A model generated the notes under the pieces. It saw nothing but the letters and a program-made list of their open reading frames with translations, searched no databases and had not been told where the DNA came from. From Discostella pseudostelligera (Eukaryota; Bacillariophyta; Thalassiosirophyceae; Thalassiosirales; Thalassiosiraceae): 53,431 bases of DNA. The stretch covers positions 1-53,431 of the forward strand of contig JALLBK010000039.1 of the NCBI GenBank assembly GCA_036940085.1, in the 5' to 3' direction. The position numbers were made by a program, and so were the translations under genes. Shown here piece by piece: positions 1 to 53,431 of the stretch. Every line of letters starts with the position of its first letter. The stretch's first letter is position 1.

Positions 1-811
1 GAAATCGACGAAATAATGTTTGGTCCAAGGTGAGTATATTTGAACTGATTTCTCTATTTTTTTGAGACAGTGCGGCATATGAAGTACTAAATATTAAGAT
101 GGGTATCTCAACAAGAGCATGCTCAAGGATGCATTTTCTATGGTTGGTGATGACACATCAATAAACATCAAAATTTGGTGTCGTGTGTCATATGGATGCA
201 TTGTTTAGTGGTGTGTCAAAACAATAATTAAAAAAATAGTGACGTCTGAGCAGTGCATTATGACACTTCGTTTGGTCAAATGGATGTTAAATCCAAAAAA
301 ATAGTGTTAGAGGATGGGCCTAAACTGGGTTGTGGGTGGAGGCAGGAGGCACACTCCCACCCCAATCCCCAATCCTCAATCCCCAATCCCCAAGACCCCC
401 TCACAAAATGACCATAATCTCATTCAACTTGAATTCCCGTCCTGTCTCAAGTATCTACTCCTTAGTTCAGTTGGTCATCATGTGTCGATGTTCCTAAGTA
501 GGAGCCCCGTTTGGAAAAGTCATTAACGACCGCGCATTCGTTGAATAAGGTCATTCCCGACTTCAGAATCACAGTCTGTCACAGATAGGTCATAAAGACT
601 TGTGGATATCGGCCCCCTAAAATATGTTATGTATTATTTAATCACCCATCGTTTCGCGAGCAATGACCCATTGTCATTTTGTGGCTTCACTCCGCCCTTC
701 GCCTTCATTACACGATGACGACATAGTACACGACAACACACATAAATTCCAAAACGATTCTCTCATCGTATCGATTTTCACTCTCCAGTAGAAAGCAGCA
801 TCCCCGCAATC
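1..811. other. Left-edge region, mostly non-coding; possible end of a truncated gene
   Basis: The first 29 bases read as an open frame ending in a strong donor context (CCAAG then GTGAGT at 30). A 41-bp candidate intron could end at the CAG at 68-70, after which the frame stays open to a TAG near 230. This may be the last exons of a gene cut by the window edge, but 41 bp is far shorter than other introns here and I do not recognise the peptide. Bases 359-391 hold imperfect repeats of CCCAATC. The remainder is AT-rich, with no convincing gene; the 70-codon frame at 314-526 is low complexity. It should include the promoter of the kinase that starts at 812. Confidence 0.3.
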
Positions 812-1912
812 ATGTGCAAAGCAGGTTCCCCACCGTCTCATAGACAACGTCGCGTCATTAACCCAAAGATGAATGCAACCCATCCCATAGTGGACATAAC
901 AATCCCGAAACATCGTACATTGCACCACGACAAATGTCCTCGTCAAATCACTCCTGCCTCCAGCGACACGAGCTCCAGGGAGTACGCGCAAACTAATTCC
1001 ACACGAGATCGTTCTTTGTACCCTGTCACCGGGCGACTTTCTAACGTGCTGGACGATTATGTCATCTTCCCGAAAGTATTAGGCAAGGGTCATTACGGAG
1101 TTGTTCGCGAGTGCGTATGTCGCTCCACCAGGAAAATCTACGCCTGCAAGTCGATAGACAAGTCGAAGATCCGAAGGCTCGACCATTTGCAACGTGAGGT
1201 TAGATTGCTTTCTGAGATAAATCATCATGGAATCATGAAGATGGTCGACTGCTACGAGGATATCGACTTCGTCCACATTGTGACGGAGAAGTGTACCGGT
1301 GGCGAGCTCTTTGATAAGATTATAGAGAATACAACCGGCACTGGCTGTTATTCAGAGAAAAGTGCTGCTTGCATCATCAAGTCTCTTCTCCAGGCGGTTG
1401 CATATCTTCACGAGAATGATATTGTTCATCGTGACATCAAACCTGAGAACATTCTATTTGAATCATCTCATTGCGATTCAATCAAGCTCATTGACTTCGG
1501 ACTATCAAGACGACACAAAGAGAACGATGCATCCATGAGTAATCCTGTTGGCACAGCATATTACATGTCCCCGGAATTGCTCAAGGGAAGCTACACCAAG
1601 TCCGCCGATATCTGGGCAGTTGGCATAGTCGCATACATTTTGTTATGCGGTTATCCTCCATTCAACGGGGACACTGATCCTATTATTTTCGACAACATCG
1701 AAAACGGACACCTTGAATTCCCAAATCGAGCGTGGTCGACCAAAAGTTCCATGGCGAAAGATTTTATCAAGTGTCTCCTGAGGAGAGATCCGCACATTAG
1801 GTTTACAGCCAAGGAGGCATTACTTCATCCCTGGATTTTGAACCTGGGCCAAAGACACGAGACAGCGAGAAGGAGAAGCTCCAGGTGCAGCGTCCATTCT
1901 AATGTACATTAA
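812..1912 (+). CDS. CaMK/CDPK-type Ser/Thr protein kinase, no EF hands
   Basis: A 366-residue single-exon protein. After a basic, disordered leader of about 85 residues comes a complete kinase domain: glycine loop GKGHYG near 92, ATP-binding lysine in [11 protein letters not shown], catalytic loop HRDIKPEN near 206, metal-binding DFG in LIDFGLS, SPE in place of APE, and the HPWIL end signature near 345. The order and the GELFDKI and [11 protein letters not shown] segments fit the calcium/calmodulin-dependent kinase group, close to plant and alveolate CDPKs. Only about 20 residues follow the domain, so the EF-hand calcium sensor of true CDPKs and an obvious autoinhibitory helix are absent. It probably phosphorylates proteins in a signalling cascade; substrate unknown. 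Start is the first ATG of the frame. Family call is firm, pathway unknown. Confidence 0.88.
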
Positions 1913-2065
1913 ATAGCAGATACATTCAGTACATAATAATCTTTTAATACCATCTGTAACTCGGTATGCAAATTAATGACAGGATCGCGATCGAATTTTC
2001 GCCAGGCTTATCGTCGTTGATCGTTGTCACACAGAAGCTTGTTCCTTATTGCATCTGGATACTTG

Positions 2066-3304
2066 TCAGCAAAGACCTCCTGCTATGCAATCTTCAACAA
2101 TGGATTCCACTGCTCCTTCCATTTCAAACAAATCTTCTCCCACGCCACTGACTGCATCCAACATTTCGTCGGCAATGGACTTGGTTGCCTCCTCCAAAAT
2201 TGTTTGTTGGATGGAAGTAGAATCGATGGTTGATTCCAAATCTACCATCGAGGACGATGGGTCGATGAAAGTATTGTCGTTACCACCAGCACCATCATCG
2301 ATATTACTCAACCAAGCAAAATTTTCAAAGGTCGATAGAGTAAAGAGCCCCCCCACCGCACCGTGAACATGCGCCTGGACTGAACTCTGGAAGATGCTCT
2401 TAATACCCCGACGTATCCAAGCAGGACAAATTCGAAGATATGCCAACTTGGCGTTATGTAATGTCATTCTCCTTCTTACAAACCGCGTTAGCTTGTAGGC
2501 CTGAATCCATACATGCCTCCAAGCCTCAATTATGACGCATTTTCGGATTACCTTGAGTAGAAGCGGCAATAATGCTTGGCGTTGAATTATTCGGATTTGA
2601 TTGAGATGGCGAATTAGGTACGGCATCGAATGCAAAATGGCCTGTGCTTGTAGAATATAATTTACAATGGTAGTTCTGACGATTGATACCAATGAGGGAG
2701 GAATCATGCTCGATGTAAGGATTCTCCATAAGAAGGCAGCTAGAGGGAAGCCAATGAGTATTCCTGACGAGGCAATGACGATTGATTTCCAGATGATGGA
2801 TATTTCCTTTGAAATAAGTGATGAAGTGCGCTTGCATCTGGTGTCACAATAATTTCGTAGCGATTCAAGATCATCATTGTCATAACCATTGGTTTCATCA
2901 TCGCCGTCTAACCCGAGTAAGGTGTCGGCTAATAATTCTGCCTCGTAGTGGTACCCTCGTTCCCATCGATTTCCCAAACGTACACCGCCGCGGTTGTACT
3001 TGTCTAATGCTAATATGTCAATCCATCGCTCACGTAATGATTCGTAATGCTGCTGTCGTTCCAGCTGCCTACTCGAGCTGTTATTAATTCGTAATGGTTT
3101 TGTCCTAGAAGAGATCAAGTGGGGTGACGACGACGACAGCTGCCCCGTTCGTTGCCGTTCCAGCCGACGCCGACGTCGACGTCGACGTCGTCTCGTTGCG
3201 GATTCGGTTTGGTCGCTTGTCAAGGCTGATGCCGAGGCTGGCGATGGGATGTCAGTGAGAGAAGATAATAGAGCGATAGCAATGATTATTAACTTTCTGG
3301 ACAT
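2066..3304 (-). CDS. Hypothetical secretory-pathway membrane protein with poly-Arg segment
   Basis: A 412-residue frame. I chose the ATG at 3304 because it gives a clean signal peptide (MSRKLIIIAIALLSSLTD..ASA). An ATG 17 codons upstream at 3355 is in frame but would bury it. Just after the signal comes a run of ten arginines encoded by a CGACGT-like repeat (about 3158-3195), then a hydrophilic stretch with Ser and Arg. A strongly hydrophobic segment follows (IIWKSIVIASSGILIGFPLAAFLW), then a basic helical region and an acidic C-terminus. I recognise no domain. It is probably inserted in the ER or a downstream membrane. Its start faces the propeller-type gene across a short intergenic stretch packed with CCCGCC repeats. 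Confidence 0.6.
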   Translation of the reverse strand: MSRKLIIIAIALLSSLTDIPSPASASALTSDQTESATRRRRRRRRRRLERQRTGQLSSSSPHLISSRTKPLRINNSSSRQLERQQHYESLRERWIDILALDKYNRGGVRLGNRWERGYHYEAELLADTLLGLDGDDETNGYDNDDLESLRNYCDTRCKRTSSLISKEISIIWKSIVIASSGILIGFPLAAFLWRILTSSMIPPSLVSIVRTTIVNYILQAQAILHSMPYLIRHLNQIRIIQRQALLPLLLKVIRKCVIIEAWRHVWIQAYKLTRFVRRRMTLHNAKLAYLRICPAWIRRGIKSIFQSSVQAHVHGAVGGLFTLSTFENFAWLSNIDDGAGGNDNTFIDPSSSMVDLESTIDSTSIQQTILEEATKSIADEMLDAVSGVGEDLFEMEGAVESIVEDCIAGGLC

Positions 3305-3420
3305 GGGCGTGTGAGAGCGACAACGGCGGTGAATGGACAGTGGAAAGGAAATCATTCATTTGATGTTGATTGATGCCCTCTCTCCCCCCCCCCGCCCGCC
3401 CGCCCCGCAATAACTTTTTT

Positions 3421-3502
3421 CTCTCCCGCCATATCTCTCTCCCGCCGTATCTTTTTCGCCCGCCGTATCTTTCTCTCCCGCCATATCTCTCTCCCGCCAT
3501 AT
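3421..3502. repeat. Tandem array of CTCTCCCGCCATAT-like units
   Basis: Five imperfect units of 14-18 bp, each a pyrimidine run, then CCCGCC, then (A/G)TAT: starting at 3421, 3435, 3451, 3469 and 3487. A C-rich tract (3382-3407) precedes it. It lies in the roughly 300-bp gap between two divergent genes (starts at 3304 and 3605). CCCGCC is the core of E2F-type sites seen elsewhere in the window, so the array could be a multi-site promoter element or simply a microsatellite. Confidence 0.75.
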
Positions 3503-3604
3503 CTTTTCCGCCGCAACAGCATGCATGACGGACCCGAATCTGTTTTGGAACAGCCCCCGCAGCCCCGCCCCATCTCACATCAACATACAACATCATGACG
3601 ACGC

Positions 3605-6523
3605 ATGCGGCATGCGTCGGCTCGTAGTAGTAGTACTCCTCTCCTATCCAAATCCACTCTAATCCTCTCTTCTCGAACACCCGCCAGCACCAGCGCCAGC
3701 GCCATCCACTACAATTCCATCATGAGCGACGAGACGGAGCGAGAGCGCAATTTTAAGCCGTTTGGTTTCCAATCTGGAAGCTTCGACTCGTCGTCGTCGT
3801 CTCAGCCGCAGGTCCAGGACCAAAACGAGCTCACGAGCGATGATTCCTACGCCGGTGCCATGCACTACGATCCGCAGCACAATCTCGTCTTCATCACCGG
3901 TTCCACCTACGGAAAATTCTTCGACAGCGCTACGAACTTGAGCAGCGAGATTAAGGTTGAAATGGGCATGAGTGGTGACAATCCTGCCGATAATCCACAT
4001 TTGGACAACAGTGATTGCTTTTTGGGGATACTGAAACTACCAACAATGAGCAATGAAGGTCCCAAGTTAATCTACGCCCGACGATTTGGCACTCCTGACA
4101 ATGTGGAAACGTGCTCCTCGCTCATCATGCTCCCGCCACTGCAATCGACGGAGATTTCACACTTGAAATTGGGGTTGTTGGGCCATGTCATCCCAAAGCC
4201 ATTGAACAGCGCCGAAGTTCAGGCTCTGGGAGATGTAAATTCCGTCTCCTATTCTACGAACCGGGGAGGATTCTTACAATCTCTCTCCACAAATGCACCT
4301 GTTACGGAATTGGGACATGCCTATGGTTTCATTGCCGACTTTGACGTTACCCTGACACAGACCGAGACATTCACACAATCGATTGCATCCGATACGAGTT
4401 TTGCAAATGCCTATGGCGCGTTAGTGGGGGGGCTTGTTCTCGAATCATCTCCGTTGGTCTATCCCACCACCATGACACAGAACAAACGTGACCCCAATCA
4501 GATTTATGTCGTTAGTATGCACCACGATGATGCGGATGAGATTTTTAATCCAGATTACACCGATTATGCTGGGATAGAACATGTCGAGGATATAATGCGT
4601 GCTCGCGTCGATGTGACAATGGGTGGGGCAGGACTTGGAATGGGCATGAAGCTCGTGAAGGGGGGTTCACCCATGTTCGGAAACAACTTTTATGCCAAGG
4701 TGCAACAGATTACGTTGACGCGTGCCGACGAGCTAGTGAATGTGGCATCAACAGGGGACGATCAGATGAAGCGCACGATGGAAAGTGGATGGAAATTTGG
4801 ATTCAACTTAAATGATGCGGATGATATCCGTCCATCGAGTATTGTTTTCGTGAAGGGACGGACGCCCGATGACGACCTATTGTTATTGGGTGGTACTACA
4901 CGAAAAGATGGATCGGATGGCAAGAGTGAGGAGTGGGATGGATTCATCACGAAGATCATCCCGCCCGCTCCTTCGCCTGTTGCAGATTTGACCTCAGGAA
5001 GTAGCGTTGCAGATGCATTGCATGACGAGAGCGTCCATCCCACCAAACGTATTGACTCTACAACGAATAGAGATGAAACAGTCACGGCAATTTGCTTACC
5101 ACCTCCTGATCCAGAGAGTGGACTGGTTACACATGTCTACGTTGTGGGTTCCACTGCATCTAACGACCGTGGCTCGCAGGCGTCGGATCCCAGCTTGGCA
5201 TATATCATCAAAGTCCGAATAAGTGATCTATCGACGGTATGGAAACAACACGTTCCTTCTGTTCACCCCTCAGGTATTGGAGGGGTTATTTTGGGCGAAG
5301 GGTGTGTAGTCGCACCTGACGGTTCTCGAGTATACCTGAGTGGAACAATTGATGGGGGTTCTGCGTTGGATACGAGAATCTTATCCAATAATGCCAACGC
5401 AGTAATCAAGCCAGTGGGTGGACTTTCCGACGTCTTTGTGATTGCGTATGGGGTGGAATTTGGTCACGTACATTGGGCCAAGCAGCTGGGTACAGTGAAC
5501 GACGATACATTAGCACGTGGGGGTGGTATTGCATGTGATAATGATGGAAACGTAATTATCATGGGGAATAGTCGAGGCGGATTGCAACGATATCGACCGG
5601 ATGCAACCAATAATGTTGCGACACCTAGCCGTTTGGCATCAGATATCTTCGTGATGAGCTTATCACATACAGATGGAGACTATATCAATGCTCCATATAA
5701 AGGCAGTGCCTCATCGACTTCTTCTGCTCCTGCCACAGAATCAGCGGTACAGACAAAATCTGGAGGAGGCTTATCCCCTGGAGCAATTGCTGGTTTATCC
5801 CTCCTTGCAATTTGCATTAGTGGCGCACTACTTTACCTTCTAATGCCACGCTGTCGTAGAAAATCACGACGAAAGTATAAGTCCAGTGGGCGGGATGGCG
5901 ACGTATTGCGAAGTTGGGAACGGAATGATGATGACGATTATAGCTTCGGCAGTTCGTACCCCCCAAAATCGGCATCCACCTTACTTTCCATCGTCAGGGG
6001 AGGTGTCGATGATTGGGATGATGGCAGTGAGGGTGTGAGTCGAAACGCCACCTGGATGTCATCAAGTAGTGGCCGTAGGCGTGGTGCAGACAACGACGAC
6101 GAAAGCATTTACAGTGCAAAAAGCAGCTCCAGCAAACGCTCGTACACAAGCAAACAACAGGAGGAGAACTCTGACTTTATTGGTAAATTGCGCGAAGAGG
6201 CAAATGCAACGATGAGAAATATGATCAAGCAATCAGCAGCAGACAATGCCAACGCAGCGAACGATCCACGTTTGGATGGTGGGGCCTCCATCAAGAGTCT
6301 ACTGTCTCAGTATCGAGAGGTGAAGAAGAATACCTTGATCGTTACCGACGACTACAAGCAGAGTGATACTAGCAATCTGGGAGATGAAGGAGACGATTCT
6401 TCCGGAAGGACGACGGAAAAAGGAATACGACCGCCGCCACCACCTCCGCCAAGGAACACGAAGATCAATAACAATCAATCTGCGAGTTCAGCCAACGGTT
6501 TGTCGGAATTTACAATTGTTTAA
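3605..6523 (+). CDS. Large single-pass membrane protein with beta-propeller-like ectodomain
   Basis: A 972-residue frame. The first 700 or so residues contain recurrent short beta-strand motifs of the kind FITGSTYGKF, YVVGSTASND, VYLSGTIDGG and VIIMGNSRGG. These resemble seven-bladed or SBBP-type propeller repeats. A Ser/Thr-rich stalk precedes one transmembrane helix (GAIAGLSLLAICISGALLYLLM, around 735-756) with a basic stop-transfer RCRRKSRRK. The tail of about 210 residues is acidic and Ser-rich and ends with an RPPPPPPPR proline run that could bind SH3, WW or profilin-like partners. No convincing signal peptide follows the ATG at 3605. Either it is encoded in an upstream exon I could not find, or translation begins at the ATG at 3722. 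Role unknown; a surface adhesion or signalling receptor is possible. Confidence 0.65.
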   Translation: MRHASARSSSTPLLSKSTLILSSRTPASTSASAIHYNSIMSDETERERNFKPFGFQSGSFDSSSSSQPQVQDQNELTSDDSYAGAMHYDPQHNLVFITGSTYGKFFDSATNLSSEIKVEMGMSGDNPADNPHLDNSDCFLGILKLPTMSNEGPKLIYARRFGTPDNVETCSSLIMLPPLQSTEISHLKLGLLGHVIPKPLNSAEVQALGDVNSVSYSTNRGGFLQSLSTNAPVTELGHAYGFIADFDVTLTQTETFTQSIASDTSFANAYGALVGGLVLESSPLVYPTTMTQNKRDPNQIYVVSMHHDDADEIFNPDYTDYAGIEHVEDIMRARVDVTMGGAGLGMGMKLVKGGSPMFGNNFYAKVQQITLTRADELVNVASTGDDQMKRTMESGWKFGFNLNDADDIRPSSIVFVKGRTPDDDLLLLGGTTRKDGSDGKSEEWDGFITKIIPPAPSPVADLTSGSSVADALHDESVHPTKRIDSTTNRDETVTAICLPPPDPESGLVTHVYVVGSTASNDRGSQASDPSLAYIIKVRISDLSTVWKQHVPSVHPSGIGGVILGEGCVVAPDGSRVYLSGTIDGGSALDTRILSNNANAVIKPVGGLSDVFVIAYGVEFGHVHWAKQLGTVNDDTLARGGGIACDNDGNVIIMGNSRGGLQRYRPDATNNVATPSRLASDIFVMSLSHTDGDYINAPYKGSASSTSSAPATESAVQTKSGGGLSPGAIAGLSLLAICISGALLYLLMPRCRRKSRRKYKSSGRDGDVLRSWERNDDDDYSFGSSYPPKSASTLLSIVRGGVDDWDDGSEGVSRNATWMSSSSGRRRGADNDDESIYSAKSSSSKRSYTSKQQEENSDFIGKLREEANATMRNMIKQSAADNANAANDPRLDGGASIKSLLSQYREVKKNTLIVTDDYKQSDTSNLGDEGDDSSGRTTEKGIRPPPPPPPRNTKINNNQSASSANGLSEFTIV

Positions 6524-7069
6524 TCGGCTTTGAACTGGAGATGAAGTCCAGTTCAATATGAATCTGTACCATTGATTACAATAAGCTTTCGTGATCTCTG
6601 TACGTAGTCAATGTAAGTGATCAACTACTAGTCGGTGTGTTATGCATAGATACCTATTTCCTTTAAGTCACTCCGAGCGTGCAAACGAGTGCGTTACCAA
6701 CCATTGGATCTCTTTGGCTTTCACAGAACACTACTTCATGCCAAAGAGACGTTTCCAGACAGAAGCGATCACCAATTAATGAACATGTGAGCAAGAAAGT
6801 GCAATGTAGAATTGAATGAGCCCATTCATGGTGGTACGAGCTTGGTTCATGGTAGGCATGTCTGAGTTTGCATATAAGGAGACTCTAACTAGATCTTCTC
6901 TTGAGAAGACATTCGGCAACATAAGGAACAAAATGCTTTCCCCTTTGAAATATTATAAAAAATAGGATTACAAATGGAGCTCAAACATTGACACTGCTAC
7001 ATCGCATGTTGTTATAATTATCTGTTATTCTCTAATTGCAAAAGTTAGTGCTGTGATAAGATGATGTCC
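6524..7069. other. Convergent intergenic region
   Basis: This lies between the 3' ends of the propeller-type gene and the uL14 gene. It is AT-rich with no coding frame I can support. It must hold both 3' UTRs and polyadenylation signals, but I see no canonical element that decides their position. Confidence 0.5.
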
Positions 7070-7501
7070 TTACACAATCGATCCAGCATTAGCTGCAATA
7101 CGAGGCCACAATTCCGCACACTCCTTAGCAACTGGTCCACTGACGGCACTGCCCTTCATCTCCCCCTTGTTATTGACAATCACACCAGCACTATCCTCGA
7201 AATGAATGAACACACCCTCCTTCCTCCTGAAGCTCTTGCGCTGTCTGACAATGATGACGGGCATGACCTTCTTTCGTAATTCTGGCTTACCCTTCTTCAC
7301 GGAGCACATGACCATGTCACCAGATCCGGCCTTGGGTAGGCGATTCAATCGGCCGCCAATGTTGCAGACGGCGATGATGTGCAAGTTTTTAGCACCCGAG
7401 TTGTCGGCGCAGTTGACTACGGCAGCGACGGGTAGACCAGCCGCGACACGGTGTTTGATGCCAGAGGCATTTTGGCGTCCGCGTGGTCCTGCTTCTCCCA
7501 T
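7070..7501 (-). CDS. RPL23: 60S ribosomal protein uL14 (RPL23)
   Basis: A 143-residue uninterrupted frame that matches eukaryotic/archaeal uL14 over its full length (family about 140 residues). Recognisable blocks are [15 protein letters not shown] near the start, [25 protein letters not shown], the signature [17 protein letters not shown] and [19 protein letters not shown], ending in [20 protein letters not shown]. The protein is part of the large subunit near the sarcin-ricin loop and the bridge to the small subunit. Start is the only suitable ATG. It diverges from eL43, with 883 bp between the starts, so two ribosomal genes may share an upstream control region. Confidence 0.97.
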
Positions 7502-8384
7502 GTTGATTTATTTATGCAGTATTAATGCAAAGGTAAAACTGTTGCAAGCAAAGTGACGGATGATGCACGTGATGGGGTTAGGCAGCGTCGATAGAAATAC
7601 ATCAATCGCGACAATGCAATGAAAAGAACGATGAACCCCGCCTCACGCCGGGCCAAACCTCGACACCCATCACACGTTCTATCGCATGAAAGAGGCCATC
7701 CCATGGCACTAGGCGCTGGCCTATGGGCCGTCAGGGCGTCATGGTTGACTTACCTTCGGGGCGGTTTTATCTCCACATCGACGTCGCGATGAGCGATGAG
7801 GGCGCTCACGCTGAGCATCAGGCCCAGTGTGGTCTGTCCATCGATTGTCGCTTGACTATTGAATTCCTACGTACGATTCTCAATTTCTACGTGTCAAGTA
7901 TTGCGATAAGAGGTAAAAGACCACAACGCGACCATCATTGCACACAACTCGTCGTCGGCGGAAGCAGTGAGTGAGACCATGGTTGCCTCTTGGACGGTAC
8001 GGGCGGGAGCTTGATTCTAGGAAGGTCTCACATTGATAGCCGCAATGTTAGTTGGTTGCTCTTGTGCAAATGTATTTGGTCTCGGCGGAGTCGCGGCAGG
8101 AGGATGGCTGATGTGCTGTTGCTCTTCTCGCCTCGATCGATTTGCACTCTCAGACGCGGTGCCGAGATGTCGATTCAGGGAAGATGCCGAGAATTTGGCT
8201 GTGATGTGGATGAGATCAATACCATTCTCTTTTTTCCAATTCAGTGGTAGAATCATATTTTCTCTGTTTTAATCGTCGTCACTCTAACCGATGAACTATT
8301 GTTCTTCCTCATTCCACATCACCGCTACAATCACAGCTCGTCACAATAATTGCACCCCACACTTCCTAAATATATCAATCCAAG
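7502..8384. promoter_or_regulatory. Divergent upstream region of two ribosomal protein genes
   Basis: It separates the uL14 start (-) from the eL43 start (+). Several overlapping frames of 60-86 codons run through it in different registers with no recognisable protein and no start context, so I treat it as non-coding, perhaps including 5' UTR introns. Co-ordinated expression of the two genes is expected from their function; the sequence alone does not prove a shared promoter. Confidence 0.45.
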
Positions 8385-8672
8385 ATGGGTAAGAACCGCA
8401 CAAGAAAAGTTGGCATCACCGGAAAGTATGGTACCCGATACGGTGCCACCCTCCGTAAGCTCCTTCGTAAAGTCGAGGTTTCCCAACACTCCACCTACCG
8501 CTGTGCGTTCTGTGGTAAGGATTCTGTCAAGAGGACTGTTGTCGGTATTTGGAGCTGTAAGAGTTGTAGGAAGACCGTGGCAGGTGGTGCATACAGTCTA
8601 AGCACGGCCAGTGCTGTTACCGTTAGGAGCACTATTGCTCGTTTGAGGAAGATTCAACAGGAGTCTGTGTAA
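8385..8672 (+). CDS. RPL37A: 60S ribosomal protein eL43 (RPL37A)
   Basis: A 95-residue intronless protein covering the whole family (about 92 residues). It begins [20 protein letters not shown], followed by the zinc ribbon of four cysteines as CAFCGK and CKSCRK (about 40-61), then [20 protein letters not shown]. It is a structural component of the large ribosomal subunit. An overlapping frame beginning at 8350 is a shadow. The ATG at 8385, in the context CCAAGATGG, gives the canonical N-terminus. Confidence 0.97.
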
Positions 8673-10090
8673 AAACCGAGAGGAGAGTCATAACATCATT
8701 ACGTAGCACAACAAATTTGAATCGTATGGTCGTGTTTTTGTTTGGATAGATTACCTGAATCATTGTCATGCTAACTCTATTGCTCGTTGAAAGAAGGTGC
8801 CAAGTATGTGTCTCTTATGAATCGACAGGTACTTGAACTCTGGGTTGGTGTAACAAATGACAGTCTTTAAAATTTCATCACCTTGACGTCCAAGGCAAAA
8901 GAACGTCGACACGGATTCGCTACAATCTCATCATCAGAAATGGTTAGCATCATACAATTGCCACTAAATTGAAGGATAATTGTGATTCCAAAAGCCAATG
9001 ACCAGTGGCCGGATATTGCATCTTGATTTTCCTTGTCCTCCTTACCTGAATTGGTTAGTGGTGATCCAGATTCCGAAGATTACTGATATCATGCTTACTG
9101 GGAGCGGACCATTCTTTCTCATCACAACAGCAGGTTGAACTAAAGTCTATCCCCATGTCACTTGCTGATTGATTGCGCATACCCACGACATTGGCCAAGT
9201 TGTCTGCGCCCCAATTCATTTTAAGCGATTTGAGATGATCAATGCACCACGTATCCCTACTTCCCACCGACCCTATAAGTATTATACGATTCGAGATACG
9301 TGTTGCGGGACAAGTAAAAGGGTGTCGTTTGTGTTGATGCTGGTAATGAATTGCGTGTTGATTGTACAGTTCAGTATTGGTCTTGGATGGAATTGGATCA
9401 GACATCGGACTTTGTTGTGTTGGTAGCTTCATTGTCATGGGAAAGGAACTTCTTTGGGCAGTAGCAGTATCGGATAGACAGCATCAGTATTCAGCATCAT
9501 TAGATAACAGATGCGGATGAATGGGGAGGATAGAGGTGCTGTCAATGTCAACGGTGGCTGCCACCGCCGCAGCCAAGCACCTCAACGCAAAGCTTGCATG
9601 CACGGCACAGAGCCATCAGCTCTTGATGCACATGCTACTGGGACATCCTCCACTGCCACTAGAGGGCTAATGCAGATCCAGTACTCCCTGTCTCCTTTCT
9701 GCAGAGCACCAACAGCAACGATACTCCTTCGAAAACAATTGATGATTGATGGAGATATCTAACCAAGTTGCAAGTTGGTCCAAGCAAGGTTGCTTGATGC
9801 TTGGATTCTGCTGGCACGCATTGAGTACTATCTTCCCGCCACCACATCTTCCCGTCAATTTCACCACCCTCTCTTCCCGCCATTTTTCGCCACCTTATTG
9901 TTCCCGCCATTTTCACAATCACCGCACACCGCACGTCCACCGTCCACCGTCCGTCACTCAACCGACCATCACCATGGCCGCCGCCGCCACGCCCAACGGA
10001 GGCCTTCCAACAGCACTGCCGCTATGAAGACACACCTAAATATAGCCATTTGCCCATACATGACCGGAACTTCTTGCTGCCAGTAACGCG
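8673..10090. other. Intergenic region; three E2F-like sites near the downstream gene
   Basis: About 1.4 kb without a supported gene. A 127-codon minus-strand frame (9055-9438) has an ATG but no domain and unremarkable composition. Close to the oxygenase gene, TTCCCGCC occurs three times (9833-9840, 9874-9881, 9901-9908), the last two followed by ATTTT. A short upstream frame starts at 9974 and another at 10024, both ending before the oxygenase ATG at 10091. Confidence 0.5.
9833..9908. promoter_or_regulatory. Cluster of three E2F-like TTCCCGCC sites
   Basis: Three copies of TTCCCGCC on the plus strand lie within 76 bp, 180-260 bp upstream of the oxygenase start codon. Two are extended to TTCCCGCCATTTT. 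The core is the binding consensus of E2F/DP cell-cycle factors in animals and plants. Binding by a diatom E2F is inference. Confidence 0.45.
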
Positions 10091-11881
10091 ATGGCATCCT
10101 TCAAGATCTCCACAACCACAACCAAAGCTGCAGCCTTCAACATTCCATATTATCGATTCCGCCCGCCGTTGCAGCTGCATCAGATCCAGATCCCGTCCAC
10201 ATCAACACCGTCATCACCGTCATCATCATTGTCGTCGTCATCTACGGAGTCATCACGCTCATGGGAGACATTTTCGACGAACCGATCATCCGAACAGCTA
10301 CTCGACTGCATCGATCAGACCACAAAACCATGGATAGACAAGGATGTATCGCGGTTAGGTCCAGAAAGTATATTTGATAGAATCAATGAGGAACACGATC
10401 GAGATATACAATGGGCGAAAGCCTCTTCATTGCCATTCGAGAGTGAAGCTTCTGAATTCGGTACTAACTCCATCGAATATGAATCCATCTATGGTGCAAA
10501 CAGTCGTTCTGCATTAGCCATTCGTTCACAACGGAAAACCCCAGTATTATCTAGAGATGAAATTCAATTGCTGAGGAGAGTGTCTGAATCTTATTGGAAT
10601 AGAGAACTTGATGAGGCAAATGAGATTCCAAACGGCAGTCGTTTTACCTACCAAAGAAGAGGTAATAGTGAAGCGCATTTGTCAGACGTCGTGCAACACG
10701 CTAATCAAAGCAATGCAAATAATGAGCTTACTTCATTGGTTCGTAATTTGCTCTTGAATCGGATCTACCCTTGGATTAGGGAGGCATACTTATCTCAAGT
10801 GAAAATTGGTGACGAGTTGAAATTATATGTCTATGATTCCTTGCTCATACGATATAATGCTACAGAAGCCAATGCAGACTTTGATCTCAAAGATGATAAT
10901 CCGGCGACTTATGGTGGCATTGGTGCTGGACAGCCGCTCCATCGCGATTTGGGATTCGTGTCAGTAAATATAATGCTCAATTCTCAGGATGAATTCGAGG
11001 GTGGGGGAACCTTCTTCGAAGACCAACTCCTTCCTTTGCTGTCGACAGAACACAATTGCGATGACATGTATTCGATACAACCGCTCAAACCTTATGGGCC
11101 AGGCCATGCACTTGCACACTTTTCGAACAGCAGACATGCCGGAGCTGCAACGTACGCGGGGGTTCGTGAAATTTTAGTAATATTCTTAGCAGCCACGGAG
11201 AATATAACCAAAGCCCCATGCGCTAGCAAGCCGGGAAAAGTGCCTAACTGGGAATACAATGCAAGGATAAAAGCCAACGCTCGAACATACTGTTCAGAGT
11301 GCTCTAGCACTGAGGATCAACTAATATGTCGAATCGTCCATCATCGACTTGCGATAGAAAAAGTGTTTGACGATGGGGAGGCATGGCATTATTTGGGGAT
11401 GGCTCTGTTAGACTACCATTATCACTTGCAGCGGTCTGATGGTACAGATGACATGAACATAACAAATAATGCAAGATCTGGGTTAGATCTGGTAGTGTCT
11501 TGCCTGTATGAGGCTACAAAGTACACACCATGTGACGGCAGACTCTACAACAATCTTGGAATTGCATTAGAACAATTGCTGCTTTGTGAAACCTTTCATA
11601 GCGTGGTAGAATTACACGACAGAGTTATATCTGCGTACGAACGAGCAATCAAGATTCTCTCCAAATGTGAACGATTGGGCATCGATGTCAGTACTGATTA
11701 CGCAAGTGCCTGTTTAAACTACGGACTGTATCTATCGAAACTCGACAACTTTAGCAATGCCATTGACGTATTGTCAAAAATTGTGCCGCCAAATGGCAGG
11801 CTGCTTGCCAACCATTGTCGATTAATCACAGACGCTAGCAACTTATTGTCATTTTGTAAGAGGCAATTGAATGTCAAATGA
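10091..11881 (+). CDS. 2OG-Fe(II) oxygenase of prolyl-4-hydroxylase type with TPR-like C-terminus
   Basis: A 596-residue single-exon protein. The central P4H-type double-stranded beta-helix carries the iron ligands HRD (in GQPLHRDLGFVS, near 280) and the distal His in SNSRHAGAATYAGVRE (near 350), whose following Arg would hold 2-oxoglutarate. FEGGGTFF between them is the usual family block. The C-terminal 200 residues form helical repeats (WHYLGMALLDY, LYNNLGIALEQ, ACLNYGLYLSK) that look like TPRs and could bind a peptide substrate. In collagen P4H and P3H enzymes the TPRs precede the catalytic domain, so this order is unusual. No signal peptide is clear. It likely hydroxylates proline or lysine in a protein. 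Its stop lies 77 bp from the stop of the polyamine fusion gene. Confidence 0.82.
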   Translation: MASFKISTTTTKAAAFNIPYYRFRPPLQLHQIQIPSTSTPSSPSSSLSSSSTESSRSWETFSTNRSSEQLLDCIDQTTKPWIDKDVSRLGPESIFDRINEEHDRDIQWAKASSLPFESEASEFGTNSIEYESIYGANSRSALAIRSQRKTPVLSRDEIQLLRRVSESYWNRELDEANEIPNGSRFTYQRRGNSEAHLSDVVQHANQSNANNELTSLVRNLLLNRIYPWIREAYLSQVKIGDELKLYVYDSLLIRYNATEANADFDLKDDNPATYGGIGAGQPLHRDLGFVSVNIMLNSQDEFEGGGTFFEDQLLPLLSTEHNCDDMYSIQPLKPYGPGHALAHFSNSRHAGAATYAGVREILVIFLAATENITKAPCASKPGKVPNWEYNARIKANARTYCSECSSTEDQLICRIVHHRLAIEKVFDDGEAWHYLGMALLDYHYHLQRSDGTDDMNITNNARSGLDLVVSCLYEATKYTPCDGRLYNNLGIALEQLLLCETFHSVVELHDRVISAYERAIKILSKCERLGIDVSTDYASACLNYGLYLSKLDNFSNAIDVLSKIVPPNGRLLANHCRLITDASNLLSFCKRQLNVK

Positions 11882-11957
11882 ATATGAAGGCGGGAGGTTA
11901 TTTGATCCAATCAAAAGTAGCACCTTTTCCCAACAGTTGCCCTGGCGCTGGACGGTC

Positions 11958-14900
11958 TCAGACTTCTTGGTCACTGGAGAGATCAGCCTTATCTTCATAA
12001 CCAGTAATCACGCCTACGCTCTCTCCAGTGCACTCCCTCCGAAATCTGTAAAAGCGATTACTTACTTAGAACTAGAAGCACGTAAGGAGAGAATAAAAAA
12101 TAAAAAACCACTTACGAACGTGCGTAGTCAGTTGCATCATTAGGGTCTCCAATGTATGTCAGGTAATCAGCTAGAATTTCTTCTCCTTTCTTGATGTCAC
12201 GGAGCGCACGGAGCACCCAACCCCCTCCAAAGATCATCAAGCGCCGGAGATTGCGTTCATAAATCGGACAGTATGCTGGGGCTCTGATCAATACATGTTG
12301 AAGAAGATCGGCACCACTTCGAACGTCGTAGTTGGCTTCTGTAACTTTATTTTCACGATCATCATCAGATATCAGGCCGTAATTGTACGTTCCATTGCAA
12401 CCATGATTGGTAAACAACATAACATCCGAATCAATCGCAACATTTACATCACCCTGGAGAAGTAGAAGATTTGTTGAGATATTTGTACAAGATCTGAACA
12501 GACGCGCCACAATCAGCACTATTTCGACTCACCAGGAGTATTGTCGAAGTGCCATACCCTAGAGTGAGAGGTCGGATGTGATACGAATTAGACAAGCGAA
12601 GAGATATTTTCTGTATATGGAAGGAGAAACTGTACACACCCTCAATGAACGTGTAAACTGTCGATATCTCGTCTTTGACAGAGGAAACGCCATCTGGGAT
12701 TTCATATATCGATTCAAGCACGGACCACGTCGACGGCGGAACAAGAAATGATTTGGTGGCCGAACCCAAACCAATAGTGGCATGGTAAGGAATATCTCGT
12801 AAAGCAAACAACCCTCGACCTGCACGTTCCCCAGCAGTACTCTTATCGACTTTTAGATTGTCCAGATCCAAGTTTACTCCAACAGATTTGTCACATTTTG
12901 ATCGAGACTCCTCTCCACGACAATACGTAAATTCTTGCGCCTTGGATGGTATCTGATAGCCGACCATCGTGGCCGCATCGAAGTACCGGAGACTGGACTT
13001 TCCCGATTTTGATCTACGCAGTCCGTGTTGTATTGCAAGTTGGAGCTCGGGGCCAGTTCTGTACCAGTCTGCCCTTGATTTGTAATCCTTTAACGCAACA
13101 ATGTATGACCACGGCATAAAGAAGTGACTGTGGCCCTGTGGAATGATATTCGAGGGTGAGTTAATTCTTTCCACGACACCAACAGGAAACAACTTCAGTG
13201 CTACTTACCTCATCATATGAGTGGATGCTTTCAAATCCTGATTGATCCAACGCCTTGATCTGTCAAGTGACGCCATGCAGATGTGAGGGTTTCAACGATT
13301 CAAAAGCCAGATAAATAGTGGGAAATGAAGTAAATTCGTGTGCATGGCTTACCATGCGTCCTGAGTCCTTGAACCGACCAATCTCATCAGGGGGGTCAGT
13401 GTTCATTTTCGATTTGCCTACTTGAGCAGCAAACTGAAATGATAAAAGAATCTGGTGTGAGTATCACTTTTGTCAGCAGCTGAATAGATAAAAGTGTCAC
13501 AGACTTACCACTCCATCAGCGGTTAATCCATTAAACAGCGAGTTGACAAAGGAGGTGTTATTGTATAATCCTCCGGTGTCCAACGAGTCCATAATGATGA
13601 CATCAAACTTCTTTTCCTCCAACTCATTTTCCAAGTCATCATCAAAGCTATTAATGAACCACGTGATTGCATCCCCGAATACCATACTCACCCTTGAATC
13701 ATCGAAGCAACTTGTGACATTGCTCCCTTCAATATCACTACAATCGGACCATTCCGGCATGTACATGGCACATAAGTTAATTAACTCCTCATCGATTTCA
13801 AATACTACTACCTCTTCGACACTCTTGTACTTGAGCACCTCGCGGAGCGTGGCGCCCTCACCCCCACCAATAATTGCAACGCGTTTTGGATTAGAATGTG
13901 TGATCATTGCAGGGTGGACAATGCTCTCGTGGTACGGTGCATCACCAAATAAAGTCGATTGAAGAATGCCATCCAAAAATAGGACCTTGTCAGGTCCAAA
14001 ATGCTCGGGGTGAGTTGACTCATACGATCTTTCCTCCACTTCATCTGCACGCAACGATTTATGGTACGAATTAACATTCCGAGATGTAGGTTCCATAACC
14101 TCGTATATATTGACACTTTGGTACGCCGTCTTTGTCGATAGCAATGGATGTTTGATATCAAAATCCAACTTGCCCAACACATAACGCCCCAAGCTTCCAT
14201 CAAGTGGATTCGTCGAACGGACATAGCCTGGAGCAAATCCCTCACGAAAGCCGCGAAGCTTATGAGACCAAAGCATGGTTGGTTGTGGCACATCCCCTTC
14301 ATCATCCTCATCGTTTCTCTCTTCGCTGGGTACGCCAAAGAGTTTTTCAATAGCGGGGAGTGTAGGTATTAACAAACCACCACCACAAGTGAATAAATCC
14401 ATCGTGATAACTCCCTCTAATGGCCAAGTGTGAAATGCCACATGACTTTCCAGCAAGACACCCGCACAGCTCACGCCGATCGGAACAAGCGAATGGCAAT
14501 GATAAGAAAGTAGCGTCAGTTTCGACTCGTTAATCAGTTCAATCATAGCAGTTGCCAACCGTTCCTCCGAATTGAGAAAGTTGGAATCCACATCTTTGAT
14601 GTCGACTAGTAAATGTTGCCCCGCGGGTAGGTGTAACCCATCTGAGTCATCATTGTGAAGACTGTCATCACTATTCATTGCCCCTGGCTGCGGCTGCGAT
14701 GATGCTGCCAGACTGCTCGCTGTTGACTTCTTCTCCTTGCCACGTGAGCAGCCGTTTGATTCGCATGGAACCCATCCATCATCATCACTTTCACTGTCCC
14801 CTCCCTCCGCCTGAAAGTTTGGCCCCCCATCAAACTCCTTCTTACTTCGAGACATGATCATTGCGGTAGTCCGATCAATGTGAAGTGTATGAGATGTCGC

Positions 14901-15404
14901 CGCCCCAGCCATTTGGAATGTTTTGGAAGCATATGTGGTGAAGGGCACGTCTTTCCCCTCGATGACTTTGGGTGCCGGTAATTGTCTCGACTTTTTCTTC
15001 CCACCTGCTTGCGTAATATCTTCATTACTGTCACCAACTATACTCTTTTTGGACATGCTAATGGAGGGGAAAGGTTGGTCCGTCGCGCTATCTTGTTGGT
15101 AGTGATAATAATTGTAGTATCCGGCGGAACTGTCATACTCGGCATTGCCTGTCCCAGCAGCGTAGGGAGGCAGCCCAACATGAGATAATAAAATGAGACG
15201 GGCAATCCATCCAACTAAGTAGGCGATGATGATGGGTATGCAAACCGTCGAGAGGAGGAACAATGCTGATAATTTGATGGAAAATCGGGAAGAGGACGCT
15301 GCTGGTGATTGAGGCGGAGGTGCACCATGTTGACTGTGGCCATTGCGGTTGCGGTTGCCGTTGCCGTTGCCGTTGCTGACCGCACCAGACTTTGATTTGC
15401 CCAT
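11958..15404 (-). CDS. Long-chain polyamine synthase fusion: AdoMetDC + aminopropyltransferase + SET methyltransferase
   Basis: Six exons by my model: 15404-13509, 13433-13353, 13259-13209, 13135-12533, 12453-12116, 12045-11958; 1018 residues, every junction GT-AG and in frame. Residues 43-73 are a signal anchor. A bacterial SpeD-type AdoMet decarboxylase follows: LLESHVAFHTWP holds the Glu-Ser self-cleavage site (Ser about 320), His and the FTCG cysteine, so it looks active. The aminopropyltransferase (about 440-750) has LDGILQS, YHESIVHPA, the IGGGEGATLREV dcAdoMet site and IIMDSLDTGG. GGGEG rather than GGGDG resembles thermospermine synthases. The SET domain has GRGLFALRDI (about 782), NHGC (893) and GEEILADY (967). 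Together they could make and N-methylate long-chain polyamines for silica. The ATG at 15404 is the first in frame; upstream codons lack one. Confidence 0.88.
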
Positions 15405-16487
15405 GTCAGCTGAATAGTAGATAGCAGAAGGTCGCTCTCTCAGAGAATTGATATTACGGACATGACTTTTTGTACTGGAGTTCGCGTCGTACCTCCTATC
15501 ACGCCAGTTCAATGGCAATGGGAAGCGAATGCATCATCATTCCCATCTCCATCATCCGATCAGTGATCGATGCAACTATTTATGCATACAGCGTGTGTTG
15601 ATTGGTGTGGGGTCGGTGCATGTGCTTGTAGGTCGGTATGTCAGTATGTCAATAGTAGTGTAGGTGCGCAGCTAGCGTAACTTATGCGAGCGGCGGCAAT
15701 GACGCCAATGACACAAATTCCAAATTCATCATCGGAGAAGATGACGCCAGAGGGCGCGGAGCGAGAGAAAGCATATGCATGGTACTCCTAGGTTCCGATG
15801 GCCAGGAAATATTATCACGTACGTACGAGAGCAAATAATGAATTCCTCACAAGAGTTGAAAGAAATGGAAGAAAGACAAATTCATGTGAGTTTTGCGATA
15901 AATAGAACACAATGACTGTATAAAATATCGCTTATTTGCGTGTCGTGAGGTGTCGTGTTGAGGCAGCAGCAGACAGACGCCCGCCAAACTGCGGCCGGCC
16001 GCAAGCTTCCACGTGACACGTGACAGACACCGACTCCAGCCATCCAGACAGACGATTAGACACGTCGACTTGCCACGTGGAAGACAGTAGTTCCACGTGT
16101 CTCCGATTGCTCGTCAGCGATCGTGCCTGTTGGTGTCTTCTGTCTTCTTGATACAAGTCCGACTTTTGTGCGTTGGATGAGCCGACTCGGCATAGCGCCC
16201 TCAGCCAAACAAATTTGCTGGGCTGGATCTTGAGGTAGAATGGCCCTGGTACGTTTCTACATACGTCGCGTCAATTCGGGCTGATCTGGATCTTCGGCTG
16301 CGTGCTGCATTGTGCATGAACGCAGATGAACGCGCGGCTGCGGCGACGCCTTCACCACCTCGATCATCGATCATGATATTATTTTACGAACAATAGATAA
16401 TCATACGACGACAGTATCATCATCATTGTCATTCATCGATGCAATTGCTTCGTCCTACTCACCAATAGCAACAACGGGAACACATCT
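15405..16487. promoter_or_regulatory. Head-to-head promoter region between the polyamine fusion and the giant chitinase
   Basis: It is the only sequence between two divergently transcribed start codons. Four CACGTG palindromes (16010, 16017, 16074, 16094) fall within 90 bp, most of them as CCACGTG. A perfect palindrome GCGGCCGGCCGC lies at 15991-16002. CACGTG is the G-box bound by bHLH and bZIP factors in other eukaryotes. No coding frame here is convincing; the 74-codon minus frame at 15932-16156 overlaps the motif cluster and has no ATG-supported domain. Confidence 0.5.
16010..16099. promoter_or_regulatory. Cluster of four CACGTG (G-box) sites
   Basis: CACGTG begins at 16010, 16017, 16074 and 16094. 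The first pair overlap in a CACGTGACACGTGA arrangement; the second pair are 20 bp apart. The cluster is about 390 bp from the chitinase start and about 600 bp from the polyamine fusion start. Factor binding is inferred from the motif only. Confidence 0.5.
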
Positions 16488-19400
16488 ATGCCGAAGACGA
16501 TAGCAATGGCGCCTTATAGAATACCGTTGATACAGTTAGTGCTCTTGGCACTACTCCCAACCTTGCCAGGGAGCTCTGCGGAGGCAGACGAGTCTCTGAA
16601 ATACTACTTCTTCTGCGGCTCCTCCTTCGCGGACATACAGGCCGACACATGCTCCGATCGCCAATGGTGTCCCTCCTCGTCTGACGACGAATGTACCGTG
16701 CCTGGACACACTTGCTTTGCCAACACGCCTTGCGATGCGCGGGAAATCGGTGGAGTGCAAGTGCCAACCTACTCGCTCAGTCAGCAGCCGGAGTATCAAA
16801 ATGCGACGGATAAAATGTTCTGCGGTGTCGATTACGCCGATGCCATATCTACGTGCGAGGCGGGAGGAGAAGAGGCGATCGGACGGCATTGTCCCGAGAT
16901 GAATTGCCCCGAAGGCCAGACTTGCTTCATCGATATGCCCTGTTCGTACTTTGTTCTGACCAATCCAATTGCCAGCCCATTAAGCAATGTCAATGATCTA
17001 CAGGCGGAGGATGTCGAATTGCCTGATCCTGGATCACCCGAATCACAATACTTTTGTGGAACAACATTCGAACAGGCTGCGGAATCTTGCTCAACATCTA
17101 CTTGGTGTCGTACGGGGACATCTCAGGAGTGCCCCAATGGACAAACTTGCTTCGTGGATGTGAGCTCCGTTAACCCCGATTGTGAAATTAATGCCATTAC
17201 AAAGACGGAATTTGAGACTAATCAAGCCAATTCCAAATCCCCCAGCATCAACATGGTACCAACACTCAAACCAACCAATAGTCCATTAACGAGCAAGGAT
17301 CCCAAGAATCGTAATTTTTGTGGTACAGATTGGGCGGATGCATCTTCGAATTGCGATCTGGAACGATTTTGTCCCAATGGAGATGACGATTGCCCCACTG
17401 GAATGACGTGCTTTGATTACACATCGTGCGATGCCATTGAGTTAACTTATGCGCCAACAGTGCCAGTGTGAGTGAAAATCACAACGTGTCATTATTATTT
17501 GATCTCTGTTTCTGTTTTTCTATTTCTTGCACTTCGGCCATACTGACTTCGAATTGCATTTGGCTTCCCCTAATGGGTTTAGCACTCTACCACCGAGTGG
17601 TGAACCTTCTTTGAAACCCATCAATACATCTCCCACGGACAATCCTACCACTGCCAAACCAAGTAGGGATCCTTCACCCGAGGTAAGTTGCTTCGTTGGG
17701 CAGGTGGGATACAATGACACAATGACGACGACATTTATTATGATGCCAACTCACTCTCTCCCTTCATTGATCAACATCGCACAGCCATCTGGAACACCAG
17801 TTATCAAACCCACATTGCCACCCTCCATACCACCCTCACACGCCCCTTTGCCATATGGTGACTTTCGCCTTGAATTCTGGTGTGGACTGAGTTATTTTGA
17901 TGCCATGGAAAATTGTGCACAACGATGTCCCAATGGAAGTGACGACGAATGCCCCGGAGAGTTAAATTGCTTGAGTGGAGTTACCGATTGCAAGAACGAG
18001 ATGGGAATGAGTGCGTACATGACGAAGGAAGATGGGACGGGGAATGAAACGATGGTGGATCTAGAAACAATGAGTAGTACAACTGATACTGCAACTAGCT
18101 CACCCAGACCAAGTCGTACACCCACGTTGTCGTCATCATCGGGGGAACCTGCCGCATCAATTAACAGCCTGAGTCCCTCTGCAGAATTACTAGAACAACT
18201 CTCTGAAAGTGCCAGCCCGGTTGCGGGGGTGGTTGCGGCTGAGGAGGAGTTTGCAGCTGAGGAGGCGGAGGACACGAACGAACTTCAAGGACCATTCGAG
18301 CAAGATATGGTGCGAATTATTTTATATGGGCTCGATAGCGACACCGTCCTCGCCGACGGCAACATCACTCTCGATAGTTGGAAGTCCTTGACCAGAACCT
18401 ACATTATGGATTTCTTCAACAAGTATCCCACACAGGAGATGCTCGATGCAGGGAATGAAGGATCCGATAGTATCCGTGCAGGACTTTATGATGTCACAGT
18501 CGTGATATCGGAGGAGACAATGGACGAAGCGCCACCACATGATTATGATCCATTAGTTGAGGGTGAGGTTGGCGTCAAGAATAATCGTAGGCATTTGCGC
18601 AGAAGCGCTAGCAGTGGCAGCAAAAGCAGACCCAACTATGCTTCATCCGCTGCCGAGCAAAAGATGACTGCTGCTATTCGTCGCACCCAGACCGGAATAG
18701 ACCCATCGAAAACAGTGATGATAACATATTCTCAGTCATCCACGTACCGATCTCCGCCGGATTTAGTCAATGAAGATCCAAGCATTATTATGCGACTTCC
18801 GCTAGAAACATCCGAATATCGAGCCGATTATGTGAATTACCTACGCGCGCGTGATTATGCCACGTTTCAGAATCTAGAGTATGCAAGTCAATTCTTTTAC
18901 ACCGACTTTCCAACGGCGGCTCCGGTAGGTATTATTACGACGAAGCCTACTGGGGGTCCTGTGGTTCTGGGCGAGCCCACTATGGCCCCAACACTCAGTC
19001 CTACTGAGGACTTTGGATGCAACCTTTGCGAACCTGGTCAAGCCGGTGTCGATGCCGAGTTAATGTTCAATGGTGAACCTTCGACATGTATGGAAGTTTA
19101 TAACTGGTTCCTAACAACTTATCATCAGGGTTCTGGTCCATGCCAAGAAGGTCAAACTCAGCTTAATGAATTATGTTGTCGGGATGTAGATGGAGAGGCT
19201 CAGGATGTCTCCGCAACTGAGAATGAAAAATCTATTGCTCCGATAACGGCAACTGAGCCTGAGCCTACGCTTGCTCCGATAGCTCCAAATGGACCAACAT
19301 TGAGGCCTTCTCAAATGCTCGAAATCCCCACGGATGAATTCGGATTGCCCGATGCGGCATCCCTCGCTGAAACATATTATTGTGGTTTGGATTGGGACAG

Positions 19401-22400
19401 TGTCGATTCCAATTGCGATACTGCTACACCGTGCCCTTCAGGAGCCAGCTCCGATTGCCCAGAGGGAGAGCAGTGCATTGCATTTACGAATTGTGGTGGC
19501 AAGTTTGTGTTCGTAAGCGATCCCAATGTCGACGGTGGAGGGCCTAACGCTGATAATGTGAAGAGTACATTTTATTGTGGTACCAGTGTGCAATTCTTGG
19601 AGAATAAGTGTGATGGTGCAACGCCATGTCCTAACGGACCAACAGATTGTGAAGGCGATGGGCAAGAGTTTGGCTGCTTCGCATTCACTGGATGCAATGA
19701 AGAAGTCGATCCTGGTAGCTTTGTCGGGTTCCTGAAGCCTCCGGATGGAAATAGCGCGAACATCGACACTGCAAGTACCTTCTTTTGTGCGACAACTTGG
19801 GATGAGTTGAATAGCAACTGCGTTGATGGCATCCCGGATGGATTTACTCCCTGTCCGTCCGGAGATATATTGGAGTGTGGTGAAGGTCAAGGATGCTTTG
19901 CATACGCGTGCAGCACGGGTGCTGAGGTTGCTGCTGTCCCCGCACCCTCTCCGTCAAACGATTATTCTGTGGAGGACTTGGATCTATTAAAGTCCACTTT
20001 CTTCTGTGGAACTTCCATTGAAGAGATAGATGGCGATTGTGAAAATGCGATCCCATGCCCCTCTGGTGACGAATGCCCGGAAGGATTTGGTTGCTTTGCT
20101 TTTTCTCAGTGTGGTGGCGTGGACATAAGTAGTTTGGTGGATACTTTTGGTGATACTGATCGTCCTACGCGGGCTCCAACTGTACCAATTGAACAGATAT
20201 GCGACGAAGATCGGAAAATGAGTGTGAATGTTGGATACTGGCAGTCTTGGAGCATATAGTGAGTGTCTTTTGACTTTGAGAGCCGCGTCCAATAACACGA
20301 TCCCATGATCATATATGTCTCATCTTCGATTAACTCTTCTTTCCACTCTTATGAAGTCGCGACGACGGCTGCCAACCAATGGCCACCTCGACCTTTGATG
20401 CATCTCCATATACACACGTCGTATACTCCTTCGCATCAATTGACTCGTCATATCGCATTGAGGCATGGAACGGCACCTACGACAACGAAGTGCCTCTCTA
20501 TAAGGAGTTCAACGCGCTCAAGCAACGTGTATCCGGGGCGAAAACGATGATCGCGGTTGGTGGATGGTCTCATAACGACCCAGGACCGATGCAACGCCGT
20601 TTTTCGCAAATGGCGGCGAGTGCAATCAACCGCGTCACGTTTGCCAATAGCGTCGTTGAATTTTTGAGAACGTATGGCTTTGATGGACTGGATCTCGATT
20701 GGGAATATCCTAGCCTCAAGGAAAGGGGCGGGAAACGAGAGGATTATGATAATTATGTTCTCATGGTAAAAGAATTGCGAGATGCATTCAATGCTGCTTC
20801 TGAACCTTTTGAACTCTCGGTTGCCATTCCAGGAAATGTCACCAAGCTCGAAATGGGCTTTGATCTAGCAGGACTGGCAGAACACGTTGACTGGTTTAAC
20901 ATAATGGCCTATGACTTGTGGGGATCATGGGATCCCAAGAAAATTGCTAAATCTCACACCGATTTCAGAATGATTGATGAGGCCGTGGAGTACATGAGCC
21001 ACTTTATCCAACGATCGCAATTGGTTTTGGGTATGGGCAGTTACGGTCGGACATACGAAATGAAAGATGAAGATTGCCTTGATTTAGAATGTCCTTTTGA
21101 TGGTCCAGGCAAAGCTGGGTGCGAGGGTACTGATGGATTCCTACCATACTTTGAAATCGCGGATATTGTGACATCGCGTGCATATGATTCACTGCGCTAT
21201 GACGATGACTCGGAAAGTATTGTCATGGTAACCGATGGCAATCGTCTCATATCTTACGACAATACTGTCAGTTTCAACAGAAAAATTCAATACGCCGAGG
21301 AAATGTGTCTCATGGGAAAGATGCTGTGGGCAATCGACATGCTGAAGGATGGATCAAATCCGCTCTCAAGTAACAGTGGCAACTCAGCATTGACTGGCGA
21401 TCCATCTGATCAGTCATTCTGCGGAAAAGATTTTCAGGATGTCATTAACGGGTGCAAGCAACCGTGCCCGTCTGGAGATAGCAGCCAGTGCCCACCAGGT
21501 GAACAGTGCTTTGCCAACACAGGTTGTAGCATTGACAATATTGGCGCGCCTCCACCTACCATGTGTCGATTGTGTACTGACCCAAGTACTCAGGGTATGA
21601 GAGATTGGCTGGAGGTGGATTTTGAGGGTGAAACCATGACGTGTGCCGACGCCGACATGAACGTCATCTCCGCATATGCCAAGGGCTCCGAAGAGTGCGA
21701 TTCCGCAAAACAGTCAGCGGCATCGACGTGCTGTTACAACTACCCTAACAATCCGTGCATGCTATGCCGATCTGAAACCGAATTCATGGATCTTCGTGCC
21801 AATGCTGAAATCGAGTATGATGGAATGAACATGACGTGCTTTGATCTTAGTAAGCGATTGGGACCTGAGGAGAATGATGGTCAAATGTGCATGGATGCGC
21901 AGAGGGAGCACTGGGACCAGTGCTGTTACAATGTAAGACTATGTTTGTGAATTATGATGTCATTGCAATTCATAGTATGTTTCATTTCGTTCTTAATCTT
22001 CGTTTTCTATTGATTTTACAGCAATGTACATTGTGTGAGGGGCAAGGCGTTAAGTGGTGGAACGAGGTCGAGTTCGACGACAAACCTCTCAACTGCGGTG
22101 AACTCGATTCACAGCTCTACACGAACGAGACGGAAGTTGGAGAAGAGATGTGCACAGACGTACTATCAGAATTCACCGGCGAGTGCTGTTATGACTACCC
22201 CACTGATCCTTGCGATATTTGCACCAAGGACGGGAAGAAATACGCACTTATTCCGAATGAGGAGGTCGAGTATGAAGGGTCCAATTTTACCTGTGCCGAG
22301 GTAAATAACTTCTTGTCTCCATTTGAATCAACAAGCAGTCAGTGCTCGGAAGTGGTAGACTTGGCCTTCGACGCGTGCTGTTTCGATCGGTGCTCGCTTT

Positions 22401-25400
22401 GTGGAGTGGGTGCTAGGCTGGACGCAGATGTCCTTGTGGACATCGATGGAGAGCAAGGAACATGCGCAAGTATCGAATCCAATCTGTTTCAAAACCAGAC
22501 GACTGACGGTTCTGAAGAATGTACCGAAACTAGGTCCCTTCACTACGATTCATGCTGCTTTGAAATAGTGAGTGAATATGCCCTTTCAGTTTTTGACATC
22601 ACGATTGCATTTGTACCAACCTTTGTTCCTTGCTTGGTATCAGCCTTCAACTCCATGTCAGCTATGCGGTACAGAGGAATACCTGCACTATACCACTACC
22701 GTCATGTTTAATGACGAAGAAGTTACATGCCGTAGTGCTAGCAACTTTCTACAGGAACGGGAGGACGCGACTTCCAAAACATGTTCCAATGCCAAAGCCG
22801 AGTTAGGCGGAACTTGCTGTTATGCGATCTGTAACATTTGCGGGGACAACGACCTAGACTGGGATGTGTTTGTTAACTATGACGGAAAGGATATGTCTTG
22901 CGGAGACTTTAATGAGATTTTCCGCGAAGAGGCCATCCAGGATGGATCGGAGCAGTGCGACGCACTCTCGGCGGACTACTCAAGTACGTGCTGCTACGCA
23001 AGCCCAACAACGTCTTGTCAGCTGTGCAAACAGGACGGGACTTATTTCGACGTCATAGAAAAAGCTGAGGTCGACTTCAACGGACCTACTACCTGCCTCG
23101 AAGTTGCGAACTTTTTGTCTCGCCGGACAGAAGACACGGACCCTGTTTGCTCCGTAACTCAAACATCTCTCTTCAACGAATGCTGCTACGAAAAATGTAA
23201 TATTGCCCAGCCTGGTACGTACCCCGACTGGACCGCTGAAGTCGAGCTGGATGGAAAAGTGGCCACCTGTTTGGAGCTCGAGGATGTCATTACGGAGGAG
23301 TCCATCCCGAAGAACAGCACCGAATGCCAAAGTCTACTAGATGCATTTTCGTCTACTTGCAGCTACAGTATTCCCTCTAATGCATGCGACATTTGTCCGG
23401 ACAAAGCTGTATCGATCAATGCCACTACAGAGTGGGAAGGCAAGCAAATGAAGTGCAGCGACATAAACAGCCGTCTTTCTACGAGGGAAGAAGCGGAAGG
23501 GGATGTTTGTGTGAACGCTCAGACAAGTCTTCAAAACGCTTGCTGTTTTGACCAATGCATGATTTGTGACAAATCAACGCAGAAAACTGACTCTGTTCTC
23601 ACTGTGTACCACAATGGCAAGACAAAGCAATGCACTGAAGTTGATACTTATTTCTACGAAATGAGCATCTTGGCCTCAAGCGACGAGTGTACTACGTCAA
23701 TTCCGGATTTTTCACAATGCTGTTACACGGAGCCAACAACCCCTTGCAACATCTGCAGAAGAGATTCCAAAGATTTCGATGTCATGGGCTCTAATACAGT
23801 CACTTATCAAAACCAAAAAATGACTTGTGCCGACGTTAATGACATGATGTTTCGACGTGAGGAAGAAAGCGGCGAAACGTGTTCAACGGCAAAAGATGAA
23901 TTATTTGATGCGTGCTGTGATAGCAAGTGCTCACTTTGCGCTTATAAAGGTCTCGAGGCTGGGGTCAAGATATCCTTCGAAGGCCGTATGATGACTTGTC
24001 TCGAATTAGATATGGGACTCGGTCCCGCAGCTATCATAGCTGGATCTGATCAATGCAATGAGATAACAAACAAGTACTCAGAAGATTGCTGTTACGATAA
24101 ACCCGAATCGCCATGCCGCATTTGCATAGGGGATAATGTTGGCGTGAGTAAGGAAGTATCAGTGAACTACCTTGGCACAGAGACTACTTGTGAAAGCTTA
24201 TCAAATTACCTCGGAAGCAGAGAAGAGCAGGATGGGGAGACATGCAAATCGGCATCGTCAGATCACTCTGAAAAATGCTGCTTTGAGCAATGTTCACTTT
24301 GTGGGGAAGGCAATGCTGACTGGGAAACATTTGTCACGTATGAAGGGCAGTCGATTGCATGTGGTGATTTTGAATGGATTCTCCGAGCAAAGAGCGTAGC
24401 TGCCGGAAGCGATCAATGCACTGCGGTGAAAGACGAATTTTCTGAGAAGGTATGTGCCCATTTTTCGATTCGACTAGTATTTATTTGATTCGATAATGTG
24501 CCCACTCTTCATATTCATTATTCTCCAAAGTGCTGTTACGACCCTCCTGAAACATCATGCAACTTGTGCCAAACCGACACGAAGTATCTCGAAGTATCTG
24601 GCGAAGTTCAAATAAATTATCAAGGCTCTCAGATGAACTGTTTCAGCTTGTACAACTCACTCTTTGTGAGAGAAGCTGCTGACAGCGATCAATGCCAAGC
24701 CGCCAAGGATGAATTTGCCGCATCGTGTTGCTTCGAAAAGTGCAAAATGTGCGCAGTCGGAATAATTGATACTGTCGCCACAGTCAATGTCACTGGAATT
24801 GAAACCAGTTGCTCTGCCTTAGACATGGGCTTCAGCAAGGACGTCATTGTCGAAGGAAGTGCTCAGTGCAACGAAAAGCGTGTAGAGTACGCAGATGCTT
24901 GTTGTTACACCCTCCCAAGTAATCCTTGCAGGATGTGCCCGGCAGGTTCTGATGTTGCCGGAGATGTGTCCGTCGATTTTTACGGAGTGAACAAGACTTG
25001 TGCTGACATTGGCAACAAACTTGCTCTTTCAGAAGAAGAAGGGAGCGAATCCTGCTTATCCACCCAACTAGACTTCTCTGAGCAGTGCTGTTTTGAGATT
25101 TGTGCTATCTGCCCAGAGGGCTACGACCTTAACTGGGAAGTTGACGTTGAATACGATATGACCACTATTGCATGTGGCGAATTCGACAATATCATTCGAG
25201 CCAACACTATCGGAAAGGACTCACAAGAGTGTAGTTCGCTTCAAAGTATATATACAAGTTCTTGTTGCTACAACTACGCAACTGCTTCTGGTGTCGGCCA
25301 TGCCACCGAAACGAATATGACTCAAGTCATAACAACAGGATCCTTGACTACTAATCTGGACACGTCTAATCTCACTCAATCGCAGATAGATGAAACCAAA

Positions 25401-27881
25401 CAAGTTTTCCAAAATCTCATCATGAATACACTTGAGTCTGAAGGTGTCCTACCTATCGACTCAAAAGTCACGGTCACTGACATTAATGATAATGGGGTTG
25501 TTGAGTACGAAATCCAAATGCAAATAGAGAATTCCGCCGATGGATCTGAAACTGTCATGGCTGGAATTGGATCCGGAACGGCGTCTGGAACTGGTGACGC
25601 TACTGGAGCTGAAGCTGGATCTGGATCTGGAACGACGTCGGGAACTGGAGCCGCTATTGGAGCTGAAGCTGTGCAAATAGAGAATTCCGCCGATGGATCT
25701 GAAACTGTCATGGCTGGAACTGGATCCGGAACGGCGTCTGGAACTGGTGACGCTACTGGAGCTGAAGCTGGATCTGGATCTGGAACGACGTCNGGATCTG
25801 GATCTGGAACGACGTCGGGAACTGGAGCCGCTATTGGAGCTGAAGCTGGATCTGGGTCTGGAACGGCGTCTGGAAATAGACCCGGAACTGGATCAGGAGC
25901 AGGTGTTGGTTCAGGAACGGAGGTAGATGGTGGTTCCGAAACGGCTGTTGTTGTCGCTCAGATCGAGTCAGTACTCAGCAATGCTACCACTTTACAGGAA
26001 ATTTCTGGAGATCTACAAACTGAGGCAGCGAATTCGTCTGTTGCCGAAGAATTAGCTGCAGTCAATTTGACGAATTTCGTTCCGGGCGAGACCAGCACCA
26101 CAGTTGTTGGAACAGCCACTACTGGTGCCGGTCCTTGCAACTTGTGCAAAGACAATGAAATAGGACTCGATCTGCAAATTCTATTCAATGGCGCCCAGAC
26201 AACTTGCACAGAGATTTACAAGTTCCTTGCAACCCAGGCAGAGGCAGGAAGTGATGCTTGCACTGCTGGACAGGAAGCTCTTCACGACGATTGCTGTTTG
26301 AAAAAGTGTGATTTGTGTTCTGGCGGCGGAATACCTGACTGGTATGGAATGGTCACGGTGAATGGAAAATCCATGACTTGCCTTGAGCTTGACGGCGTCG
26401 TCACCGAGTCACAGATTCAGAGTGGCAGTGACCAGTGTAGCCAACTCCTGAAAATTGCAGCTCCCGCATGCTGCTATGAGCCACCTACAACGCCGTGCAA
26501 TATGTGTGACAATGGCTCTAAATCTGAAGATGTAATGATCAGCGCAAATGTTGAGTATGGTGGGACAACATCTACCTGCGGCCAGATATTCAATACACTC
26601 TTTAGTAGGGAAGAGGCTGATAGCGACACTTGCTCATTGGCAAGACAAGACCTCGCTTCTCAGTGCTGCTACAACAAGTGCTCACTATGCGGTGATCTAC
26701 AAACCAATTCCGCGCTTACTGTGACTCACGATGGCACGCAGATGGGATGTGGCGAATTCGACTCGTATATTTTTTCATCGAACCTTATCAAGGAGGGAAG
26801 TTCGGAGTGCAGTTCTTTTCAAGCTGAGCACCGGCAAGCATGCTGCTATGACATTCAGTGCAGCTTATGTGCGAAGGGAGATGATATATTCACCACCAAG
26901 GAGGATGCGGTGGTTCAATATGGAGGATTAGAAGCGACCTGCGGCGAAGTTGCCAATTTTCTGTACGAACAAGAGATGAGCCAGAGCAATAACTGTCTGG
27001 CTGCGCAAGAGAACATCTTCAGCGACTGCTGTTTCCAACAGTGCGAGATGTGTGAGACTGGTACCTCAGTCAACTGGGCTGCAACAACTACATTCAATGG
27101 GAAGTCTCAATCATGTACAGATGTGTATTGGTTATTGTCTAGCGAGAGCGTTGCATCAGACAGCGAAACATGCGGTTCTATTGCAGAGGTATCCAAGGAT
27201 TGCTGCTACACGGTCCCCAACGAACAATGCTCGTTGTGCAAAGATAGCAGTGGTGCAACTTACAACACGCGATGGAATACGCAAGTCACTGTGAATGGCA
27301 TGACCAAGACATGCGGCGATTTCAATACTCTCTTGGCAACTCAAGAAAAGGACAGTCAAACTTGCGCAACGGCCAAGGATGCTATATTTAGTGACTGTTG
27401 CTTTGCTGGATCTGATACTCTTGTTGCCATCGCGAACCAAATGAGCACAGAGACGGATGCCCCGTGTAGCCTGTGCAAGCCAGGACAAGTTGGCATTAAT
27501 GCCGAGGTAACATTCAACGACAAGACACGAACGTGCTTGGAGGTTTACAATTTCTTGATCAATGGGTACACGGAGATATCAACTACATGCAAGTCAGCCC
27601 AAGTTTGGCTATCCGAAGATTGCTGCCGAGAACCAGGTCAGCTTGCTCCTGCTGAAGTACCTGCATTTTATGGAGCGACTGCAAATGCAACTGAACCATT
27701 GGAAGGAGAGGGATCGATAGGAGCAGAAGATACAAAGCCAAAGGGCAAAGTGATCACCCCGCCAATGGATTTCGAATTTGATACTTGGAATCGCATGCCG
27801 AATGGAGCCCATGGCTATGCAAGCTTGTCGATGCTATGTACGTTGGCTGTTGCCTTTGTGACATTGGCATATTGGTGCTGA
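16488..27881 (+). CDS. Giant modular GH18 chitinase with two families of cysteine-rich repeats
   Basis: Seven exons by my model: 16488-17467, 17583-17682, 17785-20258, 20357-21932, 22022-22567, 22644-24449, 24531-27881; 3610 residues, frame preserved throughout. A signal peptide is followed by ten modules of the type FCG..W.DA...C..PCP.G..CP.G..CFA.T.C, nine before the catalytic domain and one after, probably carbohydrate-binding. Linkers are rich in Pro/Thr/Ser. The GH18 domain (about 1170-1515) has the catalytic [10 protein letters not shown] (Asp/Glu at 1294-1301), [12 protein letters not shown] and the MLWAIDM tryptophan, so it should be active on chitin. About 27 further modules of the type C.LC...V.(Y/F)..G...TC..(L/V)...C......CC(Y/F) follow, with one more before GH18. 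The C-terminus is a hydrophobic tail suited to a GPI or membrane anchor. A wall-bound chitin-remodelling enzyme is likely. Confidence 0.88.
25518..25847 (+). repeat. 153-bp tandem duplication encoding Gly/Ser/Thr-rich linker, with one ambiguous base
   Basis: Unit 1 is 25518-25670; unit 2 (25671-25847) repeats it nearly exactly with an extra 24 bp. Each unit encodes [15 protein letters not shown] followed by GSGT-type low-complexity sequence, about 51 residues. The single N of the window, at 25793, sits at the edge of the 24-bp insertion, so the assembly may have collapsed or mis-joined copies here. The true length of the linker in the chitinase is uncertain. Confidence 0.85.
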
Positions 27882-29001
27882 GGTTAACTGCGATTCATAA
27901 TATATGTAAATTGAATAGAGAATGTACTAATGAAAAGTATTCTGAAAATCAGAGAACGTAGTAAGATTTCAGCCGATTATCCTTTCTTCTCCTCTTTCCC
28001 TTCGTAATGCACCATCAACTGCGCGAGGGCCTAGGTCCTGACGATTGGTGCTAAATACTAATACGAGCCACGAGGAAGACTAGCAAGCGCAGTGGTGGAC
28101 CATTGGCGGTGGTACGATACTCCATCTCTAGGGATACCTTTGTTCTCGAGTCTCGAGTATCGACCGAATTCCTCTGCCACGTGTAAGGAACATGTCGAGT
28201 TGAGTCGAGTCAAAATCAGAAATTACACCAGTCATTCGATGCTATTCGATGACATCATCATGATTTCATAAGTCATTGTGCCTTTTCAGTATGTAATGCC
28301 TTAAACCATAACAAATTTGCGACTTGAACCAAATAAAGATTACTTAACATTGTTGATGTTCGGAAAGTTCAAGTCGCAAAGCAGCAAGATGCGAGAAGCT
28401 GTGGATGAGAATCCTTTGGGACCGTCAGAGAACCTCTTCTGTCAAATGATAACTTTGGTTAAGTGGATTGAATAACGGGTAACCTGTGACGTCCTGTGAC
28501 GGTGTATGTGGAAGGAATATTATGAGAACAGTCATTCTTCGGCTTCGGTCGTATCGGACGAGCGAAATTCGAAGATGATAGATGGTGGAACTCTTCCAGA
28601 AACAGCCTGATGAAATTAAGCAATCGATCATTTGCCACTTTTGTTAGTATTAGACCATATTCGTCCAAATTCTAAATATAATTCGTAGAAGTTTTTCAAA
28701 ATTAGAGAATAGTTGTATCGAATGGCAGCGACAGACGAGTTCTTCAATTCTCTCCCAACCATCATGCTGTGTCTGGAATTGTAGGCTCGATGGAACAACG
28801 TTGCGAAGGAAGAGCGAGAGATGATTGTTGCATTTTTATTTTTTTTGCATGGGACAGCTTGTTCGATGGACAGCATGCCCTGCGAGTGCGAGCATCGAAG
28901 AGCATCATTGATGATGAGGCCGCTATGGTACTCGTAATCATTACCACTCAACCAGTAGGTAGTTGTTTGACCGGAACTTAAAGAACAACAACAACAGTAC
29001 C
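27882..29001. other. Intergenic region with a long perfect hairpin
   Basis: About 1.1 kb without a supported gene. A 14-bp perfect inverted repeat lies at 28316-28380. One CACGTG is at 28178-28183, near short repeats of GTCGAGT/TCGAGTC (28150-28212). Minus-strand frames at 28425-29149 lack domains and overlap the start of the RING gene, so I leave them out. Confidence 0.45.
28316..28380. repeat. Inverted repeat, 14-bp perfect arms, 37-nt loop
   Basis: The left arm TTTGCGACTTGAAC (28316-28329) is exactly complementary in reverse to GTTCAAGTCGCAAA (28367-28380). It is 430 bp past the chitinase stop and 620 bp before the RING gene. The arm contains a GTTCAAGTC that recalls a tRNA B box, but no cloverleaf can be drawn around it. 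It could be a small mobile-element remnant or an RNA hairpin. Confidence 0.6.
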
Positions 29002-32000
29002 ATGAGCACCATCGACTACCTCTCTGCACTTGAAAGCTTGGACAGCAGTAGCAATAACAACGACGCCATCCTCGTCGATAATGATAGCGATGACTTGATC
29101 GACCTGTGGCAGCATGGACGACGGCGACGTCGCAGCTGTCGTCGTCCAACGAGCGATAATGGTGGCAACAACATTAACTTCAACATGAACAATATTCTCA
29201 TGCTGCCGCCTCCACCTCCCTTATCTTCCCGATCCCGTAATCATCTCACTGCAAATGCAAGGGCAAGTAACCCAGTCGACGACACTCACATGGACAACAT
29301 GATGAACCTTGCCGCGGCAATGAGAAGCTCAGTGGCCATCACACATAATAATAGTACTCCTTCGGATGTTTTTCATGCACATTCACAGATGTTTCTGCGT
29401 CGATGGCATGGGTATGATGTTGACGACCACACGACGGATGGCAATACTGGTCACTTGACAACAACGACGACGCTTCTATCGACTTCTCCCACTGCAGCCA
29501 TAGCTGCTGCTGCTCCTGCGGGTGTATCGAATGGCGAGGGAATATTTGCATCACCGACACCAACATCACCACCATCATCGTCCTCGTCGGCATTGGTGCC
29601 CTACACCACCTACACGCCAAGTAGAACGATGGGCAGAATCGGGGAGCAGCGCCTAGTACGCAGTCCTTACTACGATAATTCGAATCATCATCATCGACAT
29701 CAGCAGCATCGGCAGTATCATCCATTGTATCATCGTCTGTGGCAACAGCCACAGTATCACCATCACCAATTTGATTTGCCGCTGCCACCACAATTGGAGC
29801 AGCAACGACGCCAGATGGAGCAATTAGTTGCTGCTGCTGCGGAAGCAGAAGAATTGGCAGTATTAGATGCAACTGCAGTAGCAGCAGTAGCCGCGGAGGA
29901 TGAAGGGCTGGAACGGTTGCGACGAATCCTGACCAGCATTCACCGTGGGAACAACAACAGCAACAGCAGCAGCAGCTTCAGCAGCAGCAATAGCGCTCAA
30001 CTCAGTGTTTATAATGGGACGACGGCGACGTTACCCTGTTTGGGAATGGATCCAATGGAATATTTGGCCATGGGTGGAGTCGATGCTAATGCCACTGACG
30101 TAGCTGGAGGACAAAATCATGGGGTGGCAGAAGAGACGGCAAGGGAGGAGAATGGTACCATCGTTAATTCTACCTTGTCCTCGTCTACTTTAACCGCCGG
30201 AGGAGTCAGCTCCGATACTTATCAAGACAATTCCAACGCTTCTCCACTGTCTATTCAAGAGGAAGTCACAACTGCTTCCTCAGCCACCGCAGAAGAAATT
30301 TCCTCCTCTGTCCAAGCAACAACAGCAGCAACAGCAACAACAACCGCAACCGTTGCAAACAATGACATGACCCCTGGTGTTGCTTCCGCCGCTACATCTC
30401 CCATTCCTCGCATCGGCCGCCCCGTCCGTCAAGCGGCAATGAGAGGCATGGAGCGAATATCCGCTGCCATCGCCACTCATGGCATGGGAGAAGGAGCATC
30501 AACCACGTTTAGGACTACGACGCTTACCACCAGACTTTGCGCTAGGAGTACAGCAGCTTCGGGAGGACAGAGGAAGAGGAAGAAAAAGGCGACCATCATC
30601 CACAGACCGACTCCCACTACCAACGACGATGGCAGCATTTCTCCAACTCTTTCCTCGGCTGAGAAAGTCGCAGTATCCTCACCAATATGCTGCATATGCA
30701 TGGATGAACCCAGTCACGAGGAACTATCCTCGATTGACGCATGCAAACATCCCTTCTGCTTTAGCTGTATCGAACAATGGGCCGAGCAGGAGAATACATG
30801 TCCATTGTGCAAGGCAAGATTTCATAAAATTGATAGGGTGAACCCGATTATTAGGAAGTGGAAGAATATGGATGGTGAATGTGGAGGAAAAGGAGAACCT
30901 CTGGAGTGTAACAGAGACGAGGAGAGGAGTAGCAAGCGCGTTCGGAATCGAGATCAGAGGAGCGATGTTCACAGCTACAGTTCACTCGAGGGTATTTTTG
31001 GTAAGAGACTAATGGACTTGATGGGGGGTCGTCGTGATGTGCCCATTCAATGAATGCTAATCCTCCGTTCTTGAATTCACAGGAGCCTTAGAGGCCAACG
31101 GGACATGGCCGACACATATTGCCCAGCTTCTTTTCTCGGGCTTGGGAGCCTCATCCCTCGTTGGTGACTCAAGTGGTGGGCTAGGTCACGGCCTTCGAGC
31201 AACGAGGAGATTCATAACTGCCGCATCTACCGCCCATGGGCACTTTTATCAGAGCCATACTGCCGCTGCTACCGGCAACGATATGGTCGATCTTGCCCAT
31301 TGGTATGAGCCCACTGGTGCTAGGAGAGATGATGGTGCCTCTTCCTTCCCAGGGGGGAGCACGTTCGGACATGGTCGGGGTCAGTACCATCGCGAGGGAA
31401 TGCGATCTTCTCCCGCTACCTCCCCTAGTAATTCTACCACAACCACGACGAGGACAAGAGACGGTATTGTTGACCTAGGGGCGAGGGGTATTGCACACCC
31501 CTCCTCTCCTGCGTGGAGGCGTTCATACCCGACTGGAAGGGGAGCATCAAATTTCTCTGCTACCGCTACGTCTACTGCGGCAACTCCTCCTACTCACCGT
31601 AATCCCTCCTCCCCGTGGTCGGCAAGTGCTTCCGTCAGTGTGACATTGGGTCCCGGTGGATTTGAAGGAGAGTCGTCGTCCACGAGAACTACCGCTTACC
31701 AGCACTCTACCGCGCCAGCTCCGTCGGCCATTGATACATGGGGAAACCACCAATTTCTTACCGGCGAAGAGGAAGAAGAGATGTTGTCGACGATGTCGGC
31801 ATTGTCGCCATCATCTTACATCCGTCGTTTACATCGCGAGCTGGAACAGGGACATGGTATGCACAGCCAACGACAGGATCGTCATTATCAAGTGAATTCA
31901 AGTCGAGCAGAAGTGACATCATCGACATCGGGATCATCACCGCTCTCAATGTACTTTGATCGGTTGCGTCGCGAGAGTGAAAGGGACAGCCAATGGCAGG

Positions 32001-32320
32001 ATCGTCTGAGACGACAATATCAAAGCAATGCTTCTGGAAGGGTGGCCACGACGGCTCATCCATGTCATGCGGCTGCTTCTGCCGATGCCCCCAACTTCAC
32101 CACCGCGACGATGGAACCTACTTTCACCGGCAATCCTTATAATTCTTTATCCGCCACGAACTTTGGAGTGGGCGCAAGTAGTGTTCACAGAAACCGTACA
32201 CATGGCAACATAAACCGGTGGAACAATGCCGCTGCGGGACGGACTGTGGAAACCGCCCTTGAGATTGACGACAGTGACGATGACGATGTTGTGGAGATTA
32301 TTGATGTTGACAGTAATTAG
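29002..32320 (+). CDS. RING-finger (C3HC4) protein with long disordered flanks, probable E3 ubiquitin ligase
   Basis: Two exons, 29002-31000 and 31083-32320, joined across an 82-bp GT-AG intron (phase 1), giving 1078 residues. The RING domain (about 562-608) has CCICMD, then C.HPFCFSCI and CPLCKARF. This matches C3HC4 with Cys-Pro before the seventh ligand, the type that recruits E2 enzymes. The rest is low complexity: Asn/Ser/Thr runs, His-rich and Gln-rich segments, Ala repeats, and an acidic end (EIDDSDDDDVVEIIDVD) resembling a SUMO-interacting motif (VVEII flanked by acids). That tail hints at a SUMO-targeted ubiquitin ligase, which is inference. The frame opens earlier, but the first ATG is at 29002, in the context GTACCATGA. 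Confidence 0.8.
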
Positions 32321-32503
32321 ATTTTGGTAGAACATGTTTCGTAGACTAGGAGTAAGTGTTAAATAAGCAGGTACAGTTGTACAATATTCAGCTATACCAT
32401 TGTAATGCATGGCGCCTCTTATGATTACTCCTATTTGTGGAAAGGTCGAATGCAGGCGAATGGCAAGTGGTGACCACCTTCTTATTACTCTACTTCTTAG
32501 TTT

Positions 32504-33712
32504 CTACTCTTTTCCGTCATCTGGAGGCAGTGAAAGTATTTCTGAATCGAGATTAATCGAAATTTCTTCCGGAACGCCTGGACTAGGAACTGAAACGGTT
32601 CCTAGGGTGGAGTCATTCATCGTTTCATTTCCAATGATACGTCTCTCAATCCGTTTCATCAACCTAGAAACTGTGGAATCAGTCTCGTCCTCATAGCTCA
32701 ATGCACTTCGTTCTTCCAGTAGTGCTCGCTCATAGATGGACCGCTTGTAACAATTCTTAACAAACGATCGAATGACGTTCAACGATACATCCTCCTGAGT
32801 GAGCTTCGGCGAGGCATCACCGCCATCCCATGCATTGTCCGAAGTTGCGCTGCTGCCAGTATTCACTGGCCATCGTCCACCATATTTCATCAGAACGCGT
32901 CGATACTCCTTGAGCAATGGAGGGCATACCATTTCAGCGTAGACACTCTTTCCCTCGACCAAAGGCAACTTGGACATGTCCTCGATGTACGCCGAGGGTC
33001 GTGGCATGAATAGGAATGTACCCGATAGGAGTGCTATGGAGGTGGATGTGGTCACATCGAGTGTCAGGCTGAAGAATTTCCGTAGTTTACTTGGTTGATC
33101 CAATGCAACGACATTGAATTTCAGGTTGGCACCGTCAGCCAGCATAGATTTCGAAGCCGCAATCTTATCAAACTGGTATGATCGACTACTTGTTATCGAT
33201 TTTCGCATAACGCGACTTAGACCCCGGCAGCTCCGCAATGTAACGAAGGAGGAAATCCCCACTGCTATGGCTTTATTCATAACGACGGCATCTCGTTTGG
33301 ATTTATTCTCAACGATGAGAGCTGCCTCGGCGCTGTATTCTTCTGCCATTGTTTGATGACGACCTGCAGCAGTAGCGGGTGCTGCTGCATTACTACTGCT
33401 ACTTGTAGGCTGTATTGATTGATTGGCGATACTATCCTCACTGCGCCTCATATCCTCAGCGATGTGGGAACATTTGCGTATCATTTCAGGACTATTGATG
33501 GCGCGGGCTATGACGTTGTGAAAATTCAATAGTAGTTGACCGCGAGCAGTCCACGCCTCTCGTTGTGTTGATGAAGCCGCCGACGACGATGAGGCCGATT
33601 CTTGATTGCTATTGCGTGAAGAATTATTGATTTGCTCTTGCTGTTGTGGCGGTGGCGAAGTGAATTTGTTGAGGTTGTTATCATCATCTCTTACCGACGG
33701 ACGGAGACCCAT
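32504..33712 (-). CDS. Conserved-looking hypothetical protein, 402 residues
   Basis: I chose the ATG at 33712 since the longer frame up to 33865 has no ATG start. The first 65 residues are disordered (Asn, Gln, Ser). A helical segment follows (LLLNFHNVIARAINSPEMIRK), then a central region with moderately hydrophobic stretches (NKAIAVGISSFVTLRSCRG and TTSTSIALLSGTFLFMPRP). A soluble stretch with KLPLVEGKSVYAEMVCPPLL precedes an acidic, charged C-terminus. Two short membrane-spanning segments are possible. I recognise no domain. Its 5' end faces GFAT across about 850 bp with two CACGTG boxes. Confidence 0.6.
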   Translation of the reverse strand: MGLRPSVRDDDNNLNKFTSPPPQQQEQINNSSRNSNQESASSSSAASSTQREAWTARGQLLLNFHNVIARAINSPEMIRKCSHIAEDMRRSEDSIANQSIQPTSSSSNAAAPATAAGRHQTMAEEYSAEAALIVENKSKRDAVVMNKAIAVGISSFVTLRSCRGLSRVMRKSITSSRSYQFDKIAASKSMLADGANLKFNVVALDQPSKLRKFFSLTLDVTTSTSIALLSGTFLFMPRPSAYIEDMSKLPLVEGKSVYAEMVCPPLLKEYRRVLMKYGGRWPVNTGSSATSDNAWDGGDASPKLTQEDVSLNVIRSFVKNCYKRSIYERALLEERSALSYEDETDSTVSRLMKRIERRIIGNETMNDSTLGTVSVPSPGVPEEISINLDSEILSLPPDDGKE

Positions 33713-34565
33713 GGTTGGATTGATTTGTCGTGCAAAGAGATGCTGCAGATGATGGAGAATGCGGAGGTGAAGAGAGCCGGAGAAAGCTGGAGAATCGTAG
33801 ACTAATAGAAGAATTTGGGTTGGATGTTGGATGATGAATGATGATGGTGATACGAACGACGGCAATACGTTTATGTTGTTCGCGATGATGAGATAGATTG
33901 ATGACTAGGTATCTTTTTTATTCTACCTTCTTCTACCATGGATGGGGTCTCTTGAGCCACAAGCGTGAGCCTTCCAGAACAGCCCCATCCGGAAAAGTCA
34001 CTGTGGGAGATGTAGATTTGCCGAACTACCACGTGGAAGCACACGTGGCACACAACACAACTACGCTGGAACGTAGTAAGCCTCTGACGGTGTGTTTAGA
34101 ACACGGACGGGGCGTGGCTAAGAGGCGCCCCTACTTCCAACACCGACGAGACATCATCCGCAGCCGAGAGGGGGCCACTGTGTGAAGAGGGAACGCCCTC
34201 GTGATTGAAGTTTATATGACAGATGTAGTTGAATTCATATCTATAAGGTATTATTTCCAAAATATAATATTGTTACTTGTTATAGAATATTAAGAAAACA
34301 ACTATGAAGTACAGTGTGTATTTCAGTAACTCTATTTCTGGACTGCTCTTGTCTCGCCCGCCGGCCGGCATGCTATGCCAATGCCCATGGTTGCTCGCAG
34401 ATCCGCCCCTAATAGGGAATCATTCTGAAGATCGTCAGTGATTCTTCATCGGCATGGGATATGGGAGGATTCGAGACACAGGAACAACAATTCTTTTGCT
34501 CATAAAAATACAACGCATTTGATCCGTGCACGGCACACTCCCACTCAGTCTACATATAATAAACT
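33713..34565. promoter_or_regulatory. Divergent region upstream of GFAT and the hypothetical gene
   Basis: It contains two CACGTG boxes (34030-34035 and 34042-34047) 12 bp apart. AT-rich sequence from about 34210 to 34330 lies nearer to GFAT. No coding frame longer than 95 codons is present and none has a recognisable product. Confidence 0.45.
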
Positions 34566-36961
34566 ATGGCCACTTCATCTCTCCTAGTACGTCTCGCCAC
34601 CGCATCACGCGCCTCCACTCAGCGCCAAGTATTTCATGTTCGTGCCGTCTCCGCCGTCACCTCACAACAGTCTACCAACCATTCTGAAACTAATAGCTTC
34701 TCTTCAAAGTATGGCGTACTCGCCGCTGTGGCAGTCACCCTCGCGGCGACTGGTGCAATGAACAAGAACAAGGAGAGTTCCAAGTGCTGCGGTATTGTTG
34801 GAGTTGTTGGTGCAACGAAGGGCGATGCTAGAGATTATTTGATCGAGGGTCTTACTATTTTGAAGAATCGCGGATACGACAGTGCTGGAATTGCCACCAT
34901 GGACGACAAAAATCCTTCATTGGTACGTGAATTTCTTTTCTGATACAACCATCGCTCCGGCACCTATCATCGTCTAACTTTATTCTTAAACCCTTATTCC
35001 TACCATCGACTTCTCCTCTGCACAGGTGATTACCAAGTATGCATCCGAGGGTGAAAAGGCCGATGGTCTCAACCTCGTCGAGCATAAATCCTTCGTTTCC
35101 AATGGCCACAACATCGGTATTGCACACACACGCTGGGCTACGCATGGAGGCAAGACCGATGCTAACGCACATCCTCACACCGATAGCTCAGGAAAAATTG
35201 CTCTTGTGCATAACGGCACCATCAACAACACTAACGAATTGCGGAAAGAACTCCAATCTCGAGGACATGTCTTTAGCAGCGAGACGGATACTGAGGTGAT
35301 CGCCAAGTTGATTGGTGAATATTATGAGAAGAATGGATGCACTTCTCTCAAGGAAGCCGTTGAGCAGGCGCTCTCACGTTGTGATGGGTCATGGGGACTT
35401 TGCATCATGTGCACCGATTGTCCAGATCAACTCATTGTTGCTAGGAATGGATCTCCCCTTGTTATCGGAATCGGTTCCGATCGTACCTTTATTGCATCAG
35501 AAACATCAGCCTTCAACAGGTACACGAAGAATTTCATCAGTATGAACGATGGTGAGATTGGCATACTCCGTGCCGATGGAAGTACTTTGGACTTGAGTCG
35601 AATGCAGGAGGCACCCGATCAAGAGGTTAAGCTCTCACCAGCTCCCTATCCCCACTGGACTCTCAAAGAGTGTGTTGAGCAACCGGAGGCGATCGCAAGA
35701 GCGTTAGGATTCGGCGGACGGCTTACCTCTGAGAATGTTCAACTCGGTGGATTGGATAAGATGAAGGATGAATTGTCTCGTGTCAAGTACCTCACCTTGT
35801 CAGCTTGTGGAACTAGTCTCAATGCTGCCAAATATGCTGAGAAGCTCATGAAGCACCTTGGTTCATTCGACATGGTACACAGCATTGATGCCGCCGAGAC
35901 TGATGCAAATGATTTTCCTAGGGATGCACAGAAGGCGAAAGAGAGCGCTTTCTTGGTTGTTTCACAAAGGTAAGGATTCGAGTATCAATCTTTTGTTTTG
36001 AAGTTGCATGATTTGTGATTTGTGATCTGATGACCCACCCTCGTGGTTCGATATCACTTGCAGTGGCGAGACAAAGGATGTGGCGAATGTAGTGAATGCC
36101 GCCAAAGAGAATGATCTCACCGTCATGAGCGTGGTGAATGCTGTGGGTAGTCTCATCGCTCGTACCACGAAGCTAGGAGTGTACTGCAATGGTAAGGCCG
36201 AATGTCGAAAATAATATTTCTGCACCCCGAGTTTCACACCTAACAATCCGTTGAATCCCATTCATAATCACATCGCAGCGGGTCGTGAGAATGCCGTGGC
36301 ATCGACAAAGGCCTTCACCACCCAGGTGACGGTCCTTGCATTGATTGCTCTGTGGTTCCGTGAGTTGAAAGACAGGGTCAATGGAATTACGGAACATAGC
36401 GTGGAGGCACAATTGTTGAAAGAAAGTTTGATGCGCCTTCCAATCTGTTGTGGTATGGCACTGAAGAACCGCGACCAATGTCGGGAAGTTGCAGAGAGAT
36501 TGAATGGCAAGGACCATTGCTTCATTCTCGGAAAAGGTTACGGAGAACCCGTCGCCTACGAAGCGTCACTGAAGCTTAAGGAGATGTGCTATTTGCATGC
36601 CGAAGGATACAGTGGTGGAGCACTCAAGCATGGACCATTCGCTCTTATTGAAAGTGACGAGAATGGAAAACTTGGAGCAACACCCATAATCATGCTCGTC
36701 CTCGATGATATGCATGCTCATCACATGAGAACTGCCGCAGAAGAAGTCAAAGCACGTGGAGCTGATATCATTATCATCACGGACAAACCTGAATTGGCTG
36801 ATGGTCTCGATCCCAATCCAATTGTCATTCCTTCCAATGGACCCATGACGGCGCTTGGAGCTATCCTCCCTATCCAGTTAATTGCGTATGAACTTGCCAT
36901 GTTAAGAGGGATCAACCCCGATACTCCACGCAACCTTGCGAAGGCTGTGACTGTCGATTGA
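34566..36961 (+). CDS. GFAT: Glutamine--fructose-6-phosphate aminotransferase (GFAT) with N-terminal presequence
   Basis: Four exons: 34566-34922, 35026-35969, 36064-36191, 36279-36961; 703 residues. It forms glucosamine-6-phosphate from fructose-6-phosphate and glutamine, the entry step to UDP-GlcNAc, glycosylation and chitin. The class II glutaminase domain starts at CGIVGVVG, with the [18 protein letters not shown] block. The two SIS sugar-isomerase domains include [24 protein letters not shown] (across the last intron), [18 protein letters not shown] and the C-terminal [13 protein letters not shown]. Family members normally begin Met-Cys, with Cys as N-terminal nucleophile. Here about 73 residues precede it: an Arg/Ser-rich amphipathic leader and a hydrophobic segment ([15 protein letters not shown]). 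A cleaved mitochondrial-type presequence would have to expose the Cys. Confidence 0.95.
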
Positions 36962-37424
36962 AAAAACAGAAAGTGAGAATATTGATACTCGAGAAAATGA
37001 ATAACTTGTACAAGAGACGTGTAATGCATAGATATTGTTGACTAGAAGCAATGTTATGAGTGCATCCTATCCCATGCACTGTCATGGTGGCCACAAGTAT
37101 ATTAGTTGTTGATTGCCCAGCACCGCTCACAGGTCGGTGCTAGATCTTCACTTCCCCAATATCAATATGCAAGCTACATCAGCCACCAAAAGTAGGCGAC
37201 AGGCCCCAGAACATTCGAAATCATGGCCATCGGCCATCACTCTCATAATAATTCCACACTACGCCAAACAACACCTCCTCTCTCGCCCAAAAGCGACATT
37301 CCTAGTATCCAATACCAAACCCACGCAAGCAAAGACTAAAAAGCGAAGTCAGGATAGATAATAATTGAGGAACAGGATACGAACAATTGACTGCAGCGAA
37401 TAATACAACGAAGAATGCCCAAAC
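36962..37424. other. Convergent intergenic region
   Basis: It lies between GFAT and the 3' end of the PDIKVP-repeat gene. No supported gene. If the minus-strand gene uses the donor-like CTGTAAGT at its last codons instead of the in-frame stop, one more short exon could lie here, but I could not choose one. Confidence 0.4.
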
Positions 37425-39116
37425 TTACAGCTTTCCACCAGGTCTTGTTGCACACGCTTCACCTTTTGCTTGCTTAAACGCCTTCTTTGCTTCTTTTGCC
37501 CTTTCTTCGGCAGCTCGTGCTGCCTTTTCCGCAGCCTGGACCAGAGAAAAGTTCAAGATTCATGAGATGGTTGTGCATGTTGTTGTACCACCTGATCAAC
37601 CGGGCTAGATATGTAACAACAGATATCGTACCTTTACTTCCGCTTGAGCATCCTTAAACGCAGCATTCTTTTCGGCGGCACGAGCATCCCGTACTTCCTG
37701 CGACTCCAAGAAGCCATCATCCACCGAGGAAGAAGTTGTTGTTGCGGGGGCCGATGGCATAGTGAATTTCGGAGTATCAAAGGTAGGTGCATCAAATTTG
37801 GGTGCAGCGGGCATATCCACCTTTGGCATGTCGGGGATATCTATTTTGGGAAGCGAAAATGATTTCATGTCGGGCATCTTAGGAACGTCGACTTTGAATT
37901 CAGGTACTTTGATATCTGGTGCCTTAAAATCAGGTACCTTGATATCAGGCACTTTGATATCCGCCATTGGGGATGCCGCAACATCACCGCTCGCAGACGA
38001 CGGCGCATCAAATTTGGGCGGAGCTGGAATGTCCATCTTTGGCATGTCGGGAATGTCTATTTTGGGAAGTGAAAATGATTTCATGTCCGGCAATTTGGGC
38101 ATATCGACCTTGATATCTGGCGCCTTAAAATCAGGTACCTTAATATCAGGAATTTGAACGTCAGGCACTTTGATATCAGCAATTGAGGATGCCGCAATTT
38201 CCTCTTTCGCAGCCTTTTGCCGCTCTACTGCCAATCTTTGTTTCTCCTTCTCAGCAGCCTTTTATTTTCAGATGCATCGAAGTAAAATTTCCATGAGCAA
38301 GTCGGCCACGCTCAGCGATAATGATTGTTTTGTAAAACAAAGAAGACATCTACCTACCTTTCGTGCCTCTTTCGCCGCCTCTTTTGTTGCAGCCTTCTCG
38401 GCGGCTTCCGCGGCTGCAGCCTCGTCAGCCTTCTTCTGCACCACCTTCGCTTCTGCTTCAGCCTTCTTTGCTGCCACCCTCTCCTCTTCCGCTGCACGCC
38501 TTGCCTCTTCCCGTGCGGCAGCCTTTGCAGCAGCATCTCCATCGTCACTCTTGGACGAATCAGAAGTTGATTTGGTTATGCTTCCGCCAGAAGTTGCCTG
38601 GTCGTAACTGGGCAATGAGAAGTCAAGTGTCTCAAACGATTCTCCGCTGCCAAAGGTGGGAGCACCAATCGATAGAACAATCGAGGACGTCTGAATCTGT
38701 GCGACAGTGGCTGAAGAATGTCGTCATGCAGACAAATACACGCGATGCAATGTTTGTAAGTGCGATTAAGGGAACGATGACAAGATGAACATATGAGAAC
38801 AGGCCATCAAGTCAGCTCTCTGATGTGAGGGACCCCCTCTCTTCGATCACATCACAAACTCACTCGTATCAATAGAAGCTACGCCACTTGGATCAGCAAA
38901 CGCAACTTGCGCCATGATGCCCATCCCCGTCAGGAACGCAGCCGCACCGCCCGTCATCTTTCTCCACCCATCAGTTTCATCAAGATTCGACGCCGCCGAC
39001 AAACTACTGAGGGAAGGTCGGATTGGCTGCAGACGAGGTCTGATGCTGCTGGGGGTGAAGGCATCGCAGGCAGCCGCCGTCAAGACAAGGAATGCGGCCA
39101 GATTGAATGCGGGCAT
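37425..39116 (-). CDS. Plastid-targeted protein with Ala-rich coiled coil and PDIKVP repeats
   Basis: Four exons: 39116-38864, 38710-38358, 38258-37632, 37535-37425; 447 residues. It begins with a signal peptide ending AAACDAF, the Phe motif of diatom plastid preproteins, then an Arg/Ser transit peptide and a second hydrophobic segment ending AQVAFADPS, like a thylakoid-lumen signal with an AxA cleavage site. Next are SFETLDFSLPSYD, a long Ala/Glu/Lys/Arg helix (about 150-210) and two copies of a roughly 65-residue repeat. These repeats are built from DIKVPD, DFKAPD and LPDMKSFSLPKIDIPDMPK, superficially like AHNAK repeats. The end is again Ala/Lys/Glu helical. No enzyme motif; a structural or scaffold role is likely. 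The exon 3 acceptor is weak in pyrimidines but keeps the frame. The gene diverges from an FCP gene over 412 bp. Confidence 0.75.
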
Positions 39117-39528
39117 GGCTATTGAGATCGATGATGTTGTTGGTGGATGGTGATGTCGGCGGCATGTGCTTATGGTTATGGCAGGTTATGGCCATTGGTC
39201 CATGGTGCAAGCCGATGATTGGGTGACACTCATTTTTATCGCTGACGACTGACGTCCTCTCTAGCGATGCGACAGCGACAGAGCAAGACAATAATATTTA
39301 GCGAATATCATTACTATATGGCTGTACCCAGAGTCGCTAAATTGTTTAGAATCATGCAGTGACGTGGTTGAGAATGAGCGAAGTTGAAGATCTTTCCCTC
39401 TTTTGGCGGGAAGAATCGCGCAATATTTTGGCGACGATGATCTTTGTTCCTTCAACTCTCAATCAACTCACAATATCTAGATGTCTCGAGTGTCTGTCGG
39501 CACAAACCAAAACCGAAACACCTTCACC
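39117..39528. promoter_or_regulatory. Short divergent promoter between two plastid-protein genes
   Basis: These 412 bp separate the starts of the PDIKVP-repeat gene (-) and the FCP gene (+). They contain the E2F-like TTTTGGCGGGAA (39401-39412), followed by GGCG at 39430, close to the FCP start. Both products carry plastid signals, so shared light or cell-cycle control is plausible. An in-frame ATG at 39481 would extend FCP by 16 residues, but it would spoil the signal peptide. Confidence 0.5.
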
Positions 39529-40382
39529 ATGATGAAGCTCGCTCTCCTATCCGCTATCTCGGGATCTGCCGCGGCATTTGCTCCTGCTCCCGCTGGACGC
39601 ACTGCAACCTCCATCTCGGAGACCAAGGCCGATCTTCAGGCATTGGCTGCGAAAGCCAACCCTGCGATCAAGTTCTTTGATCCATTGAACCTCGCCGAGG
39701 CTGAGTTTTGGGGAACTTCCAATGAGGCGACCATTGGCTTCCTCCGTGAGTCGGAGGTCAAGCATGGACGCATTGCCATGTTCGCGTTCGTGGGATACAT
39801 TGTTCATGCAAATGGAATCACCTGGCCATGGGCAATGACACTCGCTGGCGAACCTTTCCCTAAGGTTTCGTCGGCTCCCGAGGCATGGGATGCTATCCCA
39901 GAGGCTGCCAAGTGGCAGATAATGCTCTTCATCGGATTTCTTGAATACGTGAGTTTATCTGCCAGATAAACGTTTCTTACTCCAAATCATGATTTATTCA
40001 CTCTTTTGTCACATCGTTTGTGTTCTGGTCTACATCATATCAGTGGCGCGAGAGCCAATCGGGCACTCACTACATGAACGGAGGAAAGATCGGATACTTC
40101 CCCCCTTTCGATGCTAAGTACATCCCTGGGGGCGCACTCAACCTCTACAACCCCTTCCCTCGCAAGGATATTGCTGTCATGACCGCGGAACAGAAGGAGA
40201 ATAGACTTGTTGCGGAAATCAACAATGGGCGTCTTGCCATGCTTGGAATTTTCGGCTTCATTTCAGAAGGTGCCACCGAGGGAGCTGTTCCGGCCCTCAA
40301 GGGAATTATCCCACACTACAGTGGTGATTTTATGGCCCCATTCGCCACCTCTATCTTCCCTGATATTCCTGCATTGCATTAA
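39529..40382 (+). CDS. Fucoxanthin-chlorophyll a/c light-harvesting protein (FCP/LHC family)
   Basis: Two exons, 39529-39948 and 40044-40382; 252 residues. The preprotein starts MMKLALLSAISGSAAAFAPAP, a signal peptide with the ASAFAP-type plastid motif. LHC helix 1 is ESEVKHGRIAMFAFVGYI and helix 3 is EINNGRLAMLGIFGFISE; the Glu-His/Asn-Arg pairs bind chlorophyll and lock the two helices. Helix 2 spans the intron (WQIMLFIGFLEY, then WRE). The protein would sit in the thylakoid membrane and pass excitation to the photosystems. The helix 1 region (IGFLRESEVKHG) resembles the Lhcr-like side of the family more than classic Lhcf, but I do not assign a subfamily. Confidence 0.94.
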
Positions 40383-40709
40383 ACAGCTTACTATGATGTT
40401 GATGCTCTGGTGAATATCTCTGCATTCAGCGCACTAAGTTTGATTCAACCTGATCGAAACTGGACCAGCGCCGGGCCATTACCTATAACTGCCGCAAGTA
40501 TGCGCGTCCATTTCGCCAATAGAAAGGATTTTCCATGCCTTATCTTTAGTACCTACAGTAAATAGTAGGTGAGATGCACTATCATCCATCGAACTAACAA
40601 GTAAATAATGTTAACTGTAATTCTTTTGGCAACGTATCGACTGATTCTAAGCAATCGTCGTCTATCTGATCCGGTAAAGATGGATTAAGTGTTTATATGA
40701 GAGTGCACA
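40383..40709. other. Convergent intergenic region
   Basis: It lies between the FCP and transporter stop codons. I see nothing beyond presumed 3' UTRs. Confidence 0.4.
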
Positions 40710-42383
40710 TTATTCAGTGGGCTTCATGATTCTCGAGAAGTACCCTCTTATGTCTGATGGTCTCAAAGTATTCACAAGGCACGCCGATATCATCAGCAGC
40801 CCTCCTATGTAATCATTCACTCCAAACTGCTCATGAAACAAAATAGCAGCAAAAAGGCTAGCCCACAACGGTTCTGTTGCCAATATTACACTTGCCTCTG
40901 CGCTCGGCACCCGTCCCAAGGCCGTTATTTCGACCCAAAAGTTTATCGAGGTGGATAAAATGCCTGTCCAAGCTACCGCTAATGCCTACGAGTTGTGTAA
41001 AAGTGAGAATTTCAGTAAGCAACACAATGCACATGCGATCATGAACACATCGAGATAATGCACAATGCAAAACGCACCACTGTTCGCATGTTTGGATCAA
41101 AGAATAATCCAGGAAGTCCCATCGATTGCCAACCCGGCTCTCGCATCCAACCATCCGCGAGGCACCACAACATTGCAAAGAACGCGGTGACAGTCACCAA
41201 TCCTGCAGTGATGGGCAGAGCTTGATCTGGTTCTTTCTTCATCATTTTCTCTGACATGAACTTTGTAGAAGGCACAAGTGACGACGTGTTGAATGTGAGT
41301 GAAGGATTAAATTGTCATAACATGGCAAAACCATTCACAACGTACCACGCCAGTGCCGAAGCCCACTGCTTGTAGTAACGACAGAGCATCACCAGTTCCT
41401 AAGCGAGATATGCTTTCAGATAGAGGTGCATCAAATAATTCCAAAGCTGCCACTCCAGATAAGCATAGAACAGCAGCCTACAAAATGTCGTTGAGCAAAA
41501 GAGCGCGAGCGGAGATTTGTCAGTGAGATCTGCGCACAAGATGTAATGGGCAATAAAGATATCAACAATTGTGCAGCCGTGAACATACCATCCAAGTCTG
41601 TGGCACATCTTTGACTCCCATGGGCTTTTTGTCGACTAACCACTGCAATATCGGGCACACTAACACAGTCGTCGATCCCAAGAACGATACCAACGCCGGA
41701 CTAGTATCAATCAAGGCCACACTCTGAGATATATACCCCATTGAAACAAATGCTCCCCCGATCAATACTTGCGTCCGTAGACTTGGTTTTAATTGCAATA
41801 GAAATGGAGAAAGGGCAAGCGAAGCTAACACCATTCTCGACGAGGTTGCCGCCGATGCCGGCAAGTTATCATTCATTATCGCCCCCAATGGAAAATTTGT
41901 TCCGTACAGTATGGCGACAAGGCCAAGAATAACGCGAGGACCAATATATGTCGAGAGAATACCCTCAATTAATGTGGATTGTGGATGCAATGGTTTATTA
42001 TCGGAAGGGCAGTACTCGACGAGACCAGCCTCGACACATCCAGATTCATCATATTCACCATCATAGCCGCCGGGTTGTCCCATGTCGAACATGTCATTAC
42101 TTCGTTGAGCGCAAACTATTGTGAGTGTTGTTACATCCTTAAAATAGGGCACCATCGCAGCCGATGAGTCTGAGTAATTTGTAGCGGGAGTATACGATGG
42201 ATCCATTGCCGTATTCACCATGTGCATGCAAGATCGCGACGACGACGGGACGGCAACATCTGTCGGTGTCGGACGACGACGGCCATGATATCGTCGACTA
42301 CACAGCCCAAACGATGAAGTCGAAAAGGAATGGGCGGTCAACGATACCGTTGAGAGGATAAGAATTCTGATCATGGGCGGCAT
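40710..42383 (-). CDS. EamA-type drug/metabolite transporter, probably plastid envelope
   Basis: Four exons: 42383-41589, 41477-41346, 41260-41078, 40985-40710, all phase 0; 461 residues. After about 165 residues of leader come the usual DMT helices: YIGPRVILGLVAILYGTNFPLG, ATSSRMVLASLALSPFLL, VSMGYISQSVALIDTSPALVSFL and LVCPILQWLV. After the introns follow VLCLSGVAALELF, ALSLLQAVGFGTGV, ITAGLVTVTAFFAML, WTGILSTSINFWVE and SVILATEPLWASLFAAILF. Two EamA repeats are thus present, matching about ten helices. The leader MPPMIRILILSTVSLTAHSF has a signal peptide and the SF plastid motif, which favours the ATG at 42383 over an in-frame ATG at 42416. Substrate cannot be told from sequence. Confidence 0.85.
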
Positions 42384-43251
42384 TATTATTTCATCGATAT
42401 TATTGACATGCACCATGGAAGACGCGGCGAGGCTGCAAAGCAAGACATGAAAGATGAAAGCCGAGCCAAGTTGGCGATAATAAATACAATGGGGACGTAC
42501 TTAAGCTCGCCAAAATAGCTCGACTGTCATGTCTCGCACAGTGAATTGAAACAGCAGGCAAAGCCGCAGATGCTGCAGGCTGCATGCATGCCAGGCGGCG
42601 CCCACTCCGACTCTATCTCCGATGAAAAATTCAACGTATTCTACGTAGGAATCAGTAGTACGAAATGACTCGACTCAAGAACTTCCACGTGGCATAGATT
42701 TGTACACGTGGCAGAGATAGTTGGCGGGAGGCGGCCTACTTACACGTGGTAGATAATTGGCGGGAGATGACGACGACTCGACTCCTCGAAGTTACACCTT
42801 GGCGTCGACTTCGAATCGACGCGGCGAGGCTCGTCGATGAATCATATTATTCTCCGAGACGATGATATGAACGAGTAGGTAGTTCTCTCTACTCTTACAA
42901 TATCGTATTATCTGGTAAGGATATTTAAGATTTTAGAATTGAGACTCCGGAATTGAAGGCATTACCACCCCTCCCTGCGATGAAAGTTTGTTTTTGAACG
43001 CTCCTAAAATCAGCTGAACCGTACCCAGTACCCTGATGTAATGAACTACATTCATCCTTCATTTCAGAAAATCTTGTTTGCCTTCGTGAGGACGAGGATC
43101 AAGCAACAATTACCGTCCGGTTTATTGCTGTGTTTCTCCACCATGACATACACAATTCTTTCCATCCACATACTCTTACAGGTCATCGATCATCACACGT
43201 CATTCATCGCCTCCCTCAACTTCCTACTTCATTGATTCGCACAATACTCAA
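42384..43251. other. Intergenic region with three CACGTG boxes
   Basis: Upstream of the transporter, CACGTG occurs at 42686, 42705 and 42743, each as CACGTGG. Two GGCGGGAG sites are interleaved (42723 and 42759). The rest, up to the 3' end of the peroxidase-like gene, is AT-rich. A 64-codon plus-strand frame at 43041-43235 shows no domain. Confidence 0.5.
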
Positions 43252-44181
43252 TCAGAATTCTCCCCCCGAGTTTCCTAATTCAGCTTTTACATGGTGGTCC
43301 ACGAAAGTTTTCAACGAGTTGTAACTAATACCGTAGTGCAACTCGACATAGATTCCGTCTGGATTAATGAAGAAATAGTGTGAAAAATTTGGATCCATTT
43401 CTTTCATATCGAATAATTTCTTCAAATATCGATAGATTGGATGCGTATCGGGTCCATTGATGTCAATTGTTTCCATGATATGAATCTTATGCCCGTCCGT
43501 CTTTTCAAATCGTTCAATATCTTCTCGACAGGAGCTTAGATCTATATCTGGGCGGTTAAAAGGAAAAGCCAAAATTTCTAGTGCCCATGGGTTGATAGAG
43601 TGCAAATGCTCAAGTACTTCATAAAAGGATTCAGTGTATTCTGAGACATTGAGAAAAAATAGGAAGCGACATAATATGCGTGTGGGTTAACATAAAGATG
43701 AAAAATATAGCGGGAAGAGGGATTGATACTGCAGACTACTCACGGCATACTCTTGCAGCATTCACAATCACTGTGACGTAACCCTCGAGATTTTCCATAG
43801 AGAAGACCTTTCCATTTGCATCCCTTGCGCTCAAATCATAGAATTCTTGATTTTGATCAGATATAAGTCGGTGTTCTGGTTCTCGGTATGTCTTCTTGTA
43901 ACAAGATTCCCGACAATTCTTCTGCATGAAGCTATTGAAACAATAAAAGGAAAGCTTAATGATTGGGTGGCAAGTGAGAATGTATGCTTGTATCTACAGA
44001 ATACTCACTGCGGTCGCCCGGTCGGATTGCAATCACCGCGCTCAGCCCATTCTTCACACTCTGGAAACAAATCTCCCGACGCCGATAAGGTAGATTCAGA
44101 TGCAATTGACCCAGAACGGCAGATGAGCGATAGAATAATGTAAGGAATGAAGGTGGTAAAGATAGTTCGGAGACAAGTCAT
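43252..44181 (-). CDS. Secreted ShKT-domain protein fused to a divergent glutathione-peroxidase fold
   Basis: Three exons: 44181-44009, 43931-43744, 43640-43252; 249 residues. A signal peptide (MTCLRTIFTTFIPYIILSLI) leads to an ShKT-like cysteine module. Its CEEWAERGDCNPTGRP and FMQKNCRESCYK halves are joined by the first intron; such modules are common on secreted and P4H-type proteins. The thioredoxin-fold GPx domain follows: DLSARDANGKVFSMENLEG, VIVNAARVCQYTESFY with the peroxidatic Cys, LAFPFNRPDID, then HYFFINPDG. In active GPx the FPCNQF and WNF blocks supply a catalytic Gln and Trp. Here they read FPFNRP and PNF, so both are changed. Only Cys and the second Asn seem kept. It is probably in the secretory pathway; its peroxidase activity is doubtful. 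Confidence 0.78.
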
Positions 44182-44746
44182 GGTCGCTACGCTGATCGGC
44201 GCAATTTACTCTACTAGATATGGCTTGCGGCTTTCGGCTTTGCTTGCCGGCCATCGTCTCCGTCATCGCGCGTACGATACTACATGCTACGATATCTCTA
44301 CCTATCTACGGCGGGTCTGCCGCGCGAAGGACAGACGGAACAAGTGAGTAACCTTCGACGAACAGACTGAGACATTTGCTGCCGCCACAGTACAGCCCGA
44401 AACCCATCGCGCACACTTCAATGACCTTTGCGCTCGTGACAAGCGACTTGATGATACGACTGCGGACCGTCTTCGCCAATAATTCTGTTTAGCGATATTT
44501 CTCGGTACTGCAGCTACGAAGGACTTCCGAGGACATGGCACAAGAGTGGTCACAAAGGGTCACAAGATCTTTGCACTTCAACCCCAATGACCCTCTTCTT
44601 GCTTGGCTGTCACGCATCGCCATTTTCACGATCGAAGCGGCAAGATTGCGAGATCTTTTATGTCCACCCAAGATATTGCTTCCATACCATGATCATGATC
44701 TTCAACGATCTCACAAACCAAATCCGCCGACGATAGGAAACAGCCA
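44182..44746. other. Divergent intergenic region
   Basis: It separates the peroxidase-like gene (-) from the HMG-box gene (+). Frames of 60-83 codons on both strands have no recognisable product. I see no clear repeat or known motif cluster. Confidence 0.4.
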
Positions 44747-45757
44747 ATGATGTCTACTGCCAATTCAATCTCAAAAGCTTCCTCTACAACCGTGGACAGT
44801 ACACCCAAGTCAGCGCAAAGTCTACAGCCGAACATGGCGAGCCGCCCGATCTCGCCCGACGTCAAAGTCCTACCCCCGAAGCCGATGCGACCTCTCACCT
44901 CCTACCATATCTTCTTCCAACTCGAGCGCGAGCTGATCATCCAGACTATGGCAGGCGAAGACGCCGATGAATCAATTCTATCCAACAAGGTCTACCTCAA
45001 CGACGTGCCGCAGCGATACAGGAACATAAAGCTTCTTCCCAATTGGTACGCCGGACCCGGCAAGCGCCAAAAGCGCAAGCATCGCAAGCAACATGGACAG
45101 ATTGGCTTCCTTGAGCTCTCTCACCTAATTTCTTCAACCTGGGCAAAGTTAGAAGATATTGATCCAGAGGTGAAACTCTTTGTGCAGAAAGTTGCGCAGG
45201 ATCAGATCGAAGAGTACTACCGTGAGATGGAGGAGTACAAATTGCTGACAGACGACATGCCGGAGAGTACTATTCAATCAAATGCCCGCCCGACGGCCCC
45301 CAAGAAGAAAGTCAAAAAGCCAACCACCAGCAGCAGCAGCAGCACAAATACTTCCACCGTTCAAGTGAAACAATCGCAGGATCAATTCACTATGAGGTCG
45401 CCGTTGCCGAACTTGGTTTCATCATCTTCTTCCTACCTGACTCCTCAATTGTACGATATGGCTATGGAACTCGAGCAGGACATTGAAAACTTTCTTTCTT
45501 GTATTGAAAGCAGAGCGCTGAGTATGATGCCATTTTCTTCCCAAGAACTTGTGTCTCCATTATTGAGGTCAGAGAATCAAGTTCAGAAGAAGAGGAAAAC
45601 ATTCCATCGTAAAGATAGTGCACTGTCGGTATCAAAATTTGATGATATCATGGTCGTATCCAGTCCTGATGAGTTGCCGGCGTGTGTGAGTCCAACAATG
45701 GAAGAGGTGGATCTTCTTGATGATGAAATTCTTCAGCTATGGATTGATCAAAATTGA
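44747..45757 (+). CDS. HMG-box protein with an insertion between helices 1 and 2
   Basis: A 336-residue single-exon protein. The HMG box starts at PPKPMRPLTSYHIFFQLERE (about 44-63) and resumes after an insertion of about 50 residues with GFLELSHLISSTWAKL, then EVKLFVQKVAQDQIEEYYREMEEYK. The insertion ends in a strongly basic stretch (PGKRQKRKHRKQH) that could act as nuclear signal and DNA clamp. The C-terminal half is Ser/Thr-rich, with another basic run (KKKVKKP), and ends acidic (EEVDLLDDEIL). It probably binds DNA in the nucleus as an architectural or transcription factor. Diatoms carry many proteins with this split box, to my recollection. Two adjacent ATGs open the frame; the first is used. 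Confidence 0.82.
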   Translation: MMSTANSISKASSTTVDSTPKSAQSLQPNMASRPISPDVKVLPPKPMRPLTSYHIFFQLERELIIQTMAGEDADESILSNKVYLNDVPQRYRNIKLLPNWYAGPGKRQKRKHRKQHGQIGFLELSHLISSTWAKLEDIDPEVKLFVQKVAQDQIEEYYREMEEYKLLTDDMPESTIQSNARPTAPKKKVKKPTTSSSSSTNTSTVQVKQSQDQFTMRSPLPNLVSSSSSYLTPQLYDMAMELEQDIENFLSCIESRALSMMPFSSQELVSPLLRSENQVQKKRKTFHRKDSALSVSKFDDIMVVSSPDELPACVSPTMEEVDLLDDEILQLWIDQN

Positions 45758-46014
45758 AGCCGTGATTCTTGTCATGCAATGCATCACCAAACGTACCAGT
45801 GTGGAACAACCTAATTGAGGAAGTAGTTCATTGTGCATAATATTAATCTAGAGACAGAAGCAGCCATTAGTATCACTTCACAATGCAGATAAATACGGTA
45901 TGATCTCGAAGTTTTAGCATTGTTCTTGATCCCTCCTACAGTTTAGGCAGACAGTAACATGCTCGAGTCTGCACGAGCAACGAGCATGTGTACATCGAAT
46001 GCACAACATGTGCC

Positions 46015-47142
46015 TCACATCAAAATATCCCCCAGATACTCCCGTGCACCCTCTCCCTTACCACTCCTTGCCTTTGGACTAGCATACTTCACCGAACTCT
46101 TCGCCTTCATACTATTAATAATTGCACCAGGATGTTCTACCGGATCATTCCCCGCTTTGTACAGTGCATCACTTACCCAAACACAATTGAACCCCTTGTC
46201 TCGACACATCCATGCCTCTTCGACTTCTTCCATAGCCTTATTATCCTTGGCAAGAATGTTGGCAATGGTACAAATCTGCCTTCCGGGTGGTACAACTAGA
46301 TTTTCAATCACGGCATACTTATTGTCGGCACCATCGACACCCACGACACTAATCATGGAGGCACCGGCATCCACTGCTCCCTGTGCCTCGTCGGCCGAAC
46401 CGACATTGACAATGACTTCCAACCCAACTGATTTTGCATCTTGAATGAATTGTCGTACCTTGTCGGATGCACCACTACCACCATCTCCACCGCTGCCCCA
46501 CACACCATAGGTCAAAGTAATAGCCTTGGCACCTGCATCGGCAGCCTGAGCAATCTGTATCTCATCCACAATCAAATCCGAAGAAATTACTGGCAATGGT
46601 CCAGGCACTTCTCCCTGCGCCTCATTCTGTTCTTGCACAGTAGTCGTTATATCTTCGTAGGAACATCCACCAGTACGTTCATCGGCGAGCACCGCAATGG
46701 CCGAGGCACCAAATTCACGAAATACCGGTGATAATATCTCGGGTGGTAAGATGTCCGATAGGAATCCAGAACCAACTACTTTGCGTTTGTATTCGGCAAT
46801 GATGGTGATGGTTCCCTTGCGTTTGGTGAGTTGGGATTGGATTTCGCCGACGGGTGTCGCCTCGTCGGAAACACCGGCATCATCGGTAGCAGCTGCAGCG
46901 GCATCCTTGATTTGTTTCAGCAAAGCCAAGACCGATTCCGATGGACCCTCCTCGCAGTATTTTCGTACATCGGCTTCTTTGGCCTTACGGACAAAGACGC
47001 CGATGGCACCAAGAGCGCTTGTGCTTGCACTACTAATTGCAGCGGGTATTGTTGATGCCGGCGGTCCAACAAAGCATTGTATTGAATGAGGAAAATATAT
47101 CAAGGTTGTGTATGCAAGCACGGAGGATAGGATTGCGGCCAT
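46015..47142 (-). CDS. Plastid IGPS-fold (TrpC-like) protein, probably catalytically altered
   Basis: The ATG at 47142 gives 375 residues and a signal peptide ending SIQCF, a diatom plastid motif; an ATG at 47184 adds 14 basic residues. The TIM-barrel of indole-3-glycerol-phosphate synthase can be followed through IIAEYKRK, FGASAIAVLADERTGG, PVISSDLIVDEIQIAQAADAGAKAITL, GLEVIVNVGSADEA and FNCVWVSDALYKAGNDP. Only the Glu and Lys of the first block survive. The catalytic Lys of the MKDF block is Ser, the Glu of LIEI is Asn, the INSRDL Asn is gone and the ESG phosphate site reads IAN. A genuine TrpC role in tryptophan synthesis is therefore unlikely. It could be a regulatory or new TIM-barrel enzyme in the plastid. 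It diverges from the J-protein gene. Confidence 0.8.
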   Translation of the reverse strand: MAAILSSVLAYTTLIYFPHSIQCFVGPPASTIPAAISSASTSALGAIGVFVRKAKEADVRKYCEEGPSESVLALLKQIKDAAAAATDDAGVSDEATPVGEIQSQLTKRKGTITIIAEYKRKVVGSGFLSDILPPEILSPVFREFGASAIAVLADERTGGCSYEDITTTVQEQNEAQGEVPGPLPVISSDLIVDEIQIAQAADAGAKAITLTYGVWGSGGDGGSGASDKVRQFIQDAKSVGLEVIVNVGSADEAQGAVDAGASMISVVGVDGADNKYAVIENLVVPPGRQICTIANILAKDNKAMEEVEEAWMCRDKGFNCVWVSDALYKAGNDPVEHPGAIINSMKAKSSVKYASPKARSGKGEGAREYLGDILM

Positions 47143-47590
47143 ACTTGATGATGGCCTGGATAGGTGGCTTCGTCTTGGCTTCATCTTTACTACCGCTACG
47201 GTTAGGCCATCGTCTCTTATCCTTCATGGAACTTCACCATCACCATCGCCACCGCCGCGGCCATCCACGACATTGTTGTTGTTGTTGTTGTTGTTGGTTG
47301 TTGTGGTGGTGCACTTTTATCCACTTTCATTTGGTGTTTGTGGTGGGGAAATTCGTGCGTCATCGAGAGGCGCGCCATTTTTGACGTCTATGCGAAAATG
47401 GCGGGAAGAAGTAGTGATTGGCGATAAACGGCGAATATCTTTGGCGAAAATGGCGGGAAGCAGTGGTCGGCGCCGACGGCGGAGTTCCCGCCAAAACATT
47501 CATACCCCCACTCATTCAGCCCGATGCCGATGCAGCGGCAACAACACTCATGTGGTGACCATTTACCATTACCATGCCGCCATAGCCCAC
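47143..47590. promoter_or_regulatory. Divergent promoter with three E2F-like sites
   Basis: These 448 bp separate the IGPS-like and J-protein starts. GGCGGGAA occurs at 47400 and 47452 and TTCCCGCC at 47485. The first two are preceded by GCGAAAAT, so on the other strand they read CTTCCCGCCATTTTCGC, the same extended motif as upstream of the oxygenase gene. A (GTT)n microsatellite is at about 47274-47296. A plus-strand frame from 47108 runs into the J-protein but is a shadow upstream of the signal peptide. Confidence 0.55.
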
Positions 47591-48850
47591 ATGAAGTCAG
47601 GAATCCTCGTACCGATAATATTCTTATTGTTCTCCAGCGCCTTGAAGCTGGCATGGTGTGGCAGCACTCCAACTTCACCCTCGTCGTCTTCTTCCGCCGG
47701 TACGCATCATCATCGTCGACGACGTACATTCCGTTCCGACCCCTATGAGATCTTGCATGTCGACCCAACAAAATGCGCACAGAAGGAGATTCAGCGACAG
47801 TATCGTAAACTCTGTCTAAAATACCATCCCGATAAAAAGAGTAATGAACGTAAAATTGATGATGATGATGATGCAACGAGTGATGAAGACGACTTTGAGT
47901 TCAAGGAAGTTCAGCACGCCTATTCACTCATCGGAACTGAAGAAGATCGACGCAATTACGATCTATTGAAAAAATACAATTCTTTTCATCCATTGTCTTC
48001 CAAAACACCACAGCATGAAGCCTTCTCGAGATATCCAACTTCTAACAAGTATGGTTGGGAAATGCGACAAGATAATAGGATGTTTGGTCGGTCCACAATC
48101 TATTTTACTTTTGGAGATGGAGTCTCGTTTCGATTCACAAATAATGGCAGACATCCACCAAACTTTCATCAATACCCACAATACCGGCAGGGAATGCAAC
48201 AATCTTTTGACAATGGCGAGGTAAGCCAAGAGAACAATAGGAGGCCACATTACATTCAAAGGGTTGAGGTGCCTTTGGATGTGTTGTATGCTGGTGGGCG
48301 GGACATACACCTGACACTGAAAACATCGATAGTCGAGAGATACAAAGCTGCATACAATGGTGGAATACTCCTCCCGGTGTTGCTGCAGAGTTTTCTAACA
48401 ATTATGGCAACGTGGTTACGGAGTCAAAGTATCAACTGGCTGCTATCGTTATCACTTTTCGTATTCATGATCTACGTCAACATACCTGCACCTCCAACAA
48501 AGGTCGCATACAAGACGACAATAAACAAAGGATGGAAAGGCGGGACGAAGATAAAGTATAAAACGGATGCAGCAGATATCACATTTATATTGCAAGAAGG
48601 TAATCACGGTACCTACACTCGAGTTGGCAATGATTTACATACACGTGTGGAAGTCAGCAAACGACAATTGAGAAAAGGGTGCACCCTAACTTTTCCTCCA
48701 ATGCATGAATCAGATGAGCCAATACAATTGAAGTTGAAACCGAATGAAGTAGATATTGGCGATACTGTTACAATAAAATCTCGTGGCTGGCCAATTGTCG
48801 ACAAGGATGAATACGGAGACTTGCAAGTTAAGATTTGCCGTAGTGCATGA
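47591..48850 (+). CDS. ER-type J-domain co-chaperone with membrane hairpin inside the substrate domain
   Basis: I chose the ATG at 47591 because it opens a clear signal peptide (MKSGILVPIIFLLFSSALKLAWCGS), giving 419 residues rather than the 580 of the open frame. The J domain (about 55-125) starts DPYEILHVDPTKCAQKEIQR and has the essential HPD in LKYHPDKKSN, which stimulates Hsp70 (BiP) ATPase, with an acidic loop DDDDDATSDEDD before the last helices. The C-terminal part matches DnaJB substrate domains: VEVPLDVLYAGG, then INKGWKGGTKIKYKTD, DITFILQEGNH and TRVGNDL. No zinc finger, so type II. Two hydrophobic helices (about 257-277 and 282-302) interrupt the first beta-domain where soluble relatives have a short loop. 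Confidence 0.85.
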   Translation: MKSGILVPIIFLLFSSALKLAWCGSTPTSPSSSSSAGTHHHRRRRTFRSDPYEILHVDPTKCAQKEIQRQYRKLCLKYHPDKKSNERKIDDDDDATSDEDDFEFKEVQHAYSLIGTEEDRRNYDLLKKYNSFHPLSSKTPQHEAFSRYPTSNKYGWEMRQDNRMFGRSTIYFTFGDGVSFRFTNNGRHPPNFHQYPQYRQGMQQSFDNGEVSQENNRRPHYIQRVEVPLDVLYAGGRDIHLTLKTSIVERYKAAYNGGILLPVLLQSFLTIMATWLRSQSINWLLSLSLFVFMIYVNIPAPPTKVAYKTTINKGWKGGTKIKYKTDAADITFILQEGNHGTYTRVGNDLHTRVEVSKRQLRKGCTLTFPPMHESDEPIQLKLKPNEVDIGDTVTIKSRGWPIVDKDEYGDLQVKICRSA

Positions 48851-48920
48851 AACGTAGACGATAATCTCAATGGATTGCCCGCCAAATATGTATTATTTAT
48901 TACTCTATGTTATAGATGTA

Positions 48921-51900
48921 CTAGACGAAGTTGCTCGTATCATAAAATCCTGTTTCGGCCCACTGACGGCTGTCCTTCCCCTCGTGTCCTGCATTATAAT
49001 CATATTGAAGAATCTCGCCGGCCTCAACACGTCGTGATGTGAATAAACAAACATGCATTTTCCCATCCATTTCAAATCGACGCGTCCTCACATTTATCTT
49101 GCGCTTACTTGCTAGTTTACCATTGTTGATTCCAGAGAGAAATCGGGCAAAGTTCCCCACTCGAGAGGGGTCAATGATTAAACTGGAAGCGGTATCTCCC
49201 GTATCCAGCAATATCATCAAACTGTCGCTGCTCGACTGACTATCCATTGTAACCTCACCGAGATATTGAGCAATCAATGTATGGCGTTGCATACCCGCCA
49301 ATGCTTTCACGGAGAAGCCAAGGTTCTCGTCATACACAATCTGAATTGGAGGGTAGACACCTTTTCTAATATTGTACTCAAACGCACGAAAAATCTCCAA
49401 GTTTCGTTTGCTCATCGGCGTGATTACATTCACCTCGAGGTTGTGATCATTCATGTTTGCTTCAGCAATTCCTCCATACGCTAAATCATATAAATTTGAT
49501 GTCATTCCGCTGAACTTCATAGCGGCAAATATGCTCGAGAGTGATAGCATCTGGGGAGAAACGATAAACAACAAGTGATCGAGTCAGATGAGTCCACATT
49601 AATCAGCCAAATGATGACGAGAATATGATACGCGGCTTACATAATCCTCCTCAGACGTCAATGGCATCGGCAGACACCAATCGTTCTTTTCGATATTGCG
49701 ATTGAACTTGATATCGTTACCAAACACAGCATCATTTGCTGGTACACGTTGGCTCGTTGCATGCTGCTTCACAGCTGTTGGCGAGATTAAGGACGATATC
49801 ATTATTGCATCGGCGTGAGTGGTAAAGAATTCACGTGCAGTCGAGTAGGGCAGACCGAGAAATTGAAACACCTCTTTCTCATTAATGGACAAAGAGAATT
49901 CATCGAACGATACCCTCGGGTTCGACCTCCCCGAACATGCAGAGCACAACCAATCTCCCTTTGGTATGTTTACCATGACAGGTCTCACGCAATACATGTG
50001 AAAGCCGTTATGACAGCTTTCACAAATGACAACCTGATTATCATCTTTGTCAATGGAGCAGATCTGACACACTGTCGAATCATAGGGATCCCATGTCAAA
50101 TAATCCGAACAACCTGCAGGGTCCCACTGTCCTAATGAGCATCCTAGTCGAACATCAGCTGGGTTGTTTACAACGCTGTTCGTGGGAAATTTGACGACAT
50201 TATCATCATCAAAATTTGCATGGCATCGCTTTCGGTGAAGTTTCAAACCCTTGGTTATGTCAAACTCATTTTCATCCTTTTGGCTACGCATTGGCCACTC
50301 CAAGACAGGCGATGAAGCCAATACTCCTTGCCCCATATTGATCCCGCCAGTCGATGATGATTGGCAAGTAGTTTCCGTCTGAGAGGCATCCTCTGAGCGA
50401 TCGTCAATGGTGCTGTTCGGCCTACACAATGACCTTCCAACTTTTCGTAGAATGGCCAGTTGCAAATCCGTAAGGTTGAACTCCTTACCTTTCATACACC
50501 CATGAAATTTGACAACTACTGTCCCGCCTTCGTCGTTTTTTGATCCAGACGGGGTCTTGTGGCAAACAATTTCAATGGTATGCCTGCTCAATGTTTCAAA
50601 GACTGTTCTCGGTGGTATTTGATCCCGAGGAGGCGCTTCTGGAGATACATTGCGTTTGTCGTAGACTTTGACAATACAGAGCCAGCGTGAAAAATTGAAA
50701 GCTCAGGATTAGACATTGACACCCGACACACAATAAAGCAACGCTCAATTGCCTTACTTTGACACAATGAAGCAATTTCATGATGCAGCAATTCTTCTTC
50801 ATCATCATCGTTGCTAAAGGGTGTGTACCCCAATCGAATTCGAATCAAACATGGCAATGTCAGCATCACAAATGCGAAGAATGATGCATCACAAACAAAA
50901 TTAACTCACTACTTGCATCGATAGACAAGAGCAGGGCGTTTCTCGTTTTTGTCGCTGTCAACAAAGCATTTGCGCACCACTTTGAGAATTCTGCCATCGT
51001 GAAACCCGTACCCTGGGAAGAACTTCCGAAATTTTATCCCAATCGGGAAAGGGGTCCGTTCTCCACATACAACATCATCTTCTATGCTGTTGATAGTCCA
51101 ACCAAGCTTGTTTACTTGAGATCGATGAACTTTCGACAAAAACGTTGGCATGACCTCGGCGATTGTGGCAATTATGCCCTGACAATTCTGCTTGCTTTGA
51201 CTTTCGAAAGGTGGATACGATAGAGGCTGATCGCGCGTGTCTAGACCAACACTTTCACAGTCCATGCCCGAGCTCAGATCACCGAGGAGATCAACCCGCT
51301 GACAATCATGACGGTCGCTCATCACGACCTCACCTGATACTCCAAAGAAGATTGATCGCTCAGGACTGTCTGACTTTGTCGTATTACATGATTGACACGC
51401 CGAATAACGTCCATCATTGCATTCTTTGCATTTTTCACAAGTCCAATCACCCACTTTGAACAGCTGCGAAGGTACAACAATGAGATGTGCCACATGGCAT
51501 ATTTTTCGTACCCCGTCCATAATCACCTTCACCCATGGCTTATCTTGTTCGACGATAACTTCCCCGACTCTTCGTCGAACGTCTTCCTTGTGAAAGACGA
51601 GGCATCCATAATAACTTTTCACCGGGCATTCACTGAGTAGAGGGAATGATTCTGAATCACATGGTGGTTGCGGCGCTTGAGCTGGCTCTGGTGGAGGTTG
51701 CTGTGAATTGTTATCATTCGTTCCGGAGGAAACATGCATATTTGCGTCAATGGATTGTGCATCTGTATTGTGTCCAGGTATCAGTGCTGATGTATAAGCA
51801 CGTCCATCAATAGAAGAGGTATTGCATACTCGTGGAGTGGAACGTGCAAACCTCTTAGACGAAGACTCTGCTCCCAACGACACAGCCACTTTCTCTAGCC

Positions 51901-53018
51901 ATCCTTCGTTCTCATCCTCGTCGAAATCGTTGTCGTTGGGATGCATCATCTGACCTGCATCTGAAGAATGAAGTGTGGATAATGCAGCCTCGTCCACAGG
52001 AATATCGTAGTCCAATGTATATCGCATATCTGGAGAAGGTCGATCAACTAAACGTTTCATTTGCTTGTGATGAACCTGCTTGACATGCTCGTAAGTGTAT
52101 ATCTCGTCAGCCCATTGTGGAGGCTTAGGTTGTCTTCTACTCTTTCGAAATCCGAGTTGACTTGTCTCCCCAACGGTCCCATTGTCAACAATTGACGTAG
52201 ATACATTTGCATTGCGAGCGCTCTCTATCTCATGAAGATGGTGGCTGTGTGAAACGCTTTTATGAGGAATATATGGTTGAATATTATGTCTGTGTGCACA
52301 ATCGAAAGGGAGGAATTGAGTTAGATTGCCAGGTTGCCACAGAAAGAATCATATTGACACCAGAGCCCAAATAATGAGCACACATAATGTCTACTCGTAC
52401 CTATCTTTCTGTTCTGCATCGTTTTTTGTCATCTTCTCATGCATGACGTTTGGATTTGCTTTGTACTTTTTGTGACTAATCCCACGGTGCGACGAAATTG
52501 TTGTTGGACGTTCAGCATTGTCATCTGAGTTGCATTCTACCTTCACAGGCATTGCGGCTCTTGCCGCAGGCACATTTTGCTTCGTCTTTTTCACTTTCGG
52601 ATCCAACAAGGCATATTTTTTCAGTTGAGACACACTGAGATCCTCGTAATCACCATCTTCATAATAACATCGTCTATCCAACCCTTTCTCTGTGATCATC
52701 ATAGCACGACGATTGCAAAAAATCGCCATGCAAAAATAATAATGAAGGCAAAGTCAGTGTAGGTAGAGAATTGAGAGCACATTTAATGATTGCGCGAATG
52801 TGGTATAACATCATTGCTACAACACCAAACTCACCAGCTCCTTCTCGAATTTCAACAACAACTCCACGGAACCAACCAGCATTGAATTCTTTTCGGAATG
52901 TATATCCAACATCTCCAACATGGACCACCAAGTTTGGTTCCGCTGCCAATGCCGCTACCTTCTTCGCCACCGCCGACTGATAAATGTCTTTGGGGCAAGT
53001 CTTTCTTTTCGTGGACAT
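48921..53018 (-). CDS. Histone lysine methyltransferase: two Tudor-like modules, PHD finger and ATXR5/6-type SET
   Basis: Six exons: 53018-52835, 52689-52401, 52289-50910, 50813-50758, 50638-49641, 49550-48921; 1178 residues, all junctions GT-AG and in frame. Two related modules have the pattern FRK.F..G(W/Y)F.G.(V/I).. then YEDGD.EDL: residues 30-92 (YEDGDYEDL, across intron 1) and about 570-645 (PIGIKFRKFFPGYGFHDGRI, then YNDDDEEELL, across intron 3). A four-cysteine segment (TCEKCKEC, CQSC) precedes the second. The PHD finger (about 826-870) is CQIC, CESC, HMYC, CSAC. The SET domain in the last exon has FSVKALAGM, GNFARFLSGINNG and EAGEILQYDYN. The missing NHSC and the GINN signature match plant ATXR5/6 H3K27 monomethyltransferases. 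It likely acts in heterochromatin. The ATG at 53018 is the first in frame. Confidence 0.87.
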
Positions 53019-53431
53019 AATATGGGCTGATATTGTGGCCAGCGGTGCTGCCAACTTATCGATAGTTCATCCTCTGTCCGACGGCAACAACCCCGTCATC
53101 GTCATTGTCTTGGTCGGTGGTAGCAGTCGCAGTGGTAGATCAGTATCTATTGTATTGTATGGTAGTGGTGGCAGAGGTTCGTGGGCTAATAGGGGTGGCG
53201 TGGCAGTGGCAGTGGCAGTGGCGGAAGCAAGTGGCGGTAAAATGAGAAATGAGCTGGGTTCTGGTGCGCTGGTTTAGCGACGTTTTTAATAGTTCAGAAT
53301 ATCGCCAATATTGCATCCACCATCCCTGCGAGTAGGAGTATGCGATCAGCGATTCGAGTATCGTTCGGGTGGGGCACACGCAAAAACAATAGTTAAACTC
53401 TTATTTTCATTTTTAATCAACTGTAGCTCTC
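53019..53431. other. Upstream region of the PHD-SET gene
   Basis: It contains a short (GTGGCA)n repeat (53199-53222) and related GTGGTAG-type sequence. Two overlapping low-complexity frames run through it with no recognisable product. It probably holds the promoter of the PHD-SET gene; the window ends before any further gene can be recognised. Confidence 0.4.

Follow-up and report, generated by a model that had tools for sequence, protein, structure and literature searches.

N-methylated long-chain polyamines precipitate and shape the silica of diatoms, and how diatoms make them is the question addressed here through a single gene in the window, which is the whole stretch of 53,431 bp of Discostella pseudostelligera DNA that was analyzed (contig C39). 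The genome searched along with it was the 23-Mb assembly of 963 contigs.

Diatom fusions of an AdoMet decarboxylase (AdoMetDC) and an aminopropyltransferase (APT), some of them with a histone N-methyltransferase domain, are described in passages of a paper from 2012 (PMC3820600), where they are attributed to Michael (2011, FEBS Lett 585:2627). Passages of a paper from 2025 (PMC12029483) give much the same account of the fusion with a methyltransferase domain, and in both papers synthesis and N-methylation of long-chain polyamines is proposed as the role of these fusions. The original prediction had referred to such a proposal by A. J. Michael from 2011, and these descriptions bear it out. As far as the descriptions in the citing papers go, the fusions of Michael (2011) have the same domains as the window gene, i.e., SpeD-type AdoMetDC, APT and SET in one chain and in this order, and the same proposed role. 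The architecture is thus already published, and the window gene is a further example of a known fusion type. The SpeD-APT fusion alone is described in passages of three other papers (PMC6356823, PMC10968388, and PMC12533330), and according to passages of PMC12803844 (December 2025), Nitzschia inconspicua contains 32 APT-containing fusion proteins and the diatom fusions require further study. The passages from the Parmales literature do not mention the fusion, and no biochemistry of its SET part was found in searches of open-licence papers. Compared to these literature passages, the additions made here are the comparison of APT types, the losses part by part, the exclusivity of the SET domain and a retained C-terminal motif, some of which the original papers may contain.

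Gene model and domains of the fusion

On the minus strand, the gene reads as a single spliced frame from an ATG at 15404 to a stop at 11958, with 991 codons plus the stop and no internal stop codons (exons 15404–13509, 13433–13353, 13259–13209, 13135–12640, 12558–12533, 12453–12116, and 12045–11958). Its six introns of 75, 93, 73, 81, 79, and 70 nt are all of the GT-AG type. Both the coordinates 15404–11958 and the domain order SpeD, APT, SET given in the original prediction agreed with this spliced frame and with Pfam, but its five frame-keeping introns turned out to be six. The 81-nt intron at 12559–12639 (−) was missing from that model, where it had been overlooked because the frame is preserved through it. 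The five-intron model was rejected on the basis of a homologue alignment, in which the 27 extra residues encoded by 12639–12559 were absent from all seven aligned homologues (P0001–P0004, P0019, P0045, and P0103; five of the seven derived from MMETSP transcriptomes, as judged by source names), and the paralogue C9 likewise has no intron at the matching joint. The exon previously drawn as 13135–12533 was right in that APT and SET share an exon, but its boundaries were not, and it is replaced by exons 13135–12640 and 12558–12533 around the additional intron. The fusion claim holds despite this intron because exon 13135–12640 carries both the end of the APT and the start of the SET domain (AGRGLF, 12823–12806). 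The junction with the weakest support is the last one (12115–12046), because at this point P0001 and C9 either terminate or become dissimilar. No Rfam matches at gathering score were found within the window.

The N-terminus of the 991-aa product is predicted from hydropathy to be a membrane anchor (residues 47–65, 15210–15266 (−); Kyte-Doolittle mean of 2.41 over 19 residues), and a helix was predicted at residues 49–77 of the homologue P0002. A hydrophobic 19-mer was present in 84 and absent in 10 of the 94 family members that have a start Met and at least 70 residues ahead of SpeD. Between the anchor and SpeD, residues 141–178 (QLPAPKVIEGKDVPFTTYASKTFQMAGAATSHTLHIDR, 14984–14871 (−)) are partly common to the paralogue C661 and visible in the family consensus.

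The SpeD-type domain (residues 264–342, 14379–14615 (−); AdoMet_dc PF02675, E = 3.2e-20) contains the Glu319-Ser320 cleavage site (14450–14445 (−)), His325 and Cys340, i.e., the active-site features of class 1 pyruvoyl AdoMetDCs, and the earlier statement that these residues are retained was correct. It is followed by an APT core resembling SpeE (residues 490–642, 13404–13937 (−); Spermine_synth PF01564, E = 6.8e-31), which is interrupted by the intron 13508–13434 and contains the motifs GGGEGA and MDSLDT, and by a C-terminal APT linker, SLRYFDAATMVGYQIP (residues 724–739, 12947–12994 (−)), located in the same exon as the start of SET. The linker is common to C661, which has no SET core, and by eye also to C-termini of prokaryotic SpeE.

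The SET domain (residues 782–947, 12163–12820 (−)) scored 24.0 bits compared to a cut-off of 22.4 bits for PF00856 (E = 5.4e-5) and is interrupted by introns 12639–12559 and 12532–12454. It contains the two motifs typical of SET methyltransferases, NHGC (an NHxC motif; residues 866–869, 12397–12408 (−)) and, by motif comparison, GEEILADY with the presumed catalytic Tyr947 (12163–12186 (−)), and between them the heptapeptide YCPIYER (residues 911–917, 12253–12273 (−)), of a YxPVx(E/D)R type often kept by relatives without NHGC. By sequence, the similarity of the SET profile to solved SET chains was weak (best E = 0.0022); a structure model of the homologue P0121 has the SET fold, and among solved structures SET protein lysine methyltransferases come closest to it, with modest TM-scores. 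On this sequence evidence, the product of the window gene combines a predicted anchor with SpeD and APT domains that both appear intact and a SET domain with both the NHGC and the Tyr motif.

Homologues, paralogues and prokaryotic relatives

A search with residues 255–975 as query, in which 7999 candidates were scored, gave 560 homologues at E ≤ 1e-3, many of them with the same Pfam domains. Among the 120 that were listed, the SpeD cleavage site was Glu-Ser in 116 and Lys-Ser in two, with no match in two, and the SpeD Cys was present in 117 out of 118 scored. NHGC was found in 52/120, NHGC together with the Tyr motif in 48/120, and the complete set of SpeD Glu-Ser and Cys, APT GGGE, NHGC and Tyr motif in 46/120; the pair of SET motifs was not seen in 72/120, some of which are fragments. 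The homologues with the motifs of all three domains include sequences from Thalassiosira sp. AJA248-18 (P0003), Helicotheca tamesis (P0045), Pseudo-nitzschia australis (P0113) and Nitzschia sp. (P0118) and, by taxid, Thalassiothrix antarctica (P0103) and Stephanopyxis turris (P0073), and the fusion therefore spans centric and pennate diatoms. All named organisms checked among the listed homologues were diatoms. One homologue, P0022, shows a SpeD change similar to that of C9 described below (Lys-Ser, and Ser for Cys).

Three paralogues in the same genome differ from the window gene, in which the SpeD, APT and SET sites are all kept. C27 is a single frame of 946 codons with all three Pfam domains, in which Glu-Ser is kept, Thr replaces the SpeD Cys, and NHGC and Tyr are missing, with a Pfam SET score that is still 23.5 bits compared to the cut-off of 22.4. 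C9 (L030, 1660–4533 (+)) has Lys-Ser instead of Glu-Ser and Ala instead of the SpeD Cys, and keeps the APT, NHGC and Tyr motifs. C661 (L031, 575–989 (−)) ends before the SET core and keeps YDPVTER near its C-terminus. Judged from their motifs, we infer that the paralogues have lost the function of different parts separately. Beside the apparently intact window gene, C9, C661 and C27 could serve as naturally occurring partial mutants with which the individual steps can be tested. In two more loci, C137 and C47, the APT comes first; it is followed by a SpeD-like part in C137, and Pfam detected none in C47. Two long frames of this genome, L032 (2002–5073 (−)) and L033 (1805–4789 (+)), have the APT first and a ShK-like end; in L032 a SpeD-like part follows the APT, and the ShK score of this frame lies under the curated cut-off.

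In a midpoint-rooted tree without support values of 105 sequences (from 124, after removal of 9 with poor coverage and subsequent thinning at 95% identity), groups without SET were interspersed among groups with SET, which we tentatively read as repeated loss of SET within the family. The existence of relatives without SET could also suggest that two neighboring genes had been merged here by a wrong gene model. This was rejected as exceedingly improbable, as C27 carries the three domains in one frame, which makes the fusion architecture independent of any splicing model, full-length homologues come from transcriptomes (the entire fusion is present in the transcriptome-derived P0002 and P0004), and the APT C-terminus and SET start lie in one exon of the window gene. 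The claim of a single gene, made before from the window only, is thereby upheld.

A bacterial ancestor with three domains was not found among 60 prokaryotic loci, in which by motif speD and speE were adjacent in 19, fused in one, and both present but apart in three; 24 had SpeD only, four SpeE only, and nine neither. Many of the adjacent speD/speE loci were titled Candidatus Scalindua, Brocadiaceae or Planctomycetota. The motif NH(S/G)C was found in none of the 28 frames examined from these loci. This was one scan with only two peptide patterns, and the absence of a bacterial three-domain form is therefore weak evidence.

Type of aminopropyltransferase

A profile of 65 fusions was compared to solved APTs, and the best matches were to Pyrobaculum SpeE (3.4e-47), Thermus APT (3.5e-45) and Pyrococcus SpeE (2.3e-38). 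Medicago thermospermine synthase (4.6e-35) ranked ahead of human spermidine synthase (9.6e-28), with Caenorhabditis elegans spermidine synthase (2.8e-33) close to the Medicago enzyme. The nearest solved relatives are thus of the thermospermine/triamine type and archaeal. As a control, the genome's own ordinary spermidine synthase on C393 showed the reverse, with the human enzyme ranking first and those of Pyrobaculum and Medicago last.

According to passages of PMC11107197 (section 10), Glu in motif 2 is the rule for the thermospermine synthases surveyed, with two exceptions. The window gene has this Glu (GGGEGA), as do 120 out of 122 aligned sequences. A simple pattern applied to 124 sequences gave slightly different counts (117 Glu, five Asp, one Gly, and one Lys), probably because the pattern can match elsewhere in the chain, and the alignment count was adopted. 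Asp in motif 3, a feature of plant thermospermine synthase, is not present in the window gene, which has Glu as do most of the 122 aligned sequences (118 Glu, three Asp, and one Lys), and for this reason the APT is said only to resemble the thermospermine type. The position after the APT motif is Pro in 109 out of 122, a gap in ten, and Thr in three; in the window gene it is Thr. Pyrobaculum calidifontis SpeE, Thermus thermophilus APT and plant thermospermine synthase are thus like the fusion APT by sequence, as leading fold matches and in the motif 2 Glu, whereas the fusion differs from APTs of the thermospermine/norspermine type by the Glu in motif 3 and by having SpeD and SET in addition. 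In the fold list of the P0002 model, a Trypanosoma spermidine synthase ties with the thermospermine-type enzymes. Altogether, the APT of the fusion is similar to thermospermine-type enzymes, in contrast to the C393 spermidine synthase.

Animal spermine synthase has the same SpeD-APT order as the fusion, with the human structures 3c6k and 3c6m among the fold matches, and is not known to carry a SET domain. Passages of PMC12803844 describe it as a horizontally acquired SpeD-like domain plus APT in which the AdoMetDC function has been lost, whereas the diatom fusion keeps the SpeD motifs.

The SET domain and the proposed function

The SET search gave 89 matches at E ≤ 1e-3, of which 50 contained NHGC(N/D/K/S)(G/N) and 39 did not. 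Nineteen of the 50 have at least 150 residues upstream, and the APT linker was found in all 19 (13 by pattern and six by eye), the remaining 31 being too short to judge; two weak matches, P0207 (E = 5.4e-5) and P0209 (4.2e-4), belong to other SET proteins, in which the linker is missing. Among matches long enough to judge, the fusion-type SET thus appears only in these fusions, which argues against a histone methyltransferase that was accidentally fused to polyamine enzymes. This explanation would fit the similarity in fold to histone methyltransferases and the name histone N-methyltransferase domain used in passages of the later papers (PMC3820600 and PMC12029483). We consider it very improbable, given also that a membrane anchor is predicted and that no chromatin-binding domain was detected by Pfam in the 991-aa product.

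The YxPVx(E/D)R piece was surveyed in the 92 out of 105 tree members with a C-terminal region of at least 34 residues, of which 40 are without NHGC, their SET being missing, degenerate or truncated. Among these 40, the pattern (Y/F)xP(V/L/I/F/A)x(E/D)R was found in 30 (23/30 of those of up to 130 residues and 7/10 of the longer ones), and it was found in 42 out of 52 C-termini with NHGC. Six of the ten misses have a SET start GRG(L/V)F and are apparently cut off, and P0029 and P0119 are near-misses by eye. Composition shuffles gave expectations of 0.04 and 0.11 hits; since shuffles ignore kinship, this shows only that the motif is non-random, and its meaning comes from its survival in separate tree groups. 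For the P0002 model, 50 alignments with solved spermidine synthases were listed, of which nine (from Trypanosoma, Helicobacter, and Corynebacterium) extend to residues 900–903, within the motif (YSPAGER, 899–905), and 41 stop earlier. This model suggests that the piece may pack against the APT. The same nine alignments, the retained pattern, C661 without SET core and C27 without NHGC and Tyr would also fit a SET part that is mainly structural, i.e., a private extension bracing the APT in which methylation is lost or being lost. We regard this as improbable, as the window protein and the 48 listed homologues mentioned above keep both SET motifs, and preservation of NHGC and Tyr across centric and pennate diatoms makes an unused site hardly likely. 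A tentative and rather speculative possibility is that SET has turned into a polyamine N-methyltransferase that exists only as an extension adjoining the APT and methylates the oligo-propyleneamine chain on exit, while the YxPVx(E/D)R piece structurally also belongs to the APT, which would explain its retention in relatives without SET core. If this is true, paralogues with different losses would set chain length and methylation in the silica of each species.

Three places in the assembly match the silicon-transporter family, and the assembly also contains one separate eukaryotic-type AdoMetDC besides the C393 spermidine synthase. This points to a silicifying diatom, as would be expected for a host of the fusion, with a separate housekeeping pathway, and because of these two enzymes the fusion would be dispensable for housekeeping spermidine. 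Together with the thermospermine-like APT and a SET domain that keeps NHGC and Tyr, this makes synthesis of long-chain polyamines the best available reading of the fusion. We think it probable, on sequence grounds, that the gene encodes a membrane-anchored polyamine-assembly enzyme giving rise to the N-methylated long-chain polyamines that occur in the cell wall. The SpeD part would cleave itself at Glu-Ser and produce decarboxylated AdoMet, from which the APT part would transfer aminopropyl units onto an acceptor amine, with an aminopropyl end as the probable attachment site as in thermospermine-type enzymes, so that chains would grow in a 3-3-3 manner. The SET part would then methylate this product with AdoMet, the nitrogens of the chain being the most likely sites, and the end products would be N-methylated long-chain polyamines of the wall. 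Channeling of dcAdoMet, suggested in the original prediction, and a location in or near the silica deposition vesicle may be further, conjectural features of such an enzyme. Methylation would not be required for every product, considering the 72 of 120 listed homologues without the pair of SET motifs. Action of the SET part on polyamines would give SET enzymes a non-protein substrate.

Alternatively, the substrate could be protein, with the APT aminopropylating lysines of silaffin-like proteins in the secretory lumen and SET methylating the same lysines, which would be the usual specificity of SET. The anchor could place the enzyme in the secretory path, and the nearest solved folds of the P0121 model are lysine methyltransferases. 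Still, we find this unlikely: the charge flanking the anchor, which is N-inside in 39 of the 84 anchor-bearing members, points to neither topology, the motifs of the APT are those of the usual pocket for small amines, and no solved APT is known to have a protein substrate. Furthermore, diatom frustules yield long-chain polyamines as such (passages of PMC6356823). Passages on the diatom-specific SET domain methyltransferases of Nemoto (2020) propose action on wall proteins or polyamines, which are also the substrates considered for the SET part of the fusion.

On the plus strand of the window, a frame of 605 codons (10064–11881 (+)) faces the fusion gene, with 76 bases between its end and the stop of the fusion. 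At E ≤ 0.01, this frame matched no Pfam family; on visual inspection it looks similar to an Fe(II)/2-oxoglutarate oxygenase. Long frames at 16401–24488 (+) contain repeated Cys-rich units (CG...CP.G..C...CF), and a stretch amid these units resembles a family-18 chitinase.
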